Origin: Mitsuaria sp. PDC51 | GTDB lineage: Bacteria > Pseudomonadota > Gammaproteobacteria > Burkholderiales > Burkholderiaceae_C | DNA length: 64,000 nucleotides | Assembly: GCF_900113225.1 (NCBI RefSeq) | Contig: NZ_FOZE01000002.1 | Coordinates: forward strand, 124,001 to 188,000 | Reading direction: 5' to 3' | Shown: positions 1 through 64,000 of the stretch, in pieces | How positions within the stretch are numbered: the stretch's first letter is position 1 | How the letters are laid out: each line of letters starts with the position of its first letter | Notes under the pieces: generated by a model | Told to the model about the DNA's origin: nothing | Database searches by the model: none | Seen by the model: only the letters and a program-made list of their open reading frames with translations | Position numbers and translations under genes: made by a program

Positions 1-1409
1 TGAGCGGCGACTGCCTGCTGGGCCTGGTGCGCCTGATGGAAAAGAACCCGCGCGCCGGCATCCTGCAGGCCGCCAACCAGGTCTGCGGCCACGACACGCC
101 GCATGCCCGCGCGCAGCAGTTCGCGAGCCGCGTGACGGGGCGCCTGTTCGCCGCCGGCATGCAGTTCTGGCAGCTGGGCGAGGCGCACTACTGGGGCCAC
201 AACGCGATCATCCGCGTCGAGCCCTTCATGAAGCACTGCGCCCTGGCCCCGCTGCGCGGCAAGGAGATCATGTCGCACGACTTCGTCGAGGCCGCGCTGA
301 TGCGTCGCGCCGGCTACCAGGTGTGGCTGGTGGCGGACCTGCCGGGTTCGTATGAACAGCAGCCGCCGCACCTGCTGGCCGAGCTGCAGCGCGACCGCCG
401 CTGGTGCCAGGGCAACATCCAGAACGCCGGTCTGATCGCCGAGCCCGGCCTGCACGGCGTGCACCGCGCGATGCTGGTCACCGGCGCGCTGTCCTACCTC
501 GCCGCGCCGCTGTGGCTGCTGTACGTGGGCCTGGGCGTGCTGCTGTGGAACGTCGGCGGCAACGAGGCCTTCCAGCCCTTCATGGAAGACGGTTCGCTGG
601 CCCCGGGCGTGGCCGCGCTGTGGCTAGGCACGATCGGCATGCTGGTGCTGCCGCGCCTGCTGTCGGTGGCCGCGCTGATCCTGCGCGGCGAGCAGTCGCA
701 GTACGGCGGCACGCTGAAGCTGCTGGCCTCCTGCGCCACCGAGGCCGGCATGTCGCTGCTGCAGGCGCCGCTGCGCATGGTCGCCCATTCGATCTTCTGC
801 GTGGTCGCATTGACCGGCATCTCGCTGGACTGGAAGTCGCCGCCGCGGGCCGCCGAGGACGTGTCCTGGCGCGAGGCCTTCGCCGCCTACGGCCGCATCA
901 GCGCGATCACTGCGGTGATCGCCGCGGCGATCGGCGCGCTGAGCCCGTCGACGCTGATCTGGATCGCGCCGATCGCGCTGCCGCTGCTGCTGGCCGCGCC
1001 GATCACCGTGCTGTCCAGCCGCGCCCGCCTGGGCGAGCGCATGCGCCGCGCCGGCCTGCTGCTGATCCCCGAAGAGAGCCAGACCCCGACCGTGCTGCGC
1101 AACGCCTGGGCCTATGGCCGCCAGGAACGCCACCTTCCCGGCTTCGCCGACCTGCTCGCCAGCCGCCGCCTGACCGCGCTGGCGGCCGAGGCGATGGGCC
1201 GCCGCGACGTGGGCCAGGGCATGCGCGCGCAGGTGCGTCGCCAGCGCCTGGAGCAGTTGAGCGCACAGCCTGGTGCCCTCGACGCGATGAGCAACGCCGA
1301 GCGCATGCGCTTCCTGAGCGAACCGGGCCACCTGCTGCGACTGGCGCAGCCGCTGCGCCCCGTGGCGGAGGCACGTGTCGTCCGTCCCGACCTGCGCCTG
1401 GCCGCCTGA
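1..1409 (+). CDS. opgH: Glucans biosynthesis glucosyltransferase OpgH (MdoH), 3' part
   Basis: This is an inner-membrane glycosyltransferase that polymerises UDP-glucose into the backbone of osmoregulated periplasmic glucans. The reading frame is already open at position 3, so the N-terminus and the first catalytic aspartates lie before the window; about 468 codons are visible. The GT2-type QxxRW motif (QRDRRW, near 386-403) is followed directly by CQGN, as is typical of OpgH. Four to five hydrophobic membrane segments follow between about 480 and 1020, and a long basic cytoplasmic tail closes the protein. Family length is usually 600-850 residues, consistent with the missing start. The partner opgG would be expected just upstream, outside the window. 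Identification is firm. Confidence 0.93.
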   Translation, partial: SGDCLLGLVRLMEKNPRAGILQAANQVCGHDTPHARAQQFASRVTGRLFAAGMQFWQLGEAHYWGHNAIIRVEPFMKHCALAPLRGKEIMSHDFVEAALMRRAGYQVWLVADLPGSYEQQPPHLLAELQRDRRWCQGNIQNAGLIAEPGLHGVHRAMLVTGALSYLAAPLWLLYVGLGVLLWNVGGNEAFQPFMEDGSLAPGVAALWLGTIGMLVLPRLLSVAALILRGEQSQYGGTLKLLASCATEAGMSLLQAPLRMVAHSIFCVVALTGISLDWKSPPRAAEDVSWREAFAAYGRISAITAVIAAAIGALSPSTLIWIAPIALPLLLAAPITVLSSRARLGERMRRAGLLLIPEESQTPTVLRNAWAYGRQERHLPGFADLLASRRLTALAAEAMGRRDVGQGMRAQVRRQRLEQLSAQPGALDAMSNAERMRFLSEPGHLLRLAQPLRPVAEARVVRPDLRLAA

Positions 1410-1543
1410 GGCTGCTTGACGCCGCCTGAAGCCGCCGGAAGCCGCTACCTGCCGTTGAGTCCCGCCCCATCGGCCCGGGCGCCTCGCCGAAGAGTCATGG
1501 CGGAGGCGTGGTGCCCGGGATCGATGCGGTCAACGCCGCGGCG

Positions 1544-1948
1544 CTACATCGGATCGCGGTCGTAGGCCCGGACGTCCTGCGGCAGCCGGACCCAGCCATG
1601 CATGCGGCAGGTGTAGACCGAGTCCTGCGGCGGCGGGAAATCCGGATCCCCGAATCCCCCCACCGCCACGCCGACCGATCCCTCGACCCCCTCCTCCGTG
1701 TGGAAGACGGTGCTGCCGCACACCGGGCAGAAATGGAATCGGAATCGGGCGCCCCGGTCGCCGGCGCGCACGAATTCGGTCGCGATGCCGATGACCTCAT
1801 AAGGTTCGGCAAAGGCCGCCAGCGCCGCGAAGACACTGCCCGTGCGGCGCTGGCACGCCAGGCAGTGGCAGAGGCCGGTTCCCAACGGCTCACCCTGCAC
1901 CACGATCTTCAATTGGCCGCAACTGCACGAAGCGGTACGTGAAGCCAT
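1544..1948 (-). CDS. GFA-family zinc protein (CENP-V/GFA domain)
   Basis: This 134-residue protein has the glutathione-dependent formaldehyde-activating enzyme (GFA) fold. Zinc-binding cysteines are visible as C8-x-C10, C27-x-C29-x2-C32 and C74-x2-C77, the usual spacing for the family. Family members bind two zinc ions; activation of formaldehyde by glutathione is established for only a few, so the substrate here is unknown. The frame is open further upstream, but ATG 1948 is preceded on the minus strand by GGGGAGGTGATCGC, a very strong ribosome-binding site, which fixes this start. It stands alone between opgH (convergent) and ureD (same strand, 148 bp upstream). Confidence 0.85.
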   Translation of the reverse strand: MASRTASCSCGQLKIVVQGEPLGTGLCHCLACQRRTGSVFAALAAFAEPYEVIGIATEFVRAGDRGARFRFHFCPVCGSTVFHTEEGVEGSVGVAVGGFGDPDFPPPQDSVYTCRMHGWVRLPQDVRAYDRDPM

Positions 1949-2096
1949 GCGATCACCTCCCCTGGAGACCGGACGTGGAGCGGCCATGCTAAGCGCAGCG
2001 CCAGGGCGCTGGCTACCAATCTGAGACATCGTTGCCACACCGACATGAATCGCCGTCCCCTCTCCGAGGGATGCGGCCCGCGCGGCGAGGGCCCGG

Positions 2097-3035
2097 CTAC
2101 ATCGCCCACAAGCGGGGCGTGGTGCCGTCCAGGTCCCACAAGGCGTGACGCCAGGCGGCCCAGCAACGCCGCAGCAGCAGCGCGACCGGCTCGACCACCG
2201 GTCCCAGCACCCGCACCACCAGCACACCGTCCTGCGCGGCGGTCGCGCCGGCGCTCGCGCGCAGCGGATCGGCGTCGATCAACGCGCGCACCGCGTCCAG
2301 CGCGCGTTCACGGCGATCGCGATCCAGCGCGGCGCCGCTGGCGAAGACCAGGGTGCCCAGGCAACGCTGCCCGGCCAGGCCGAGCTCGCCGTCCATCAGC
2401 AGCGCGTCGACCGCGTCCAGCCGGCCGCGCTCCAGCCAGACGCCGGGGATCTCCAGGTGCTGCAGGAAGCGGCCACTCGAGAACGGCTGCCCCGCGCCGG
2501 GCAGCCCGAGCGCGGTGATGTCCCAGGCCAGCAATTCGGCCGTCGGCGCCAGCGTGAAGCGCGCCTCGTTGACCGCTTCGCAGCCGGGGTAGGCGATCGC
2601 CTCGAGCGGCAGCCATTCCAGGCGCGCGCCCTCGCCCAGCGTCGCCCGCACGCGCTGCGTGGCGGGCGCGCCGTCCGGGCTGCGGTAGAAGCGCGTCGCG
2701 CCGGGCGTGGTCACCAACGCATGCGCCCCCTCGCCGACCGTCACCGCGATGTCCAGGGTGTCGCCGCCGACCAGCCCGCTGGGCGGATGGACCAGCACGC
2801 TGTGGCAGATCGCGTCGCCTTCCGGGTAAAGGCTCTTGAGCAGGCGCAACGGTCCGTCGTGCTCATGGCTGACGACGCAACGCCCTCGCTCGAGGCGGTA
2901 GTCGGCGCCCAGGCGGGCCAGCCACTGCCGCTGGGCCGGGGCGGCCGTCGTCGGGGACGAGGCCGGGCTGGCCGGGCTGGTCGGGCTCAGCGAAGAGGAG
3001 GTCGACGGGAATGAGGGATCGAAGGTCGCGGTCAT
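2097..3035 (-). CDS. ureD: Urease accessory protein UreD (UreH)
   Basis: UreD is a chaperone that helps UreF and UreG load nickel into apo-urease. The 312 residues carry typical UreD signatures: an SYPEGD-like segment (LYPEGD, about residues 69-74), HPPSGLVGGDTL, TTPGATRFYRS and the PGCEAVNEARF-like central stretch. The first 35 residues are a Ser/Pro/Ala-rich tail with no clear ribosome-binding site before ATG 3035, so the true start could lie a little further in. UreD normally sits at the head of ureDABCEFG, but none of those genes follows it here: downstream comes the GFA gene. The rest of the urease system must be elsewhere or absent. Confidence 0.9.
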   Translation of the reverse strand: MTATFDPSFPSTSSSLSPTSPASPASSPTTAAPAQRQWLARLGADYRLERGRCVVSHEHDGPLRLLKSLYPEGDAICHSVLVHPPSGLVGGDTLDIAVTVGEGAHALVTTPGATRFYRSPDGAPATQRVRATLGEGARLEWLPLEAIAYPGCEAVNEARFTLAPTAELLAWDITALGLPGAGQPFSSGRFLQHLEIPGVWLERGRLDAVDALLMDGELGLAGQRCLGTLVFASGAALDRDRRERALDAVRALIDADPLRASAGATAAQDGVLVVRVLGPVVEPVALLLRRCWAAWRHALWDLDGTTPRLWAM

Positions 3036-3105
3036 GACGGCGCAGGAGGCAGGCGGCGGATGTTAGGCGCATCCGCACCATCGACGCCGCGCCGCTGGGC
3101 AAGGC

Positions 3106-4704
3106 TCACTTCGGCACAGTGATCCAGGCGTAGTCCAGCCAGTTGTCGGCGCGATGCACCGCCTTCACGCCCTGGCGCAGCGCCCAGGGCGCGGCCTGGC
3201 GATGCAGCGGCAGCACGTGCAGCTGCTCGCGGTACTCCTGCAGCGCCGCCTTGATGAGCGCCTCGCGCTTGACCGGATCGGCCTCGGCCGAGGACGCGGC
3301 CGCGAGCTGGTCGAACTTCGGATTCCGCGAGCGGCCGTAGTTGTAGAAGCCGGCGCCGGAGGCCTTGTCGTCACTGCGGTAGACCGGCGTCAGGATGGTC
3401 TCGGCATCGGTGATCGCGCCGCCCCAGCCCATCAGGTAGAGGCTGGTCTCGTAGCGCTCCAGCTTGGGGAAATAGAGCACCCGCGGCATCGCGTTGACCT
3501 TCACCTTGAGCTTGATCTGCGCCCACATCGAGGCGAGCGCCAGGCAGATGCCCTCGTCGTTGACGTAGCGGTTGTTGGGGCAGTCCAGCGTGACCTCGAA
3601 ACCGTCGGGATAGCCGGCATCGGCCATGCCCTTGCGGGCGGCGGCGAGGTCGAACGGCAGGCGCGTCTCGAGTGCCGGATCGTCATATGCGCCGAGCGGT
3701 GACGGCGTGAGGCCGCCGGTGGGTTGCGACAGCCCGTTCATCAGGCGCTTGTGGATGGCTTCGATGTCGATGGCCTGGTACATCGCGCGGCGCACGCGCA
3801 GGTCCTGGAACGGGTTTCTGCCGCCCGGCGCGCGGCCGTACACCAGCGTGTCGCGCGCCTGGTCCATGCCGATGAAGACGAGGCGGTTCTCGAGCCCCTC
3901 CAGCACCTGCACGCCGGGCGTGGCGCGCAGCCGCGGGACGTCGCGCGGCGCGGGGTCCAGCAGCAGGTCGATCTCGCCCGACACCAGCGCGGCCAGCCGC
4001 GTCGCGTCGTTGGAGATCGGCGTGAACTGGACCTCCTGCACGTTGCCCTCGAAGCGGCCCCACCAGTTCGGGTTGCGCTTGTAGACGGTGCGGATGCCGG
4101 GCTGACGGCGCACCAGCATGAAGGGGCCGGTGCCGTTGGCGTTGAAGCTGGCGTGGCTTTCCTCGTTGTCCTTGAAGCTGAGCGGGCGCGTGACCTTGTG
4201 CTGCTCGCTCCAGGACTTGCTCATGATGAACAGCAGGTCCAGGTGCTGCAGGAAGATCGGATTGAAGCGCGGCTGGGTGATCTCGACGGTGAGCTCATCG
4301 ATCTTGCGGGCGGTGCCCACGGCGTTGGCGTAGACCGCGACCTGGGAGGTCGGCGCCTTGGCGCGCTGCAGGGAGAAGACGACGTCGTCCGCGGTGAAGG
4401 CCGAGCCATCGTGGAACCGGACGTTGGGCCGCAGCTTGAAGCGCCAGACGAGCGGGCCGATCTGCGTCCATTCGGTGGCAAGACCCGGCACGATGTTGAG
4501 CTGCCGGTCGCGGGCGGTGAGGCGCTCATAGACCTGCGAGTTCATGCCGTTGGTCAGGCTCTCGTTCTGCGAGTGCGGGTCCATGGTCTGGGCATCGCCC
4601 TGGCTGGCCCAGCGCAGCGTCTGCGCCGCGGCGGTCGACGCCGCGCCGACCGCCCCACCGACCACGCCGGCGCACAGCGCCAGCAGCATGAGCATGCGCG
4701 TCAT
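3106..4704 (-). CDS. ABC transporter substrate-binding protein, family 5 (peptide/nickel type)
   Basis: This 532-residue periplasmic solute-binding protein is of the DppA/OppA/NikA family (SBP_bac_5). An N-terminal signal peptide (MTRMLMLLALCAG, then AAAQ) is cut near residue 25; the mature start TLRWASQGDAQTMDPH is characteristic of family 5, as is the segment VRFHDGSAFTADDVVFS. ATG 4704 was chosen because GGGAGA lies just upstream and the signal peptide begins there; the frame is open 38 codons further. No permease or ATPase gene is adjacent, so it either works with a transporter encoded elsewhere or is an orphan. The neighbour ureD, 70 bp downstream, would fit a nickel or urea context, but that is inference only. 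Confidence 0.88.
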   Translation of the reverse strand: MTRMLMLLALCAGVVGGAVGAASTAAAQTLRWASQGDAQTMDPHSQNESLTNGMNSQVYERLTARDRQLNIVPGLATEWTQIGPLVWRFKLRPNVRFHDGSAFTADDVVFSLQRAKAPTSQVAVYANAVGTARKIDELTVEITQPRFNPIFLQHLDLLFIMSKSWSEQHKVTRPLSFKDNEESHASFNANGTGPFMLVRRQPGIRTVYKRNPNWWGRFEGNVQEVQFTPISNDATRLAALVSGEIDLLLDPAPRDVPRLRATPGVQVLEGLENRLVFIGMDQARDTLVYGRAPGGRNPFQDLRVRRAMYQAIDIEAIHKRLMNGLSQPTGGLTPSPLGAYDDPALETRLPFDLAAARKGMADAGYPDGFEVTLDCPNNRYVNDEGICLALASMWAQIKLKVKVNAMPRVLYFPKLERYETSLYLMGWGGAITDAETILTPVYRSDDKASGAGFYNYGRSRNPKFDQLAAASSAEADPVKREALIKAALQEYREQLHVLPLHRQAAPWALRQGVKAVHRADNWLDYAWITVPK

Positions 4705-4756
4705 CCCGGTCTCCCGACGACTCTGTGAATGTCGGCCGAGTGTAGGCAGGCAGTGG

Positions 4757-4999
4757 TCAGCGGGTGGTCGGGGTCTTTCCGGACGGTTCTCGGATTGCCG
4801 CAACAGCGCGTCGCGCACTCCAGGGGCTGGCCCCTTCCTGCGAATATGAGGCCCACCGCTCCTCCTGCCGCCGCGCGGCGAGCGGCGACCCCGGCTTGCG
4901 ATCCAGGTCGAAAAGGCCGGGATACAAGGTGAGGATCTGTTTGAGCATTTCCCGCTTGCTGTGGATCAGCAGATCAAGTGGATTGAGTCGTTCATACAT
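4757..4999 (-). CDS. Small protein of unknown function, overlapping the Clp-fold protease gene
   Basis: An 80-codon gene whose ATG (4997-4999) overlaps the end of the upstream protease gene by 8 bp, with GAGGGG placed about 8 bases before it, so translational coupling is likely. The product begins MYERLNPLDLLIHSKREM, has an amphipathic leucine-rich first half (LKQILTLYPGLFDLD) and a basic, disordered-looking C-terminus (RREPSGK-like). There is no signal peptide or membrane segment. I do not recognise a family. The close overlap suggests that it acts with the protease as partner, adaptor or substrate, but this is inferred from position only. Base composition is lower in GC than that of the flanking genes. 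Confidence 0.6.
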   Translation of the reverse strand: MYERLNPLDLLIHSKREMLKQILTLYPGLFDLDRKPGSPLAARRQEERWASYSQEGASPWSARRAVAAIREPSGKTPTTR

Positions 5000-5888
5000 G
5001 GATGCACCCCTCGAATGCAAATGGGAAACCATGAACCGAGACGACGGGGCCACCGTCGTGGTCGTCAAGTGGGCGAGTGCGGCATCGGTCCACGATGGCC
5101 CGAAGTCCCTCGTCCACGGGCCAGACGTTGCGCAGCAGTCGCCGCGCCTCTTTCCGATCGATGACAAAGGAGTGGGACGGATAGCCAGCAACCAGCTCGG
5201 CCAGACCGCCCGGCTCGACGTTGCGCCCTCGTTCTGCAAGACGCCGGCCATAGGCATGCGCGATCGTCATTGCACGATGCATCTCGGCCAATCGTTGCGG
5301 GTTCACCTGCTCCGCCATTGGCCGCAGCAGCTTCGCCGCGATGTCCGCGGCAATCTCGGACGCCACGCGTGTGGAGAGGCCACGTTCGGACAGGTCCAGC
5401 AAGGACACCTGGAAGGCCGTCATGAACTGGGCCAAGAGGATGTTGGCCGCCGTCAGTTGCTCAAGGCTTGAACTCGTCACCCCCAGCTCGTCGCCACGAA
5501 AGACCTGAACGTCAAGCGGGCCCAGTTCGCTCCTGTCGTCCATGTAAAGCGCCGAGGCACCCAACGCAATCAGCGTCCCCGCACTCTTGCAATAGCGGGG
5601 GATCAGCACATGCATCTGCCGATAGTGGTGGCTCAATGCCCGTGCGATTCGAAACGCAGCATCCGGGTCACCGCCGGCCGTCTCGAGCACGAGCAGCACA
5701 TCGTCGTGCGTCTTCCCGGTCTCAACCAGGGTGCTCAGTCGTTCATAGCCGGCAACTGATACCTCACCGGTGTAGGTCACCACGTCATAGGGCGGCATGA
5801 GAGGCGACACGGGTTCCGCGCTCTCTTCCGCCGGCCCGGCGACATCGTTCTCCACGCCGTCCGCTTCATCCTTCCAACTCACTGCCAT
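4992..5888 (-). CDS. SDH-type Clp-fold serine proteinase (SppA/ClpP superfamily)
   Basis: A 298-residue protein of the serine dehydrogenase proteinase-like family. Seen: a crotonase/Clp-fold core with LETAGGDPDAAFRIARAL (GGD at about 72-74), a nucleophile elbow RYCKSAGTLIALGA (candidate catalytic Ser102), and ELGPLDVQ (candidate Asp126), the same layout as in SppA. No signal peptide or membrane helix is present, so it is probably cytoplasmic. ATG 5888 was chosen because GGAGGG lies 6 bases before it; the frame runs on upstream for 38 codons. The C-terminal 120 residues are helical and charged. Its GC content is visibly lower than that of the neighbours, which suggests acquisition. It forms an overlapping pair with the 80-codon gene downstream. 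Confidence 0.78.
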   Translation of the reverse strand: MAVSWKDEADGVENDVAGPAEESAEPVSPLMPPYDVVTYTGEVSVAGYERLSTLVETGKTHDDVLLVLETAGGDPDAAFRIARALSHHYRQMHVLIPRYCKSAGTLIALGASALYMDDRSELGPLDVQVFRGDELGVTSSSLEQLTAANILLAQFMTAFQVSLLDLSERGLSTRVASEIAADIAAKLLRPMAEQVNPQRLAEMHRAMTIAHAYGRRLAERGRNVEPGGLAELVAGYPSHSFVIDRKEARRLLRNVWPVDEGLRAIVDRCRTRPLDDHDGGPVVSVHGFPFAFEGCIHV

Positions 5889-6056
5889 CGGATGCCCTCC
5901 AGCGCCAGACATCGGCGCGAGGTCCGCATCTTCGAGCGGCGCGTTCGGAAGGACCATGACCCCGACTAGGAGACCTTCGCCTCGAAACTCGGAGCCCGCC
6001 ACTCAATCGAGTCTGGCCCGCCCACCGAAACATGCCGTTGGCGCCTGCGCCGACGC

Positions 6057-7283
6057 TCACCCCGCCGGCGTCTGCCAGAGTTCATCGAGCTTCTGGAAGC
6101 CCCAGGTGGCCGGATCCTCGCGGCCGATGATGCGGTCCGTCGCCCCGGGCGAGGACAGGTCCAGGACCTGCGTCGGGATCGGCATCTGCGACTTGGTCGA
6201 ATAGAACGCCCGCACCCGCGGCGCCGTCAGCGCGGTCGCGTTCTGCTCCAGCACCACGGCGAGCTTGCCCGACTGCAGCTTCACCAGCGTGCCGACCGGG
6301 TAGATGCCCACGCACTTGACGAAGGCCTGGAACACGCGCGGATCGAAGTGGCCGGTCCATTGCGCCATCCGCGCCAGCGAGGACGCCGGATCCCAGGCGC
6401 TCTTGTAGGGCCGGTTCGAGGTGATCGCGTCGTAGACGTCGCACACCGCGCCCATGCGCGAGAGCAGGCTGATCTGCTCGCCCGCGAGCTTGCCGGGGTA
6501 ACCGCTGCCGTCCATCTTCTCGTGGTGGCGCAGCGCCACGTCCAGCGCCGCCTCGGGCACCGAGGTGCCCTCCTTGAGCATCTCGTGGCCGCGCGTCGGA
6601 TGGTCGCGCATGATCGCGAACTCGGCATCGGTCAGCGCGCCCGGCTTGTTCAGCACGTTCAGCGGCATCGCCATCTTGCCGACGTCGTGCAGCAGCCCGG
6701 CCAGGCCGGCCTCGCGGGTCTGCGCCTCGTCCAGGCCCATCTGGCGGGACAGCGACACCATCAGCGCGCACACCGCCACCGAATGCATGTAGGTGTAGTC
6801 GTCCTTGGTCTTGAGCCGCGCCAGGCTGATCAGCGCCGACGGATTGCGCTCCACCGAACTGGCCACCTCGGCCACCAGGGGCAGGCATTGCTCGGCGTCG
6901 ATCGCCTTGCCCAGCCGGGCCTCGCCGAACAGGTTCATCACCGCGCGCTTGGAGCGCTGCATGACCTGCGACGCGCGCTCGAGCTCCTCGCCCATCGACG
7001 CCGGCGCGGTCCCGAGCTCCAGCCGGGGCGCGGCCTGCACCACCGCCGGAGCCTCGGGCGCGGCCGGCGCCGCGCCTTGGGCCGCCGCCGGGGGCGCCAC
7101 GTCCAGCCCCTTGGAGGCGTCGATCCAGCAGAAAGGCACGCCGCTCGCCTTCAAGGCCTTCAGGTCCTCGGGGTCCGTCAGGACGAACTTGGTCTTCCAG
7201 AATGGATGGGACAACCACGAGCCCTCCATCCCCTGCAGGAACATGCCCAGCTTGACATCCGACGTCGGAATCTTCTTCAGCAT
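6057..7283 (-). CDS. HD-GYP domain cyclic-di-GMP phosphodiesterase with DUF3391 N-terminus
   Basis: This 408-residue cytoplasmic signalling enzyme is predicted to hydrolyse c-di-GMP to pGpG or GMP. Residues 1-60 match the DUF3391 type (LKKIPTSDVKLGMFL, GSWLSHPFWKTKF), followed by an Ala/Pro-rich linker. The HD-GYP domain then shows the metal-binding HD pair at about 199-200 (LLHDVGKMAMP) and HHEKMDGSGYP at about 253-263, the signature of active enzymes. ATG 7283 matches family starts; a GTG nine codons earlier is also in frame. It stands alone, reading towards the protease pair. The low c-di-GMP states it would promote usually favour motility over biofilm. Confidence 0.9.
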   Translation of the reverse strand: MLKKIPTSDVKLGMFLQGMEGSWLSHPFWKTKFVLTDPEDLKALKASGVPFCWIDASKGLDVAPPAAAQGAAPAAPEAPAVVQAAPRLELGTAPASMGEELERASQVMQRSKRAVMNLFGEARLGKAIDAEQCLPLVAEVASSVERNPSALISLARLKTKDDYTYMHSVAVCALMVSLSRQMGLDEAQTREAGLAGLLHDVGKMAMPLNVLNKPGALTDAEFAIMRDHPTRGHEMLKEGTSVPEAALDVALRHHEKMDGSGYPGKLAGEQISLLSRMGAVCDVYDAITSNRPYKSAWDPASSLARMAQWTGHFDPRVFQAFVKCVGIYPVGTLVKLQSGKLAVVLEQNATALTAPRVRAFYSTKSQMPIPTQVLDLSSPGATDRIIGREDPATWGFQKLDELWQTPAG

Positions 7284-7353
7284 GACTGGCGTTTTCGTCC
7301 AGGACAACACAGTATGGCGCCCTCCCCGGCGCTCGCACAGTCAGGCGACCATG

Positions 7354-7378
7354 AAAAAAACCGCCCCTCGGGGCGGTT
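7354..7378 (-). terminator. Rho-independent terminator of the cytochrome c gene
   Basis: On the minus strand a GC-rich hairpin (AACCGCCCC pairing with GGGGCGGTT, tiny loop) is followed by seven consecutive T. It lies 50 bp behind the stop of the diheme cytochrome gene and before the HD-GYP gene, so the two are separate transcription units. Confidence 0.85.
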
Positions 7379-7429
7379 CGTGATTGTCTTCGCGCCGCGG
7401 CCGGGAGCCCGGCCTCAGCGTGCCACGGT

Positions 7430-8143
7430 TCAGCGGAACCGGGACTGCGGGACTGTACGGAGTTCGGACGGCAAGCTGGCCAGGTACTGGGACAGCGTCT
7501 TGAGTTCCGCGTGGGTGAACTGCTTGACCTGGCCCGCCATCACCGCGTTGCTGCGGCCGTGATAGGGCTTGCCCTGGATCTGGTAGGACTTGAGCGCGAC
7601 GTACAGGTAGTCGGCGTGCTGGCCGGCGATCTTCGGATAGGTGCCGTCGATGGGCTTGCTGAAGTTGGCGCCATGACAGCTGGCGCAGGCGCCCTTGTCG
7701 AGCAGCTTCTTCACGTCGGCGGGCGCCTCGACCGTGGCCGGCACCGCCTCGACCTGGGCCAGGCCGGCGTAGTACTCGGAGATCTCGGCGATGTCCTTGT
7801 CGCCCAGCGGCAGCGCGATGCCGCGCATCGTCGGATGCTTGCGGTCACCCTTGGCGTAGGCGGTCAGCGCGGAGGCGATGTACTTGGCGTTCTGGCCCGC
7901 GATCATCGGGACCTTGTGGACCTCGGGGAAGGTGGCCTGGTAACCCGGGATGCCGTGGCAGCCGATGCACATGGCCACCTTGGCCTGCACCGGCGCCTGG
8001 GGGCCAGGTGTTGCCGCGGCGGGTGGGGTCGCGGCCGGCGCTTGTCCCGGCGCGGGCGACGAAGGGGCGTTGGACTGAGCGGATACAACAAACGCACTTC
8101 CGGCCAGCATCAACGCGAGGGAGATCTGCAGTTGTCTTCTCAT
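7430..8143 (-). CDS. Diheme cytochrome c (c4-like)
   Basis: This 237-residue periplasmic electron carrier has a signal peptide at residues 1-22 (cut after VSA) and then a 30-residue Ala/Pro-rich linker. Two class I heme domains follow, each with a CxxCH motif: C59-I-G-C62-H63 and C153-A-S-C156-H157. Candidate axial methionines are present in both domains (VPMIAGQ near 80, NAVMAGQ near 202). The twin-domain architecture is that of cytochrome c4, which usually passes electrons to cbb3 or other terminal oxidases. No oxidase genes are adjacent. It is divergently transcribed from the moxR-like gene across an 87-bp gap. Confidence 0.88.
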   Translation of the reverse strand: MRRQLQISLALMLAGSAFVVSAQSNAPSSPAPGQAPAATPPAAATPGPQAPVQAKVAMCIGCHGIPGYQATFPEVHKVPMIAGQNAKYIASALTAYAKGDRKHPTMRGIALPLGDKDIAEISEYYAGLAQVEAVPATVEAPADVKKLLDKGACASCHGANFSKPIDGTYPKIAGQHADYLYVALKSYQIQGKPYHGRSNAVMAGQVKQFTHAELKTLSQYLASLPSELRTVPQSRFR

Positions 8144-8175
8144 GGTCCCGATCTTCGAGGATTTGGGGCGGCGCG

Positions 8176-8199
8176 ATTATAGGGGGGGCCCTATATACT
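8176..8199. promoter_or_regulatory. Divergent promoter region with an inverted repeat spanning both -10 elements
   Basis: Between the cytochrome and moxR genes lie a minus-strand TATAAT (8176-8181) and a plus-strand TATACT (8194-8199). They are embedded in the inverted repeat TATAGGG-N4-CCCTATA (8178-8195). No convincing -35 boxes stand at 16-18 bp, so an activator may be needed. The symmetrical site could be an operator that controls both genes. This is inferred from pattern only. Confidence 0.45.
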
Positions 8200-8230
8200 G
8201 GTTTTCACCGCTGCGCTAGAGAAACCCCTC

Positions 8231-9073
8231 ATGAAATTCAAAGGTTCCCAGGACTACGTCGCCACGCCGGATCTGATGCTGGCGGTCAACGCGGCCATCA
8301 CCTTGAAGCGGCCGCTGCTGGTCAAGGGCGAACCGGGCACCGGCAAGACGCTGCTGGCCGAGGAGGTCGCCAAGTCCCTGGGACTGCCGCTGCTGCAGTG
8401 GCATGTGAAGAGCACGACCAAGGCGCAGCAGGGCCTGTACGAGTACGACGCCGTCTCGCGCCTGCGCGACAGCCAGCTCGGCGACGACAAGGTGCGCGAC
8501 ATCTCGAACTACATCGTCCAGGGCACGCTGTGGCAGGCCTTCGCCTCGGACACGCCGGTGGCGCTGCTGATCGACGAGATCGACAAGGCCGACATCGAGT
8601 TCCCCAACGACCTGCTGCGCGAGCTCGACCGGATGGAGTTCTACGTCTACGAGACCCGCGAGTGGGTGCGCGCCCAGCACCGGCCGCTGGTCTTCATCAC
8701 CTCCAACAACGAGAAGGAACTGCCGGACGCCTTCCTGCGCCGCTGCTTCTTCCACTACATCAAGTTCCCCGAGGCCGACACGATGCAGGCCATCGTCGAC
8801 GTCCACTTCCCCGGCCTCAAGAAGGAGCTGCTGGCGGCGGCGCTGAAGACCTTCTACGACGTGCGCAAGCTGCCGGGGCTGAAGAAGAAGCCCTCGACCT
8901 CGGAGCTGATCGACTGGCTCAAGCTGCTGCTGGCCGAGGACATCCCGGCCGAGGCGCTGCAGACGCAGGACGACAAGGTCGCGATCCCGCCGCTGGTGGG
9001 CGCGCTGCTGAAGAACGAGCAGGACCTGACCCTGTTCGAGAAGCTCGTCTACATGCAGAGCCGCAACCGCTGA
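8231..9073 (+). CDS. MoxR-family AAA+ ATPase
   Basis: This 280-residue AAA+ ATPase belongs to the MoxR/RavA group, which act as chaperones that insert cofactors or assemble complexes together with a von Willebrand factor A protein. Walker A GEPGTGKT is at 33-40 and Walker B LLIDEID at 112-118, with an arginine-finger region FLRRCFFHY. The usual partner, a CoxE-type VWA protein, is encoded at 13635, but here several unrelated genes intervene. A small membrane-protein gene follows after 10 bp and is probably co-transcribed. Confidence 0.9.
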   Translation: MKFKGSQDYVATPDLMLAVNAAITLKRPLLVKGEPGTGKTLLAEEVAKSLGLPLLQWHVKSTTKAQQGLYEYDAVSRLRDSQLGDDKVRDISNYIVQGTLWQAFASDTPVALLIDEIDKADIEFPNDLLRELDRMEFYVYETREWVRAQHRPLVFITSNNEKELPDAFLRRCFFHYIKFPEADTMQAIVDVHFPGLKKELLAAALKTFYDVRKLPGLKKKPSTSELIDWLKLLLAEDIPAEALQTQDDKVAIPPLVGALLKNEQDLTLFEKLVYMQSRNR

Positions 9074-9083
9074 GGCCGCCGCG

Positions 9084-9308
9084 ATGAGCCAGGACTTCAA
9101 TGCCGCCTGGCGCGCCGCGCTGGCGGACGCGCTGGGCTTCGTGGGCGGCGGCGTGATCGGCCTGCTGGTCGGCCGCGCGCTGGGCTGGGAATTCATCGGC
9201 GCGCCCGGCTGGGGCACGACGCAGATCCTGGGCCTGCTCACCATCCTCGCCGGCATGGGCGGCTGCCGCTGGCTGCTGCGCCGGCTGCTGCTCGGCGGCA
9301 AGGGCTGA
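9084..9308 (+). CDS. Small two-helix membrane protein downstream of moxR
   Basis: A 74-residue protein with two hydrophobic segments (about 18-34 FVGGGVIGLLVGRALGW and 47-63 ILGLLTILAGMGGCRWL) and a short basic C-terminus, so probably an inner-membrane protein. It starts 10 bp after the moxR-like gene, with no better start nearby. I do not recognise a named family; position suggests a membrane anchor or accessory factor for the MoxR-VWA machine. Confidence 0.7.
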   Translation: MSQDFNAAWRAALADALGFVGGGVIGLLVGRALGWEFIGAPGWGTTQILGLLTILAGMGGCRWLLRRLLLGGKG

Positions 9309-9357
9309 GCGCCCCTCTCCTTCCCTCCACCGCCGGCCGCGGGGTCGGCCCGATCGC

Positions 9358-9966
9358 ATGACCGCATCCACTCCCTTCACCGCGCCGGTCACCCTGGCCG
9401 GCCCGCACGCGCGGCTCGAGCCGCTGTCGCCCGCGCACCGCGAGGCGCTCGCCGAGGCCGCCGACGACGGCGCGCTGTGGAAGCTCTGGTACACGACCGT
9501 GCCGGCGCCCGAGCGCATGGCCGCCGAGATCGAGCGCCGGCTGGGCCTGCGCGACGCCGGCACGATGAATCCCTTCGCCGTCTTCGACGCGCAGGGCCGG
9601 GCCGCCGGCATGACGACCTACATGAACATCGATGCGGCCAACCGCCGCGTCGAGATCGGCTCCACCTGGACGCGCGCCTCCTGCCAGCGCAGCGCGCTGA
9701 ACACGCAGTGCAAGCTGCTGCTGCTCCAGCATGCGTTCGAGACCCTGGACTGCATCGCGGTGGAGTTCCGCACCCATCGCCTGAACACGCAGAGCCGCCG
9801 CGCGATCGAGCGGCTGGGCGCGCAGCTCGACGGCATCCTGCGCTCGCACCTGCGCATGCCCGACGGCACGCTGCGCGACACCTGCGTCTACAGCATCACC
9901 GCGGCCGAATGGCCGACGGTGCGCAACCACCTGCAGTGGCAACTCGACAAGCCCCGGAGCGCCTGA
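9358..9966 (+). CDS. GNAT-family N-acetyltransferase (RimJ/RimL type)
   Basis: This 202-residue acetyltransferase is predicted to use acetyl-CoA. N-terminal LAGPHARLEPLSPAHREAL is the start typical of the RimJ/RimL-like branch. The region NRRVEIGSTWTRASCQRSALNTQCKLLLLQHAFE carries the acetyl-CoA-binding segment of the fold, although the canonical Q/RxxGxG/A loop is changed to QRSALN, as in several members of this branch. The substrate is unknown. Its stop codon shares one base with the start of the next gene (TGATG), so the two are translationally coupled. Confidence 0.85.
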   Translation: MTASTPFTAPVTLAGPHARLEPLSPAHREALAEAADDGALWKLWYTTVPAPERMAAEIERRLGLRDAGTMNPFAVFDAQGRAAGMTTYMNIDAANRRVEIGSTWTRASCQRSALNTQCKLLLLQHAFETLDCIAVEFRTHRLNTQSRRAIERLGAQLDGILRSHLRMPDGTLRDTCVYSITAAEWPTVRNHLQWQLDKPRSA

Positions 9967-12170
9967 TGGCCACGTCCAGGAAAACCACCGCCAAGCAAGA
10001 CACCGCCAAGCGAGACACGGCCAAGGGCGAGACCGCCAAGCGCGCCAAGCGGGCCACCACGAAGCGCGCCCGCGCGGCGATGGCGCTCAAGGCCCTGGAC
10101 GTCGACGCGCTGTGGTCGCTGGCGCGACTGGGCGCGCCCAGCCTGTCGCCGGACGGCGCCCAGGCCGTGGTGCCGGTGACGCGCTTCGACATGGAGAAGA
10201 ACCAGGGCGCGACCTCGCTGTGGCTGCTGTCCACGCTGGGTGGCGATGCGCGTCCGCTGACCTCCGCCGGCGAGAAGGACGGCCAGCCGCGCTGGAGCCC
10301 GCAGGGCGACCTCGTGGCCTTCATCGCGCGCCGAGACCAGCAGGGCGACAAGGACGAATCCCCGCAGCTGTACGTCATCCCGCCCGACGGCGGCGAGGCG
10401 CGCCGCGTGACGAAGATGCCGTTCGGCGTCGAGGCCTTCAAGTGGTTCCCGGACGGCCGGCGCCTGGCCTTCGTGTCCTGGGTCGATCCCTCGCTCAAGG
10501 GCCAGGCCGCGCAGGCACAGCGCCGCCAGGCCGAGAAGGATCGCAAGGACTCGGCCTATGTCACCGAGGAAGGCTTCTACCGCTTCTGGGACCATGCGCT
10601 GCCGATGGGCCGCGTGCCGCACCTGCATGTCGTCGACCTCGACAGCGGCCAGGTGCGCGACCTCTTCGAAGGCACCGACTACGAACTGAGCCGCGCCGAG
10701 CCGGATGCCGACAGCTTCGACATCTCGCCCGACGGCCGCCGCATCGTCTTCAGCTTCGATCCCAACACGCCCAAGACGCTGGAGCACCGCAATGCGCTGG
10801 CCGAGGTCGAGGTGCGCTCCGGCCGGGTCCAGGTGCTGCTGCATGAGCCGGCCTGGGACCTGGTCGCGCCGGTGTACAGCCATGCGGGGCACCACATCGC
10901 GTTCGTCGCCTGTCACCAGGGGCTGAAGCACACGATGCCGCAGCAGCTGGCGGTGCTGGACACCCATGGCCACTGGGCGGTGCTGTCCGAGGACTGGGAC
11001 CAGGAAGTCGCCGCGCCGCTGCGCTGGGACGAGGACGACCTGGGCGTGCTCTTCTGCGCCGAGGAGCGCGGCCGCCGCCACCTCTACCGCTTCGACGTCA
11101 AGACGCTGCACGCCTTCCCGCTGTGCGAGGGCGGCCATGTCGGCGCCTTCGCGCTGGAGGCCGGCACGCTGGTCGTCCTGCATGACAGCGCGAGCTTCCC
11201 GCCGCGGCTGTCCGTCGTCGACCGGGAAGGCGATGCCGCGGAACAGGTGCTGCACCGGATCGAGTCCTTCAACGACGCGTCGCTGTCGACGCTGGCCTTC
11301 GGCGCGGTCGAGGAGCGCTGGTACGAGGGCGCGCTCGGCGAGCCGGTGCAGATGTGGCTCTACTACCCGCCCGGATTCGACCCGCGCCGCAAGACCAAGG
11401 CGCCGCTGATGCACCTGATCCACGGCGGCCCGCACACCGCGATGGGCGACAGCTGGCACTGGCGCTGGAACCACCAGGCGATGGCGGCGGCGGGCTACGT
11501 GGTCGCCTGCGTGAACTACCACGGCTCGTCGAGCTTCGGCAATCGCTTCGCCGACTCGATCACCGGCCGCTGGGGCGAGCTCGAGCTGGAGGACGTCGAG
11601 CGCGCGACCGACCTGCTGCTCCAGCAGCCCTGGGCCGACCCGAAGCGGGTCTTCGCGACGGGCGGCAGCTATGGCGGCTACATGGTCGCGTGGATGAACG
11701 GCCATGTGCCGGCCGGCCGCTACCAGGCCTACGTCTGCCATGCCGGCTGCTACGACTGGACGGCGATGTTCGCCAACGACGCCTACCTGTGGCATGCGAA
11801 GGAGCTGGGCACGGCCTACTGGAAGGATCCGGCCAAGGTCGCGTCGCAAAGTCCCATCGGCTACGCGCAGCACTTCAACACGCCGACGCTGGTCATCCAC
11901 GGCCAGCTCGACTACCGCGTGCCCGACGCGCAGGGCCTGGCCTACTACAACACGCTGAAGGCGCAGGGCATCGCCGCCCGGCTGGTGTGGTTCCCGGACG
12001 AGAACCACTGGGTCATGAAGCCGCGGAACTCGAAGCTCTGGTATGGGGAGTTCTTCGATTGGCTGCGCCGGCACGATCCCGCTGGCGCGAAGCCGGCGGC
12101 CCCAAAGACCACCAGGTCGGCCAAGTCCAGGAAGTCGATGACGTCGGCGACGTCGGCCCGCGAGTCCTGA
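9966..12170 (+). CDS. S9 family peptidase (prolyl oligopeptidase-like) with lysine-rich tails
   Basis: A 734-residue serine peptidase of the acylaminoacyl-peptidase/DPP branch. The beta-propeller (residues about 45-480) contains WD-like segments such as LSPDGAQAV and ISPDGRRIVFSFD. The alpha/beta-hydrolase domain carries the triad: Ser568 in GGSYGGYM, Asp649 in QLDYRVP and His681 in ENHW. There is no signal peptide, so it is probably cytoplasmic. Unusual is a 38-residue N-terminal tail made of Lys/Thr/Ala repeats (TAKQD, TAKRD, TAKGE, AKRAK) and a second Lys/Ser-rich C-terminal tail; both resemble histone H1-like tails. If the tail is not translated, Met at 10080 (MALKALDVDALW) would be the start. 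The start overlaps the GNAT stop by one base. Confidence 0.9.
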   Translation: MATSRKTTAKQDTAKRDTAKGETAKRAKRATTKRARAAMALKALDVDALWSLARLGAPSLSPDGAQAVVPVTRFDMEKNQGATSLWLLSTLGGDARPLTSAGEKDGQPRWSPQGDLVAFIARRDQQGDKDESPQLYVIPPDGGEARRVTKMPFGVEAFKWFPDGRRLAFVSWVDPSLKGQAAQAQRRQAEKDRKDSAYVTEEGFYRFWDHALPMGRVPHLHVVDLDSGQVRDLFEGTDYELSRAEPDADSFDISPDGRRIVFSFDPNTPKTLEHRNALAEVEVRSGRVQVLLHEPAWDLVAPVYSHAGHHIAFVACHQGLKHTMPQQLAVLDTHGHWAVLSEDWDQEVAAPLRWDEDDLGVLFCAEERGRRHLYRFDVKTLHAFPLCEGGHVGAFALEAGTLVVLHDSASFPPRLSVVDREGDAAEQVLHRIESFNDASLSTLAFGAVEERWYEGALGEPVQMWLYYPPGFDPRRKTKAPLMHLIHGGPHTAMGDSWHWRWNHQAMAAAGYVVACVNYHGSSSFGNRFADSITGRWGELELEDVERATDLLLQQPWADPKRVFATGGSYGGYMVAWMNGHVPAGRYQAYVCHAGCYDWTAMFANDAYLWHAKELGTAYWKDPAKVASQSPIGYAQHFNTPTLVIHGQLDYRVPDAQGLAYYNTLKAQGIAARLVWFPDENHWVMKPRNSKLWYGEFFDWLRRHDPAGAKPAAPKTTRSAKSRKSMTSATSARES

Positions 12171-12209
12171 AGCGCCGGCGGGCGGGGCCGTCCCGATGCC
12201 GGCGGCGGC

Positions 12210-13502
12210 TCAGCCCTCGTTCCAGTCCAGGTCCCCGCACAGCACCCGCAATCGTCCGTCCTGCCGGTACGCCACCGAGACCGTCACGCACATCCGCGCG
12301 CCTTGCAGGCTCAGGTAGGGGCGGGTGACCTGGATCTCGCCGACCGCCTCAACCGCGCGGCGGAAATAGGGACGGCGCGCCCAGCGCGCGTCGCCGGCGC
12401 GCGCCATCGGCAGGAAGCGCGGATCGATCCCGGCCGGCCCGGAGGCCGGCACCGCGCGCGGGCCGAGTTCGCGCCCTTCCTCGTCGAGCAGGTAGCACAT
12501 CTGCGCGCCTTCGAGCCGCAGGAAGGCCTGGCACGCCTCGGCCAGCGACCGGCCCTGCTGCAGCGGTCCCAGTGCCAGCGCGAGCGCGCTGCGGAACGGC
12601 GTCAGCCGGTCCTGGTGTTCCCGCTGCCGCCGCGCCTGGCGCTCGTTGAACAGGCCCCAGACGTCCTCGAGCGCGGACACGCCCTCCTCGTCGCGCAGGA
12701 ACGGCGCCGGATGCCCGAAGGCGAAGCCCTGCACCAGATCCACATCCGCATCCATCGCGATCTGCGCGTCCTCGGTCGTCTCGATGCCCTCCAGCAGCAC
12801 CAGCGAGCCGCAGTCATGCAGCAGCGCCGCCATCTGCGACAGCGCCCGCGCCATGCGCCGCGACCCGCGCGCGCGCACCAGCAGCGAACGGTCCAGCTTG
12901 ACGATCTCCGGACGGATGCGCCAGATACGGTCGAAGTTGGAATGGCCGACGCCGAAGTCGTCCAGCGCCAGCAGGCAGCCGGTCGCGCGCGCCGCCTCGA
13001 CCGCGTCCTCGAAGGAGTCGTCGCGCGCCATCACGTCCTCGGTCACCTCGAACACCAGCCGGTGCGTGGGCAGGCCGAGTTGATGCACCACCTCCACCGC
13101 CCGGGCCAGCATCCGCACCTGCAGCGCGGCATGGTTGAAGACGGCCGGGTGGATGTTCAGGAACAGCCAGCAGTCCGGCTGCCGCTGCGCGACGAAGTTG
13201 TGGACGTGCAGCAGCCGGCACAGGCGGTCCAACCAGACCTGCTGGTCGAAATTGCCGACGCCGTCGAAGGCGGTGACCGGCGTGATGGGCCGGCCGCGGT
13301 CGTCCTCGACGCGGATCAGGCCCTCATAACCGACCGGCCGGCGGTGCGGATAGCCGTAGACCGGCTGGAACGCGCTGGTCAGCCGGTAGTTCTCGTAGCT
13401 GCCGACCCAGCGGCCGCGCTCCTCGCGCACCGCGCCGTACAGCGCCTGCAGCATCGCCTCGACTTCGGCGTTGTCGTCGCCGTGGCCTTGACCGTGATCC
13501 AT
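12210..13502 (-). CDS. EAL-domain protein with C-terminal PAS/Cache-like domain
   Basis: A 430-residue protein. The EAL fold covers about residues 40-270 and is predicted to cleave c-di-GMP. The key residues are E60 of EGL (in place of EAL), N116 (NIHP), E152 and E155 (EVTE), D181-D182 (DDFG), K202, E238 and E241 (EGIE) and Q258; all catalytic positions appear to be kept. The C-terminal 150 residues resemble the PAS-like domain found in YkuI-type EAL proteins (FRSALALALGPL, ARWARRPYFRRAVEAVG, YLSLQGARMCVTVSVAYR). ATG 13502 gives a sensible start; the frame remains open far upstream only as an antisense shadow of the VWA gene. It separates the moxR and VWA genes and is encoded on the opposite strand. 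Confidence 0.87.
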   Translation of the reverse strand: MDHGQGHGDDNAEVEAMLQALYGAVREERGRWVGSYENYRLTSAFQPVYGYPHRRPVGYEGLIRVEDDRGRPITPVTAFDGVGNFDQQVWLDRLCRLLHVHNFVAQRQPDCWLFLNIHPAVFNHAALQVRMLARAVEVVHQLGLPTHRLVFEVTEDVMARDDSFEDAVEAARATGCLLALDDFGVGHSNFDRIWRIRPEIVKLDRSLLVRARGSRRMARALSQMAALLHDCGSLVLLEGIETTEDAQIAMDADVDLVQGFAFGHPAPFLRDEEGVSALEDVWGLFNERQARRQREHQDRLTPFRSALALALGPLQQGRSLAEACQAFLRLEGAQMCYLLDEEGRELGPRAVPASGPAGIDPRFLPMARAGDARWARRPYFRRAVEAVGEIQVTRPYLSLQGARMCVTVSVAYRQDGRLRVLCGDLDWNEG

Positions 13503-13634
13503 GCACCCGATCCCAACGTTGGAAGCTCCGCGGTCCCGCGGCCGCGGACCCGTGCGTGCCGCCGATGCTACGCCCGCGGACCGGTCAACCGGCATGGATA
13601 ATGCCCGGATGCCCCGGAGTTCAGGGGGAGGCCC

Positions 13635-14828
13635 ATGCTGATCCAGTTCTTCTACACGCTGCGCGCCGCCAAGCTGCCCGTCTCCGTCAAGGAGTACCTG
13701 ACCCTGCTCGAAGCCATGAAGGCCGGCGTGCTCGACGACCGCGCCGAGGGCGGCAGCGGCCCGACGGTCGACAAGTTCTACGCGCTCGCCCGCACCGCGC
13801 TGGTCAAGGACGAGGCCCTGTTCGACAAGTTCGACCGTGCCTTCGCCGCCTACTTCAAGGGCGTGGAACTGATGGGCGACCTGTTCAAGGCGCTGCCCCA
13901 GGAATGGCTCACCAAGCAGCTCGAACGCGAGCTCACGCCCGAGCAGCTCGCCCAGCTCAAGGCCCTGGACTGGGACGAGCTGATGGACACGCTGCGCCAG
14001 CGCCTGGAGGAACAGCAGGAGCGCCATGAAGGCGGCAGCCGCTGGATCGGCACCGGCGGCACCAGCCCCTTCGGCAACGGCGGCGTCAACCCGCGCGGGG
14101 TCCGCATCGGCGGCCCGGGCGGCCAGCGCAGCGCGGTCAAGGTCTGGGAGCAGCGCGCCTACAAGGACTACGACGACGGCATCGAGCTGGGCACCCGCAA
14201 CATCAAGGTCGCGCTGCGGCGGCTGCGCCGCTTCGCGCGCGAGGGCTCGGAGCTGGAGCTCGACCTGGACGACACCATCCACAAGACCGCCGCCAACGCC
14301 GGCATGCTGGACATCCGCATGATCCCGGAGCGCCACAACAAGGTGAAGCTGCTGCTGCTGATGGACGTCGGCGGCACGATGGACGAGCACGTGCATCGCG
14401 TCGAGGAACTCTTCTCCGCGGTCAAGAGCGAGTTCAAGCACCTGGAGTTCTTCTACTTCCACAACTGCGTCTACGACTTCGTCTGGAAGAACAACCGGCG
14501 ACGCTTCAGCGAGAAGACCTCCACCTGGGACCTGATCCACAAGTACAACCGCGACTACAAGCTGATCTTCGTCGGCGACGCCACGATGAGCCCTTACGAG
14601 ATCCTGCAGCCCGGCGGCAGCGTCGAATACAACAACGAGGAAGCCGGCGCCGAATGGCTGCAGCGGCTGACCAGCCACTTCACCAGGCACGTCTGGATCA
14701 ACCCCGAGCCGGCCGGGGTCTGGCAGTACCGCCAGAGCATCTCGCTGATCCAGCAGCTGATGCAGCAACGCATGATGCCGCTCACGATGGGCGGCCTCGA
14801 ACAGGCGATGCGCGTGCTCAACCGATGA
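13635..14828 (+). CDS. VWA domain protein of the CoxE type, MoxR partner
   Basis: This 397-residue cytoplasmic protein begins MLIQFFYTLRAAKLPVSVKEYLTLL, typical of the CoxE/YeaD-like VWA family that partners MoxR ATPases. The VWA domain starts near residue 236 (VKLLLLMDVGGTMDEHV). Its metal-ion site is DxGxT (244-248) rather than the classical DxSxS, a variant common in this family. A Gly-rich loop (GGTSPFGNGGVNPRG) precedes it. The partner ATPase lies 4.6 kb upstream on the same strand. The stop overlaps the tamA start by 4 bp (ATGA). Confidence 0.9.
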   Translation: MLIQFFYTLRAAKLPVSVKEYLTLLEAMKAGVLDDRAEGGSGPTVDKFYALARTALVKDEALFDKFDRAFAAYFKGVELMGDLFKALPQEWLTKQLERELTPEQLAQLKALDWDELMDTLRQRLEEQQERHEGGSRWIGTGGTSPFGNGGVNPRGVRIGGPGGQRSAVKVWEQRAYKDYDDGIELGTRNIKVALRRLRRFAREGSELELDLDDTIHKTAANAGMLDIRMIPERHNKVKLLLLMDVGGTMDEHVHRVEELFSAVKSEFKHLEFFYFHNCVYDFVWKNNRRRFSEKTSTWDLIHKYNRDYKLIFVGDATMSPYEILQPGGSVEYNNEEAGAEWLQRLTSHFTRHVWINPEPAGVWQYRQSISLIQQLMQQRMMPLTMGGLEQAMRVLNR

Positions 14829-16756
14829 CGGCGACGCTACCGACGCCCTCGTTCCTCCGGCTTCTGCGGCGCCTGCTGCCGATCGTGGCGATCGGCGCGG
14901 CGGGCGCGATGCTGGGCGGCTGCTCGCTGCTGCCCACCGACCGCAAGGCCGAACTCAAGGTCGCCGCCACCGAGGGGCCGGACGAGGCCAATCCCAACGT
15001 CACGCGGCGCCGGATCTCCGCCTACGAGCTGACCGTGGAGGCGCCGCCGGAGCTGCGCGCGCTGCTGATGCAGCACCTGGACCTGGCGCGCTTCCGCGAC
15101 ACGCCCGAGGACATGCGCCTGACCGCCGCCGAGCTGCGCCGGCTCGCCGCCGTCGCGCCCGAGCAGGCGACCAAGCTGCTGGAGACCGCCGGCTACTTCA
15201 ACGCCAAGGTCAGGACCGAGGAAGTGGGCGACCTGAACGACGGCGTGCGCAACCTGCGCCTGATCGTCGAGACCGGCCCGCGCGCGCTGGTGCGCCAGAT
15301 GGACCTGCGCATCGAGGGGCCGCTCAAGATCGCCGCGGAGCGCGGCGACAAGATCGCCGGCGCGCTCGAACGCACGCTGACCCAGAGCTGGCTGCTGCAG
15401 CCGCAGACCGGCTTCAGCCAGGGCGACTGGGCGGCCGCCAAGAACGCGCTGCTGACCCGCGCCCGCGCGCAGGGGTATCCGCTGGCGCGGATGACGCACA
15501 GCGAGGCCGTCGTGCAGGCCGACGACAACCAGGTGGACATCGCCGTGACGCTGGAGACCGGGCCGCTGTTCACGCTGGGCGAGTTGACGGTCGAGGGCCT
15601 GAAACACCAGCCCGAGGACAGCGTGCGTCGCCTGGCCGGCTACAAGCTGCATCAGCCCTACAACGAGAAGCTGCTGCTCGACTTCCAGGAGCGGCTGCTG
15701 GGCACGCAGCTGTTCGACAGCGCCAGCGTCGAGATCCAGCCCGAGAGCGTCACGCCGCCGCCCGGCGCGGAGACGGTGGAGGTGCCGGTCACCGTCAAGA
15801 TCCGCGAGGCGGCGCGCCAGCAGGTGACGCTGGGCGTCGGTTACCGGACCGTCGACGGCCCCAGCACCAGCATCGAATACACGCACCGCAAGCCCTTCGG
15901 CCTGAACATCCGCGAGCGCAGCAAGCTCGAGCTCTCGCGCGTGCGCCAGGCGCTGGACACCGAGATCAGCTCGCACCCGCAGCCCAACATGCAGCGCAGC
16001 CTGGCGCTGGTGAAGGTCGAGCGCATCGACGACAACGACCAGGTCAACCTCAACCTGAGCACCCGGCTCGGCTACGCCAAGGAGACCGAGCCCGAGGACC
16101 GGCTGACCTACATCGAGGTGCTGCGCGCCTGGGAGCACAAGCCCGACATCCCGACGACGGTGGCCGGCGCGGTCTCGCTGAACCAGCAGATGACCTGGCG
16201 CCGGCTGGACTCGCGGGTGCTGCCGACCAAGGGCTGGAGCGCGACGATGACGGTGGGCGGCGGCTGGGCCGACAGCTCGTCGGAAAAGAACGGGCCGTTC
16301 GCGCGCGCCACCGGCAAGGTGTTCTGGTACACGCCGCTGTCGGGCCGCTGGCTGTTCTCGACCCGGCTGGAAGGCGGCCAGATCCTCGCCAAGGGCAAGC
16401 TGGGCCTGCCCGAGGCGCTGCGCTTCCGCACCGGCGGCGACGACAGCGTGCGCGGCTACGGCTACAACGACCTCGGACCGGTCAACTCCACCGGCGCGCA
16501 GACCGGCGGCCGCGTGCTGCTCAACGGCAGCGTCGAGGTCTCGCATCCCCTCACGCCGCGCATCCCGCAGCTGATGGGCGCGCTCTTCCTCGACGCCGGC
16601 CAGGCCGCGCAGAACTGGGGCGACTACCACCCCGCCTGGGCCTACGGCACCGGCCTGCGCTACCGCAGCCCGGTCGGCGTGCTGCGCTTCGACTTCGCCA
16701 AGGGCAACCTGGTGGACAAGTGGCGCCTGCACTTCAGCGTGGCGATCAGCCTGTAA
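14825..16756 (+). CDS. tamA: Outer-membrane assembly protein TamA (BamA superfamily), with a lipobox
   Basis: TamA, together with TamB, spans the envelope and helps insert outer-membrane proteins or move lipids. The 643 residues show POTRA-type repeats (about 45-330, for example FTLGELTVEGLKHQPEDSVRRL) and a C-terminal 16-strand barrel domain with the hallmark GGDDSVRGYGYNDLGP loop and a terminal strand RFDFAKG...LHFSVAISL. The N-terminus has a hydrophobic segment ending in LGGC33, a good lipobox, which suggests lipidation at Cys33; E. coli TamA has an ordinary signal peptide. The start overlaps the VWA gene stop by 4 bp. tamB follows after 4 bp. Confidence 0.9.
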   Translation: MTATLPTPSFLRLLRRLLPIVAIGAAGAMLGGCSLLPTDRKAELKVAATEGPDEANPNVTRRRISAYELTVEAPPELRALLMQHLDLARFRDTPEDMRLTAAELRRLAAVAPEQATKLLETAGYFNAKVRTEEVGDLNDGVRNLRLIVETGPRALVRQMDLRIEGPLKIAAERGDKIAGALERTLTQSWLLQPQTGFSQGDWAAAKNALLTRARAQGYPLARMTHSEAVVQADDNQVDIAVTLETGPLFTLGELTVEGLKHQPEDSVRRLAGYKLHQPYNEKLLLDFQERLLGTQLFDSASVEIQPESVTPPPGAETVEVPVTVKIREAARQQVTLGVGYRTVDGPSTSIEYTHRKPFGLNIRERSKLELSRVRQALDTEISSHPQPNMQRSLALVKVERIDDNDQVNLNLSTRLGYAKETEPEDRLTYIEVLRAWEHKPDIPTTVAGAVSLNQQMTWRRLDSRVLPTKGWSATMTVGGGWADSSSEKNGPFARATGKVFWYTPLSGRWLFSTRLEGGQILAKGKLGLPEALRFRTGGDDSVRGYGYNDLGPVNSTGAQTGGRVLLNGSVEVSHPLTPRIPQLMGALFLDAGQAAQNWGDYHPAWAYGTGLRYRSPVGVLRFDFAKGNLVDKWRLHFSVAISL

Positions 16757-16760
16757 TCCG

Positions 16761-19700
16761 ATGAGCGATCCCCGCGACGACCTCCCGCCGCCCGCGCCCT
16801 CCGGCACGACGCCCGCTGCCGCGCCCGTGCCTGCTGGCCCCACCAACCCGACCGACGACGGCGACGCGGCCCGACGGCTGCGCCGTCGGCGACGCGGCCG
16901 CGGCCTGCTGTGGGTGCTGCTGGCCGTGCCGGTGCTGGTGGGCCTGCTGCTGCTGGCGCTGGTCTGGGCGCTGAAGACGGAAGGCGGCACGGCCTACGTG
17001 CTCGCGAAGGTGCCGGGGCTGACGCTGCAGCAGGCGCGTGGTCGCCTGCTGGGCGACTTCGACGTCGACCGCGCCGAGCTGGTGTTGCCCGGCACCGAGG
17101 ACCGCATCGTCCTGGAGCAGCTGCAGTGGCGCAATGTGCGGCTGGCCTGGAACCGGTCGCCGCTGCTGTGGGGCGAGGTCCGGGCGGACCGGCTGGCCGT
17201 CGCGCGGCTGCGGGTGCAGATGGCGCCCAGCGCGTCGACCGAGCCGGCGAAGCCGCCGCTGAGCCTGCTGTCGCCGGTGGCCATCACGATCGCCGACCTC
17301 GAGATCGGCGAGCTCTTCGCGCCCGGCCTCGACCAGCCCCTGCGCGGCCTGCGCGGCAGCGCGGCGCTGGGCAGCGACGGCGGCCAGCAGCACGCGCTGA
17401 CGGTCAGGTCGCTGGCCTGGCAAGGACTGACCCTCGCCGGCGAGGCCCGCATCGCGACGCGCGACGACCTGAAGCTCGCCAGCCGCTGGACGCTGAGCCA
17501 GCCCACCGGCGAGCTGCCGTGGACAGCGCCGTTCCAGCTGGACGGACCGCTCGCGGACCTGACACTGAAGGGATCGCTCGAGGCGGCGAAGCAGCGGCTG
17601 CAGGTGCAGGCGCGGCTGCAGGCCTTCGCGCCCTTCCCCGTCGCCCAGCTGCAGGCACGAGCGCAGGACCTGGACCTGGCCGCGCTGCTGCCCGGCACCG
17701 AAGGCGTGCCGCGCACCGGCCTGACCGGCCTGGTCACGATGACGCCGAACGCCGACCGGTCGCTGAGCGTCAAGGCCGACCTGGACAACGGCGCGGCCGG
17801 CCGCCTCGACCAGGATCGCCTGCCGCTGCGCGCGCTCCAACTGGACCTGTTGCTGGACCCGTCGAACTGGACCCGGCTGCGCCTGCCGCGGCTCGACGCG
17901 CAGCTGGCCGGCGGCGGTCGGCTGCAGGCCGTCGGCCAGACCAGCCAATCGGCCGGCAGTGCGCTGACGCTGCGCCTGACCGGCCTGGACAGCCGCCAGA
18001 TCGATGCGCGATGGCCGCTGGTCCAGGCCCGCGGCGAATTGAAGCTGGGCACCCCGGCAAGCCTGGCCGCGCGGGGCGCCGACCCGGTCCTGACGGTCGA
18101 GGGCGACTTGGCCGGCGTGCTGGGACAGGGCAAGCTGCAAGCGCCGCTGGAGGTGACGCTGGCGGCCGAGCTCCGGCAGCGGTCCGTCGCGCTGCAGCGG
18201 CTGCAGGCCCGCTCCGGCCCGGCGACGCTGAAGGCCGAGGGCGAGTTCACCCTCAACGAGGCGCTTTCCCTCGCCGAGGGCTGGAAGACGCGGCTGGAGG
18301 CTTCGGTGCAGGGGCTGGATCCGCGCCGCCTGAGCGCGGAGCCGCTGGCTGAAGGCGCGCTGCCGCAGGCGCTCAACGGCCGCCTGCAGGCGACGCTGCA
18401 ATCGGTGCGCGGCAGCCTCTGGCCGCAAGGCAAGGCCGAGTTCGACCTGCAGCCCAGCCAGTGGCAAGGCCTGCCGCTGAGCGGCCAGCTCCGCTACAGC
18501 CGCAACGGCGCGGCCGCGCCGGACCTGCTCGCCGACCTGAAACTGGCGGACGCGACGCTGCAGGCGCGCAGCCGCATCAACGCCTCGGCCCGCCGCGAAC
18601 AGGTCGACCTCTCGATCGAGCTGAACGCGCCGAAGCTCGCCAGCCTGCAGCCGATGCTGCGTGCCCGCTTCCCGCAGGCGACGATCGTCGGCAGCGCCCA
18701 GGCGCAGGCCAGCGTCGTGCTGGTCCAGCCCGGCGCCCGCCAGGCGCAGTACGGCAGCGACGGCAAGTGGCAGCTGCAGGGCCTGGGCCTGTCCGGCGTG
18801 CCGGGCCTGCCGGCGAATTCCGGCAGCCGGCCGGCGCTGCAGCTCGACGCCGCCTCGGGCCAGTGGTCGCTGTCCAGCCTGAAGGACGCCCGCCTCGCCT
18901 GGACGACGCAACTCCGCCAATTGCGCCTGCCGCAGCAGAGCACGCGGCTGGACGACCTGCAGCTCGAGCTGTCAGGCAGTTGGGCCCAGCATCGCCTGAC
19001 CTTGACCACGCAGGGCCAGGTCCCGCTGCCGCCGGTGCTGACGCAGCCCACCGCGACCAAGGTGGTCGCGCGCGCGCAGGCCGCGAGCGGCGCGGGCGGC
19101 ACCCTCGCCCAGACCGTGCCGCTGGACCCGCAGGGCGCTCGCGCCCGGCTCGCACTCGACGGCGCGCTGGACACCGATCCGCTGCAGGCCTGGCGCCAGG
19201 GCGCGAACTGGCAGGCCCGCAACCTGGCGCTCGCGCTGGAAGCCAGCCAGCAGCCGACGCCGCTGCTCAAGGCCGGGCCGCTGGCACTGGCGCTGCGGCT
19301 CGACCGCGGCCTCGATCCGCGGCAGGCGGCGCTGGCGCCGGGGCGGATGGAGCTGCTCGGCGCCGGCCTGCGCTGGGACCGGATGAACTGGCAGAGCTCG
19401 TCGCGGTCCGACCTGCCCTCGGGCGAATGGGACGTGCAGGCCGCGCTGGAGCCGCTGGCCGCGGCGCCGGTGCTGAACAAGCTGCAGCCGGACTTCGGCT
19501 GGGGCGGCGACCTCCAGATCGAAGGCCGCTTCAAGTCGCGTCGCGACGCGCGCGGCCTGACGGTGGACGCAATGATCGAGCGCACCCGCGGCGACCTGAC
19601 CGTCACCGACGAAGTCAGCACCCAGCGCCTGGGCTTGACCGACCTGCGCCTGGGCGTGATCGCCGACCAGGGCGTGTGGCACCTGGTGCAGGGCGTGGCC

Positions 19701-21059
19701 GGCGAGAACATGGGCGCCGTCGGCGGCGCCCTGAGCTTCCGCGCCGCCAACGCGCATGCCCTGCCGACGCCAGGCGCCAAGCTCGAAGGCGGCATCGAGG
19801 CCAAGGTCGACAACATGGGCAACTGGGGCCCGTGGCTGCCCGCCGGCTGGCGCCTGGGCGGCAGCCTCGCGGCGACGCTGAGCTTCGGCGGCACGCTGGG
19901 CGCGCCCGAGATCCGCGGTCAGGCCGGCGCGCAGAAGCTTTCGCTGCGCAATCCGCTGATGGGCGTGGACATGCAGCAGGGCGAGCTGGCGCTGACCATG
20001 AGCGGCCGCGAGGCCAGGCTGGAGAAGTTCAGCGCCCGGGCCGGCAACGGCACGGTGAACATGGACGGCACGCTGCGCTTCGGCGCCCAGCCCAGCGCCG
20101 AGCTCTCGCTGAAGGCGGACACCTTCGCGCTGCTGCAGCGCGTGGACCGACGCGTCGTCGCCACCGGCGCCGCGCAGCTCAAGGCCAGCGCGCAGCTGCT
20201 GGACCTGAAGGGCCAGTTCGTCGTCGTCGAGGGCCTCTTCGACTTCTCCCGTGGCGACGCGCCGCAGCTCGACAGCGACGTGCAGGTCGTGCGCCAGAGC
20301 GCGCCGCCCAAGGCGGTGGACGGCAGCGGCAAGCCGATGCGGCTCAAGCTGGACCTCGACCTGGACCTCGGCCGGCGGCTGCAGCTCAAGGGCTACGGCA
20401 TCGACACGCGCCTGCGCGGCTTGCTGCATGTGGCGCAGGACGGCCAGCCAAGACCGCAGATGACCGGCGAGGTCCGCAGCGAAGGCGGCACCTTCAACGC
20501 CTACGGCCAGAAGCTGGTGGTGGAGCGCGGCGTGTTCAGCTTCGTCGGGCCGCTGGACAACCCGCGGCTGGACGTGCTGGCGATCCGCCCCGGCATGGAG
20601 AACGAGGACGTGCGCGTGGGCGTGACCGTGACCGGCACGGCCAACAGCCCGCGGATCCGGCTCTACTCCGAGCCCGACATGAGCGAGACCAACAAGCTGT
20701 CCTGGCTGGTGCTGGGCCGCTCGCCGGACAACCTCGGCCGCAGCGACACCGCGCTGATGCAGCGCGCCGCGATGGCGCTGATCAGCGGCGACGGCGAGAG
20801 CGCCAGCGACAAGCTGATCCACAACATCGGCCTGGACGAGCTGTCCTTCAGCGGCGAGGGCGACGACGCGCGGGGCACCGTCGTGCGGCTGGGCAAGCAG
20901 GTGAGCCGCAACGTCTTCGTCGCCTACGAGCGCGGGTTGAATGCGACCACCGGCTCCTGGCAGGTCATCTACAAGCTCGCGCAGCGCTTCACGCTGCGGG
21001 CGCAGGCCAGCGAATACCAGCAGGGGCTGGACGTGATCTGGCAGTGGAAGTGGGAGTAG
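16761..21059 (+). CDS. tamB: Translocation and assembly module protein TamB
   Basis: This 1432-residue AsmA-like protein is anchored in the inner membrane by one helix (about residues 50-70, LWVLLAVPVLVGLLLLALVW). The long periplasmic part is made of repeated beta-strands that form a hydrophobic groove, thought to bridge to TamA or to carry phospholipids. The C-terminal 350 residues match the TamB/DUF490 domain (GTFNAYGQKLVVERGVFSF, LDVLAIRP, KLSWLVLGRSP, FVAYERGLNATTGSWQVIYKLAQRFTLR split over the end) and end in an aromatic residue cluster WQWKWE. The length is at the upper part of the family range. It lies 4 bp after tamA and is surely in the same operon. Confidence 0.92.
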   Translation: MSDPRDDLPPPAPSGTTPAAAPVPAGPTNPTDDGDAARRLRRRRRGRGLLWVLLAVPVLVGLLLLALVWALKTEGGTAYVLAKVPGLTLQQARGRLLGDFDVDRAELVLPGTEDRIVLEQLQWRNVRLAWNRSPLLWGEVRADRLAVARLRVQMAPSASTEPAKPPLSLLSPVAITIADLEIGELFAPGLDQPLRGLRGSAALGSDGGQQHALTVRSLAWQGLTLAGEARIATRDDLKLASRWTLSQPTGELPWTAPFQLDGPLADLTLKGSLEAAKQRLQVQARLQAFAPFPVAQLQARAQDLDLAALLPGTEGVPRTGLTGLVTMTPNADRSLSVKADLDNGAAGRLDQDRLPLRALQLDLLLDPSNWTRLRLPRLDAQLAGGGRLQAVGQTSQSAGSALTLRLTGLDSRQIDARWPLVQARGELKLGTPASLAARGADPVLTVEGDLAGVLGQGKLQAPLEVTLAAELRQRSVALQRLQARSGPATLKAEGEFTLNEALSLAEGWKTRLEASVQGLDPRRLSAEPLAEGALPQALNGRLQATLQSVRGSLWPQGKAEFDLQPSQWQGLPLSGQLRYSRNGAAAPDLLADLKLADATLQARSRINASARREQVDLSIELNAPKLASLQPMLRARFPQATIVGSAQAQASVVLVQPGARQAQYGSDGKWQLQGLGLSGVPGLPANSGSRPALQLDAASGQWSLSSLKDARLAWTTQLRQLRLPQQSTRLDDLQLELSGSWAQHRLTLTTQGQVPLPPVLTQPTATKVVARAQAASGAGGTLAQTVPLDPQGARARLALDGALDTDPLQAWRQGANWQARNLALALEASQQPTPLLKAGPLALALRLDRGLDPRQAALAPGRMELLGAGLRWDRMNWQSSSRSDLPSGEWDVQAALEPLAAAPVLNKLQPDFGWGGDLQIEGRFKSRRDARGLTVDAMIERTRGDLTVTDEVSTQRLGLTDLRLGVIADQGVWHLVQGVAGENMGAVGGALSFRAANAHALPTPGAKLEGGIEAKVDNMGNWGPWLPAGWRLGGSLAATLSFGGTLGAPEIRGQAGAQKLSLRNPLMGVDMQQGELALTMSGREARLEKFSARAGNGTVNMDGTLRFGAQPSAELSLKADTFALLQRVDRRVVATGAAQLKASAQLLDLKGQFVVVEGLFDFSRGDAPQLDSDVQVVRQSAPPKAVDGSGKPMRLKLDLDLDLGRRLQLKGYGIDTRLRGLLHVAQDGQPRPQMTGEVRSEGGTFNAYGQKLVVERGVFSFVGPLDNPRLDVLAIRPGMENEDVRVGVTVTGTANSPRIRLYSEPDMSETNKLSWLVLGRSPDNLGRSDTALMQRAAMALISGDGESASDKLIHNIGLDELSFSGEGDDARGTVVRLGKQVSRNVFVAYERGLNATTGSWQVIYKLAQRFTLRAQASEYQQGLDVIWQWKWE

Positions 21060-21184
21060 CGGGGCTGTAGCAGGCCTGTAGCAGACCCGTGGCGCGGCCG
21101 AGGCCGAGCGGCCGCGTGCCAGGCGCTCCTTCCATGCGAGAATCCGCCGCTTTCGCGCAGCCGCCCGCCCGGGCGCTGCGTGGG

Positions 21185-21259
21185 CTCTCCGTAGTTCAAT
21201 GGATAGAACGGCCGCCTCCTAAGCGGCAAATCTGGGTTCGATTCCCGGCGGAGGGACCA
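21185..21259 (+). tRNA. tRNA-Arg (anticodon CCU)
   Basis: A cloverleaf can be drawn by hand. The acceptor stem CTCTCCG pairs with CGGAGGG (one T-G wobble), the D arm is GTTC/GAAC, and the anticodon stem GCCGC/GCGGC closes loop CTCCTAA with anticodon CCT at 21218-21220. The T arm is CTGGG-TTCGATT-CCCGG, the discriminator base is A and CCA is encoded (21257-21259). It reads AGG codons, which are rare in this genome. Its last bases are repeated at 22405-22415, so the 3' end may have served as an integration site. Confidence 0.93.
21249..21259 (+). repeat. Direct repeat copy 1 (tRNA-Arg 3' end), candidate attachment site
   Basis: CGGAGGGACCA, the acceptor 3' strand plus CCA, recurs exactly at 22405-22415 in the same orientation. 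The match is 14 of 15 bases when extended leftwards to CCGxCGGAGGGACCA. The two copies bracket a 1.15-kb lower-GC segment with a single gene, as expected for the remnant of an element inserted into a tRNA end. Confidence 0.5.
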
Positions 21260-21368
21260 TCGGGTTTGTCCACGCGGTTTCTCGCAAACCCTGACACTCC
21301 GCCTGACCCCACATTCGCCAGGAGTCAGTGCCCCACTCGCCCCGTACTCCCGGACCGGCCCGATGGCT

Positions 21369-22295
21369 TTACGGTTTTGAGGTCCACGCGGATACGGAGT
21401 TGGAACGGAACGCGGCCTCCATCCTCTTTGAGAGCACTAGCGCCTTTTCTCGCTGAGGCGAACCTTCCGGCCACTTTGAAAGCGCATAGCTCTCAAAGCT
21501 TCCGTCGCATATTCCGGTCTGCAAGCAGGCGGTGAAGGTTCGAAGATCGTTGGAGCGCTCCGCCTCCAGCGACGTGGCGTTGAAGGAGGCAAGCAATACT
21601 GCGCGACGGAATATTTCCGCGTCCTCGGGAGCTCTGAAGTCTTCACCTTGAAACCGCGGAAGGCCGGCCAATACCACTGCTGCCGATGCGAGTTGCCCTT
21701 GTTTGGCGAGTTCAACTAGCGCTTCGCCGGTCTTCGCATTGATATTGAAAAGATCGGCACGTGCCTTGTTGTAGCTCTTCGCATAGACATCGTCTTCGCG
21801 AGCGCGGTCTGCGGGGACCTCAAGACGAAAACTGCTGCAGCGGCTTTGGACCATTTGTTGCGCCTCAATGAACCGCGCTTGGAACGCCGCAGGATCCTTC
21901 CCGAGCTTATTGGCCCGCTGGTTGGCAATGTCCGGCAGGCTACTTCGAGCAACCCGGTTCGCCTCTCGGCACTGGAAAGTCACCTGATCCGAGTTGGCGA
22001 AAGAACCAGGTGCCGACAAGGCTTGCTGCTCGGTGACAAATGCCAACGGATCAGGGCTGGACATACCTCTTGCGAGCGCCCCCACACCCGGCGGCTGTGT
22101 TGGAGTCGGCAGACGTGCGGGGGACATATCCGTTGCCCTCGGATGAGACGCTGGAGAAGCCATTTCCGTTATCGCTGCAGTTCCTCCGAGCGATGGCGCG
22201 CGCAGACTAACTGGGTCACCGTCACCGCGATATGCCCAAAGGCCCAATGCGGCTGCGCAGGCCACCAGGATGAACGAAACATGGCTTCTCTTCAT
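21369..22295 (-). CDS. Unknown exported protein in the tRNA-Arg-linked cassette
   Basis: A 308-residue protein that I do not recognise. Residues 1-22 (MKRSHVSFILVACAAALGLWAY) form a signal peptide or signal anchor. They are followed by a Pro/Ser/Ala-rich linker to about residue 85 and then a helical, charged domain with repeated helices (LPDIANQRANKLGKDPAAFQARF, TGEALVELAKQGQLASAAVVLAGLP) that looks like a Sel1/TPR-type solenoid. The cysteines C108, C153, C257 and C263 (approximate) could form disulfides in the periplasm. Base composition is clearly lower in GC than in all flanking genes, and it sits alone between the tRNA-Arg and a copy of its 3' end, so acquisition by transfer is likely. 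No clear ribosome-binding site precedes ATG 22295. Confidence 0.65.
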   Translation of the reverse strand: MKRSHVSFILVACAAALGLWAYRGDGDPVSLRAPSLGGTAAITEMASPASHPRATDMSPARLPTPTQPPGVGALARGMSSPDPLAFVTEQQALSAPGSFANSDQVTFQCREANRVARSSLPDIANQRANKLGKDPAAFQARFIEAQQMVQSRCSSFRLEVPADRAREDDVYAKSYNKARADLFNINAKTGEALVELAKQGQLASAAVVLAGLPRFQGEDFRAPEDAEIFRRAVLLASFNATSLEAERSNDLRTFTACLQTGICDGSFESYALSKWPEGSPQREKALVLSKRMEAAFRSNSVSAWTSKP

Positions 22296-22404
22296 GGGGC
22301 GCAGTTGTTTTGCTCAGCTCGTGATGCAGGACTTCGGCCAGCTCAAGCCGATCCGCAAGAGCGCGAGTGGCCTGGTGCGAGTGGCCCGACAAGCGGCTGA
22401 CCGC

Positions 22405-22415
22405 CGGAGGGACCA
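22405..22415 (+). repeat. Direct repeat copy 2, right end of the tRNA-linked cassette
   Basis: An exact copy of the last 11 bases of the tRNA-Arg gene (CGGAGGGACCA). Base composition changes close to this point: the sequence to the left is lower in GC and the cupin gene to the right has the normal high GC. It is the natural right boundary of the cassette. Confidence 0.5.
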
Positions 22416-22463
22416 CAGACGCCCCGCGCCGGTCTCGCATGGGTCTCGCGCCGCACCAACGAT

Positions 22464-22805
22464 TCAGCGCTTCAGCACGATCGTCACCAGCGCCGACGCG
22501 TCCACGACGCCGGTCACGCCGTGCACCACCCCGCCCTCCAGATAACAGAGCTGCCCCGCGCGCAGGCGCTGGCGCTGCTCGGCGCCGTCGCGTAGCACGC
22601 TCAGTTCGAGCTCGCCTTCCAGGCAATGGAGCGTAATCTCCCCGTCCACCTTGTGCGGCGGCAGCGACTTGCCCCGCGGCAGCACCACCCGCATCACCTC
22701 CAGGCCCTCCGACTTGAACAGCGCGGAGGACGGCGTCCCGGACAAGGCGGCGCCAAGCGGCGCGACATCGATCGGCTGGGCGGGGGCGGCATGCGGCAAG
22801 GCCAT
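22464..22805 (-). CDS. Cupin-domain protein
   Basis: A 113-residue single-domain cupin with a conserved beta-barrel: LPRGKSLPPHKVDGEITLHCLEGELEL carries motif 1 with His and Glu ligand candidates, and GQLCYLEGGVVHGVTG carries motif 2 with the second His. Such small cupins bind a metal ion and may act as sensors or isomerases; the substrate cannot be told. ATG 22805 has AGGAG about 7 bases upstream. It is a single gene, convergent with nothing and divergent from the processing protease. Confidence 0.82.
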   Translation of the reverse strand: MALPHAAPAQPIDVAPLGAALSGTPSSALFKSEGLEVMRVVLPRGKSLPPHKVDGEITLHCLEGELELSVLRDGAEQRQRLRAGQLCYLEGGVVHGVTGVVDASALVTIVLKR

Positions 22806-23127
22806 GGCTCTGCTCCTGAAAGGCTGACGACGGCGGCGCGGGTACGCGCCGCGGCTGGCGATCGGGCCATCATGGCACCGACCGGCGCGACGCGCACCCC
22901 CGGCGCGGCCCTGCCCTGCCGGAAGTCATCGCCCCCCGTGACGAACGGGATCGGCAAAGCGCCAGGATTGCGCGCGGTACGCGTAAAAGCGGGGTAAACC
23001 GACTTTTCATGCCGGGCCGCCTTTTTGCCCGACGCATATACTGGGAACGCCTTTGTTCCGTCCCGCGCAACGGGGACGAACAAGCGGCGCCAAGCAGCCA
23101 GGCTGTACTGATTCAAGGTTTTTCATC
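22806..23127. other. 322-bp intergenic region between cupin and processing protease
   Basis: No gene is seen here. It must hold the promoters of both divergent genes. A plus-strand TATACT at 23037-23042 is a possible -10 box for the protease gene, about 86 bp before its ATG, but no good -35 element is at the right distance. No clear operator palindrome was found. Confidence 0.4.
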
Positions 23128-24573
23128 ATGGGCGCCAAACTGAAAGTCGCGGGCTGGGTCGCGTTGGGAGCGATGGCCGGGGTCATGACGACGATGCAGC
23201 TGCAGGCCAATGCGCGCAGCACGACCAGCCCCCTTCCGCTCGAGGAACTGCAGCAGCTCGCCGCCGTCTTCGGGATCGTGAAGTCCGACTACGTCGAATC
23301 CGTCGACGAGAAGAAGCTGATCAACGATGCCATTTCCGGCATGGTCAGCGGCCTGGACCCCCACTCCCAGTTCTTCGACAAGAAGAGCTTCAAGGAATTC
23401 CGCGAAAGCACCTCCGGCAAGTTCGTCGGTGTCGGCATCGAGATCGGCATGGAGGACGGCCTGGTCAAGATCGTCTCGCCGATCGAAGGCAGCCCCGCCT
23501 TCCGCGCCGGCCTCAAGAGCGGCGACCTGATCAGCAAGATCGACGACACCGCGGTCCGCGGCCTGACGCTCGACCAGGCGGTCAAGAAGATGCGCGGCGA
23601 ACCCGCCACCAAGGTCACGCTGTCGATCTACCGCAAGTCGGAGAGCCGCACCTTCCCGATCACGATCACCCGCGAGGAAATCCGCGTCCAGAGCGTGCGC
23701 GCCAAGATGGTGGAGCCGGGCTACGCCTGGATCCGCGTCAGCCAGTTCCAGGACCGCACCGTCGAGGACTTCACCCAGAAGCTCGCCGACCTCTACAAGC
23801 AGGACCCCAAGATCAAGGGAGTCGTGCTGGACCTGCGCAACGACCCGGGCGGCCTGCTCGAAGGCGCCGTCGCCATCTCCGCGGCCTTCCTGCCCAAGGG
23901 CGTGGAAGTGGTGTCGACCAACGGCCAGCTCGCCGAATCCAAGGCCAGCTATCGCGCCGATCCCGACTTCTACGCCCGCCGCGGCTCCGGCGACCCGCTG
24001 CGCCGCCTGCCCGAGGCGCTCAAGAGCGTGCCCCTGGTGGTGCTGGTCAATGAAGGCTCCGCCTCGGCCAGCGAGATCGTCGCCGGCGCGCTGCAGGACC
24101 ACAAGCGCGCGACGGTGATGGGCCTGCAGACCTTCGGCAAGGGCTCGGTGCAGACGGTGCGCCAGCTCGGCCCGGACACCGCGGTCAAGCTCACCACCGC
24201 CCGCTACTACACGCCCAGCGGCCGCTCGATCCAGGCCAAGGGCATCGTGCCGGACATCCCGCTGGACGAGACCGCCGAGGGCAACGTCTTCGCCGAGCTG
24301 CGCATGCGCGAGGCCGACCTCGAGAAGCACCTGCACAGCGCCGACGAGAAGACGGAAGAGGCGCGCTCGAAGGAACTCGAGAAGATCCGCGAGGAGCGCC
24401 GCCAGAAGCTCGAGGCCGACTACGCCAAGCGCGCCGAGCCGCCCAAGCCGCTGCCCGAGTTCGGCAGTAGCGAGGACTTCCCGCTGCGCCAGGCGCTGAA
24501 CCAGCTGCAGGGCAAGCCGGTCGCGGTTTCCAAGGTGGCCCAGGAACGCAAGGCGGAAGCCAAGACGGAGTGA
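23128..24573 (+). CDS. C-terminal processing peptidase, S41 family (CtpA/Prc type)
   Basis: This 481-residue periplasmic or membrane-anchored protease cleaves proteins at their C-termini. An N-terminal hydrophobic segment (LKVAGWVALGAMAGVMTTM) acts as signal or anchor. A PDZ domain lies near 95-175 (VGVGIEIGMEDGLVKIVSPIEGSPAFRAGLKSGDLI split). The catalytic domain has Ser313 in GSASASE and Lys338 in FGKGSVQ, 25 residues apart as in E. coli Tsp (Ser430/Lys455), so it should be active. The C-terminal 80 residues are a Glu/Lys-rich helix. ATG 23128 is used because the signal segment starts there; the frame is open 25 codons earlier. In many Burkholderiales it sits near gpmA and moeB, not here. 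Confidence 0.92.
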   Translation: MGAKLKVAGWVALGAMAGVMTTMQLQANARSTTSPLPLEELQQLAAVFGIVKSDYVESVDEKKLINDAISGMVSGLDPHSQFFDKKSFKEFRESTSGKFVGVGIEIGMEDGLVKIVSPIEGSPAFRAGLKSGDLISKIDDTAVRGLTLDQAVKKMRGEPATKVTLSIYRKSESRTFPITITREEIRVQSVRAKMVEPGYAWIRVSQFQDRTVEDFTQKLADLYKQDPKIKGVVLDLRNDPGGLLEGAVAISAAFLPKGVEVVSTNGQLAESKASYRADPDFYARRGSGDPLRRLPEALKSVPLVVLVNEGSASASEIVAGALQDHKRATVMGLQTFGKGSVQTVRQLGPDTAVKLTTARYYTPSGRSIQAKGIVPDIPLDETAEGNVFAELRMREADLEKHLHSADEKTEEARSKELEKIREERRQKLEADYAKRAEPPKPLPEFGSSEDFPLRQALNQLQGKPVAVSKVAQERKAEAKTE

Positions 24574-24623
24574 GCGACATCGGCCGGCGGCCGACGAGCC
24601 ACCTTCCCGACCCCCCAATGAAA

Positions 24624-24655
24624 AACGCCCGGTGCAGTGCACCGGGCGTTCTTGT
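24624..24655. terminator. Bidirectional terminator between the S41 protease gene and tatC
   Basis: A perfect 12-bp stem, AACGCCCGGTGC (24624-24635) with GCACCGGGCGTT (24639-24650), has a 3-nt loop. Towards the plus strand it is followed by CTTGTTT, towards the minus strand by TTTTTCATT. It can stop transcription of both convergent units. Confidence 0.85.
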
Positions 24656-24685
24656 TTGGGGTCCTGGCTGAGGGCTCGTGCCGTC

Positions 24686-25480
24686 TCAACCGGCCGTCGT
24701 GCCCTTGTGTTCCTCGGTATCGTCCGGCGCCCGGGTGTAGCGGGCAAAGGCGCCGGCGGCCCACAGGCCCACTTCGTACAGCAGGCACATCGGAATCGCC
24801 AGCGCGAGCTGCGAGACGATGTCCGGCGGCGTGATCACGGCCGCGATGACGAAGGCCAGCACGATGAAGTAGCCGCGGAACTGCTTGAGCTGCGCCACCG
24901 TGACGATGCCCATGCGGGCCAGCACCACGACGACCACCGGCACCTCGAAGGCGGCGCCGAAGGCGATGAACATGTTCATCACGAAGCCCAGGTAGGCCTC
25001 GATGTCCGGCGCGGCGGTGATGCTCTTGGGCGCGAAGCTCTGGATGAAGGTGAAGACCTTGCCGAACACGAAGAAGTAGCAGAACGCCACCCCCGCGAAG
25101 AACAGCAGCGTGCTGGACACCACCAGCGGCATCACCAGCCGCTTCTCGTGCGAGTACAGGCCCGGCGCGACGAAGGCCCAGACCTGGTACAGCACCACCG
25201 GCAGCGCCAGCAGGAAGGCCGCCAGCAGCGTGATCTTCAGCGGCACGAGGAAGGGCGACAGCACGTTGGTCGCGATCATCGAACTGCCCTGCGGCAGGTG
25301 CGACACCAGCGGCACGGCCAGCAGGTCGAACAGGCCGCCGGGACCGGGCCAGGCGCACAGCAGGCCGAAGGCCACCCCGATCGCCAGCAGCGCCCGGATC
25401 AACCGGTCGCGCAGCTCCATGAGGTGGGACACAAAGGGCTGTTCGGTGCCGGCCAGTTCGTCTTCTTGGGGGCTGCTCAT
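24686..25480 (-). CDS. tatC: Sec-independent translocase subunit TatC
   Basis: The 264-residue polytopic core of the twin-arginine translocase, which recognises folded RR-signal substrates. The N-terminal signature [21 protein letters not shown] and six membrane segments are visible, as is the conserved [15 protein letters not shown] loop region and [21 protein letters not shown]. Its start overlaps the end of tatB by 4 bp (ATGA), and the order tatA-tatB-tatC is normal. Length is typical. Confidence 0.96.
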
Positions 25481-25962
25481 GAGGCTCGGCGAGGAGGACG
25501 GAAGCGCGCCACGCGGGCCGCGCCGGATTGGGCATGGCGTTTCACGCCCAGCCGCTGCTTGTACCAGAGCGGCGTGGCGCCCCGCTTCAGGCGCCAGTTC
25601 TTCTTCGGATGCGCGTAGACCGGGACCGGCGACGCGTAGCCGCCGATCGAGCCATCCGCCGACGTGCCGTCGACGGACAGGTCGGACCAGGTCGACTGCA
25701 GCGCCTGGTTGGCGGAATCCACCTGCTCCTGGACGCTGGCGTGCACGTCGCTGACGGCGGTCTCGAACTGGCCCTTCATCTTCTGGAGTTCCTCCAGTTC
25801 GATGGACCGGTTCACTTCCGCCTTCACGTCGGCGACGTAGCGCTGCGCCTTGCCCAGGAGCGTGCCCACCGTGCGGGCCACGCGCGGCAGGCGCTCAGGG
25901 CCGAGCACGACCAGCGCCACCGCGCCGATCAGGATCAGCTTGTCGAAGCCGAAATCGACCAT
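25477..25962 (-). CDS. tatB: Sec-independent translocase subunit TatB
   Basis: A 161-residue single-span protein: the N-terminal helix [31 protein letters not shown] (in parts) contains the conserved FxELxxIxxVALxVxGPxRLP pattern. An amphipathic helix and a long charged C-terminus follow. TatB links TatC to substrates during twin-arginine export. It lies 11 bp after tatA and overlaps tatC. Confidence 0.94.
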
Positions 25963-25973
25963 GCGGGTCGTGC

Positions 25974-26204
25974 TCAGCTACGGGTCTTGGCGTCGACGTC
26001 GACGGTGTTCGGATCGGCCGCCTTGTTGGTGTTGGCCACCTGCTGCGGCGGCGCGTCGGACGAGGTGCCGTCCTTCATGCCGTCCTTGAAGCCCTTGACC
26101 GCGGCGCCCAGGTCGCCGCCCACGTTGCGCAGCTTCTTGGTGCCGAACACGGCGATGACGACCACCAGCACGATCAGCCAGTGCCAGATGCTCAAACTAC
26201 CCAT
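25974..26204 (-). CDS. tatA: Sec-independent translocase subunit TatA
   Basis: A 76-residue pore-forming subunit: the start [21 protein letters not shown] is followed by [18 protein letters not shown], the classic TatA helix-hinge-helix. ATG 26204 is set by family alignment; the frame is open 28 codons further upstream without resemblance to TatA. It is the first gene of tatABC. Confidence 0.95.
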
Positions 26205-26394
26205 GACATTCTCCAGAGTCGGAAGTCGAAATTCTAAGGGGCGCTCATGACAGCCATACCGGCGATCTGCGCCCCTCCCTGCCCGCATCAGCGGCTTATG
26301 CGCCTCACCCTACCCGCTGGGCGAACGCAACCCCTCGTATATCGAGCGGTCGGCGCTGGCTTTCCGGGGCGGCCGCGGGCGAAGCGGGGGATGT

Positions 26395-26742
26395 TCAGCC
26401 CTTCGACCAGGGGCGAGGCCCGCCGATCGCATGCATGTGGAGGTGGAACACCTCCTGACCGCCGTCCGCCCCGGTGTTGACCACGGTGCGGAAGCCGTTG
26501 GTGACGCCCAGTTCCTTCATCAGCCGCGGCACCAGCACCGACATCTTGCCCAGCAGCGGCGCATGCTCGGGCTGCAGGTCGGCCATGCTGGCGATGTGCT
26601 GCTTGGGGATCAGCAGGAAATGCACCGGCGCCCACGGGTGGATGTCGTGGAAACCGATCAGGTCGTCGTCCTCGTAGACCTTCCTGGCGGGAATCTGGCC
26701 CTGGACGATCTTGCAGAAGATGCAGTTGGGGTCGTGGCTCAT
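26395..26742 (-). CDS. Histidine triad (HIT) nucleotide-binding protein, HinT type
   Basis: A 115-residue purine nucleoside phosphoramidase of the HinT branch. The histidine triad HLHMHAIGG has H100, H102 and H104 (H104 is the nucleophile by analogy). The N-terminal CIFCKIVQGQIPA segment is typical. It lies in the usual his-tat neighbourhood, between the DUF4870-like gene and tatA, 190 bp before tatA. Confidence 0.94.
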   Translation of the reverse strand: MSHDPNCIFCKIVQGQIPARKVYEDDDLIGFHDIHPWAPVHFLLIPKQHIASMADLQPEHAPLLGKMSVLVPRLMKELGVTNGFRTVVNTGADGGQEVFHLHMHAIGGPRPWSKG

Positions 26743-26817
26743 GGTGGCGGCGGGAGCGGCGGTCGGGAATTGCGGCGAACCGGAATCAGGCGGAGGGCGA
26801 GGCGGCGAGGCGCTGCC

Positions 26818-27219
26818 TCAGGTCGGCATCGGCCGGCGGTCGTTCATCGCCAGCCAGCCGCGCACGATGCGGTACAGGAACCAGATCGAGATCAGGCACC
26901 AGGCGATCCAGCCCGGGATGATGAACAGCAGCCACAGCGGGATCGTCACCACGTACAGGATCCCGCACCACAGCACGCTGCGCAGGCGCCAGGAGAAGTG
27001 GGTGGCCTGCCAGGTGCCGACGGCCTCGTCGCGCTTCACCAGGTCGACGATCACCGCGACGATCAGCAGCACGATGCTGGCCTGCACGCCGGGCAGCAGT
27101 GCGCCGATGGCGACGATCGCGTGCAGCACGTAGCTAATGATGCCGACGGTGCGCAGACTGGCCTCGCGCTGCGGATCCAGGGCAACGGACGGCGGTGGCG
27201 GATCGAACGACTCGGTCAT
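26818..27219 (-). CDS. DUF4870-like multi-span membrane protein
   Basis: A 133-residue protein with four hydrophobic segments (about 24-40, 42-60, 82-100 and 103-120), ending [12 protein letters not shown]. It fits the small DUF4870/YccF-like membrane proteins commonly found between hisE and hinT in Burkholderiales; the function is unknown. Its ATG overlaps the end of hisE by 4 bp (27216-27219), so it is coupled to the histidine genes. A possible longer frame upstream is a shadow of hisE and hisI. Confidence 0.82.
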
Positions 27220-27584
27220 GGGCGCTCCTGTGCTTGTCTGCTGGCGAATTCCTCGAGGCCGGACAGGCCTTCGCGGCGGGCGAGCTCGGCCAGCACCCGC
27301 TCGGGCCGCACGTCGAGCGCGGCCAGCGCCACGATCGAGTGGAACCACAGGTCGGCGACTTCGTAGACCAACTTGTCGGGCGCGCCGTCCTTGGCGGCGA
27401 TCACGACCTCGGTCGCTTCCTCGCCCACCTTCTTGAGGATCTGGTCCAGGCCCTTGGCGAAGAGCCTGGCGACATAACTCTTGTCGGGATCGCCCTCGGC
27501 GCGGCGCTGCGCGACCACGTCGCCCAGGTGCGCGAGCACGTCCCGCGAGAGGGACGCGCCGGCGGCGGTGTTGTCGGTGCTCAT
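27216..27584 (-). CDS. hisE: Phosphoribosyl-ATP pyrophosphatase HisE
   Basis: This 122-residue cytosolic enzyme performs step 2 of histidine biosynthesis, PRPP-ATP to PRPP-AMP. Conserved MazG-like segments are [32 protein letters not shown] and [17 protein letters not shown] (each shown in part), with the metal-binding Glu and Asp residues in EEATEV and EVADL. It starts 5 bp after the stop of hisI. Confidence 0.95.
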
Positions 27585-27589
27585 CGCGC

Positions 27590-27982
27590 TCAGGCCTTGT
27601 AGATGGTGGCCGGGTCCTTGAGGACCGGCTCGACGGTGGTCCAGCGACCCTGCTCGAGCTTCTGGAAGAAGCAGCTGTGGCGGCCGGTGTGGCAGGCGAT
27701 GCCGGGCTCATGGCCGTGCTGGGTGATGGTGAGCAGCACCACGTCGTTGTCGCAATCCAGGCGGATGCCGTGGACCTGCTGCACATGGCCGGACTCCTCG
27801 CCCTTGTGCCACAGCTTCTGGCGCGAGCGGCTCCAGTACACCGCTTCGCCACGCTCGGCGGTGCGGGCCAGCGCCTCACGGTTCATCCACGCGAACATCA
27901 GGATGTCGCCGGAGCCCTGCTCCTGCGCGATGACGGGCACCAGGCCGTCGCGGTCCCACTTGATCTGATCGAGCCAGTCCAT
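27590..27982 (-). CDS. hisI: Phosphoribosyl-AMP cyclohydrolase HisI
   Basis: A 130-residue zinc enzyme for step 3 of histidine biosynthesis. It contains [24 protein letters not shown] (in parts), the metal-binding DCDND-type motif (LDCDNDVVL) and the cysteine motif [14 protein letters not shown] 27982 (MDWLDQIKW) matches the family start; the frame is open 24 codons further. HisF and the other his genes, usually directly upstream, are not here: a NUDIX gene lies 46 bp away. Confidence 0.95.
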
Positions 27983-28028
27983 CGCGGCAGTGTAGTCCGG
28001 CCCTGCCGACGCCGCCGGTCGCGCGCCC

Positions 28029-28511
28029 TCAGACGACATGGGTGAGCCCGACATGGAAGCGCTCCGCCGCGAACCACTGCAGCACCGGGATCGTGCCCGG
28101 CAGCACCGGCTGGACCTGCACCGGCAGGTGCTGCCAGCTCATGGCCTGGCCTTCGCGCATCTCGAACTCGCCGGTCCATTCGTAGACCTTGCAGAAGTGC
28201 AGCCGCACCTTGGCATGCGGGTACTCCATCAGCTCGATCTTCCAGGGATGGGCCGCGCCGATGGTGATGCCGAGTTCCTCGTGCAACTCGCGGCGCAGTG
28301 CCTGTTCCACCGTCTCGCCCGCCTCGAGCTTGCCGCCCGGGAACTCCCAGTAGCCGGCGTAGACCTTGCCCTCGGGGCGCGAGGTCAGCAGGAACTCGGT
28401 CTCCCGGCCGCCCGCCTCGCGGCGCACCAGCACGCCGACGGCAACGTCCACCGGCACACGGTCGGTGGCGGCGGACGGGCTGTGCGGATTGGCCTGTTGC
28501 GGCTCAGACAT
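28029..28511 (-). CDS. NUDIX hydrolase, MutT type
   Basis: This 160-residue enzyme is probably an 8-oxo-dGTP diphosphatase that cleans the nucleotide pool. The complete Nudix box G-x5-E-x7-REUxEExGU runs from about residue 60 to 82 ([17 protein letters not shown], then LHEELGI). The segment [11 protein letters not shown] just before it is MutT-like. ATG 28511 lies inside the 3' end of the DUF815 ATPase gene (8-bp overlap), so the two genes are translationally coupled. Confidence 0.9.
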
Positions 28512-29457
28512 GGTCGAGGCCCTCCGGTGCGTCGCGGTCCGCGGTCGCAGCGACGGACGCGACCGGCGCCATGCCTTCATCGGCACCGCCGCGGCCGGCC
28601 AGGTCGCGGGCGAACTGGTAGGCGACGCGGCCCGAGCGCGAACCGCGCTCCAGCGCCCAGACCAGCGCCGGCTGGCGTGCCGCCTCGATGCGGGCGGCGT
28701 CCAGACCGAAGTGCGACAGCCACTGGGCGACGATCGCCAGGTACTCCTGCTGACTGAAGCTGTAGAAGCTGATCCACAGCCCGAAGCGCTCGCTCAGCGA
28801 AATCTTCTCCTCCACCGCCTCGCCCGGATGCACCTCGACGTTGCCGTCGCGCTCCGAGTGGGTGTAGCCGAGGTTGTCCTTCATCTGCTCGGGCAGCAGG
28901 TGGCGGCGGTTGCTGGTGGCGTAGATCAACAGGTTGTCGGTGGCGGCGGCGACCGAGCCGTCCAGCATCGACTTCAGCGCCTTGTAGCCGGCCTCGCCCT
29001 CGTCGAAGCTGAGGTCGTCGCAGAAGATCACGAAGCGCTCCGGCCGGTCGGCGACCAGGTCGGCCAAGTCCGGCAGGTCGACCAGGTCGGCCTTGTCGAC
29101 CTCGATCAGGCGCAGCCCCTGGCCGGCGAACTCGTTCAGGCAGGCCTTGATCAGCGAGCTCTTGCCGGTGCCGCGCGCGCCGGTCAGCAGCACGTTGTTG
29201 GCGGGCTGGCCCTGCACGAACTGGCGGGTGTTGCGCAGCAGCCGCTCCTTCTGCGGCTCGACTTCCTTGAGGTCGGCCAGGCGGATCGTCGACAGGTGGC
29301 GCACCGGGTCGAGCCGCGCGCTCGCGCCGCGCTTGCGGTAACGGAAGGCGACCGCCGCCTCCCAGTCGGGCGGCGTCAGGGGCTGGGGCAGCACGGCCTC
29401 CAGGCGGCTCAGCAGCGCGTCGGCGCGCCGCAGCAGGGCATCAAGGGCGTCGGACAT
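28504..29457 (-). CDS. DUF815-family P-loop ATPase
   Basis: A 317-residue AAA-like ATPase of the DUF815 family. Walker A GARGTGKS is at 93-100, Walker B is FVIFCDDL (D147-D148), and the sensor region is LLIYATSNRRHLLPE. The role is unknown; in many Burkholderiales the gene is next to a mutT-like gene, as here. ATG 29457 (MSDALDALL) is chosen because it begins the conserved part; the open frame further upstream is antisense-like. The gene overlaps the NUDIX start by 8 bp. Confidence 0.9.
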   Translation of the reverse strand: MSDALDALLRRADALLSRLEAVLPQPLTPPDWEAAVAFRYRKRGASARLDPVRHLSTIRLADLKEVEPQKERLLRNTRQFVQGQPANNVLLTGARGTGKSSLIKACLNEFAGQGLRLIEVDKADLVDLPDLADLVADRPERFVIFCDDLSFDEGEAGYKALKSMLDGSVAAATDNLLIYATSNRRHLLPEQMKDNLGYTHSERDGNVEVHPGEAVEEKISLSERFGLWISFYSFSQQEYLAIVAQWLSHFGLDAARIEAARQPALVWALERGSRSGRVAYQFARDLAGRGGADEGMAPVASVAATADRDAPEGLDHV

Positions 29458-29513
29458 GGGGCCGAGTGTAGGGGCCGCGCCCCCGGTCGGCGGGCGCTGG
29501 GCGGCGGCCGGAC

Positions 29514-30152
29514 TCAGGCGAGCATTCGCATTGCGGCATCCAACTGTTCGGTGGGAAGCCGCTTGAAGCCGGAGCGCGCATACCGCTGCAGCCGGCCAAT
29601 GATGAAGCTCACCAGCACCGAGGCCTGCGCCTGGGCCTCGACCGTCGGGGTGCTCGAGCCCGAGGCCTCGGCCGCGGTGCGCAGCGCCTGGCGCAGCGAG
29701 GACTCGACCTTGTCGAAGAACTGGTTCATGCGCGCGACCAGACGCTCGTTCTCGTAGACCAGCGCGTCGCCGACCATCACGCGGGCCATGCCCGGGTTGC
29801 GTTCGCCGAACTGCAGCAGCACCGCGACGATGCGCTGCGCCTGGGCCAGGCCATCCGTCTCGCGCTCGGCGATCTGGTTGAGCAGCGAGAAGATGCTGGT
29901 CTCGATGAACTCGATGAGGCCCTCGAACATCTGGGCCTTGCTGGCGAAGTGCCGGTAGAGGGCGGCCTCGCTGACTTCCAGCCGCGCGGCCAGCGCGGCG
30001 GTGGTGACGCGCTCGGCCCCGGGCTGTTCCAGCATGCTGGCCAGCGTCTGCAGGATCTGCACCCGGCGCTCCCCTGGCTTGAGCCGCTTGCGTGGCAGCT
30101 CGGCCGGCTTGGCGGCGGCGGAGTCCGAGGTATCCGGGGGGCTGGTGTGCAT
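29514..30152 (-). CDS. slmA: Nucleoid occlusion factor SlmA (TetR family)
   Basis: A 212-residue TetR-like DNA-binding protein. The helix-turn-helix is VTTAALAARLEVSEAALYRHF, and the downstream segment SKAQMFEGLIEFIETSIFSL is the SlmA hallmark. SlmA blocks FtsZ ring assembly over the nucleoid. The Lys/Arg-rich stretch PRKRLKPGERRVQILQ precedes the HTH. An in-frame GTG at 30183-30185 would add 11 residues; neither start has a good ribosome-binding site, so the N-terminus is uncertain. Confidence 0.85.
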   Translation of the reverse strand: MHTSPPDTSDSAAAKPAELPRKRLKPGERRVQILQTLASMLEQPGAERVTTAALAARLEVSEAALYRHFASKAQMFEGLIEFIETSIFSLLNQIAERETDGLAQAQRIVAVLLQFGERNPGMARVMVGDALVYENERLVARMNQFFDKVESSLRQALRTAAEASGSSTPTVEAQAQASVLVSFIIGRLQRYARSGFKRLPTEQLDAAMRMLA

Positions 30153-30307
30153 GGGAGGGGCCGAAGTGTGCGGCGATTCTGGCACAGCCCGAACACCGCC
30201 TTGACGCCGATGCCGGACGCCGTACGGGCCGGCGGCCGGCGATCAGCGGCCCGACGGCACCCACGCGTGGTGCCGCTGCGCTGGCCGCGGGCGCGGCCCC
30301 GGTCCGG

Positions 30308-30997
30308 TCAGTCGCGCAGCCAGCCCAGGCGCCGCGCCTCGTAGATGGCCTCGACCTTGGAGCGCACCTGCAGCTTGCGGTAGGTGCGTTTCACGTAAGT
30401 CATGATCGTGTGCGGCGACACATTCATGAACTGCGCGATCTCGTCGAAGGTGAAACCCTTGGCGGCCAGGTGCAGCACCCGCGATTCCTGCTCGGACAGG
30501 GCCACGACCTGCTCGTCGACCAGCGGCATCGGGGCCGACTCGCCGAAGCCGCGCGGATGGGCGCCCGCGCCCTGCGGCGCCAGGCGCAGCAGCAGGCGGC
30601 GCGCGATCACCGGCGAGATCGGGCTGCCGCCCGCGCGCAGCGAGCGCAGCTGGCCGGGCAGGTCCAGCGCCAGCGAGTCCTTGAGCAGGTAGCCGGTCGC
30701 GCCGGCCTCGATGCTCGAGAGCACATGCTGCTCGTCGCCGAAGACCGAGATGACCATCACCTCGCACTCCGGCGCGACATGCGCGGCATGGCGGATCAGT
30801 TCGATCCCGCTGCCGCCGGGCAGGTCGAGGTCGACCAGCAACACGTCGGGACGCGTCTGGTCGAACATCTTCCGCCCCTGCTGGAGATCGGTGGCCATGC
30901 CCACCAGACGGATGTCCGGCGCTTTTTCCAGGGCATGGGCGAACGCTTCGCGGAAGCGAAGCTGATCTTCGACGATCAAGACGCTGAACAGTGACAT
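30308..30997 (-). CDS. NarL/FixJ-type response regulator (orphan)
   Basis: A 229-residue DNA-binding response regulator. The receiver domain has acidic pocket E10-D11, phospho-acceptor D56 (VDLDLPGG) and K106 (YLLKDS). The C-terminal LuxR-type HTH (about 160-225) contains LSEQESRVLHLAAKGF, FDEIAQFMNVSPHTIMTYVKRTYRKL (in part). ATG 30997 (MSLFSVLIVEDQ) is the natural start. No histidine kinase gene is adjacent, so its partner is elsewhere. Confidence 0.9.
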   Translation of the reverse strand: MSLFSVLIVEDQLRFREAFAHALEKAPDIRLVGMATDLQQGRKMFDQTRPDVLLVDLDLPGGSGIELIRHAAHVAPECEVMVISVFGDEQHVLSSIEAGATGYLLKDSLALDLPGQLRSLRAGGSPISPVIARRLLLRLAPQGAGAHPRGFGESAPMPLVDEQVVALSEQESRVLHLAAKGFTFDEIAQFMNVSPHTIMTYVKRTYRKLQVRSKVEAIYEARRLGWLRD

Positions 30998-31144
30998 GCA
31001 ATCCCTCACGGCTATGGAGCCGCTGCGGGGCGCATTCTGGGATGTCGCGTCTTTCAGCGGCAATCCCCAGCTTGCAGTGGTATGACCTTCGACCATCCCC
31101 GACTCCTGAGCGTTACGCGAGGGCAAAGCACGCTCCCGGAAACG

Positions 31145-31175
31145 ACCGAGCCCCCTCGTTCGGAGGGGGCTCGGT
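31145..31175 (-). terminator. Strong hairpin behind argB, probable terminator
   Basis: A perfect 13-bp stem, ACCGAGCCCCCTC with GAGGGGGCTCGGT, closes the loop GTTCG. It lies 58 bp downstream of the argB stop. The minus-strand tail is CGTTTCC, a short T run, so it may be only partly effective. Confidence 0.6.
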
Positions 31176-31232
31176 GGGGAATTTCGCCCCTCTGGGGGAG
31201 CGCCGGGGACGCCCCCGGGGCACGAACTCAGC

Positions 31233-32147
31233 TCAATGCGAGCGGATCATCGTGCCGTAGGCCTGCTCGGAGAGGATCTCCAGCAGCATCGCGTGGGGCA
31301 CGCGGCCGTCGATGATGTGCACCGCCTTGACGCCGCTGCGGGCCGCGTCCAGCGCCGAGGCGATCTTGGGCAGCATGCCGCCGGACAGCGTGCCGTCGGC
31401 GAAGAGCTCGTCGATCTCGCGGGCCGACAGGTCGGTCAGCAGCTTGCCCTGCTTGTCGAGCACGCCGGGGGTGTTGGTCAGCAGCACCAGCTTCTCGGCC
31501 TTGAGCACCTCGGCCAGCTTGCCGGCGACGACGTCGGCGTTGATGTTGTAGCTCTCGTTGCTCTCGCCGAAGCCGATCGGGCTGATCACCGGGATGAACT
31601 GGTCGTCCTGCAGCGCCTTCACGACGCTGGGGTCGATCGCGACGATGTCGCCGACCGAGCCCACGTCGTGCTCCTTGGCCGGATCGTCCTTGTCGATCAG
31701 CTTGAGCTTCTTGGCGCGGATCATGCCGCCGTCGCGGCCGGTCAGGCCCACGGCCTTGCCGCCGGCGACGTTGATCAGGCCGACGATGTCCTGCTGCACC
31801 TCGCCGGCCAGCACCCATTCGACGACGCTCATCGTCTCCTCGTCGGTGACGCGCATGCCCTGGATGAAGTGGCCCTTCTTGCCGAGCTTGTTGAGCGCGT
31901 CCTCGATCTGCGGACCGCCGCCGTGCACCACCACCGGGTTCAGGCCGACCAGCTTGAGCAGTACCACGTCCTCGGCGAAGTCCTGCTGCAGCGCCGGATC
32001 GGTCATCGCGTTGCCGCCGTACTTGATGACGATGGTCTTGCCGTGGTACTTGCGGATGTAGGGCAGCGCCTGGGACAGCAGCTCCGCCTTGTCGCGCGGC
32101 GGGATGTGGCTGAGGTCGGCGTCGTGGACGGGCGGGGTGTTGCTCAT
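31233..32147 (-). CDS. argB: Acetylglutamate kinase ArgB
   Basis: A 304-residue cytosolic kinase for step 2 of arginine biosynthesis, the phosphorylation of N-acetylglutamate. Seen: [10 protein letters not shown] near residue 40, [22 protein letters not shown] and [18 protein letters not shown] (in parts), ending GTMIRSH. It is usually feedback-inhibited by arginine. ATG 32147 starts the conserved polypeptide. It is a single gene, divergent from the cation efflux gene across 112 bp. Confidence 0.96.
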
Positions 32148-32259
32148 GGTGCTGTCCGGATGAGGCGGAAGGGGTGGCGGATGGGGTCGCGGGGCGGACC
32201 CTCCAGGGAGGGCGCGCAAGTCGAACGGGCGCCATTCTAGGACCGGCAAAATCGACGCC

Positions 32260-33246
32260 ATGCAAGTGCAGCAATACCTGAAGCTCTCGGTCCTCGTGGC
32301 AGTGCTGACCATCGCCCTGAAGACGGCCGCCTGGTGGTGGACGGGCTCGGTGGGCCTGCTGTCGGACGCGCTCGAATCGGGGGTGAACCTGGCCGGCGCG
32401 CTCTTCGGCCTGGCGATGGTGACCATCGCCCGCCGTCCGCCCGACGAGGACCACCCCTTCGGCCACCACAAGGCGGAGTACTTCTCCAGCGCCTTCGAGG
32501 GCGCGCTGATCCTGGTGGCCGCGCTGGGGATCGGCTGGGCCGCGATCGAGCGGCTGCGCACGCCGCAGCCGCTGGAGGCGCTGGGCGTCGGCATGGTGCT
32601 GTCGCTGGTGAGCACCGCGATCAACGGCGCGCTGGCCTGGAAGATGCTGCGGGCGGCGCGGGAGCACCGCTCGATCGCGCTGGAAGCCGACGCGCGCCAC
32701 CTCTTCACCGATGTCTGGACCTCGGTCGGCGTCGTGGCCGGGCTGGTCGGCGTGCTGCTCACCGGCTGGACCTGGCTGGATCCGGTGCTGGCCATCCTGG
32801 TGGCGCTGAACATCCTGCGCGAGGCGATGCACCTGATGTGGCGCTCCACCGCCGGCCTGATGGACATGGCGCTCGAACCCGAGGACCAGCAGGCGATCTC
32901 CGCCGTGCTGAAGGGCTTCGCGTCGCCGGAGCTGCGCTTCGACCATGTCGCCACTCGCGTGGCCGGGCAGCGCCGCTATGTCGATTTCCACCTGCACGTG
33001 CCGGCGCGCTGGACGCTGGGCGAGGCCGCGAAGCTGCGCGGCGAGGTCGAGCGGGCGCTGATGCGCGCGCTGCCCGGCATCCGCGCCAGCATCCAATTGC
33101 TGCCGGTGAATGTCGAGACGCGCTTCGCCGAGCAGGCCGCGCGGGAGGCCCAGGTCCAGGCCCAGGCGCAGGAGGACACCCCGAAGGACGCCCCCGGCGC
33201 CCCCTCCCCCCTCACCCCGCCCACCCCCAAGGAAGGACAGGCATGA
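32260..33246 (+). CDS. Cation diffusion facilitator (CDF) family metal efflux protein
   Basis: A 328-residue proton-driven exporter of divalent metals (zinc or iron type). Membrane segments begin at residue 7. The metal site [13 protein letters not shown] follows helix 2-3, and [15 protein letters not shown] holds the second pair (H-x3-D pattern). The C-terminal cytoplasmic domain (about 210-295) has the CDF dimer fold. The last 30 residues are a Gln/Ala/Pro-rich tail without parallel in typical FieF. Its stop overlaps the start of dtd by 4 bp. Confidence 0.9.
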
Positions 33247-33680
33247 TCGCGCTGCTCCAACGCGTGAAGGAAGCCCGGGTCGATGTCGGCGACCGCTGCA
33301 CCGGACGCATCGGGCCGGGCCTGCTGCTGCTGGTCTGCGCCGAGCCGCAGGACAACGAGGCGGTGGCCGACAAGCTGCTGCAGAAGATCCTGAAGCTGCG
33401 CATCTTCAGCGACGAGGCCGGCAAGATGAACCGCAGCCTGCAGGACGTGGGCGGCGGGCTGCTGGTCGTCTCGCAGTTCACGCTGGCGGCCGACACCTCC
33501 GGCGGGAACCGGCCCAGCTTCACCGGCGCCGCGCCCGCCGAGCTCGGCCGCCGGCTCTACGAGCACCTGGTGCGCTCGGCCCGGGCGCAGCATCCGGTCG
33601 TGCACACTGGCGAATTCGGCGCCGACATGCAGGTCAGCCTGGTCAACGACGGGCCGGTGACCATTCCGATGCGGATGTGA
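33243..33680 (+). CDS. dtd: D-aminoacyl-tRNA deacylase Dtd
   Basis: A 145-residue dimeric enzyme that removes D-amino acids from mischarged tRNA. It shows the family motifs SQFTLAAD (active-site Thr/Gln region), NRPSF and the C-terminal NDGPVT (Gly-cisPro-like motif). Length is exactly typical. It overlaps the upstream CDF gene by 4 bp (ATGA). Confidence 0.96.
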
Positions 33681-33731
33681 CAGACCTCCGAGCGACGACT
33701 TGAACGACCACCCGATGAAGGGGAGCCAACG

Positions 33732-34115
33732 ATGATCAGCTACGTGACCTTGGGCAGCAACGACCGCCGCGCGGCCAAGGCCTTCTACGACGCGGTGCTC
33801 GCGCCGCTGGGCCTCAAGCCCGGCTACGCGGACGACGAGATGGTCGGCTACGGCCCCGAGGGCGGCGAGACCCAGCTGTGGATCGTGCAGCCCTTCAACG
33901 GCCTGGACGCGACCGCCGGCAACGGCACGATGCTGGGACTGGCCGCCTCGACGCGGGCCCAGGTCGACGCGGTCCACGCGGCGGCGCTGGCCGGCGGCGG
34001 CCGGGATGAAGGCCGTCCCGGCCTGCGCGAGAGCTACGGGCCCAACTTCTACGCGGCCTACTTCCGCGACCTGGACGGCAACAAGCTGTCGGTGGTGTGC
34101 CGCTCGCCGGCGTGA
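33732..34115 (+). CDS. VOC-superfamily (glyoxalase-like) protein
   Basis: A 127-residue single-domain VOC fold with two beta-alpha-beta3 halves: MISYVTLGSNDRRAAKAFYDAVLAPLG starts the first, and GLRESYGPNFYAAYFRDLDGNKLSVVC ends the second (both in part). It belongs to the short glyoxalase/bleomycin-resistance-like group; the substrate is unknown. A ribosome-binding site, AGGGGAG, stands 7 bases before ATG 33732. Confidence 0.85.
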   Translation: MISYVTLGSNDRRAAKAFYDAVLAPLGLKPGYADDEMVGYGPEGGETQLWIVQPFNGLDATAGNGTMLGLAASTRAQVDAVHAAALAGGGRDEGRPGLRESYGPNFYAAYFRDLDGNKLSVVCRSPA

Positions 34116-34134
34116 CCCGGCGCCCGCCGCAATG

Positions 34135-34159
34135 AAAAAGCCCGCCAGGAGGCGGGCTT
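34135..34159 (-). terminator. Rho-independent terminator of the Bug-type binding protein gene
   Basis: The stem AAGCCCGCC (34138-34146) pairs with GGCGGGCTT (34151-34159), loop AGGA. On the minus strand it ends in TTTTTCATT. It lies 32 bp behind the stop of the TctC-like gene and may also stop readthrough from the VOC gene. Confidence 0.8.
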
Positions 34160-34190
34160 GCGGGGCGATCAGCCGGCGATCAATCGGCAA

Positions 34191-35156
34191 TCAGTCAGCG
34201 TACTGGCCGGCCGCCTTGATGACCGGGGTCCACTTGTGGATCTCGGCCTCGACGAACTTCTTGTGCTCGGCCGGGTTCACGCGGTTGTCGGTCACGATCA
34301 CCGCGCCCAGCGCTTCCTCGCGCTTGTGGAAGTCGGCATCCTTGAGCGCCGTCTTCAGCGCGGCGTTGATCTTCTCCAGCACCGCCTTGGGCGTCCCCTT
34401 GGGCGCGTACATGCCGTGCCAGATCGACACGTTGAAGCCCTTCACGCCGGATTCGTCCAGCGTCGGCAGCTTGGCCAGCGAGCCGCCCAGGCGCTTGGAC
34501 GTCGAGACCGCGAAGGCCTTGACCTTGCCGCCGTCGATCTGCGAGGTGGTGTTGGTGGTCTGGTCGCACATGATGTCGACCTGGCCGCCGATCAGGTCGG
34601 TCATGGCCGGGCCGGTGCCCTTGTAGGGGACGGTGGTCATGTCGATCTTGATCGTGCTCATGTAGAGCAGGCCGCACAGGTGCGAGGCCGACCCCAGGCC
34701 CGCGTTGGCCAGGTTGATCTTGCCCTGGTTGGCGTGAAGCCACTTCTGCAGCTCGGCGTAGTTGTTGGCCGGCAGGTTCGGGCGCGAGATCAGCGTCATC
34801 GGCACTTCGTTGATCAGGCCGAGGTACTCGAAGTCGTCCAGGGTCTTGTACTGCAGGTTGCGGTACAGGGCCGGCGCGGTCGACATGCCGATGTGGTGCA
34901 GCAGCAGGGTGTAGCCGTCCGGCGCGGCCTTGGACACCTTGGTGGCGCCCAGCGTGCCGCCGGCGCCGCCGACGTTCTCGATCACGATGGTCGCGTTCAG
35001 CGGCTTGCGCAGCGCCTCGGCCAGGTCGCGGGCGACCTTGTCGGTCGGGCCGCCGGCGGCGAACGGAACGACGATGGTCACCGGCTTGTCGGGATATTCG
35101 GCCCAGGCGGCGCCGACGCTCAGCAACGCGACACAGGCGAGCAAGGTCTTCTTCAT
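34191..35156 (-). CDS. Bug-family (TctC-like) tripartite tricarboxylate transporter binding protein
   Basis: A 321-residue periplasmic binding protein of the Bug type, greatly expanded in Burkholderiales. The signal peptide is MKKTLLACVALLSVGAAWA. The mature part begins EYPDKPVTIVVPFAAGGPTDKVAR (in part), the Bug signature, followed by VENVGGAGGTLGA and YTLLLHH. Such proteins bind carboxylates; the ligand is unknown. There are no TctA/TctB membrane genes nearby. ATG 35156 is fixed by the signal peptide. Confidence 0.93.
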   Translation of the reverse strand: MKKTLLACVALLSVGAAWAEYPDKPVTIVVPFAAGGPTDKVARDLAEALRKPLNATIVIENVGGAGGTLGATKVSKAAPDGYTLLLHHIGMSTAPALYRNLQYKTLDDFEYLGLINEVPMTLISRPNLPANNYAELQKWLHANQGKINLANAGLGSASHLCGLLYMSTIKIDMTTVPYKGTGPAMTDLIGGQVDIMCDQTTNTTSQIDGGKVKAFAVSTSKRLGGSLAKLPTLDESGVKGFNVSIWHGMYAPKGTPKAVLEKINAALKTALKDADFHKREEALGAVIVTDNRVNPAEHKKFVEAEIHKWTPVIKAAGQYAD

Positions 35157-35295
35157 GGCTGTCTCTTCCTCGATGGAGGTGTGGGTGATGGCGCGGATGC
35201 TAGGTCGCCGCCCTTCCCTGCAACCTTCGGAAACTACGTAAGCCGGCCTCCTGCGGGGCCCGGGGCCCGGGCATCTGCCGCGAAACAGCGGGAAA

Positions 35296-36579
35296 TCAGT
35301 CGAACTTGCGCAGGTCCTCGATGACTTTTCCGTCGTTGGGCAGCGCGCCGGCGGCGACGAAGGCCACCTCGCCACGCAGCTTGGTCACCTCGCGCAAGGC
35401 GACGGCCAGCTGGTCCGCCAGGCCCTCGGGGACGGCGCCGTCGGTCTCCACCCGCAGCGTCATCCGGTCCTGCGCCATCTCCCCCTCGACGACCAGCCGC
35501 CCGCGCCGCGCCTGCGGGAAGCGCCGCAGCACCTCGGCGACCTGGCCGGCATGCACGAACATGCCCCGCACCTTGGCGCTCTGGTCGGCGCGCCCCATCC
35601 AGCCCTTGATGCGCAGGTTGGTGCGCCCGGTCGGGCAGCTGCCCGGCAGCACCGCCGACAGGTCGCCGGTGCCGAAGCGGATCAGCGGGTAATCCGGGTT
35701 GAGGGTGGTGACGACGACCTCGCCGACCTCGCCCTCGGGCACGGGGTCGCCGGTGCCGGGGCGGACGATCTCGACGATGACGCCTTCATCCACGACCAGG
35801 CCCTGGCGGGCCGAGGTCTCGTAGGCGATCAGGCCCAGGTCGGCGGTGGCGTAGCACTGGAAGCCGGTCACGCCGCGCTCCACGCACCAGTCGCGCAGCG
35901 CGGCGGGGAAGGCCTCGCCGCTGACCAGCGCCTTGCGCACCGACAGCGGCTGGCCCTGCTCGGCCGCCTTGTCGAGCAGGATCTTAAGGAAGCTGGGCGT
36001 GCCGACGTAGGCATGGGGCCGCAGCTCGGCCATCGCCTGCAGCTGCAGCTCGGTGTTGCCGACGCCGCCGGCGAAGACCGTGCAGCCCAGCGCCTCGGCG
36101 CCGCCTTCCATCATGGCGCCGGCGGGGGTGAGGTGGTAGCTGAAGGAGTTGTGAACCAGGTCGCCGGCGCGCAGCCCGGCCGCGTGCAGCGCGCGTCCGA
36201 CGCGCCAGTAGTCGCGGCCCAGGCCCTCGGGCTCGTAGATCGTGCCCGGCGACTGGAACACGCGGCGCGCGCCGGTGTCGCGCTTCAGGCCGCGCCAGCC
36301 GATGGTCGAGAAGCCGCCGAAGGGCTCGAAGGCGCCGCGCCCGCCGTCGGCGCGCACCGCCTGCTGGCGCGCCAGCAACTCCGACTTGCGCGTCACCGGC
36401 AGCCGGGCCAGCGCGGCGCGGCTGCGGACCTGGTCGGGCTCGACCTCGGCCAGCAGCGCGGCGAAGGCCTCGGTGTGCTGCCGCGCGTTGGCGACCTGGT
36501 GCGGCAGCGCCGCCATCAGGGCGGCCTCGCGGAGCGCGGGATCGCGGGCCTCGAGGGTGTCGTAGAACTCCGCGGCCAT
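35296..36579 (-). CDS. PaaK-like phenylacetate-CoA ligase family enzyme
   Basis: A 427-residue adenylate-forming ligase of the PaaK branch, which activates aromatic or related acids to CoA thioesters. Seen: FSTIGWRGLKRDTGARRVFQSPGT in part in place of the usual Ser/Thr-Gly-rich loop, FQCYATADLG (acyl-binding/ATP motif), PLIRFGTGDLSAVLPG and the C-terminal RIKGWMGRADQSAKVRGMFV hinge. It is the last gene of the liv-type operon; its start overlaps the stop of the 96-codon gene by one base (TGATG). The substrate is inferred to be that of the transporter. Confidence 0.85.
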   Translation of the reverse strand: MAAEFYDTLEARDPALREAALMAALPHQVANARQHTEAFAALLAEVEPDQVRSRAALARLPVTRKSELLARQQAVRADGGRGAFEPFGGFSTIGWRGLKRDTGARRVFQSPGTIYEPEGLGRDYWRVGRALHAAGLRAGDLVHNSFSYHLTPAGAMMEGGAEALGCTVFAGGVGNTELQLQAMAELRPHAYVGTPSFLKILLDKAAEQGQPLSVRKALVSGEAFPAALRDWCVERGVTGFQCYATADLGLIAYETSARQGLVVDEGVIVEIVRPGTGDPVPEGEVGEVVVTTLNPDYPLIRFGTGDLSAVLPGSCPTGRTNLRIKGWMGRADQSAKVRGMFVHAGQVAEVLRRFPQARRGRLVVEGEMAQDRMTLRVETDGAVPEGLADQLAVALREVTKLRGEVAFVAAGALPNDGKVIEDLRKFD

Positions 36580-36869
36580 CACTCGTCCGCCCATTGCGCG
36601 AGCCGGCGCTTGAGGTCGTCCTGGAGCTTGCGCACCTCGGCGGCGCTGCGGCAGGCGCGGGTCTCCCAGTCGGGGCTGCGCATCGGCTTCTTCGCCAGTT
36701 GCGCGCTGATCTGGCCGTCCCCGGCCGACAGCCGGAGGACCTCGCTGCCCTCGAAGCTCCAGCTGTCGCCGCGCTCGATGAGCTGGCGCAGGTCGCGCAG
36801 CGCGCGGCGGAGCTGCACGAGCGCCTCCTCGACCTTGAACGGCGGTGGCGCGAAGAAGTCGTTGTCCAT
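36579..36869 (-). CDS. Small protein of unknown function in the liv-type operon
   Basis: A 96-residue acidic/helical protein starting MDNDFFAPPPFKVEEALVQL. The first half is a long amphipathic helix (LVQLRRALRDLRQLIE), the middle may be a small beta unit (SWSFEGSEVLRLSAGDGQISAQLAKKP) and the end is helical (AAEVRKLQDDLKRRLAQW). There is no signal peptide. AAGGGAG stands before ATG 36869. It lies between livF and the PaaK-like ligase, coupled to the latter. I do not recognise a named family; its place suggests a role in regulating or assembling the ligase. Confidence 0.75.
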   Translation of the reverse strand: MDNDFFAPPPFKVEEALVQLRRALRDLRQLIERGDSWSFEGSEVLRLSAGDGQISAQLAKKPMRSPDWETRACRSAAEVRKLQDDLKRRLAQWADE

Positions 36870-36916
36870 GAACTGCTCTCCCTTGGATCTCCGGTCAGGG
36901 CGCGCGGCGGCGGGCC

Positions 36917-37723
36917 TCAGGCCAGCCAGCGCTTGCGGCGCTTGTAGCTCTTGACGTCGCGGAAGCTCTTGCGGTCGGTGCCGCCCATGCCGAGGTAGAA
37001 CTCGCGCACGTCCTCGTTGTCCCGCAGCGCCTGGGCCTCGCCGTCCATGACGACGCGGCCGTTCTCGAGGATGTAGCCGTAATCGGCGTAGCGCAGCGCC
37101 ATGCTGGTGTTCTGCTCGGCCAGCAGGAAGGTGGTGCGCTCCTTCTGGTTGAGGTCGCGGACGATCTCGAAGACCTCCTCCACGATCTGCGGCGCCAGGC
37201 CCATCGAGGGCTCGTCCAGCAGCACCATCTTCGGATTGGCCATCAGCGCGCGCCCGATCGCGCACATCTGCTGCTCGCCGCCGGAGGTGTAGGCCGCCTG
37301 CGAGCCGCGCCGCGTCTTCAGGCGCGGGAAGTAGGCGTAGACCTTCTCGAGGGTCTCGGCCACCGCGGCCTTGCCGTCCTTGCGGGTGTAGGCGCCGGTC
37401 AGCAGGTTCTCCTCGATCGTCAGGTGCGCGAAGCAGTGACGGCCTTCCATCACCTGGATGACGCCGCGGTCGACCATGGCGGAGGTGGACAGGCGCTCGA
37501 TGCGCTCGCCGCGCAGCTCGATCGAGCCCTTGGTCACCTCGCCGCGCTCGCCGGCGAGCAGGTTGCTCACCGCGCGCAGCGTCGTGGTCTTGCCGGCGCC
37601 GTTGCCGCCGAGCAGCGCCACGATGCGTCCTTCCGGCACCTGCATCGAGACCCCCTTGAGCACGAGGATCACGTGGTTGTAGATGACCTCGATGCCGTTG
37701 ACGTTCAGAAGGACATTGGTCAT
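36917..37723 (-). CDS. livF: Branched-chain-type ABC transporter ATPase LivF
   Basis: A 268-residue cytoplasmic ATPase of the HAAT (hydrophobic amino acid/carboxylate) class. Walker A GGNGAGKTT is near residue 37, the signature TSGGEQQM follows (a T-S-G-G variant of LSGGEQ), and Walker B is MVLLDEPSMGLAP. ATG 37723 (MTNVLLNVNG) fits the family; the open frame upstream is unrelated. It lies 14 bp after the livK-like gene. Confidence 0.93.
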   Translation of the reverse strand: MTNVLLNVNGIEVIYNHVILVLKGVSMQVPEGRIVALLGGNGAGKTTTLRAVSNLLAGERGEVTKGSIELRGERIERLSTSAMVDRGVIQVMEGRHCFAHLTIEENLLTGAYTRKDGKAAVAETLEKVYAYFPRLKTRRGSQAAYTSGGEQQMCAIGRALMANPKMVLLDEPSMGLAPQIVEEVFEIVRDLNQKERTTFLLAEQNTSMALRYADYGYILENGRVVMDGEAQALRDNEDVREFYLGMGGTDRKSFRDVKSYKRRKRWLA

Positions 37724-37737
37724 GGCGCGCTCCGGGC

Positions 37738-39081
37738 TCAGCTCTGGCAGTCCGCCGGGGTGCGGCGGGTGACCTTCTTGTCGCTGGCGTACTTGTCCGC
37801 CGCCGCCTTGACCATCGGCTTGATGATCTGCTCGTCGGCCTGCAGCCAGTCGGAGGAGAAGTTCCACTTGCTGCCGTCCCAGGTGTGGACGCGCGCCCAG
37901 GTGGAGCCCATGTGGTCCTGGCAGGAGGTGGAGATCGGCCGGATCAGGTTGCCCAGGCCGAGCGCGTCGAGCCGCTTCTGGTCGATGGACAGGTTCTCCA
38001 GTCCCCAGCGCACCTGCTCGCCGGTCATCACCTTGCCCTTGCCGAAGCGCTCCTGCGCGCGGCGGATCGCCTCGACGCTGAGCATCGAGATGATCATCCC
38101 GCGCGTGTACAGCACCGAGCCGACCTCGTCCTTGGGCCCGCTGCCCTGGCCCTTCTCATGGACATGCTTGAGGATGTCCTGCATGACCCTGGCCTGCTGG
38201 CCCGAGCCGTTCAGCGCCAGCGCGTTGTAGCCCTTGGCGCCCTCGCCCACGTCCTTGACGTCGGGCTCGGCGCCGGCCCACCACACGCCGTACATCTTCT
38301 CGCGCGGATAGCCGGTGGCCTGGGCCTCCTTCAGCGCGGTCGAGTTCATCACGCCCCAGCCCCACAGCAGCACGTAGTCCGGACGCTGCTGGCGCACCTG
38401 CAGCCAGGCCGACTTCTGCTCGACGCCGGGCGCGGTCACCGGAATCTTCACCAGCTCGAAGCCATGCATCTTCTGCCGCTCCTCCAGCAGCGGGATGGGC
38501 TCCTTGCCGAAGGGCGAGTCGTGATAGACCAGCGCGATCTTCTTGCCCTTGAGCTTGTCGAAGCCGCCCTCCTTCTTCGCCAGGTGCTGGATCAGCATGT
38601 CGGCGGCGGTCCAGTAGCTGCCCATCATCGGGAAATTCCACTTGAAGACATTGCCGTCCTGCGAGGCCGACAGCCCGTAGCCCAGCGTCACCAGCGGGAT
38701 CTTGTCGGTGGGCACCTTGTCGGTCAGCGCGAAGGTGATGCCGGTGGCCTGCGGATCGAAGAGCGATGCGCCCTTGCCCTTGAGCCGCTCGTAGCACTCG
38801 ACGCCCTTGTCGGTGGCGTAGCCGGTCTCGCACTCCTCGAAGGTGATCTTCACGCCGTTGATGCCGCCGTCGCGCGCGTTGATCAGCTTCAGGTAGTCCT
38901 GCTTGCCGTTGGCCCACGGCGTGCCGTTGGGCGCATACGGGCCGGTGCGGTAGACCAGCAGCGGGATGAACTGCTCCTTGGCCTGCGCCAGCGCGGCGCC
39001 CGAGCCGCCCAGCAGGCTGGCCGCGGCGGCCAGCATCAGCGCGGCGCGCGCCGCGATCGTCGAGGTCTTGTGTGGCTTCAT
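37738..39081 (-). CDS. livK: Branched-chain-type ABC transporter periplasmic binding protein (LivK-like)
   Basis: A 447-residue binding protein of the Peripla_BP_6 fold. Residues 1-35 form a signal peptide (MLAAAASLLGGSGAALAQA). The mature protein begins KEQFIPLLVYRTGPYAPNG and contains INGVKITFEECETGYATDKGVECYERL (in part). It is about 70-80 residues longer than E. coli LivK, as is usual for the subgroup with non-amino-acid ligands. There are Cys pairs at the N-lobe (ECETG.. VECYE) and near the end (STSCQDH, ADCQS). It stands between livM and livF. Confidence 0.9.
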   Translation of the reverse strand: MKPHKTSTIAARAALMLAAAASLLGGSGAALAQAKEQFIPLLVYRTGPYAPNGTPWANGKQDYLKLINARDGGINGVKITFEECETGYATDKGVECYERLKGKGASLFDPQATGITFALTDKVPTDKIPLVTLGYGLSASQDGNVFKWNFPMMGSYWTAADMLIQHLAKKEGGFDKLKGKKIALVYHDSPFGKEPIPLLEERQKMHGFELVKIPVTAPGVEQKSAWLQVRQQRPDYVLLWGWGVMNSTALKEAQATGYPREKMYGVWWAGAEPDVKDVGEGAKGYNALALNGSGQQARVMQDILKHVHEKGQGSGPKDEVGSVLYTRGMIISMLSVEAIRRAQERFGKGKVMTGEQVRWGLENLSIDQKRLDALGLGNLIRPISTSCQDHMGSTWARVHTWDGSKWNFSSDWLQADEQIIKPMVKAAADKYASDKKVTRRTPADCQS

Positions 39082-39158
39082 CGGTCTGTCTCCTGGTGGC
39101 ACTCGTGATGCCTTGTTGAATGTGTCGGAACCGGAAGGACTGCGGGGGAACTGCTGAA

Positions 39159-40223
39159 TCAATGCGGGAAGGGCCACAGGCGCAGCTTCTCCTTCGCGAT
39201 CTGCCAGAGCCGCGCGAGGCCGTGCGGCTCGACGATCAGGAAAAACACGATCAGCGCGCCGAAGATCATCGTGGTCAGGTGCGAGGCCAGCGCCGTGTCG
39301 ATCGGGATGCCGAACCAGTACGGCAGGTTGTCCAGCACGATCGGCAGCACCACCAGGAAGGCGGCGCCGAAGAAGGCGCCGGCGATCGAGCCCAGCCCGC
39401 CGATGATGACCATGAACAGCAGCTGGAAGCTGCGGTCGATGGAGAACGCCGCCGGCTCCCACGAGCCCAGGTGGATGAAGGCCCACAGCGCGCCGGCCAC
39501 GCCGACGATGAAGCTGCTGACCGCGAAGGCGCTGAGCTTGGCCGCCATCGGGCGGATGCCGATGACGGCGGCGGCGACGTCCATGTCGCGCATCGCCATC
39601 CAGCTGCGGCCGATGTGCCCGCGCACCAGGTTCTTGGCGATCAGCCCGAACACCAGCACGAAGCCCAGGCAGAACAGGTATTTCTGCACCGGCGTCTCGA
39701 TCGGCATGCCGAGCACCGACAGGCCGGACACGCCGACCGAGCCCGAGGGCGAATCGTTGGTCAGCCACTTGATGCGCAGGAAGGCCCAGTCGCAGAAGAA
39801 CTGCGCGGCCAACGTCGCGACGGCCAGGTACAGGCCGCGGATGCGCAGCGACGGGATGCCGAAGAGCACGCCCACCACCGTGGCGCACAGCCCGCCCAGC
39901 AGGATGGCGGCGACCACCGGCATGCCGTCCACCCGCGCCAGGAAGTTGAAGGCCGCGTAGGCCCCCACCGCCATGAAGCCGCCGGTGCCCAGCGAGATCT
40001 GCCCGCAGTAGCCGACCAGGATGTTCAGGCCCAGCGCCGCCAGCGACAGGATCAGGAAGGGGATGAGGATCGCGCGCAGCAGGTACTCGCTCGCGAGTCC
40101 CGGCACCACGATGACCGCCAGCGCCAGCAGCAGCCCCATGGCCACGCGGTCCTGCGCGATCGGGAAGATCTGCTGGTCCGCGCCGTAGCTCGTCTTGAAC
40201 TGGCCGTTCTCGCGATAGAGCAT
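39159..40223 (-). CDS. livM: Branched-chain-type ABC transporter permease LivM
   Basis: This 354-residue inner-membrane permease shows about nine hydrophobic segments. Conserved LivM features are YCGQISLGTGGFMAVGAY (in part), the loop GRSWMAMRDMDVAAAVIGI and FQLLFMVIIGGLGSIAGAFFGA. ACGGAGAACGAC stands before ATG 40223. Together with LivH it forms the translocation pore. Confidence 0.95.
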   Translation of the reverse strand: MLYRENGQFKTSYGADQQIFPIAQDRVAMGLLLALAVIVVPGLASEYLLRAILIPFLILSLAALGLNILVGYCGQISLGTGGFMAVGAYAAFNFLARVDGMPVVAAILLGGLCATVVGVLFGIPSLRIRGLYLAVATLAAQFFCDWAFLRIKWLTNDSPSGSVGVSGLSVLGMPIETPVQKYLFCLGFVLVFGLIAKNLVRGHIGRSWMAMRDMDVAAAVIGIRPMAAKLSAFAVSSFIVGVAGALWAFIHLGSWEPAAFSIDRSFQLLFMVIIGGLGSIAGAFFGAAFLVVLPIVLDNLPYWFGIPIDTALASHLTTMIFGALIVFFLIVEPHGLARLWQIAKEKLRLWPFPH

Positions 40224-40253
40224 GTCGTTCTCCGTTTCAGGCGTTCGGGCCGT

Positions 40254-41183
40254 TCAGACGCGGTCGATGATCTTCTCGCCGAAGAGGCCCTGCGGCCGCA
40301 CCAGCAGGAAGACCAGCGCCAGCACGTAGGCGAACCAGATCTCGATGCCGCCGCCCAGCGACGGGCCGATGTAGATCTCCGACAGCTTCTCGCCGACGCC
40401 GATGATCAGCCCGCCGATGATGGCGCCCGGCACCGAGGTCAGCCCGCCCAGGATCACCACCGGCAGCGCCTTGAGCGCCACCAGCGAGAGCGAGAACTGC
40501 ACGCCCAGCTTGGAGCCCCAGATGATGCCGGCCACCAGCGCGACGAAGCCCGCCACGCTCCACACGATCACCCAGATGCGCGACAGCGGGATGCCGATCG
40601 ACTGCGCCGCCTGGTGGTCGTCCGCCACCGCGCGCAGCGCGCGGCCGGTGCCGGTGAAGCGGAAGAACAGCGACAGCGCGGCGACCAGCACAGCGGCGAT
40701 CAGCGCGGCCGCCAGGTCCTCCTGGTTGACCATCACGCCGCCCTGGAAGCTCTGCTCCATGAGGAACACCGGGTCCTTGGGCAGCCCCACGTCGATCTTG
40801 TAGATGTCCGAGCCGAACAACGTCTGCCCGAAGCCGTCCAGGAAGTAGGTGATGCCCAGCGTGGCCATCAGCAGCGTGATGCCTTCCTGGTTCACCAGGC
40901 GCGACAGCACCAGCTTCTGGATCAGCCAGGCGACGGCCACCATCAGCGCCATCGCCACCAGGAAGGCCAGCAGGTTGACGGCCAGCTTGCCGCTCAGGCC
41001 GGTCCAGCGCGGGATCCACTCGGCGAAGCGCGCCATCGCCAGCGCCGCGAACAGCACCATCGCGCCCTGCGCGAAGTTGAAGACGCCGCTGGCCTTGAAG
41101 ATGAGCACGAAGCCCAGCGCCACCAGCGAATACAGCATGCCCGTCATCAGGCCGCCGATCAGCGTTTCGAGGAAGAAGCCCAT
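40254..41183 (-). CDS. livH: Branched-chain-type ABC transporter permease LivH
   Basis: A 309-residue permease with the LivH signature FNFAQGAMVLFAAL and GRALRAVADDHQAAQSIGI, the EAA-like cytoplasmic loop. Eight hydrophobic segments are visible. AGGAG stands 7-8 bases before ATG 41183. Followed by livM after 30 bp. Confidence 0.95.
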   Translation of the reverse strand: MGFFLETLIGGLMTGMLYSLVALGFVLIFKASGVFNFAQGAMVLFAALAMARFAEWIPRWTGLSGKLAVNLLAFLVAMALMVAVAWLIQKLVLSRLVNQEGITLLMATLGITYFLDGFGQTLFGSDIYKIDVGLPKDPVFLMEQSFQGGVMVNQEDLAAALIAAVLVAALSLFFRFTGTGRALRAVADDHQAAQSIGIPLSRIWVIVWSVAGFVALVAGIIWGSKLGVQFSLSLVALKALPVVILGGLTSVPGAIIGGLIIGVGEKLSEIYIGPSLGGGIEIWFAYVLALVFLLVRPQGLFGEKIIDRV

Positions 41184-41207
41184 GTCGATCGCTCCTGCGT
41201 CCTGCCG

Positions 41208-42116
41208 TCAATGCGAGGCGCCGAGGTAGGCGCGGATCACGTCCTCGTTGGCGCGGACCTCGTCGGGCCGGCCATCGCCGATCTTGCGGCCGTAGTCCAG
41301 CACCACCACGCGGTCGCTGATGTCCATCACCACGCCCATGTCGTGCTCGATCAGCACGATGGTGGTGCCGAACTCGTCGTTGACGTCCAGGATGAAGCGG
41401 CACATGTCCTGCTTCTCCTCGACGTTCATGCCGGCCATCGGCTCGTCCAGCAGCAGCACCTTGGGCTCCATCGCCAGCGCGCGGCCCAGGTCGACGCGCT
41501 TCTGCAGCCCGTAGGGCAGCCGGCCCACCGGCGTCTTGCGATACGGCTGGATCTCGAGGAAATCGATGATGCGCTCGACGTGCTCGCGGTGCGCGATCTC
41601 CTCACGCTCCGCCGGGCTCCACCACGGATTGCGAAAGGCCTGTGCGAACAGGCCCGTGCGCATGCGCAGGTTGCGGCCGCTCATGATGTTGTCCAGCACG
41701 CTCATGCCCTTGAACAGCGCCAGATTCTGGAAGGTGCGCGCCACGCCCATCTCGGCCATGCGGCGCAGCCGCGTGCGCGGGCTCAGCCGGCGCACGTCCT
41801 CGCCGCGGAACAGCACCCGGCCCTGCTGCGGCTGGTAGACGCCGTTGATGCAGTTCAGCATCGAGCTCTTGCCCGCGCCGTTGGGGCCGATGATGGCGCG
41901 GATCTCGTGCTCGCGGACGTCGAAGCTGATGTCGTTGAGCGCCTTCACGCCGCCGAAGGACAGCGTGATGTTGCTGACTTCCAGGATCACCTCGCCGACA
42001 CGGCGCTGCGCGGCGGGCGACTCGCTCGCGGCGGGCGCGCCCGGATCGGCGACGGCCGCGGCGGCCTGGGCATCCTGGAACAGCGCCGAGCCCGGCGCGG
42101 TGGCGATGGCGCTCAT
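41208..42116 (-). CDS. livG: Branched-chain-type ABC transporter ATPase LivG
   Basis: A 302-residue ATPase. Walker A GPNGAGKSSM, a QKRVDLGRALAMEPKVLLLDEP block with Walker B, and IVLIEHDMGVVMDISDRV are seen (in parts). It has a 40-residue Ala-rich N-terminal extension and a LivG-typical insertion (RNLRMRTGLFAQAFRNPWW). Its signature is YGLQKRV rather than LSGGQ, which is normal for this subgroup. The start shares one base with the stop of the synthetase gene (TGATG). Confidence 0.93.
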   Translation of the reverse strand: MSAIATAPGSALFQDAQAAAAVADPGAPAASESPAAQRRVGEVILEVSNITLSFGGVKALNDISFDVREHEIRAIIGPNGAGKSSMLNCINGVYQPQQGRVLFRGEDVRRLSPRTRLRRMAEMGVARTFQNLALFKGMSVLDNIMSGRNLRMRTGLFAQAFRNPWWSPAEREEIAHREHVERIIDFLEIQPYRKTPVGRLPYGLQKRVDLGRALAMEPKVLLLDEPMAGMNVEEKQDMCRFILDVNDEFGTTIVLIEHDMGVVMDISDRVVVLDYGRKIGDGRPDEVRANEDVIRAYLGASH

Positions 42117-44062
42117 CAGGCGGCCCTCCGGGTGGGCGAGAAGGTGCGGGCCTCCTCGATGCGCAGGTCGGCGGCGACGCTGCCGGTGCGGCCGTCCTCG
42201 AAGCGGACCGCCGTCTCGATGTACTGCGACGGCCGGCCGTCGTAGAGCGCCTCGATCAGCACCCGGTACTTGTCGGCGATCGCGCCGCGGCGGACCTTGC
42301 GGGTGCGGGTGAGCTCGCCGTCGTCGGCATCCAGCTCCTTGTGCAGCACGAGGAAGCGGGTGATCTGGCTGCCGGCCAGACGCTCGTCCTGCGCGAGGTC
42401 GGCGTTGACCTTCTCCACGCAGTCGCGGATCAGCGCGTAGACCTCGGGCTTGCCGGCCAGGTCGGTGTAGCCGGCGTAGGGCAGGTTGCGGCGCTCGGCC
42501 CAGTTGCCGACGGCCTCGAAGTCGATGTTGACGAAGGCGCAGACGCGGTCGCGGCCATCGCCGAAAGCCACCGCCTCCTTCACGAAGGCGAAGAACTTGA
42601 GCTTGTTCTCGACGTACTTGGGCGCGAACATCGCGCCGTCATGCGCGCCGCCGCGCAGCCGGCCGACGTCCTTGGCGCGGTCGATGATCTTCAGGTGGCC
42701 GCCGGCATCGAGGAAGCCCGCGTCGCCGGTGCGGTACCAGCCGTCGGCGCCCAGCACCTCGGCCGTCGCCTCGGGGTTCTTGTAGTAGCCCTTGAGCAGG
42801 CCCGGCGAGCGCACCAGGATCTCGCCGCTCTCGGCGAGCTTGATCTCCACGCCGTCGATGGGCACGCCGACGGTGTCGGACCGGGCCTCGTGGTCGGGCT
42901 GCAGGCAGACGAAGACCGCGGTTTCGGTCGAGCCGTAGAGCTGCTTGAGGTTGATGCCGATCGAGCGGTAGAAGCTGAACAGGTCCGGGCCGATGGCCTC
43001 GCCGGCGGTGTAGGCCACGCGCACCCGCGAGAAGCCCAGCGCGTTGCGCAGCGGCCCGTAGACGGCGAGGTCGCCGAGCCGGTACTTGAAGCGCTCCCAG
43101 CCGCCGACCGGCTGGCCGTCCATCAGCGCGGGCCCGACGCGACGGGCCAGCGCCATGCAGCGGGCGAAGAGCCAGCGCTTGAGCGCGCCGGCGTCCTCCA
43201 TGCGGATCATCACGCTGGTGAGCAGGCCCTCGAAGACGCGCGGCGGCGCGAAGTAGTAGGTCGGGCCGATCTCCTTGAGGTCGATGCTGACGGTGCTGGC
43301 CGACTCGGGGCAGTTGACGACGTAGCCGCAGGCCAGCCACTGCGCATAGCTGAAGATGTTCTGGCCGATCCAGGCGCAGGGCAGGTAGGCCAGCACCTCC
43401 TCGTCGTGGGTGAGGCGGTCGAAGCGCGCGCCCGCCTGCGCGCGGTCGATCAGCGTCGCATGGGTGTGGACCACGCCCTTCGGGTGGCCGGTGGTGCCGG
43501 AGGTGAAGAACATCGCCGCCACGTCCTCGGCGCGGCCGGCCTCGACCTCGCGCTCGAACCAGCCGGGATGGCGCATCGCATGGGCGCGGCCGTCGTCGCA
43601 CAGGCCGTCGATCGAGCCCAGGCCGTCGGCCGCGTAATGGCGCAGGCCGCGCGGATCGTCGAACCAGACGCGGCGCAGCGCCGGGCACTGGTCGCGGATC
43701 TCGAGCAGCTTGTCGACCTGCTCCTGGTCCTCGACGACGGCGAAGGCGACCTCGGCGTTCTGCAGCGGGTAGACGAACTCGGCGGCCACCGCGTCCTGGT
43801 ACAGCGGCACCGGGATCGCGCCCAGCGACTGCGCGGCGAGCATCGCCGCGTACAGCCGCGGCCGGTTCTCGCCGATGACCACCAGATGCTGGCCGCGCGC
43901 CATGCCGGCGGCGGCGAAGCCGTGCGCGAGATCACGCACCAGCGCCGCGAGCCCGGCCCAGTCCAGCGTCTGCCAGATGCCGAGCTCCTTCTCGCGCAGC
44001 GCCGGCGCGCCGGGGCGCTGCCGTGCATGGGCGAGCAGCAAGCGGGGGAAGGTCTGGTCCAC
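42116..44062 (-). CDS. Long-chain acyl-CoA synthetase-like AMP-binding enzyme
   Basis: A 648-residue adenylate-forming enzyme that activates a carboxylic acid with ATP and CoA. The P-loop-like motif MFFTSGTTGHPKGVVH, the substrate/ATP motif LYGSTETAVF, and DGWYRTGDAGFLDAGG with IIDRAKDVGRL are all intact. I chose GTG 44060-44062 because AAGGAGACGACG stands directly before it; an ATG at 44111-44113 would add 17 residues of low similarity. First gene of the operon with livGHMKF and the PaaK-like ligase. The acid could be a fatty, aromatic or alicyclic acid; the sequence alone does not decide. Confidence 0.88.
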   Translation of the reverse strand: MDQTFPRLLLAHARQRPGAPALREKELGIWQTLDWAGLAALVRDLAHGFAAAGMARGQHLVVIGENRPRLYAAMLAAQSLGAIPVPLYQDAVAAEFVYPLQNAEVAFAVVEDQEQVDKLLEIRDQCPALRRVWFDDPRGLRHYAADGLGSIDGLCDDGRAHAMRHPGWFEREVEAGRAEDVAAMFFTSGTTGHPKGVVHTHATLIDRAQAGARFDRLTHDEEVLAYLPCAWIGQNIFSYAQWLACGYVVNCPESASTVSIDLKEIGPTYYFAPPRVFEGLLTSVMIRMEDAGALKRWLFARCMALARRVGPALMDGQPVGGWERFKYRLGDLAVYGPLRNALGFSRVRVAYTAGEAIGPDLFSFYRSIGINLKQLYGSTETAVFVCLQPDHEARSDTVGVPIDGVEIKLAESGEILVRSPGLLKGYYKNPEATAEVLGADGWYRTGDAGFLDAGGHLKIIDRAKDVGRLRGGAHDGAMFAPKYVENKLKFFAFVKEAVAFGDGRDRVCAFVNIDFEAVGNWAERRNLPYAGYTDLAGKPEVYALIRDCVEKVNADLAQDERLAGSQITRFLVLHKELDADDGELTRTRKVRRGAIADKYRVLIEALYDGRPSQYIETAVRFEDGRTGSVAADLRIEEARTFSPTRRAA

Positions 44063-44157
44063 CGTCGTCTCCTTGTGGTCCCCGCTGTCGCCGTCTCTGG
44101 TGGAGGCGCTCATGCCGCGGGGTAAATGGACTGTAGGCCGGCTCATTGACGCCGTGT

Positions 44158-44173
44158 TGTCGTTGCGACGACA
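44158..44173. promoter_or_regulatory. Candidate operator for the Crp/Fnr regulator, TGTCGT-N4-ACGACA
   Basis: A perfect inverted repeat with 6-bp arms and 4-bp spacer lies in the 168-bp divergent region. It is 96 bp before the synthetase start and 58 bp before the regulator start. The half-site spacing is that of FNR-type boxes (TTGAT-N4-ATCAA), with a different half-site. It is the natural binding site of the regulator encoded next to it. Confidence 0.6.
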
Positions 44174-44230
44174 TTCCTAGGGAGAGTTCGGGGCAGCGTT
44201 TTCCCCAGGGGGGCGCGTCAGGCTGTTGTC

Positions 44231-45046
44231 ATGCGCCGGCGCGATGAACGGGGGATGGCCTCGATCACCGACACCGCTGTCCGCGCCGCGCTGGGTTCGC
44301 CGTCCCCGCCGCCCCTGCACCCGTCCCTGTCGGGGGCCGTGCCGACGCAGCCGCTGCGGCTGCGGGCGCGGGCCGCAAGCGCGCAGGAGATGGGCGCCAT
44401 CCCCTGGCTGAAGGCGATCGAGCCGGAACTGCGCGAGCGAGTCTCCGCCAGCATCCAGGTGGCGGAGGTGGAGGTCGGCGAGCGCATCTGCCGCATCGGG
44501 CGCGAAGCCAATTTCTGGTTCGGCGTCATCGACGGCCTGCTCAAGATGAGCAATGACGAGGCGGCGGCGCGCCAGGTCACCTTCACCGGCGTGCCGCCGG
44601 GCGGCTGGTTCGGCGAGGGCACCCTGCTCAAGCGCGAGGCCTACCGCTACAACATCCAGGCGCTGCGCCGCAGCGTCGTCGCCGGCCTGCCGCTGGACAG
44701 CTTCCATGAACTGCTGGAGACCAGCCTGGCCTTCAACCGCTACGTGCTCAACCAGCTCAACGAGCGGCTGGGCCAGTTCATCGCCGCGCGCGAGATCGAC
44801 CGCCAGAGCGATCCCGACCTGCGCGTCGCCCGCAACCTGGCGGCGCTGTTCCATCCGCAGCTGTACCCCGGCGTGAACGGGCTGCTGCGCATCACGCAGC
44901 AGGAACTGGGACATCTGGTGGGGCTCTCGCGCCAGCGCGTCAACGAGGCCCTGCGCCACCTGCAGGCGCAGCGGCTCATCGCGGTCGAGTACGGCGGATT
45001 GCGGGTGCTGGACCTCGCGGGGCTGCGGGTGTATCCGCAGCAGTAG
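44231..45046 (+). CDS. Crp/Fnr-family transcriptional regulator
   Basis: A 271-residue regulator with a cyclic-nucleotide-binding-like domain (about 60-170, FWFGVIDGLLKMSN, PPGGWFGEGTLLKREAYRYN) and a winged helix (TQQELGHLVGLSRQRVNEALRHLQAQRLI, in part; about 222-255). The four cysteines of Fnr are absent, so no iron-sulfur cluster is expected. The ligand may be the CoA ester or the acid of the operon. ATG 44231 gives a 50-residue flexible N-terminus; a second ATG at 44255 is possible. It is divergent from the synthetase-liv operon and is probably its regulator. Confidence 0.87.
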   Translation: MRRRDERGMASITDTAVRAALGSPSPPPLHPSLSGAVPTQPLRLRARAASAQEMGAIPWLKAIEPELRERVSASIQVAEVEVGERICRIGREANFWFGVIDGLLKMSNDEAAARQVTFTGVPPGGWFGEGTLLKREAYRYNIQALRRSVVAGLPLDSFHELLETSLAFNRYVLNQLNERLGQFIAAREIDRQSDPDLRVARNLAALFHPQLYPGVNGLLRITQQELGHLVGLSRQRVNEALRHLQAQRLIAVEYGGLRVLDLAGLRVYPQQ

Positions 45047-45091
45047 CGGTGTCGGGGCGGTGCTGGTCCGTGGGCGCGGGGCCGGCCGGCC

Positions 45092-45682
45092 TCAGGCGCC
45101 GAACGGCGTCGCCTCGGGTTGCGCCGGCGGATGCGCGGCGTACTGCGCGGCGTTGATCTCGTAGAGCAGGCTGGCCGCCTCGCCCGGATGCTCGGCGACC
45201 GAGCCGGTCAGCCGCAGCCCGACCCGCTCCAGCGTCTTGCGCGCCGCGGTGTTGCCCGGCGCCAGCAGCGCCTGCACCGAGGTCGCGTGCAGGCTGTCGA
45301 AGGCCAGCGCCAGCGCCGCCAGCGACATCTCCGCCGCATACCCCTGGCCCCAGTGGTCGGACAGGAAGTGGAACTCCAGCAGCAGCGCCGGCGCGCCGCA
45401 GATCCGCCCCCGGCTCAGGCCGCCAAAGCCGATCGCCCCGAGCGAGGGCTGCTCGCGCAGCGAAACCGCCCACGGCCCCAGCCCGTCGCGCGCCCACAGC
45501 CCGCGCCATTGCTCCAGCCGCTCGGACATGGCGGGACCGCCGGATTCGAATCGACGATTCGCCGGGTCGCACAGCAGGTCGCGGAAGGTCCGGGCGTCCG
45601 CCGCCGCGGGCGGACGCAGGGTCAGCCGGGGCGTGTGGGTGAGCCGCTCGACGGCCGGGATGGAGAAGAGGGGGGCAAGCAT
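45092..45682 (-). CDS. GNAT-family N-acetyltransferase
   Basis: A 196-residue acetyltransferase of the RimJ/RimL type. It starts with LTHTPRLTLRPPAAADARTF and has the acetyl-CoA loop DHWGQGYAAEMSLAAL, with a canonical Q-G-x-A arrangement, then NTAARKTLERVGLRLTG. The substrate is unknown. ATG 45682 is chosen from similarity, because no good ribosome-binding site is present; the frame is open 12 codons further. It is a single gene, convergent with the Crp/Fnr gene. Confidence 0.85.
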   Translation of the reverse strand: MLAPLFSIPAVERLTHTPRLTLRPPAAADARTFRDLLCDPANRRFESGGPAMSERLEQWRGLWARDGLGPWAVSLREQPSLGAIGFGGLSRGRICGAPALLLEFHFLSDHWGQGYAAEMSLAALALAFDSLHATSVQALLAPGNTAARKTLERVGLRLTGSVAEHPGEAASLLYEINAAQYAAHPPAQPEATPFGA

Positions 45683-46027
45683 AGGGGTTAACCCGCAAAT
45701 TATGCGCCTGCGCCGCATTTCAAGTCATCTCCCGACCGCTCGGTCGGTGACCGCAGCGGGACTTGCGTCACGAAAGGTGACGAAGGCGTTGGAACCCTGG
45801 AAGTTTTGGCCCCTTGCGCGCAGATCGCCCGCTGCTTGCGCCGATCCCAAGGCCGCTCCCGGGGCCGTTACCCCGGCCGCGCCGGGCGACAGCCCAGCGA
45901 CAGGTCGGCGCGGGCCGACTCGCATAGCATTCCCGGCATCCGCGGGCCCGGCGGGGGACTTCCCCCCCTCCGGGCTCCCTCCCCAGGACGACGCGGCGCC
46001 CGGCGCCGCAGGAACGTGAGCCTCGTC
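45683..46027. promoter_or_regulatory. 345-bp intergenic region with three inverted repeats
   Basis: No gene is seen. Three perfect inverted repeats stand within 100 bp: GGGTTAACCC (45685-45694, next to the GNAT start), CCGACCG-CT-CGGTCGG (45732-45747) and CGTCAC-GAAAG-GTGACG (45766-45782). The latter two could be operators for the two-component genes that begin at 46028, or transcription stops. The frame open over 45806-46027 is only the upstream run of the regulator frame. Confidence 0.5.
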
Positions 46028-46711
46028 ATGAAGCTGCTGGTCATCGAAGACAACCCGGACATCGTCGCCAACCTGTTCGCCTACCTCGAGCCGATGGGCT
46101 ACGAGCTGGACGTGGCCCGCAACGGCCTGGGCGGGCTGGCGCAGGCCGCCGCCGGCTCCTACGACGCGATCGTGCTGGACCTGACCCTGCCCGGCCTGGA
46201 CGGGCTGGACGTGGCCCGGCGCCTGCGCAAGGACTTCCGCCGGCCGACCCCCATCCTGATGCTGACCGCGCGCGACACCATCGCCGACAAGGTCACCGGC
46301 TTCGAGAGCGGCGCCGACGACTACCTGGTCAAGCCCTTCTCGCTGGTCGAGCTGGAGATCCGCCTCAAGGCGCTGATGCGGCGCTCTCACGGGCTGAACC
46401 TGAGCTCGGCGGTGAGCTACGCCGACGTCAGCTTCGACCCCGACACGCTGGAAGCCACCCGCGCCGGCAAGCCGCTGCAGCTCACGCCCACGGGCTACAA
46501 GCTGCTCTCGGCCTTGCTGCGCGAGGCCCCCAAGCTGGTCCGCCGCGAGGACCTGGAACGCGAGGTCTGGGGCAACGACCCGCCCGACAGCGATGCGCTG
46601 CGCACCCACATCCACGCGCTGCGCTCGGCGTTGGACAAGCCCTTCCCCGTCCCGCTGCTGAAGACCCATCCGGGCATCGGATACCGGCTGGTGTCGCCCG
46701 ATGCGGGCTGA
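46028..46711 (+). CDS. OmpR/PhoB-type response regulator
   Basis: A 227-residue response regulator. Receiver: E7-D8, phospho-acceptor D51 (LDLTLPG) and K102 (LVKPFS). The winged-helix DNA-binding domain runs from about 130 to 222 (LTPTGYKLLSALLREAPKLVRREDL, RTHIHALRSALDKPF in parts, GIGYRL). ATG 46028 starts the conserved receiver. The kinase gene begins 11 bp before its end, so the two are coupled. Confidence 0.93.
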   Translation: MKLLVIEDNPDIVANLFAYLEPMGYELDVARNGLGGLAQAAAGSYDAIVLDLTLPGLDGLDVARRLRKDFRRPTPILMLTARDTIADKVTGFESGADDYLVKPFSLVELEIRLKALMRRSHGLNLSSAVSYADVSFDPDTLEATRAGKPLQLTPTGYKLLSALLREAPKLVRREDLEREVWGNDPPDSDALRTHIHALRSALDKPFPVPLLKTHPGIGYRLVSPDAG

Positions 46712-48023
46712 GCCCCGCGTGACCCGCGCCCCCTGGCGCCTGCGCTCCACCGCCGCGCCGACGACGCTGCGCACGCGCGTCGCCGCGGCCTTCCTGCTGC
46801 TGACCCTGCTGGTCTGCGGGGCCTTCGCCGTGGCGGCGGTGCGCATCGCCTCGAGCATCGAGGACCGCCTGATCGACCAGCGCCTGAGCCGCACCGCCGA
46901 CGAGCTGATCGCCCGCGAGCGGCAGGGCCTGGAGCCCGACCTGCCGCCCAGCGTCACGCTCTACCGCGGCACGGAGATCCCGGCCCCGCTGCGCGGGAAG
47001 CCGCCCGGCAAGTACACGCTGCCGCAGGACGGCCAGCTGGTCAGCGCGCTGGTCCGGAACGACCTCGGCCCGGTCTTCGTGCTGACCGACCGCGACGAGG
47101 ACTTCGCCAAGATCGAGGCGGGCGTCTACGGCCTGCTGGGCCTGGCCTTCGTCTGCTGCCTGGGGCTGGCGCTGTTCCTGGCGCAGCTGACCGCGAGCCG
47201 CATCGTCGCGCCGGTGACCGCGCTGGCACGCGCGGTGGAGACCGGCGCCGCGCCGCGCGAGTACCCGCTGCAGGATTCCACCGACGAACTGGGCGTGCTG
47301 TCGCGCGCCTTCGCCGCCAAGACCGAGGCCCAGCAGCGCTACCTGGACCGCGAGCGCTGGTTCACCGGCGACGTCAGCCATGAGCTGCGCACCCCGCTGG
47401 CGGTGATGCTGGGCGCCGCCGAGGTCCTGAAGGCGCGCCTGCACGGCCGGGACGACATGGTCGAGCTGGCCGAGCGCATCCGCCGCACCGCCGCCGACAC
47501 CAGCGAGCGCGTGGTGGCGATGCTGCTGCTGTCGCGCGATCCGGCCAGCATCGGCGCGCCGCCGACCGCGGTGCTGCCGCTGCTGCGCCAGGAGATGGAG
47601 CGCTGCCGGCCGCTGCTCAAGGGCAAGGCCGTCGAGATGACGCTGCATGCCGCTCCCGCCGATGCCGCCCTGGAAGTGCCGGCGCGGCCCGAGCTCGCGG
47701 CGATCGCGCTGGGCAACCTGATCCGCAACGCCTGCCAGTTCACCGAGGAAGGCCGCGTCGACATCCGGCTCGAGGCCGGCCGGGTCGTCATCGAGGACAC
47801 CGGCATCGGCATCCCGCCAGCGGTGCGCGATCGCATCTTCGACCGCTTCATGCAGGTGGACCCGGCCGGCGCCGGCAGCGCCGGGCTGGGCTTGGCCATC
47901 GTCAAGCGCGTGGCCGAGCACCTGGGCTGGACCGTCAGCCTGGAGGCGCCCGCCAACGGCGGGACGCGCTTCGCGCTGAGCTTCGGGCAGGCGTCCAGGG
48001 AGCGGGACATTCTCCCCACTTGA
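46701..48023 (+). CDS. Two-component sensor histidine kinase
   Basis: A 440-residue inner-membrane kinase. Two membrane segments (about 25-48 and 140-163) enclose a short periplasmic sensor domain. HAMP-like region 165-215; phospho-acceptor His227 in DVSHELRTPLAVMLG. ATPase motifs are LGNLIRNACQFTEEG (N box), EDTGIGIP (G1) and AGLGLAIVKRVAEHLG (G2). Its input signal is unknown. Overlaps the response regulator by 11 bp. Confidence 0.92.
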   Translation: MRAEPRVTRAPWRLRSTAAPTTLRTRVAAAFLLLTLLVCGAFAVAAVRIASSIEDRLIDQRLSRTADELIARERQGLEPDLPPSVTLYRGTEIPAPLRGKPPGKYTLPQDGQLVSALVRNDLGPVFVLTDRDEDFAKIEAGVYGLLGLAFVCCLGLALFLAQLTASRIVAPVTALARAVETGAAPREYPLQDSTDELGVLSRAFAAKTEAQQRYLDRERWFTGDVSHELRTPLAVMLGAAEVLKARLHGRDDMVELAERIRRTAADTSERVVAMLLLSRDPASIGAPPTAVLPLLRQEMERCRPLLKGKAVEMTLHAAPADAALEVPARPELAAIALGNLIRNACQFTEEGRVDIRLEAGRVVIEDTGIGIPPAVRDRIFDRFMQVDPAGAGSAGLGLAIVKRVAEHLGWTVSLEAPANGGTRFALSFGQASRERDILPT

Positions 48024-48063
48024 AGCGCGACATCCGCTGGACGGCTCGGCCGTCCCACCTATA

Positions 48064-48079
48064 CTGTATGCACATACAG
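48064..48079. promoter_or_regulatory. LexA box (SOS operator) upstream of imuA
   Basis: CTGTATGCACATACAG fits the consensus CTGT-N8-ACAG, with flanking TA/T bases. It lies 80 bp before the imuA start. LexA repression here would make the mutasome operon DNA-damage inducible, as established in other proteobacteria. Confidence 0.9.
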
Positions 48080-48084
48080 TTCCC

Positions 48085-48108
48085 AACGCCGGTGTCACGA
48101 CCGGCGTT
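48085..48108. promoter_or_regulatory. Hairpin-forming inverted repeat in the imuA leader
   Basis: AACGCCGGT and ACCGGCGTT form a perfect 9-bp stem with a 6-nt loop, 5 bp after the LexA box. No T run follows. It could act as a leader structure, a second operator or a weak stop for the upstream kinase gene. Confidence 0.5.
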
Positions 48109-48159
48109 GTCGTCTCTTCCGCCGACCGTCTCGCTGATCGTTCCGCCGACCGCCCCGCC

Positions 48160-49032
48160 ATGTCCGCCCTGCCCTTGCCCCTTCCCCCCGCCGTGGCCGA
48201 GGCCGTCTGGCGCGGCGACGCGCTGGGCCGCGGCACCGACACGGTCTGGCCCAGCGGCTTCGACGCGCTCGACGCCGAACTGCCGGGCGGCGGCTGGCCC
48301 GGCCGCCAACTGACCGAGCTGCTGCTGCCGCAGTTCTCGCTGGCCGAATGGCGGCTGGCCGGCCCGGCGCTGCGGCGCGTGGTGGCCGACGGCGCCGCGG
48401 TGGCGATGGTCGGCCCGCCCAAGCGCCCGCACCTGCCGGGCCTGATGCACCTGGGACTGGACGAGCGCCACCTGGTCTGGATCGACGCGCGCGCGCCCTC
48501 GGAGCGGCTCTGGTGCGCCGAGCAGCTGATCAAGTCCAACGCCGCCGGCGCGGTGCTGGCCTGGATGCCGCAGGCCGCGCCGGAACAGCTGCGGCGGCTG
48601 CAGGTGCTGGCGCAGTCCTTCGAGGGGCCGGTGTTCCTGTTCCGGCCGCTGGCCGCGCGCCACGATCCCTCGCCGGCGCCGCTGCGGCTGCAGGTGACGA
48701 TCGACGTCGACTGGGCGCTGGACGTCCTGATCCTCAAGCGCAAGGGCCCCGCCCATGAGACGCCGCTGCGGCTGGCGTCCATCCCGGGCGGGCTCGAGCG
48801 GGTGCTGACGCCCCGGGTGATGCGGCCCAGCACGATGCGCCCTGTCGCGCCGATCGCGCCGATCGCGCCACTCGCGCCGGTCATGCCCGCCGCGACCGAA
48901 GCCGCGCCCGCCGCAGCGTCCGCCTTGTCCGAATCCTCGCGCGCGCCGCAGCCGCTCGCCCTGTTCCCGGAGCTGACCGATGTTGTGGGTCGCCCTGATC
49001 CTGCCGCCTCGTCCGCCGGCGCCGTCCGCTGA
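48160..49032 (+). CDS. imuA: Translesion synthesis-associated protein ImuA
   Basis: A 290-residue RecA/SulA-like protein without the usual Walker motifs. It contains VWRGDALGRG.. WPSGFDALDAELPGGGWPGRQLTELLL, a RecA-like start, and LLCAEQLIKSNAAGAVLAWMPQ-like segment. It forms the first gene of the SOS mutasome cassette and works with ImuB and DnaE2. The C-terminus is Ala/Pro-rich. The imuB start lies 53 bp before its stop. Confidence 0.9.
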   Translation: MSALPLPLPPAVAEAVWRGDALGRGTDTVWPSGFDALDAELPGGGWPGRQLTELLLPQFSLAEWRLAGPALRRVVADGAAVAMVGPPKRPHLPGLMHLGLDERHLVWIDARAPSERLWCAEQLIKSNAAGAVLAWMPQAAPEQLRRLQVLAQSFEGPVFLFRPLAARHDPSPAPLRLQVTIDVDWALDVLILKRKGPAHETPLRLASIPGGLERVLTPRVMRPSTMRPVAPIAPIAPLAPVMPAATEAAPAAASALSESSRAPQPLALFPELTDVVGRPDPAASSAGAVR

Positions 49033-50473
49033 TCCGGCCGCGCCGCCGGACCATCCCTGGGGGATCTGTCCGGAGGCGCAGGCGGGGCTGGCCGTGTGGT
49101 GCCTGCAGTTCACGCCGCGCGTGGCGCTGATGGAGGACGCCGTCGTCATGGAGGTCGAGGCCAGCCTGCGGCTGTTCCGCGGCCGGGGCGCGCTCCAGGC
49201 ACGCATCGCCGACGAGGCGCCGGACCTGGGCGCCGTCGGCATCGGCTGGGCGCCGACAGCCACCGCCGCGCTGGTGCTGGCGCGCTGCGGCGTGCCGGAC
49301 CTGGGTGGCCGGCTGCTGCAGGCGGTGCTGGATCCGCTCCCGCTGCAGGCGCTGAGCGCCGGCGCCGAACATGCCGAGCCGCTGAGCCGTGCCGGCATCA
49401 ACACGCTGGGCCAGTTGCGGGCCTTGCCGCGCGGCGGCATCAGCCGGCGCTTCGGGGCGGCGCTGCTGGCGATGCTGGACCAGGCCTACGGGCTGCGTCC
49501 GGAGGCGCATCGCTGGGAAGTGCTGCCGGAGGATTTCCACGCCCGCATCGAGCTGCCCGGCCGCGTGGACCACGCGCCGGCGCTGCTGCTGGGCGCGAGG
49601 CCGCTGCTGATGCGGCTGTGCGGCTGGCTGGCGGCGCGCCATGCCGGCGCGACCGGCGTGACGCTGCACTGGGTGCACGACTCGATGCGCGCCAAGGATG
49701 CCGGCGATGGCGGATCGCTGACGATCCGCACCGCCGAGCCGATCCGCGCGCTCGAGCACTTCTGCCGGCTGATGGCCGAGCACCTGGCCAAGACGAAACT
49801 GCTGGCGCCGGTGGGCGAGCTGAGGCTGGAGGCGATCGGCGTCCAGGCCCTGACCGAGGACAGCGCCTCGCTGCTGCCCGACACGGTGCGCACCGGCGAG
49901 ACGCTCTACCTGACGCTGGAGCGCATCGCCGCGCGCCTGGGCCCGGAGCGGGTGATGCAGCCGGCGCCTGGCGACGATCACCGGCTCGAATGGATGACGC
50001 GCTGGCAGCCCGCCACCGACGGCCAGCGCGCCGGCGCCTCCGGCACGGGGCGCCGGCGTCTGGCGGCGCGGCCCGCGCCGTCCATGCCCGAACCCGGCTT
50101 CCTGCTGGAGCCGCCGCTGCGCCTGGCGCTGCGCGAACACCGGCCGCATTACCAGGGCGCGCTGACACTGCTGGTCGGTCCCGACCGCGTCGAGGGCGGC
50201 TGGTGGGACCGCCTGCCGGCGCGCGCGCCCGCGGACGCGGCAACTGGGACTGGGACTGGGGCTGGGACCGGTGCCGGCGCCCGGGACCAGACCGCGCCGT
50301 CCTTCACCGCGCTCGTGCCGCAGGACGACGCGGCGATGGTGGCGGTCGGCCACCGCAACGTCGTGCGCGACTACTGGATTGCGGTCAACGACAACGCGGG
50401 CGTCGTCGCCATCTTCCGGCAGCCGCTGGACGATGGCGGCAGTGCGTGGTTCCTGCACGGCGTCTACGCCTGA
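48980..50473 (+). CDS. imuB: Y-family polymerase-like protein ImuB
   Basis: A 497-residue member of the Y-family fold that lacks polymerase activity in characterised relatives and serves as a platform linking the beta clamp, ImuA and DnaE2. Recognisable parts are the palm-like start (MLWVALILPP.., LMEDAVVMEVEASLRLFRG) and the helix-hairpin-helix LSRAGINTLGQLRALPRGGISRRF. GGAG stands 7 bases before ATG 48980. Overlaps imuA by 53 bp. An acidic Gly/Thr-rich stretch (AATGTGTGAGTGAG-like, about 415-430) interrupts the C-terminal part. Confidence 0.9.
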   Translation: MLWVALILPPRPPAPSADPAAPPDHPWGICPEAQAGLAVWCLQFTPRVALMEDAVVMEVEASLRLFRGRGALQARIADEAPDLGAVGIGWAPTATAALVLARCGVPDLGGRLLQAVLDPLPLQALSAGAEHAEPLSRAGINTLGQLRALPRGGISRRFGAALLAMLDQAYGLRPEAHRWEVLPEDFHARIELPGRVDHAPALLLGARPLLMRLCGWLAARHAGATGVTLHWVHDSMRAKDAGDGGSLTIRTAEPIRALEHFCRLMAEHLAKTKLLAPVGELRLEAIGVQALTEDSASLLPDTVRTGETLYLTLERIAARLGPERVMQPAPGDDHRLEWMTRWQPATDGQRAGASGTGRRRLAARPAPSMPEPGFLLEPPLRLALREHRPHYQGALTLLVGPDRVEGGWWDRLPARAPADAATGTGTGAGTGAGARDQTAPSFTALVPQDDAAMVAVGHRNVVRDYWIAVNDNAGVVAIFRQPLDDGGSAWFLHGVYA

Positions 50474-50485
50474 ACGGGTCGAGCG

Positions 50486-53400
50486 ATGACGGCCCCGCCT
50501 GCCCTGCCCGCCGCCGCACTGCCCGCGCTACCTGCGCTGCCGGACTACGCCGAACTGCGCTGCCTGAGCAACTTCAGCTTCCTCAAGGGCGCCAGTTGGC
50601 CCGAAGAACTGGTCGAGCGCGCCAAGGAACTCGGCTACCGCGCGCTCGCGATCACCGATGAATGCTCGATGGCCGGCATCGTGCGCGCGCACGTGGCCGC
50701 CAAGCAGCATGGGCTGAAGCTGCTCGTGGGCAGCCAGTTCCGCATCGACCCGCGCGACGGCGCCGGTCCGGACGAGGCGGCCCCCTTCACGCTGGTGGCG
50801 CTGGCCTGCAACCTGAACGGCTACGGCAACCTGTGCCAATTGATCTCAAGGCTGCGGCGCTCGGCCGACAAGGGCAGCTACCGCTGCACGATCGACGACA
50901 TCGGCCCCCAGGCACTGGATGACTGCGTCGTCATCGCCTGCGCGGACCGGCATGCGGCGGCCGCGCCGCTGCTGGCGATGTCGCGCTGGCTGCTGTCGCG
51001 CTTCACCGGCCGCTGCTGGCTGGGCGTGACCCAGACCCGCGAGCTCGACGACGAAAGCCGTCTGCTGCGACTGCGCGAGGCGGCCGCGCTGACCGAGATC
51101 CCGCTGGTGGCCGTCGGCGACGTCACCATGCATGTGCGCAGCCGCAAACCGCTGCAGGACGTGTTGACCGCGACCCGGCTGGGTCGGCCGCTGACCGAGT
51201 GCGGCCAGGCGCTGGACCGCAACGCCGAGCGCCACCTGCGCGCGCGGGGCCGGCTCGGGCTGGCCTTCCCCGCCGAACTGCTGGCCGAGACCCTGCGCGT
51301 GGCCGCCCGCTGCGAGTTCAAGCTCGACGAACTGCGCTACCACTACCCCTCGGAGGTCGTGCCCGACGGCGAGACGCCGGCCAGCCACCTGCGCCGCCTG
51401 ACCTACGAAGGCGCGGGCCGGCGCTGGCCCGACGGCATTCCTCCGGCGGTCAGCGAGCAGATCGAACGCGAGCTCGCGCTGATCGAGGAGCTGCGCTACG
51501 AGCATTACTTCCTCACCGTTGCCGACATCGTCCACTTCGCGCGCTCGCAGGGCATCCTGTGCCAGGGGCGCGGCAGCGCGGCCAATTCCATCGTCTGCTA
51601 CTGCACCCACGTGACCGAGGTCGATCCGCAGCGGATGCAGGTGCTGTTCGAGCGCTTCATCAGCAAGGAGCGCAACGAGCCGCCCGACATCGACATCGAC
51701 TTCGAGCACGAGCGCCGCGAGGAGGTCATCCAGTACCTCTACCGCAAGTACACGCGCGAGCGCGCGGCGCTGGCGGCGGTGGTGATCTCGTACCGGGTCA
51801 AGAGCGCGCTGCGCGACGTCGGCAAGGCGCTGGGGTTCGAGCCGGAGACCCTGGACACGCTGTGCGGCAACCACCAGTGGTGGGACGGCCAGACCATCGA
51901 CGCGGAACGGCTGCGCGAATCGGGCCTGGACGCGAATGACCTGGCGGTGCGGCAACTGGTGGAGATCACCTCGGAGCTGCTCGGCTTCCCGCGTCACCTG
52001 TCGCAGCACCCGGGCGGCTTCGTGCTGACGCAGGGACCGCTGACGCGCATGGTGCCGGTGGAGAACGCGTCGATGCCGGACCGCACCGTGATCGAGTGGG
52101 ACAAGGACGACCTCGACGCGGTCGGACTGCTCAAGGTCGACGTGCTGGGGCTGGGCATGCTGACGGCGATCCGCAAGACGCTGGACTTCATCGGCAAGCG
52201 CCAGCGGGCTCCCTTCGAGGTCAAGGACATTCCGGCCGAGGACCAGGCCACCTACAAGATGATCCAGCGCGCCGAGACGATCGGCGTGTTCCAGATCGAG
52301 AGCCGGGCGCAGCGCAGCATGCTGCCGCGGCTCAAGCCCGAGAAGTTCTACGACCTGGTGATCGAGGTGGCGATCGTGCGGCCCGGTCCGATCCAGGGCG
52401 GGATGGTGCATCCCTACCTGCAGCGGCGACAGGGGCTGGAGCCGGTGGTCTATCCGAGCGGATTGGAATCGGTGCTGGACCGCACGCTGGGGGTGCCGGT
52501 GTTCCAGGAACAGGTGATGCAGATCGCGATGATCGCGGCCGGGTTCACCGGCGGCGAGGCCGACGAGCTGCGGCGCTCGATGGCGGCCTGGAAGCGCAAG
52601 GGCGACCTGGGGAAATACCGCGAGAAGCTGATCGAAGGGATGCGCGCGCGCGACTACCCGGTGTCCTTCGCGGAGCAGATCTTCGAGCAGATCAAGGGCT
52701 TCTCGGAGTACGGCTTCCCGGAGTCGCACGCCGCGTCGTTCGCGTTGCTGGTCTACACGAGCAGCTGGCTCAAGAAGCACCGGACAGCGGAATTCCTGGC
52801 GGGGATGCTGAACGCGCAGCCGCTGGGCTTCTATTCGCCGAGTCAGCTGGTGCAGGACGCCAGGCGCAGCGGCGTCGAGGTGCGGCCGCCGGACGTGATG
52901 CACAGCGACTGGGACTGCACGCTGGAGCGTGCCGATGGCCGCGTGATCCGGCCCACGCGTCGCGGCAAGGACACCGAGGCGCTCGATGCGCGGCCGCTGG
53001 ACCAGGACGGCATCGCGCAGGACGAGGACGGCGACCCCTATCTGGAGTCGGACGAAGCGCTGGCGATCGACGCGGCGCCGGTGGCGGTGCGGCTGGGACT
53101 GCGGCTGGTGAAGGGCCTGCAGCAGGCCTCGGCGGCGGCGATCTGCCTCGAGCGCAGACGCGGCCCGTTCAACGACGCGGAAGACCTGGCGCGCCGCACC
53201 GGCCTGAACCAGCAGCAGATGACGACGCTGGCGGCGGGCGACGCGCTGACCAGCCTGAGCGGCCATCGGCGCCAGCAGATGTGGGACGCGGCCGCGCAGC
53301 ATGCGCCGCCACCGCTGCTGTCGACGGCGCCGGTGCAGGAGGACTTCCTGGCGTTGCCGCAGGCGCCGGAGGGCGAGGAGATCGTCTTCGACTACGCATC

Positions 53401-53785
53401 GCTGGGCCTGACGCTGCGGCGGCATCCGCTGTCGCTGCTGCGGCCGATGCTGCGCGAGCAGCGCTGGATGTCGGCGCGGGAACTGAACGAGTTGCCGGAT
53501 GGCCGCCCGGCGCGCGGCTGCGGGATCGTGACGGTCAAGCAGCAGCCGGCGACGGCCAAGGGGACGATCTTCATCTCGCTGGAGGACGAGACCGGGGACA
53601 TCCAGGTCATCGTGCACCGCGCGCTGTGGCAGCGGCAGCGCCAGGTCATGCTGCATTCGCGGCTGATGGCGGTGAAGGGCAAGTGGCAGCGCAGCGGCGA
53701 GGTCCGCAACCTGATCGCCGGCCACATGGAAGACCTGACCCCGATGCTGGGACGCTTGAGGACGGAGAGCCGGGATTTTCACTGA
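50486..53785 (+). CDS. dnaE2: Error-prone DNA polymerase III alpha subunit DnaE2
   Basis: A 1099-residue C-family polymerase that carries out mutagenic lesion bypass. The PHP domain starts FSFLKGASWPEELVERAKELGYRALAITDE (in part). The catalytic aspartates lie in PDIDIDFEHERREEV near residue 400, and the fingers/HhH and OB-fold parts follow (GTIFISLEDETGDIQVIV). The length is typical for DnaE2, shorter than DnaE1. It lies 12 bp after imuB and ends the cassette. SOS control is by the LexA box before imuA. Confidence 0.95.
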   Translation: MTAPPALPAAALPALPALPDYAELRCLSNFSFLKGASWPEELVERAKELGYRALAITDECSMAGIVRAHVAAKQHGLKLLVGSQFRIDPRDGAGPDEAAPFTLVALACNLNGYGNLCQLISRLRRSADKGSYRCTIDDIGPQALDDCVVIACADRHAAAAPLLAMSRWLLSRFTGRCWLGVTQTRELDDESRLLRLREAAALTEIPLVAVGDVTMHVRSRKPLQDVLTATRLGRPLTECGQALDRNAERHLRARGRLGLAFPAELLAETLRVAARCEFKLDELRYHYPSEVVPDGETPASHLRRLTYEGAGRRWPDGIPPAVSEQIERELALIEELRYEHYFLTVADIVHFARSQGILCQGRGSAANSIVCYCTHVTEVDPQRMQVLFERFISKERNEPPDIDIDFEHERREEVIQYLYRKYTRERAALAAVVISYRVKSALRDVGKALGFEPETLDTLCGNHQWWDGQTIDAERLRESGLDANDLAVRQLVEITSELLGFPRHLSQHPGGFVLTQGPLTRMVPVENASMPDRTVIEWDKDDLDAVGLLKVDVLGLGMLTAIRKTLDFIGKRQRAPFEVKDIPAEDQATYKMIQRAETIGVFQIESRAQRSMLPRLKPEKFYDLVIEVAIVRPGPIQGGMVHPYLQRRQGLEPVVYPSGLESVLDRTLGVPVFQEQVMQIAMIAAGFTGGEADELRRSMAAWKRKGDLGKYREKLIEGMRARDYPVSFAEQIFEQIKGFSEYGFPESHAASFALLVYTSSWLKKHRTAEFLAGMLNAQPLGFYSPSQLVQDARRSGVEVRPPDVMHSDWDCTLERADGRVIRPTRRGKDTEALDARPLDQDGIAQDEDGDPYLESDEALAIDAAPVAVRLGLRLVKGLQQASAAAICLERRRGPFNDAEDLARRTGLNQQQMTTLAAGDALTSLSGHRRQQMWDAAAQHAPPPLLSTAPVQEDFLALPQAPEGEEIVFDYASLGLTLRRHPLSLLRPMLREQRWMSARELNELPDGRPARGCGIVTVKQQPATAKGTIFISLEDETGDIQVIVHRALWQRQRQVMLHSRLMAVKGKWQRSGEVRNLIAGHMEDLTPMLGRLRTESRDFH

Positions 53786-53794
53786 GTCCCTGGG

Positions 53795-54190
53795 TCAAGG
53801 CTGACGCGCGCTCAGGCCCATGTGGGTCAGCTTGCGAATCGCTCGACGATCGAAAGTCACGAATGTCTCGCCACCTCGTCGACGTCCCTCACAGGCGATC
53901 ACACCGTCCGAGAAATCTCCACCCGCCTGCAAGAGGTCCAGTCCCGCATCGACGATCTCGCCATCAAGGTCGATCCGGGGAAGCCCCAGCAGTCCACTGA
54001 TGGCCTTGTGGATGTCTCCTGAATCAAAACGGTAGCGCGTCCTCAAGACCCAGAACAGCTCACAAAGGCTTGAGACGGCGATCACGATCCGTTCTGCATC
54101 ACGAAACAAGTTCCGAACCATCATCTCTTGCTCGGGCGCATCGCCAACCACCAGACGCACGAGCAGGTTGGTGTCAGCGGTGATCCGCAT
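53795..54190 (-). CDS. PIN-domain ribonuclease toxin, VapC type
   Basis: A 131-residue PIN-fold endoribonuclease, probably a toxin that cleaves tRNA or other RNA. Acidic active-site residues are D6 (ADTNLL), E44 (LCELFW), D92 or D95 (GDFSDG) and D114 (FDRRA). Start ATG 54190 shares one base with the stop of the antitoxin gene (TGATG); a GTG one codon earlier is possible. GC content is lower than in flanking genes, as is usual for mobile toxin-antitoxin loci. Reads convergently towards dnaE2. Confidence 0.87.
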   Translation of the reverse strand: MRITADTNLLVRLVVGDAPEQEMMVRNLFRDAERIVIAVSSLCELFWVLRTRYRFDSGDIHKAISGLLGLPRIDLDGEIVDAGLDLLQAGGDFSDGVIACEGRRRGGETFVTFDRRAIRKLTHMGLSARQP

Positions 54191-54465
54191 CACCGCCGCC
54201 CCGCCCAGCCGTCCTCGATCGCTTTCCGGATCTGCTTCAGCGAAAGCGGCTTCTTCTGCTTGCGCGGCCGATCCCGAAGCATGCCAGCCACGCTGTCCAC
54301 TTGACTCGTCCGCCGCTCAAGGTGCAGATAGACCGTGCCATTCGCCCAGAAGTCCACATCGATGCACTCCCCGGGAAGCAAGCCCAGGTGCTCTATCACC
54401 TCGGCGGGCAGCATCACTTGATCGATAGAACCACGCGTGTCGATCTTCATCCTGGCCTTTTTCAT
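54190..54465 (-). CDS. AbrB/MazE-fold antitoxin, VapB type
   Basis: A 91-residue antitoxin. The N-terminal swapped-hairpin AbrB domain (ARMKIDTRGSIDQVMLPAEVI) binds DNA, and the C-terminal helix (KKPLSLKQIRKAIEDGW) should bind and inhibit the PIN toxin. AAGGAGCTTCCG stands directly before ATG 54465 and fixes this start; an ATG 7 codons upstream has no ribosome-binding site. Such pairs are usually autoregulated by the complex. Overlaps the toxin gene by one base. Confidence 0.85.
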   Translation of the reverse strand: MKKARMKIDTRGSIDQVMLPAEVIEHLGLLPGECIDVDFWANGTVYLHLERRTSQVDSVAGMLRDRPRKQKKPLSLKQIRKAIEDGWAGRR

Positions 54466-54731
54466 CGGAAGCTCCTTGGCACTCATGGAATGCGCTTGAG
54501 GTCGGAAGCCTAGCCCCGCACGCCATCGAAAAACCGCCTCTCCCCCTGACTTCCGTCAACGGTGGGAGAGAACGCGCGGCCTCCCCCTGCGGATCCCTCG
54601 GCTGTAGGTTCCGTCCGACGGCGCAATGCGTCCTCCGGGGGGTACCCAAGGGGTCGGTCCTTGCGGAAAGATCGGCTCAATGGTCCTCATGCCGACCCGC
54701 CCGTTCCGCTGGCGTGGCCGGCCCCGACATC

Positions 54732-55541
54732 ATGAAAAAGATTGCCGTCCGTGCCCGCGCGCTGCCCGTCGCGGCGCCGCTCATCCCGTCGCCCTCCTGG
54801 GCGCTGCTCGGCATCGAGCCGCTGCGTGCCGCGATGGAATACGCCAGCTGCCGCCTGATGGACCGCAGCGGTCATCCGCCCGGCGACGGTCATCCCGTCA
54901 TCGTGTTCCCCGGCCTGGCGGCCGACGCGCAGTCGATCGCGCCGCTGGTGGGCTTCTGCCATGGCCTCGGCTACGCGGCGCGCGACTGGGGCCGCGGCCT
55001 GAACACCGGGCCGGTGGGGAACATCGACCGCTGGCTCGACGCCCTCGCCGCCGACATCGAGGCGCTGGTCGCCGACCAGCCGCAGGCGGTCTCGCTGGTC
55101 GGCTGGAGCCTGGGCGGCATCTACGCGCGCGAGATCGCCAAGCGCATCGCGCTGCCCGTCCGGCAGGTCATCACGATCGGCACGCCGATCACCGGCGAGG
55201 CGGCGCAGACCAACGTCAGCCTGCTCTACCGCTGGATCAACGGCGCGCTGCCGGTGCTGGACGAGGACTTCAAGGCGCGCCTCCTGGCCGCACCCCAGGT
55301 GCCGACCACGGCCATCTACAGCCGCAGCGACGGCGTCGTCGCCTGGCAGGCCTGCGTGCAGCGCGAGGACCATCCGATGATCGAGAACGTCGAGGTCGAC
55401 GGCAGCCACTGCGGCCTGGTGTGGAATCCCGCGGTGCTGAAGGTGGTCGCCGACCGGCTCGCCCATGCGCCCGGCGCGTGGCGCCCCTATGGCGACGCCA
55501 CCGAGGCGAAACCCGCGCGCGCCGTCCAGTCGCTGAACTGA
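54732..55541 (+). CDS. Alpha/beta hydrolase
   Basis: A 269-residue hydrolase. The nucleophile elbow GWSLGG has Ser126, the oxyanion region is PVIVFPGLAADAQS, an Asp is available in YSRSDGVVAW and a catalytic His in GSHCGLVWN. It resembles lipase/esterase-like proteins with a lid. The N-terminal 25 residues are a basic/hydrophobic stretch, not a clear signal peptide. ATG 54732 (MKKIAVR) is used; a GTG six codons upstream is in frame. Its substrate is unknown. The 266-bp region upstream holds no gene. Confidence 0.82.
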   Translation: MKKIAVRARALPVAAPLIPSPSWALLGIEPLRAAMEYASCRLMDRSGHPPGDGHPVIVFPGLAADAQSIAPLVGFCHGLGYAARDWGRGLNTGPVGNIDRWLDALAADIEALVADQPQAVSLVGWSLGGIYAREIAKRIALPVRQVITIGTPITGEAAQTNVSLLYRWINGALPVLDEDFKARLLAAPQVPTTAIYSRSDGVVAWQACVQREDHPMIENVEVDGSHCGLVWNPAVLKVVADRLAHAPGAWRPYGDATEAKPARAVQSLN

Positions 55542-55608
55542 TCGGCGCCGAGCGCTGAGCAGCGCTCTGCGAGCGGCAGGCGCCGGGAGGCGCCGTGCCG
55601 CACCCGCG

Positions 55609-55680
55609 CTACCGGATCAAGGCGATCAGGATGATGATCGGAATCGGCACGCCCAGCAGGTACAGCAACAGCGATCGCAT
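55609..55680 (-). CDS. 23-residue hydrophobic micro-protein
   Basis: MRSLLLYLLGVPIPIIILIALIR, a single membrane helix, is preceded by AAGGAGAGCTCGC and ended by TAG. It lies 16 bp downstream of the PhnA-like membrane protein gene, on the same strand. The PIPIIILIAL core is a pattern that I have seen in short conserved proteobacterial proteins, but I cannot name the family. The good ribosome-binding site, the helix and the operon position support a real gene; it is shorter than the usual gene-finder cut-off. Confidence 0.7.
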   Translation of the reverse strand: MRSLLLYLLGVPIPIIILIALIR

Positions 55681-55696
55681 GCGAGCTCTCCTTGCT

Positions 55697-56737
55697 TCAG
55701 TCGATGAGGTCGCGCTGCCGGCCGCCGATGGTGGCCAGCAGGCTCGCGGTGAAGGCGCCGATCAGCAGCGCCACGAACATCCACAGCGCCGCCGCCAGCG
55801 TCGCCTTGCGCGCGGCATCCGCGGCTTCGCGGGCGCGCGTTTCCAGCGCCTGCGCCTCGGCGCGGGCGCGCTGCAGCGTCTCGGTCACGCGCCGTTCGGC
55901 CTCGGCCTGCGTCAGGCCGGTCCGCTGCGCCACCAGCTGCGAGGCGGCGCGCGTGTCGTCCGAGGACAGGCGGCCCTCATGACGCAGCGCCCGTACCACG
56001 AGGCGTCGCAGCGCGGCGGACGACTGCTCGTCCGCATGCGCCATCGACGCGTCCGGCCAGCCGCGCAGCGTCGCCGGATTGGCCCCGGCCGGCGCAGCGC
56101 CGGCGGTCGCGGTGAGCGAGGGCCGCAGCAGCGTGTCCACGTAATAGCCGAGATCGTCGCGAGCCAGCGGATCCGAGCCCGCCCGGCCCTCCGCGCCGCG
56201 CTCGGCCAGGGTGCCGTCGGTCTCGGGCGATGTCCCCGCGGTCGCCGTCGTCGCTGTCGCCGCCGCACCGGCCGTCGCGACGCCGGCTGCGGTCGCCGCT
56301 CCCTTCACCCCCAGTCCCGCGATCGCGCCCACCGACGCCGTCAGCGTGGCCGCGGTGAACAGCGTCGCCACCGCCCAGGACAGCAGGCCGTGGGCGGTAT
56401 CGCGGAAGTGGACCTCGTCGGCATCGGTGCCGCGCCAGCGCACCCGCAGCCGTCCGGCCAGGTAGCCCCCAAGCCCCGACGCCGCCAATTGCGTGAAGGC
56501 GAGCCACGCGATACCCGCCGCGCCGAGCGTGCCGGCGCTGGCGCCATCGCCGCCCCAGGGCGACACGGCGGCCAGGCCCAGCCCGACGCCGAGCAGCAGC
56601 AGGATCAGCGACAACGCCGCCGCCGCGGCCGCACCGGCCAGCACCGCGCCCCACGACACCGCCGAGACCGTCCCCCGGGCGGGGTAGGCTCCGCCGACGC
56701 TGCTCTCGCCCGCATACCAGGCTTCGTTCGCGACCAT
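55697..56737 (-). CDS. Multi-span membrane protein (PhnA-like)
   Basis: A 346-residue protein. N-terminal hydrophobic segments (about 30-60, 70-95, 118-145) and a last one near 317-335 flank a cytoplasmic or periplasmic part with repeated Ala-rich helices (AEAERRVTETLQRARAEAQALETRAREAADAARK, in part) that look coiled-coil. The arrangement matches PhnA-like integral membrane proteins; the function is unknown. It is transcribed divergently from the 494-residue gene and is followed by the 23-codon gene. Confidence 0.72.
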   Translation of the reverse strand: MVANEAWYAGESSVGGAYPARGTVSAVSWGAVLAGAAAAAALSLILLLLGVGLGLAAVSPWGGDGASAGTLGAAGIAWLAFTQLAASGLGGYLAGRLRVRWRGTDADEVHFRDTAHGLLSWAVATLFTAATLTASVGAIAGLGVKGAATAAGVATAGAAATATTATAGTSPETDGTLAERGAEGRAGSDPLARDDLGYYVDTLLRPSLTATAGAAPAGANPATLRGWPDASMAHADEQSSAALRRLVVRALRHEGRLSSDDTRAASQLVAQRTGLTQAEAERRVTETLQRARAEAQALETRAREAADAARKATLAAALWMFVALLIGAFTASLLATIGGRQRDLID

Positions 56738-56825
56738 CGCAATCCCCTCGAGTGGTGATGAGGTCTGCTGGCAAAGGACGGACCTGAGATCGGGGACGCC
56801 CCTTTGGAGACGGCGCCCATGACCG

Positions 56826-56870
56826 GTGCCGTAACCCCGTGCCGTAACCCGGCGCCGTAACGCGCGTTAC
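56826..56870. repeat. Three tandem 13-bp repeats and a GTAAC/GTTAC palindrome in a divergent promoter
   Basis: Three consecutive units GTGCCGTAACCCC, GTGCCGTAACCCG and GCGCCGTAACGCG (56826-56864) are followed by CGTTAC, so that the last unit forms the 14-bp palindrome GTAACGCGCGTTAC (56857-56870). The 13-bp period is between one and one and a half helical turns. They lie between the membrane protein gene and the 494-residue gene and look like an operator array. Confidence 0.6.
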
Positions 56871-56918
56871 GCCGATGCCGTCACACCGACCGCGCGGCCC
56901 GCGCAGAATGCGTCACCC

Positions 56919-58403
56919 ATGACCGTTGCCACCGTTGCCTCCGTTTCCTCCGCACCCGTCGCCGACAGCGTCGCGCATCGCCTCCAGCTGCTGCCGCACG
57001 GCCTGCGCATCGACGGCCTGCCCGAACTCCGCAACCGCCTGCTGCCGCGCCTGCTGGCCGCGCTGCTGCAGGCGCACGAGCAGGGCCTGGCCCGCGTCGA
57101 CAGCCCCTGCTCGCGCGCCGAGCTGCGCGAGCGCATCGCCGGCATGGCCGAGCTGCACCGCACCCAGGTCTGGCGCGCGCTGGCGTTGCTGGACGACGGC
57201 CCGCTGGCCGCGCTGATCGAGGCCAGCGCCCGCAGCAGCGGCCCGTTCTGGCTGAACGCCCCACTGCTGGCGCGCTGCCAAGTTGAGATCGATGGCGAGC
57301 CCGCCGCCGGCGAAGCCCTCGCGCGCTGGCTCGGCCAGCAGCGCCCGGTGCGCGCGCCGGCCGCCGCGCCGCTGCTGCCGCTGGCCTACGCCGAGGCGCT
57401 GGCGCGCGCTGACTACCTGCTCGACCGCGGCGAGCTCTACCCCGCCCGGCTCGCGCTCCAGCAAGCCGCGCCGCACGTGCCGGAGGGCGACGACGCCGCG
57501 GCCGCCGCGCTCGGCTTGCGCCGCGCCCGCATCGCGCGCCGCCTGGGCGACTGGGCCGCGCTGCAGGACGAGCTGCGCGAACTCGGCCAGGCCCTCAACC
57601 ATGGCCGCCTGCCCAGGCTGGAACGCCGGCAGCTGCGCGCCCGCGTCGCGATCCTGGCGGCCTGGCACTGGTACGGCAGCCTCGGCCAGGCCGCGCCGGC
57701 GCTGGACAAGCTCGACGAGGTCGAGCCCGAGGCGCTCGCCAGCGACTCCACCCTGCGCTGCGACCACGGCAACCTGCGCGGCATCGTGCTGCGCGAGCTC
57801 GCCCTGGCCCGCGGCGACGCGGCGCTGGCGACGCAGTCGCTGGCCAGCCTGGGCGATGCGTTGCGCGCCGCCTCGCTGGCCGGCCTGCCCGACGCGCTGC
57901 AGGTCTGCGCCGCCAATTTGTCCAACACGCTGGGCCAGCTCGTCGAGGCCGGCCTGCTGCCCGCCGCCGGCCCCGGCATCGCGGACGCGCTGCGCTGGCT
58001 GCTGCTGAGCGACGCGCTTTGCGCGCGCTGGCAGCTCGGACGCAGCTCGCTGCTGAACACCATCTTCCTGCTGCGACTGGCGGCGCTGGGCCGGCTGGAC
58101 TTCGCCGCGCTCCAGCGCCTCGCTTCGGCGCAGGGCCTGCCGCTGCCGGCGGTCTCCTTCAACGAGCTCGCGGCCCAGCGCTGGGCCTCCTGCCGCGCGC
58201 GCCACTCGCAGCTTCCCGCCGACCAGCGCTGCGCCTTCCTGCTGCTGTGGGCCCGCCACGCGCTCGACGAAGGCGACGCCTTCACCGCCACCGACCTGGT
58301 TCGCCAGGCCCGGCTGCAGGCCCGCAAGCTGCGCGACGAGGACGCGCGGCGCCGCTACCTCGACGAGGCCGAGGCGCTGATGCCGCGCACCCGCCGCGCC
58401 TGA
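56919..58403 (+). CDS. Unknown 494-residue alpha-helical protein
   Basis: I do not recognise a family. The first 100 residues contain helix-turn-like segments (SRAELRERIAGMAELHRTQVWRALALL) that could be a winged helix. The rest is an Ala/Leu/Arg-rich helical solenoid with TPR-like repeats of paired helices (ALARADYLLDRGELYPARLALQQAAP, LGLRRARIARRLGDWAALQDELREL, LFATDLVRQARLQARKL; in parts). No signal peptide. Its promoter region carries the 13-bp repeats. The architecture may suit a MalT/AAA-lacking transcription regulator or scaffold, but this is a guess. Confidence 0.55.
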   Translation: MTVATVASVSSAPVADSVAHRLQLLPHGLRIDGLPELRNRLLPRLLAALLQAHEQGLARVDSPCSRAELRERIAGMAELHRTQVWRALALLDDGPLAALIEASARSSGPFWLNAPLLARCQVEIDGEPAAGEALARWLGQQRPVRAPAAAPLLPLAYAEALARADYLLDRGELYPARLALQQAAPHVPEGDDAAAAALGLRRARIARRLGDWAALQDELRELGQALNHGRLPRLERRQLRARVAILAAWHWYGSLGQAAPALDKLDEVEPEALASDSTLRCDHGNLRGIVLRELALARGDAALATQSLASLGDALRAASLAGLPDALQVCAANLSNTLGQLVEAGLLPAAGPGIADALRWLLLSDALCARWQLGRSSLLNTIFLLRLAALGRLDFAALQRLASAQGLPLPAVSFNELAAQRWASCRARHSQLPADQRCAFLLLWARHALDEGDAFTATDLVRQARLQARKLRDEDARRRYLDEAEALMPRTRRA

Positions 58404-58555
58404 GCCGAAGCGATCCATCGCGGCGCCCGCGCAGCGCGGGATCGACCGCGCGAGGTCGCAGGTCGCAGCCGCAACGCCCGTAACCGCACTTCGATGCGGC
58501 GCGGCGCGACGGACTCCGGACACTGGTGGCCTCGATCACCGCACGGAGTTCCTCC

Positions 58556-59467
58556 ATGACCCTGTCCCGTCTGTCGACCGGCGCCCTGCTCGTCTGCCTC
58601 GCGCTCACCGCCTGCCGCGCCTCGTTCGCACAGGGCGGCGCGACGCCCACTCCAGCCCCATCCGCCACGTCCTCCGCGCCCGCCGCCCTGGCCGTCGTCC
58701 CCGCCGACCAGCGCGAGCGCTGGGAGACCCGCCCGGAGTTGCAGCGCCATTTCGCCGAGCTCGGCACCGCGGGCACGATCGCCGTGCTCGACACCCGCGC
58801 GCATCGCTGGATCGCCTCGGACAGCGTGCGCGCCTTCGAGACCTTCCTGCCCGCCTCGACCTTCAAGATCCCGATGTCGCTGATCGCGCTGGAGACCGGC
58901 GCCGCGGTCGACGAGACGCAACCCTTCAAATGGGACGGCACCGAGCGGCGGATCGCCGACTGGAACCGCGACCAGACGCTGGCCTCGGCCTACCGGGTCT
59001 CGGCGGTGTGGGTGTTCCAGTCGCTGGCCCGCCAAGTCGGCCAGCCGACGGTGCAGCAGTTCCTGCGCGACTTCCGCTACGGCAACGCGATCGCGGGCCC
59101 GGTCGGCGATCGCTTCTGGCTCGACGGCGACCTGCGCATCTCCGCGGTCGGCCAGGTGGAATTCCTGCGCCGCGTGCATGACCGCGCGCTGCCGCTGTCC
59201 GACCGGACCTACGACATCGCTCGCAAGGTCCTGCTGCGCGAGCAGGGCCCCGGCTGGCGGATGTACGCCAAGACCGGCTGGGCCGATGACGCCCGGCCGC
59301 GGCCGATCGGCTGGTTCGTCGGCTGGGTCGAGCAGGACCGCGACCCGCGGCCGGTCTACTTCGCGCTCAACCTGGACATGACCGATGCGGCTTTCGCCCC
59401 GCGCCGCGAGGAGATCGCCAAGCGCGTGCTGCGCGCGCTCGGCGCGCTGGAGCCCGCCAGGCCGTGA
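58556..59467 (+). CDS. blaOXA: Class D (OXA-type) beta-lactamase
   Basis: A 303-residue periplasmic serine beta-lactamase. Signal peptide region MTLSRLSTGALLVCLALTAC (LTAC is lipobox-like, Cys20), then a Pro/Ala/Ser linker to about residue 50. All class D motifs are present: S101-T-F-K104, S149-A-V151, Y175-G-N177 and K239-T-G241; the W-x-x-G (GWFVGW) follows near 252. Base composition matches the host, so it is probably intrinsic and not recently acquired. GGAG stands 8 bases before ATG 58556. Spectrum cannot be told from sequence. Confidence 0.9.
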   Translation: MTLSRLSTGALLVCLALTACRASFAQGGATPTPAPSATSSAPAALAVVPADQRERWETRPELQRHFAELGTAGTIAVLDTRAHRWIASDSVRAFETFLPASTFKIPMSLIALETGAAVDETQPFKWDGTERRIADWNRDQTLASAYRVSAVWVFQSLARQVGQPTVQQFLRDFRYGNAIAGPVGDRFWLDGDLRISAVGQVEFLRRVHDRALPLSDRTYDIARKVLLREQGPGWRMYAKTGWADDARPRPIGWFVGWVEQDRDPRPVYFALNLDMTDAAFAPRREEIAKRVLRALGALEPARP

Positions 59468-59519
59468 GCGATCGCCGATACTCGCCCGATCGTCGACAAC
59501 CCCGATTGGACGCCCCCCG

Positions 59520-60011
59520 ATGAAGTCCCCCGCTCTCGCCCGCGCCGCCCTCCTTCCCCTCCTGCTGGTCGCCGGACTGGCCCAGGCCCAGGTCGTCGTC
59601 AGCGACGCCTGGGTCCGCGCCACGGTGCCGCAGCAGAAGTCCACCGGCGCCTTCATGCAGATCAAGTCGCCGACGGACACGAAGCTGGTGTCGATCAGCT
59701 CGCCGGTCGCCGGCGTGGCCGAGGTGCACGAGATGGCGATGGACGGCAACGTCATGCGCATGCGGCCGGTCAGCGCGCTGGCGGTGCCGGCCGGCAAGCC
59801 GGTGGACCTGAAGCCGGGCGGTTATCACGTGATGCTGATGGAGCTGAAGGGCCCGCTCAAGACCGGCGACGCGGTGCCGCTGACGTTGGTGTTCGAGGGC
59901 GCTGACAAGTCGCGCTCGACCGTCACCGTCCAGGCGCCGGCCCGGACCGGCCCGGTCACCGCCCCCGACGCCAAGGACCCGCACGCGGGCCACGGCGACC
60001 ACAAGCACTGA
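59520..60011 (+). CDS. PCu(A)C-type periplasmic copper chaperone
   Basis: A 163-residue periplasmic protein that delivers Cu(I), typically to cytochrome c oxidase. Signal peptide 1-23 (AQAQ). The metal motif H-x10-M-x21-H-x-M is exact: H70, M81, H103 and M105. The C-terminus HAGHGDHKH is an additional His-rich tail that could bind copper(II). There are no Sco or oxidase genes beside it. It follows the beta-lactamase gene after 52 bp. Confidence 0.92.
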   Translation: MKSPALARAALLPLLLVAGLAQAQVVVSDAWVRATVPQQKSTGAFMQIKSPTDTKLVSISSPVAGVAEVHEMAMDGNVMRMRPVSALAVPAGKPVDLKPGGYHVMLMELKGPLKTGDAVPLTLVFEGADKSRSTVTVQAPARTGPVTAPDAKDPHAGHGDHKH

Positions 60012-60026
60012 ACGCGCGACCGCGGC

Positions 60027-60965
60027 TCAGGGGCGCCGCAGCCCCTGCGCGAGGTGATCCACCAGCGCCTTGAGCCGCAAGGGCAGGAAGCGCTGGCTGG
60101 GCATCAGCGCATGCAGCGGCATCGGACGCCCCACCCATTCGGGCAGCACCTCCACCAGCGCGCCGCTGGCCAGGCTGTCGCGGATGTCGAGGTCGCTCTT
60201 GTAGGTGAGCCCCCGCCCTTCGAGGGCCCACTGGTGGGCGATGCCGCCGTCGTCGGCGGTGCGCCGGCCCTGCACCGACACCTCCACCGGCGCCGCCTGC
60301 ATCGCGTCGCGGCGCCAGAAGCGCCACTCGCGCTCCAGCCGGTCGCCGATCTTGAAGCGGATGCATTCGTGCTGCGTCAGCTCGCCGGGATGGGTGGGCC
60401 GTCCCTCCCGCTTCAGATAGTCCGGCGACGCGACCAGCAGCCGGCGTCCGTCATGGAGCTTGCGCGCCACCAGCCGCGAGTCGGCCAGCTCGCCATACCG
60501 CAGCGCCAGGTCCACCTCGTCGCGCACCACGTCCTGCAGCGCGTCGCCGACGCTGAGCTGCAGCTCGACGCCCGGGTGGCGGTCGAGGAAGCTGTCCAGC
60601 AGCGGCAGCAGCGCCCGCCGCGTCAGGTCGCTGGACGCGCTCAGGCGGATGCGCCCGCGCAGGGCCGCCTGGTTGCCGCGGCCCTTGCCCGCCGGGCCCT
60701 CGCCCTCGGACACCAGCGCCAGGCCCTCGTCGAGCAGCTCCAGCGCCCGCTGCGCATAGTCCCGCAACCGCTCGCCGGCCATGGTCAGCCGCAGGGCCCG
60801 CGTGCTGCGCTCGGCCAGCCGCACGCCCAGCCGCGCCTCCAGCTTCTTCAGCATCGCGCTGGCCGCCGCCGGCGTGATGCCCATCTCGCGCGACGCCGCG
60901 GTCAGGCTGCCGCCCCGCGCGCACTCGATCAGCAGGCGCAGCTCGGCGGTGTTCTCGATGTCCAT
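60027..60965 (-). CDS. LysR-family transcriptional regulator
   Basis: A 312-residue LysR regulator. N-terminal winged helix (about 1-60: AELRLLIECARGGSLTAASREMGITPAAASAMLKKLE in part) and a C-terminal effector-binding domain (about 95-300). GAGGAGG stands 7 bases before ATG 60965, which fixes the start. Divergent from the quinone oxidoreductase-like gene; its usual role would be to activate that gene on sensing an electrophile or quinone. The ligand is unknown. Confidence 0.93.
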   Translation of the reverse strand: MDIENTAELRLLIECARGGSLTAASREMGITPAAASAMLKKLEARLGVRLAERSTRALRLTMAGERLRDYAQRALELLDEGLALVSEGEGPAGKGRGNQAALRGRIRLSASSDLTRRALLPLLDSFLDRHPGVELQLSVGDALQDVVRDEVDLALRYGELADSRLVARKLHDGRRLLVASPDYLKREGRPTHPGELTQHECIRFKIGDRLEREWRFWRRDAMQAAPVEVSVQGRRTADDGGIAHQWALEGRGLTYKSDLDIRDSLASGALVEVLPEWVGRPMPLHALMPSQRFLPLRLKALVDHLAQGLRRP

Positions 60966-60987
60966 GGGCCGTCCTCCTCGGGGAATC

Positions 60988-61004
60988 TTCAATCCAGGTT
61001 TGAA
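60988..61004. promoter_or_regulatory. Candidate LysR operator TTCAA-N7-TTGAA
   Basis: A perfect inverted repeat, TTCAA (60988-60992) and TTGAA (61000-61004), lies 23 bp before the LysR start and 112 bp before the oxidoreductase start. It matches the T-N11-A layout of LysR boxes. Confidence 0.55.
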
Positions 61005-61115
61005 ACTGATAGCCATTCAGCAGGCTTCATTGATTCTGCCCAAGCGCGCACCATCCGTCCCCTGCGGGTCCTCATCCCCTCTTCCTGTCTCCCAATCCTT
61101 AAAAGGAGTCGTCTC

Positions 61116-62156
61116 ATGAAAGCCGTCGGCTACTTCCAGTCATTGCCCATCACCGCCTCCGAGTCGCTGCTCGACCTGGACCTGCCCCTGCCCGCCCCCG
61201 GACCGAAGGACCTGCTGGTCGAGGTCGCCGCGGTCGCCGTGAATCCGGTGGACACCAAGATCCGGGTGCGCCGCGCCAGCGCCGATGGCACGACGCCGGT
61301 GATCCTGGGCTGGGACGCGGTCGGCACGGTGCGCGCGATCGGTCCGGAGGTCAGCGGCTTCGCCGTCGGCGACCGGGTCTGGTACGCCGGCGACATCACC
61401 CGCCCCGGCAGCAATGCGCAGTTCCAGTGCGTCGACCACCGCATCGCCGCCCGCGCGCCCACGACGGTGAGCGACGCCGAGGCTGCCGCGCTGCCGTTGA
61501 CCGCGATCACCGCCTGGGAACTGCTGTTCGACCGCCTGCAGGTGCAGCAGCAGGCGGACCGTCCGGTCAGCCTGCTGGTCACCGGCGCGGCGGGGGGCGT
61601 CGGCTCCATCCTGGTCCAGCTGGCACGACGCCAGACCCACCTGACCGTCATCGGCACCAGCTCCGAGCCGGAGGGCGAAGGCGGCCGCTGGCTGCGCTCG
61701 CTGGGCGCGCATCACGTGATCAACCACCGCGAGCCGATCGCGCCGCAAATCGCCGCCCTGCAGCGCGACGGCGCGCCGCCGCTGCGCTACGTCACCAGCC
61801 TGACCCACACGCCGCAGCACTTCCCAGGCCTGGTCGAGGCCCTCGAACCGCAGGGCAAGCTGGCGCTGATCGATGACTTCGGTCCGGGCGACATCGACGT
61901 GATGGCGCTGAAGGGCAAGTCGCTGTCGCTGCACTGGGAACTGATGTTCACGCGCAGCATGCATGCGACGCACGACATCGCCGCCCAGGGCCGGCTGCTG
62001 GCCGAGGTCGCCGCGCTGGTCGACGCGGGGCAACTGCGCACGACGCTGGCCGACGTCGTCGGTCCGATCTCCGCCGAGCACCTCCGGCGCGCCCATGCGC
62101 TGCAGGAGAGCCAGCGCCAGCGCGGCAAGCTGGTGCTGCAGGGCTGGCCCGCCTGA
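61116..62156 (+). CDS. Quinone-oxidoreductase-type MDR dehydrogenase
   Basis: A 346-residue NADPH-dependent enzyme of the zinc-free quinone oxidoreductase/ZTA-like group. The N-terminal GroES-like fold has VAVNPVDTKIRVRR. The dinucleotide fold has GAAGGVGSILVQLARR near 160-175, and no zinc-binding cysteine cluster. AAAAGGAG stands 9 bases before ATG 61116. Substrate is probably a quinone or alpha,beta-unsaturated carbonyl; regulated by the divergent LysR gene. Confidence 0.9.
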   Translation: MKAVGYFQSLPITASESLLDLDLPLPAPGPKDLLVEVAAVAVNPVDTKIRVRRASADGTTPVILGWDAVGTVRAIGPEVSGFAVGDRVWYAGDITRPGSNAQFQCVDHRIAARAPTTVSDAEAAALPLTAITAWELLFDRLQVQQQADRPVSLLVTGAAGGVGSILVQLARRQTHLTVIGTSSEPEGEGGRWLRSLGAHHVINHREPIAPQIAALQRDGAPPLRYVTSLTHTPQHFPGLVEALEPQGKLALIDDFGPGDIDVMALKGKSLSLHWELMFTRSMHATHDIAAQGRLLAEVAALVDAGQLRTTLADVVGPISAEHLRRAHALQESQRQRGKLVLQGWPA

Positions 62157-62244
62157 ACGGGGCCTGAGCGCGGCCTGAACGTCGGGGCCGCGAGGTCCGC
62201 GTTGCGCGCATGCCGCACTTCTCGTCACAGTTGTGACGTCTTAC

Positions 62245-62268
62245 CGCCCCGGCCCGCCGGGGCGTTTT
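62245..62268 (+). terminator. Rho-independent terminator of the MDR dehydrogenase gene
   Basis: CGCCCCGG (62245-62252) pairs with CCGGGGCG (62257-62264), loop CCCG, followed by TTTTCATT. It stands 88 bp after the stop. A separate inverted repeat GTCACA-GT-TGTGAC lies just before it at 62224-62237. Confidence 0.8.
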
Positions 62269-62401
62269 CATTGGCGCGCGGCTCGGGAAAACCTCCAGTG
62301 CGCGACGGCCTCGCGCAGGCGATACCTGCGGCCTCGGACGCCACGACGCGTCCGGCGAATCAACAACGGCCGACCACGGCCATGCAGAGCGAGGGATCGT
62401 C

Positions 62402-63379
62402 ATGAACATCCGCAAGGTCCTGGCCGCCGTCCTGCCGGCGGCCCTTCTGTGCGCCGGCGCCTCGGCCACCGCCGCCACCATCGGCGTGATCCTGCCGGGC
62501 AGCTACCCGAGCACGGCGCAGGCCGAGGAACTGCAGCTGGGCATGACGCTCGCGCTCAAGACCTGGCCCGGCGACGCGGCGCCCAAGCTGGTCATCAAGG
62601 ACAGCGGCTGCGACGCCCGCAAGGCCGACGCGATCTCCCAGGAATTCATCAAGGCCAAGGTGGACCTGGTGCTGGGCAACTGGTGCGAGATCAACGCCGG
62701 CGCCGACGCGCTGAAGGCGGCCGGCATCCCCTTCATCTCCAGCAATGCCGAGCGGGTCAAGGACCAGGACCTGCAGCTGCAGCTGGGCCGCATCGAGCTC
62801 AATGCCGGCGAGAAGATCGCCGCCGACCTGCGCCGCCAGACCGGGCTGCGGATCAGCGCGCGGACCTCGTGCTGGATGGACTTCGATGCGACGTTGTCCG
62901 AGCGCGTGGACGCGGTGCTGTGCCCGGTGCTGACGGTCGACCGCGGCCGCTGGGACCAGGTGGCCAACACCTACGGCGCGGCCTTCCGCAAGCCCTTCAC
63001 CGCCTCGGCCGCGCGCGGCTACGCGGCGATGGAGGTGGCCTTGAACTACCTGCGGCGAGCCAAGGGCATGAAGCCCGCGGCGGCGCTGAAGGAGACCCAG
63101 GCTATGGCCACGCTGCTGGGCCCGGTGCCGACGCTGGACGCGCCGGCGCCGACGACGGCGCTGCAGCTGGTCTTCCGCCACGACCTGCCCAAGCTCAATC
63201 CGCAGCAGTCGCAGACGCTGGACAAGCTGGTCAAGACCAAGGGCTGCGCCTGCCCCGGCGGCACGCTGCGCAACGGCTGCCCGCGCGATTCCGGTCCGTG
63301 GGGCGAGCTGCCCTTCGTCGTGCGCGGTGGCGGCACACCGCCGGCCTGCACCAAGCCGATCGGGCTGCTGGAACTCTGA
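62402..63379 (+). CDS. Periplasmic binding-like protein with a cysteine-rich C-terminus
   Basis: A 325-residue protein with a signal peptide (MNIRKVLAAVLPAALLCAGASATA). The Peripla_BP_6-like body shows TIGVILPGSYPSTAQAEELQLGM, IKAKVDLVLGNWCEINAGADAL and GIPFISSNAERV (in parts), as in branched-chain amino acid or amide binding proteins. The last 60 residues, CACPGGTLRNGCPRDSGPW and PACTKPIGLLEL, are rich in Cys and unlike normal LivK. No ABC permease is adjacent. It may bind a small ligand as a sensor or transport protein. Confidence 0.72.
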   Translation: MNIRKVLAAVLPAALLCAGASATAATIGVILPGSYPSTAQAEELQLGMTLALKTWPGDAAPKLVIKDSGCDARKADAISQEFIKAKVDLVLGNWCEINAGADALKAAGIPFISSNAERVKDQDLQLQLGRIELNAGEKIAADLRRQTGLRISARTSCWMDFDATLSERVDAVLCPVLTVDRGRWDQVANTYGAAFRKPFTASAARGYAAMEVALNYLRRAKGMKPAAALKETQAMATLLGPVPTLDAPAPTTALQLVFRHDLPKLNPQQSQTLDKLVKTKGCACPGGTLRNGCPRDSGPWGELPFVVRGGGTPPACTKPIGLLEL

Positions 63380-63388
63380 GCGGCCCGC

Positions 63389-64000
63389 TCAGCGCAGCAG
63401 CAGCGCGGCGATCCGCAGCGCGATCTCCACCAGCGTCGGCGGCGAGCCGCCGCTGGATTCGGGCCATCCGGAGCTCGGCCATTCGCGGGCGCCTCCGCGG
63501 TCGCGGCGGGCGTTCTCCCGGTCGTAGCGTTTCTCGTAGTCGCCTCGCCAGAAGTGGCCATGCTTGCCGCCCGCCGGATCGCTGGGAGTGACATAGGAGG
63601 CCAGCCGGCGGCGGCGTTCCTGCTCCACCTCGTCCTCGGCGACGCGCCCGTCGTGCTCGAGCGCATCGAGCAAGGGCCCGAGTTCCTCCAGCGACGGCAC
63701 CACCACCGCGTGATGGCAATGCCCGCAGCGCGTCTCGCGCGTCGGATCCATCGGTGCGCCGCAGCCGCGGCAGGCCCAGCCGACCGGCTTGCCGCCGCTG
63801 GGCATCAGCAGCGGCTCCGAGGGCGAGCGCCGGCGCAGCGCGTTCGTCAGGCGCGGCATGTCGATCATCACCAGCGGGCTCCGGCACCACGGGCAGTCCT
63901 CGCCCTTGCCGTCGGCCGGGCCACCGCAACTCAGGCAGCACAGCTGGCGCCGCTCCGCCTGCAGCGCGCCGCGCTCGGCGGGCAGCAGCGGCCGCACCAG
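63389..64000 (-). CDS. Zinc-ribbon protein of unknown function, 5' end beyond the window
   Basis: At least 203 codons; the frame is still open at 64000, so the start lies outside. A possible GTG is at 63995-63997. Cysteine pairs form two to three zinc-ribbon units: CCLSCGG with CPWC (about 20-38), and CRGCGAP with CGHCHH (about 76-95). A Glu/Arg-rich helical middle and an Arg/Asp-rich region (RENARRDRGGAREW) follow; the end is a hydrophobic helix (VEIALRIAALLLR) that could be a membrane anchor. I do not recognise a family. Convergent with the binding-protein gene (9 bp between stops). Confidence 0.6.
   Translation of the reverse strand: MVRPLLPAERGALQAERRQLCCLSCGGPADGKGEDCPWCRSPLVMIDMPRLTNALRRRSPSEPLLMPSGGKPVGWACRGCGAPMDPTRETRCGHCHHAVVVPSLEELGPLLDALEHDGRVAEDEVEQERRRRLASYVTPSDPAGGKHGHFWRGDYEKRYDRENARRDRGGAREWPSSGWPESSGGSPPTLVEIALRIAALLLR

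Follow-up and report, generated by a model that had tools for sequence, protein, structure and literature searches.

The window, by which we mean the whole 64-kb stretch of DNA that was analysed, contains a single tRNA gene, a tRNA-Arg(CCU) gene at 21185-21259 on the plus strand (ARAGORN; Rfam RF00005, 61.8 bits), and the low-GC DNA behind it closes with a second copy of the tRNA 3' end. The question raised by this locus is whether these 1.16 kb are a small mobile element in their own right or the residue of a larger one; the original prediction had named both options, a minimal tRNA-targeted element and an island remnant that has lost its integrase. The final 11 bases of the tRNA gene (CGGAGGGACCA), which comprise the 3' acceptor strand, the discriminator and CCA, are present twice in the window, as a proximal copy at 21249-21259 and a distal copy at 22405-22415, both on the plus strand and 1,156 bp apart. 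The direct repeat is thus as originally described, including its extension to 14 matches out of 15 (CCGGCGGAGGGACCA / CCGCCGGAGGGACCA), and the 11-bp copy starts at the junction of the T and acceptor stems. The claim that such a match is unlikely to arise by chance also held: two copies were seen in none of 100 dinucleotide-preserving shuffles of the window (mean 0.10, largest 1), and base composition predicts 0.0016 copies per 2 kb of one strand. The 5.85-Mb genome contains the pattern four times, against six for a control in which it was read backwards, so it is no genome-wide repeat and the distal copy is not a member of a dispersed family. The tRNA is the only known RNA that Rfam recognises in 21000-22600. 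A hairpin-forming GGGTTTG...CAAACCC lies right after it at 21265-21293 (z -1.1, not significant).

The locus is flanked on the left by a tamB homologue (16761-21059, plus strand; PF04357 TamB, E 3e-58) and on the right by a cupin gene (22464-22805, minus strand; PF07883, E 3e-7). Between the repeat copies the GC content drops, as had been noticed: when the 64 kb are scanned in 1-kb windows (step 100), the six lowest GC values, 0.594-0.613 against a mean of 0.703 over all windows, belong to those that start at 21001-21501. A second low-GC stretch lies at 53501-54800 (1-kb windows of 0.615-0.625). The gene between the copies, here called B (21369-22295, minus strand), has a GC content of 0.586 and a GC3 of 0.605. 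The corresponding means for 40 called genes of more than 150 codons, a reference that leans native as the gene caller was trained on native genes, are 0.706 (sd 0.032) and 0.929 (sd 0.028). B is therefore compositionally foreign (GC3 0.61 vs 0.93). No integrase was found among the open reading frames between the copies, in agreement with the original prediction; B and a fragment of an stbB gene were all that was recognised there. The host genome has no match at E <= 0.001 to the Arm-DNA-bind_3 profile, the one integrase family searched (as a control, the profile matched in 2 of 14 known genomes). With no integrase inside it, we file the unit as the remnant of a tRNA-targeted island and not as an active island. 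A scan of 21100-22850 returned no promoter-like site, and one terminator-like site compared with 1.5 in shuffles.

The locus was compared across 16 genomes of the genus, own genome included, which represent different species and not strains of one. The tamB end was present in all 16. In six of them (G002, G004, G006, G007, G008 and G012) the site is empty: the tRNA is directly followed by the cupin gene, with the last matched cupin codon 5-82 bp behind the same tRNA. Foreign DNA stands between tRNA and cupin in the window and in G003. The remaining eight genomes are not simple comparisons. No match to the cupin was detected at the locus in G001 and G014, and G009 has other genes there, named by eye as sensor-like and ABC-transporter-like. 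In the other five (G005, G010, G011, G013 and G015) the tRNA-Arg(CCU) gene is another one and is inverted, an apparent replacement of the tRNA; in these genomes (L051, L053, L054, L055 and L057) it lies near tamB or ctp and is of the sequence type GGCCCTATGG... or CTCTCCGTAGCAC... The original prediction had proposed this search for empty sites and had named two results that would speak against an insertion, a gene at the locus shared by all relatives and a composition like that of the genome; neither was obtained.

The 48 bp between the distal repeat copy and the cupin gene (22416-22463, plus strand) correspond to the chromosomal spacer that stands behind the tRNA at empty sites. This spacer can be locally aligned with that of G003 (none of 500 base shuffles scored as well) and that of the empty site in G008 (3 of 500), while it has no significant match to those of G002, G004, G006 and G007, and that of G012 (6 bp) is too short. 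This suggests that the distal 11 bp most likely mark the former end of the tRNA, as the attR remnant of an element whose attL side is the tRNA gene.

G003 is the best match at this locus, with 91% identity over the tamB end and the tRNA, and its insertion of about 6 kb (L042) begins at the same base as that of the window. At its far side the tRNA end recurs as a perfect 20-bp repeat (GATTCCTGTCGGAGGGACCA). Beside the tRNA lies an N-terminal remnant of an integrase (Arm-DNA-bind_3, E 4e-9), and the element (L042:3800-9850) also holds an SRAP gene, an IS3-type transposase and proteins of 194 and 290 amino acids with signal-like N termini. The two insertions share their left-end sequence (21260-21287, plus strand; 24 of 28 positions identical), and none of the six empty sites shows it after the tRNA; a search of 399 genomes of the family, a sample to which G003 does not belong, found the 25-base core of this left end (up to three mismatches) only in G000. 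Both also carry a cargo protein with a signal-like N terminus, and the similarity of the 290-residue protein of G003 to the B profile spans just 35 columns (probability 84%). The G003 element is unlike the window in its longer repeat, its integrase fragment, the SRAP gene and the IS3-type transposase. A search with 23 bp of the tRNA end revealed further users of the same tRNA: this pattern matched 11 stretches of ten viral contigs, four of them with a full tRNA. L100, one of the four, has a complete integrase (Arm-DNA-bind_3, Phage_int_M and Phage_integrase) that begins 166 bp behind the tRNA, and another stretch of the same contig (L094) carries the other copy of the tRNA end. These contigs were retrieved with the 23-bp pattern, so the repeat length in them is no evidence. 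Together with the G003 element, they indicate that tRNA-Arg(CCU) is an ordinary target.

The segment between B and the distal repeat copy (22296-22404) had no match among plasmids and phages. It contains part of the 3' portion of an stbB gene, on the strand opposite to B. Positions 22310-22366 (plus strand) share 91% identity over 57 bp with the 3' portion of a G012 gene (contig C22; E 2e-16), and after a 13-bp insertion the fragment continues at 22380-22399 (plus strand; 17 of 20 positions identical, in order). The match ends about 90 bp short of the gene end, and none of 500 shuffles equalled it. Scoring 207.7 bits against the NF041292 StbB cut-off of 200, the G012 gene qualifies as stbB, and it lies near a primase gene and the P2-like tail genes GpU and GpD (L122:1-10505). 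A search with the fragment that scored eight candidates in each of 100 genomes matched four, own genome included, two of them over just 27 bp of a gene that by eye is regulator-like. On a viral contig (L123), an StbB with a 93% match is followed by a small open reading frame, a 368-aa frame that by eye resembles a tyrosine integrase, a tRNA-Ser and a host gene. The window fragment is 88-91% identical to the stbB 3' parts of L122 and L123. Given the gene order of L123, a deletion running from within stbB to attR would take out an integrase placed there.

StbB relatives were found in 1,478 of 72,556 plasmid records and in none of 50,697 phage records; here the gene occurs in a P2-like prophage region and on one viral contig. 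P2-like prophage DNA (L122:1-10505, L123) can therefore carry this plasmid-type gene, near a primase. If the unit is a prophage remnant, the stbB fragment would be its sole candidate phage gene. Unlike the window, L123 lies at a tRNA-Ser, and no homologue of B was found in the fetched parts of L122 and L123. The left end of the unit, moreover, resembles that of G003. In view of these three points, the remnant may combine parts of several elements, and the stbB piece could have been acquired later. As judged from its sequence, the right arm consists of a disrupted mobile-element gene, as would be expected of a collapsed island and not of a purpose-built minimal element.

The tRNA gene itself looks chimeric. 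The ten other tRNA-Arg(CCU) genes of the same type at this locus in the genus have the T stem ACAGG/CCTGT, whereas the window gene has CTGGG/CCCGG. It differs from the tRNA of G007 at five positions, all in the T stem and none elsewhere. Its last 49 nucleotides (21211-21259, plus strand) are identical to those of a tRNA-Arg(CCU) gene in a Roseateles MAG (L116), while the 5' parts of these two genes differ at six positions. CTGGGTTCGATTCCCGG occurs once in the host genome, and the window T arm has no other exact copy there, so that gene conversion by a second tRNA gene of this genome is disfavoured. The 23-bp T-arm pattern was found in three stretches of genome_contigs, namely L116 and two others (L115, from a Burkholderiales MAG, and L117, from a Betaproteobacteria MAG) that have the T stem CCAGG/CCCGG and no evident island behind the tRNA. 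A 26-base T-arm pattern found no match in viral_contigs. In the Roseateles MAG, the GC content is about 70% for most of the kilobase before the tRNA and 55-60% for some 6.4 kb behind it. The 8 kb fetched there contain one copy of the core and no second one to mark a far end. In this low-GC DNA (L116:1-6775, minus strand), open reading frames were noted by eye that resemble a C5 DNA methyltransferase and a Vsr endonuclease.

The simplest account of the mosaic tRNA would be that the element brought its own tRNA 3' end and that the crossover took place in the anticodon arm, which PMC4383910 lists among the known subsites. The 49-nt block would then have been supplied by the element, and with a crossover at that position the displaced end would at first have been longer than 11 bp and later cut by a deletion. 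The two tRNA alleles do not differ in these 11 bases, and the distal copy therefore cannot tell which of them was displaced. The T stem could instead have changed vertically, through compensatory point changes that had nothing to do with the insertion, an alternative that concerns the tRNA swap alone and is compatible with the rest of our interpretation. T stems do vary among these genes, as in L115 and L117 and in G005 (CCAGG/CCTGG), and a crossover at the T/acceptor junction, exactly where the distal copy starts, could have left the resident T stem in place. Five changes relative to G007 that all fall in the T stem, and 49 nt shared exactly with one other tRNA that has six differences in its 5' part, argue against vertical change, which we consider unlikely though by no means far-fetched.

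Taken together, these results lead us to interpret the 1.16-kb unit as the decayed remnant of a larger tRNA-targeted integrative element (probability roughly 0.86). A larger element (a prophage, a satellite or an ICE-like element) would have entered tRNA-Arg(CCU) by means of a tyrosine integrase. Its own tRNA 3' end would have replaced the resident one, giving a complete tRNA with a foreign T stem, while the resident 3' end came to lie at the element's other extremity. Deletions would afterwards have stripped the integrase and nearly all other genes, leaving the left end of the element, the cargo gene B, the final 11 bp of the displaced tRNA end and a piece of an stbB that presumably came with the same element. 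Integration, repair of the tRNA by the element's copy and decay by deletion would in this way explain every part of the locus. The remnant probably cannot move on its own.

The unit resembles the tRNA-targeted genomic islands of the Islander class, as these are characterised in PMC4383910, in its complete tRNA, the foreign DNA behind it, the displaced tRNA 3' end downstream in the same orientation and the empty site in relatives. It differs from them in having no integrase (B and the stbB fragment are all that was recognised in it), and the Islander filters would reject it, its 1,156 bp lying below the length range of 2-200 kb given in that source. A second comparison is with cis-mobilizable elements (CIMEs), described in PMC5704250 as elements that have lost their integration and transfer genes and whose remains are bounded by att repeats. 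Like these, the unit has no integration or transfer genes among the open reading frames between its repeat copies. Its distal att copy, in contrast, is 11 bp long (20 bp in G003) and adjoins a broken gene, and mobilisation in cis by a related element would be speculative.

That the unit is a true minimal, non-autonomous element of the CIME type, with working attL and attR sites and excised or mobilised by an integrase acting in trans, is improbable. The distal copy is an exact 3' acceptor strand with discriminator and CCA, and the T/acceptor junction at which it begins is an Islander crossover subsite according to PMC4383910, as such an element would have it. Its right arm, however, would be a truncated stbB interrupted by a 13-bp insertion, its repeat is about half as long as the 20 bp kept by the G003 element, the genome has no second copy of the unit (whose sole match is its own locus), and no Arm-DNA-bind_3 integrase was found in the genome, a search of one family that leaves room for a helper of another. 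Of the two options in the original prediction, the remnant of an island without integrase is therefore the one that the empty sites, the G003 element and the broken stbB favour, while the truncated gene end, the 11-bp repeat against 20 bp and the lack of an Arm-DNA-bind_3 match speak against the minimal element.

The original prediction had described the single gene of the unit as encoding an exported helical protein. The gene and the helical nature of its product were upheld, and export is likely from the N-terminal helix, a putative signal or anchor. B has 308 amino acids, in which this helix is followed by a low-confidence linker and, from about residue 70, by a confident all-helical domain in the AlphaFold model (most ten-residue blocks at 93-98, two at 87; pTM 0.75). 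Four cysteines of the helical domain are invariant in an alignment of 16 sequences, the window protein and 15 others (a short match, L076, was left out). The window protein matched no family in Pfam, NCBIfam, PHROGs or PADLOC, and the 16 aligned members gave scattered weak matches to profiles (best E 0.047 in Pfam and 0.012 in NCBIfam). The best hit among PDB sequences had an E value of 0.15, and Foldseek found no significant match for the model (PDB, best E 0.24 with a TM of 0.12; BFVD, best E 0.13). Homologues (E <= 0.001) are present in 8 of the 16 genus genomes and in at least 11 of 399 sampled family genomes, a lower bound as five candidates were scored per genome; five genus members are in this sample. 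No match was found in plasmids and phages at E <= 1, and none in genome_contigs with six short peptide patterns. A weak match in viral_contigs (L079) was discarded as chance: it lies in a long, by eye terminase-like open reading frame and matches the window protein alone, over 56 residues.

At 5 of the 15 other aligned loci, B is preceded by a gene for a second secreted-type protein (A) that overlaps its start by 4-10 bp. The pairs lie at L058:6881-8673, at L065:6836-8631 (where the overlap is counted from an internal ATG of the listed open reading frame) and on L073, L074 and L075 (minus strands). Of 199 genomes searched for A, 5 contain it, and the window's own genome is not among them. At two further loci (L112, 1333-2944, and L113), an A-like match is followed by an anchored-type protein without a match to the B profile. 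The A-B pair is sporadic in the family and belongs to no named family. At the A-B locus of G003 (L058), both flanks were matched in the five genomes tried; the A-B stretch itself had no match in them, and only the window's own B was hit. A structure attempt for A gave a mean pLDDT of 50 and was not used. A frame ending in TGA that overlaps the ATG of the window B was considered as a tail of A and dropped, as the stbB match starts at 22310 and leaves at most five codons (NNCAP).

We infer that B probably leaves the cytoplasm and stays attached to the inner membrane through its N-terminal helix, so that its helical domain, with disulfide bonds, would lie in the periplasm. Our best guess is that it once worked with the co-secreted partner A, now lost. 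Lacking both A and a promoter-like site of sigma-70 consensus type, the window B may be an orphan on its way out. A more far-reaching reading, which we regard as speculative and rather doubtful, is that A and B are the two genes of a secreted system not described so far, which has a new helical fold, may serve in exclusion or competition and is spread by tRNA-targeted elements and by other routes, and that the window retains an orphan B, even after the collapse of the element, because it is useful alone. A different possibility is that B reached the locus through ordinary recombination, homologous or illegitimate, and that the 11-bp copy arose by chance. This would be in line with the nine other B loci of the genus, which lie in unrelated surroundings and show no tRNA within the 12-16 kb retrieved for each, and with six family loci, which have none within 3.3-3.9 kb; the small number of copies expected by chance, the position of the copy exactly where the empty-site tRNA meets the chromosomal spacer, and the G003 element at the same base with a similar left end make such an origin highly improbable.

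Our interpretation of the unit as an island remnant describes an ordinary phenomenon; less ordinary are the chimeric-looking tRNA and the unnamed protein family. As an uncharacterised family of exported type, with a confident helical model and no match in two structure libraries, B is a fair experimental target. The locus is a clean worked example of a collapsed island that has left two fossils, a chimeric-looking tRNA and an 11-bp displaced tRNA end. If the element did supply the 3' part of the tRNA, T-stem chimeras could reveal past insertions even after the elements themselves have been lost.
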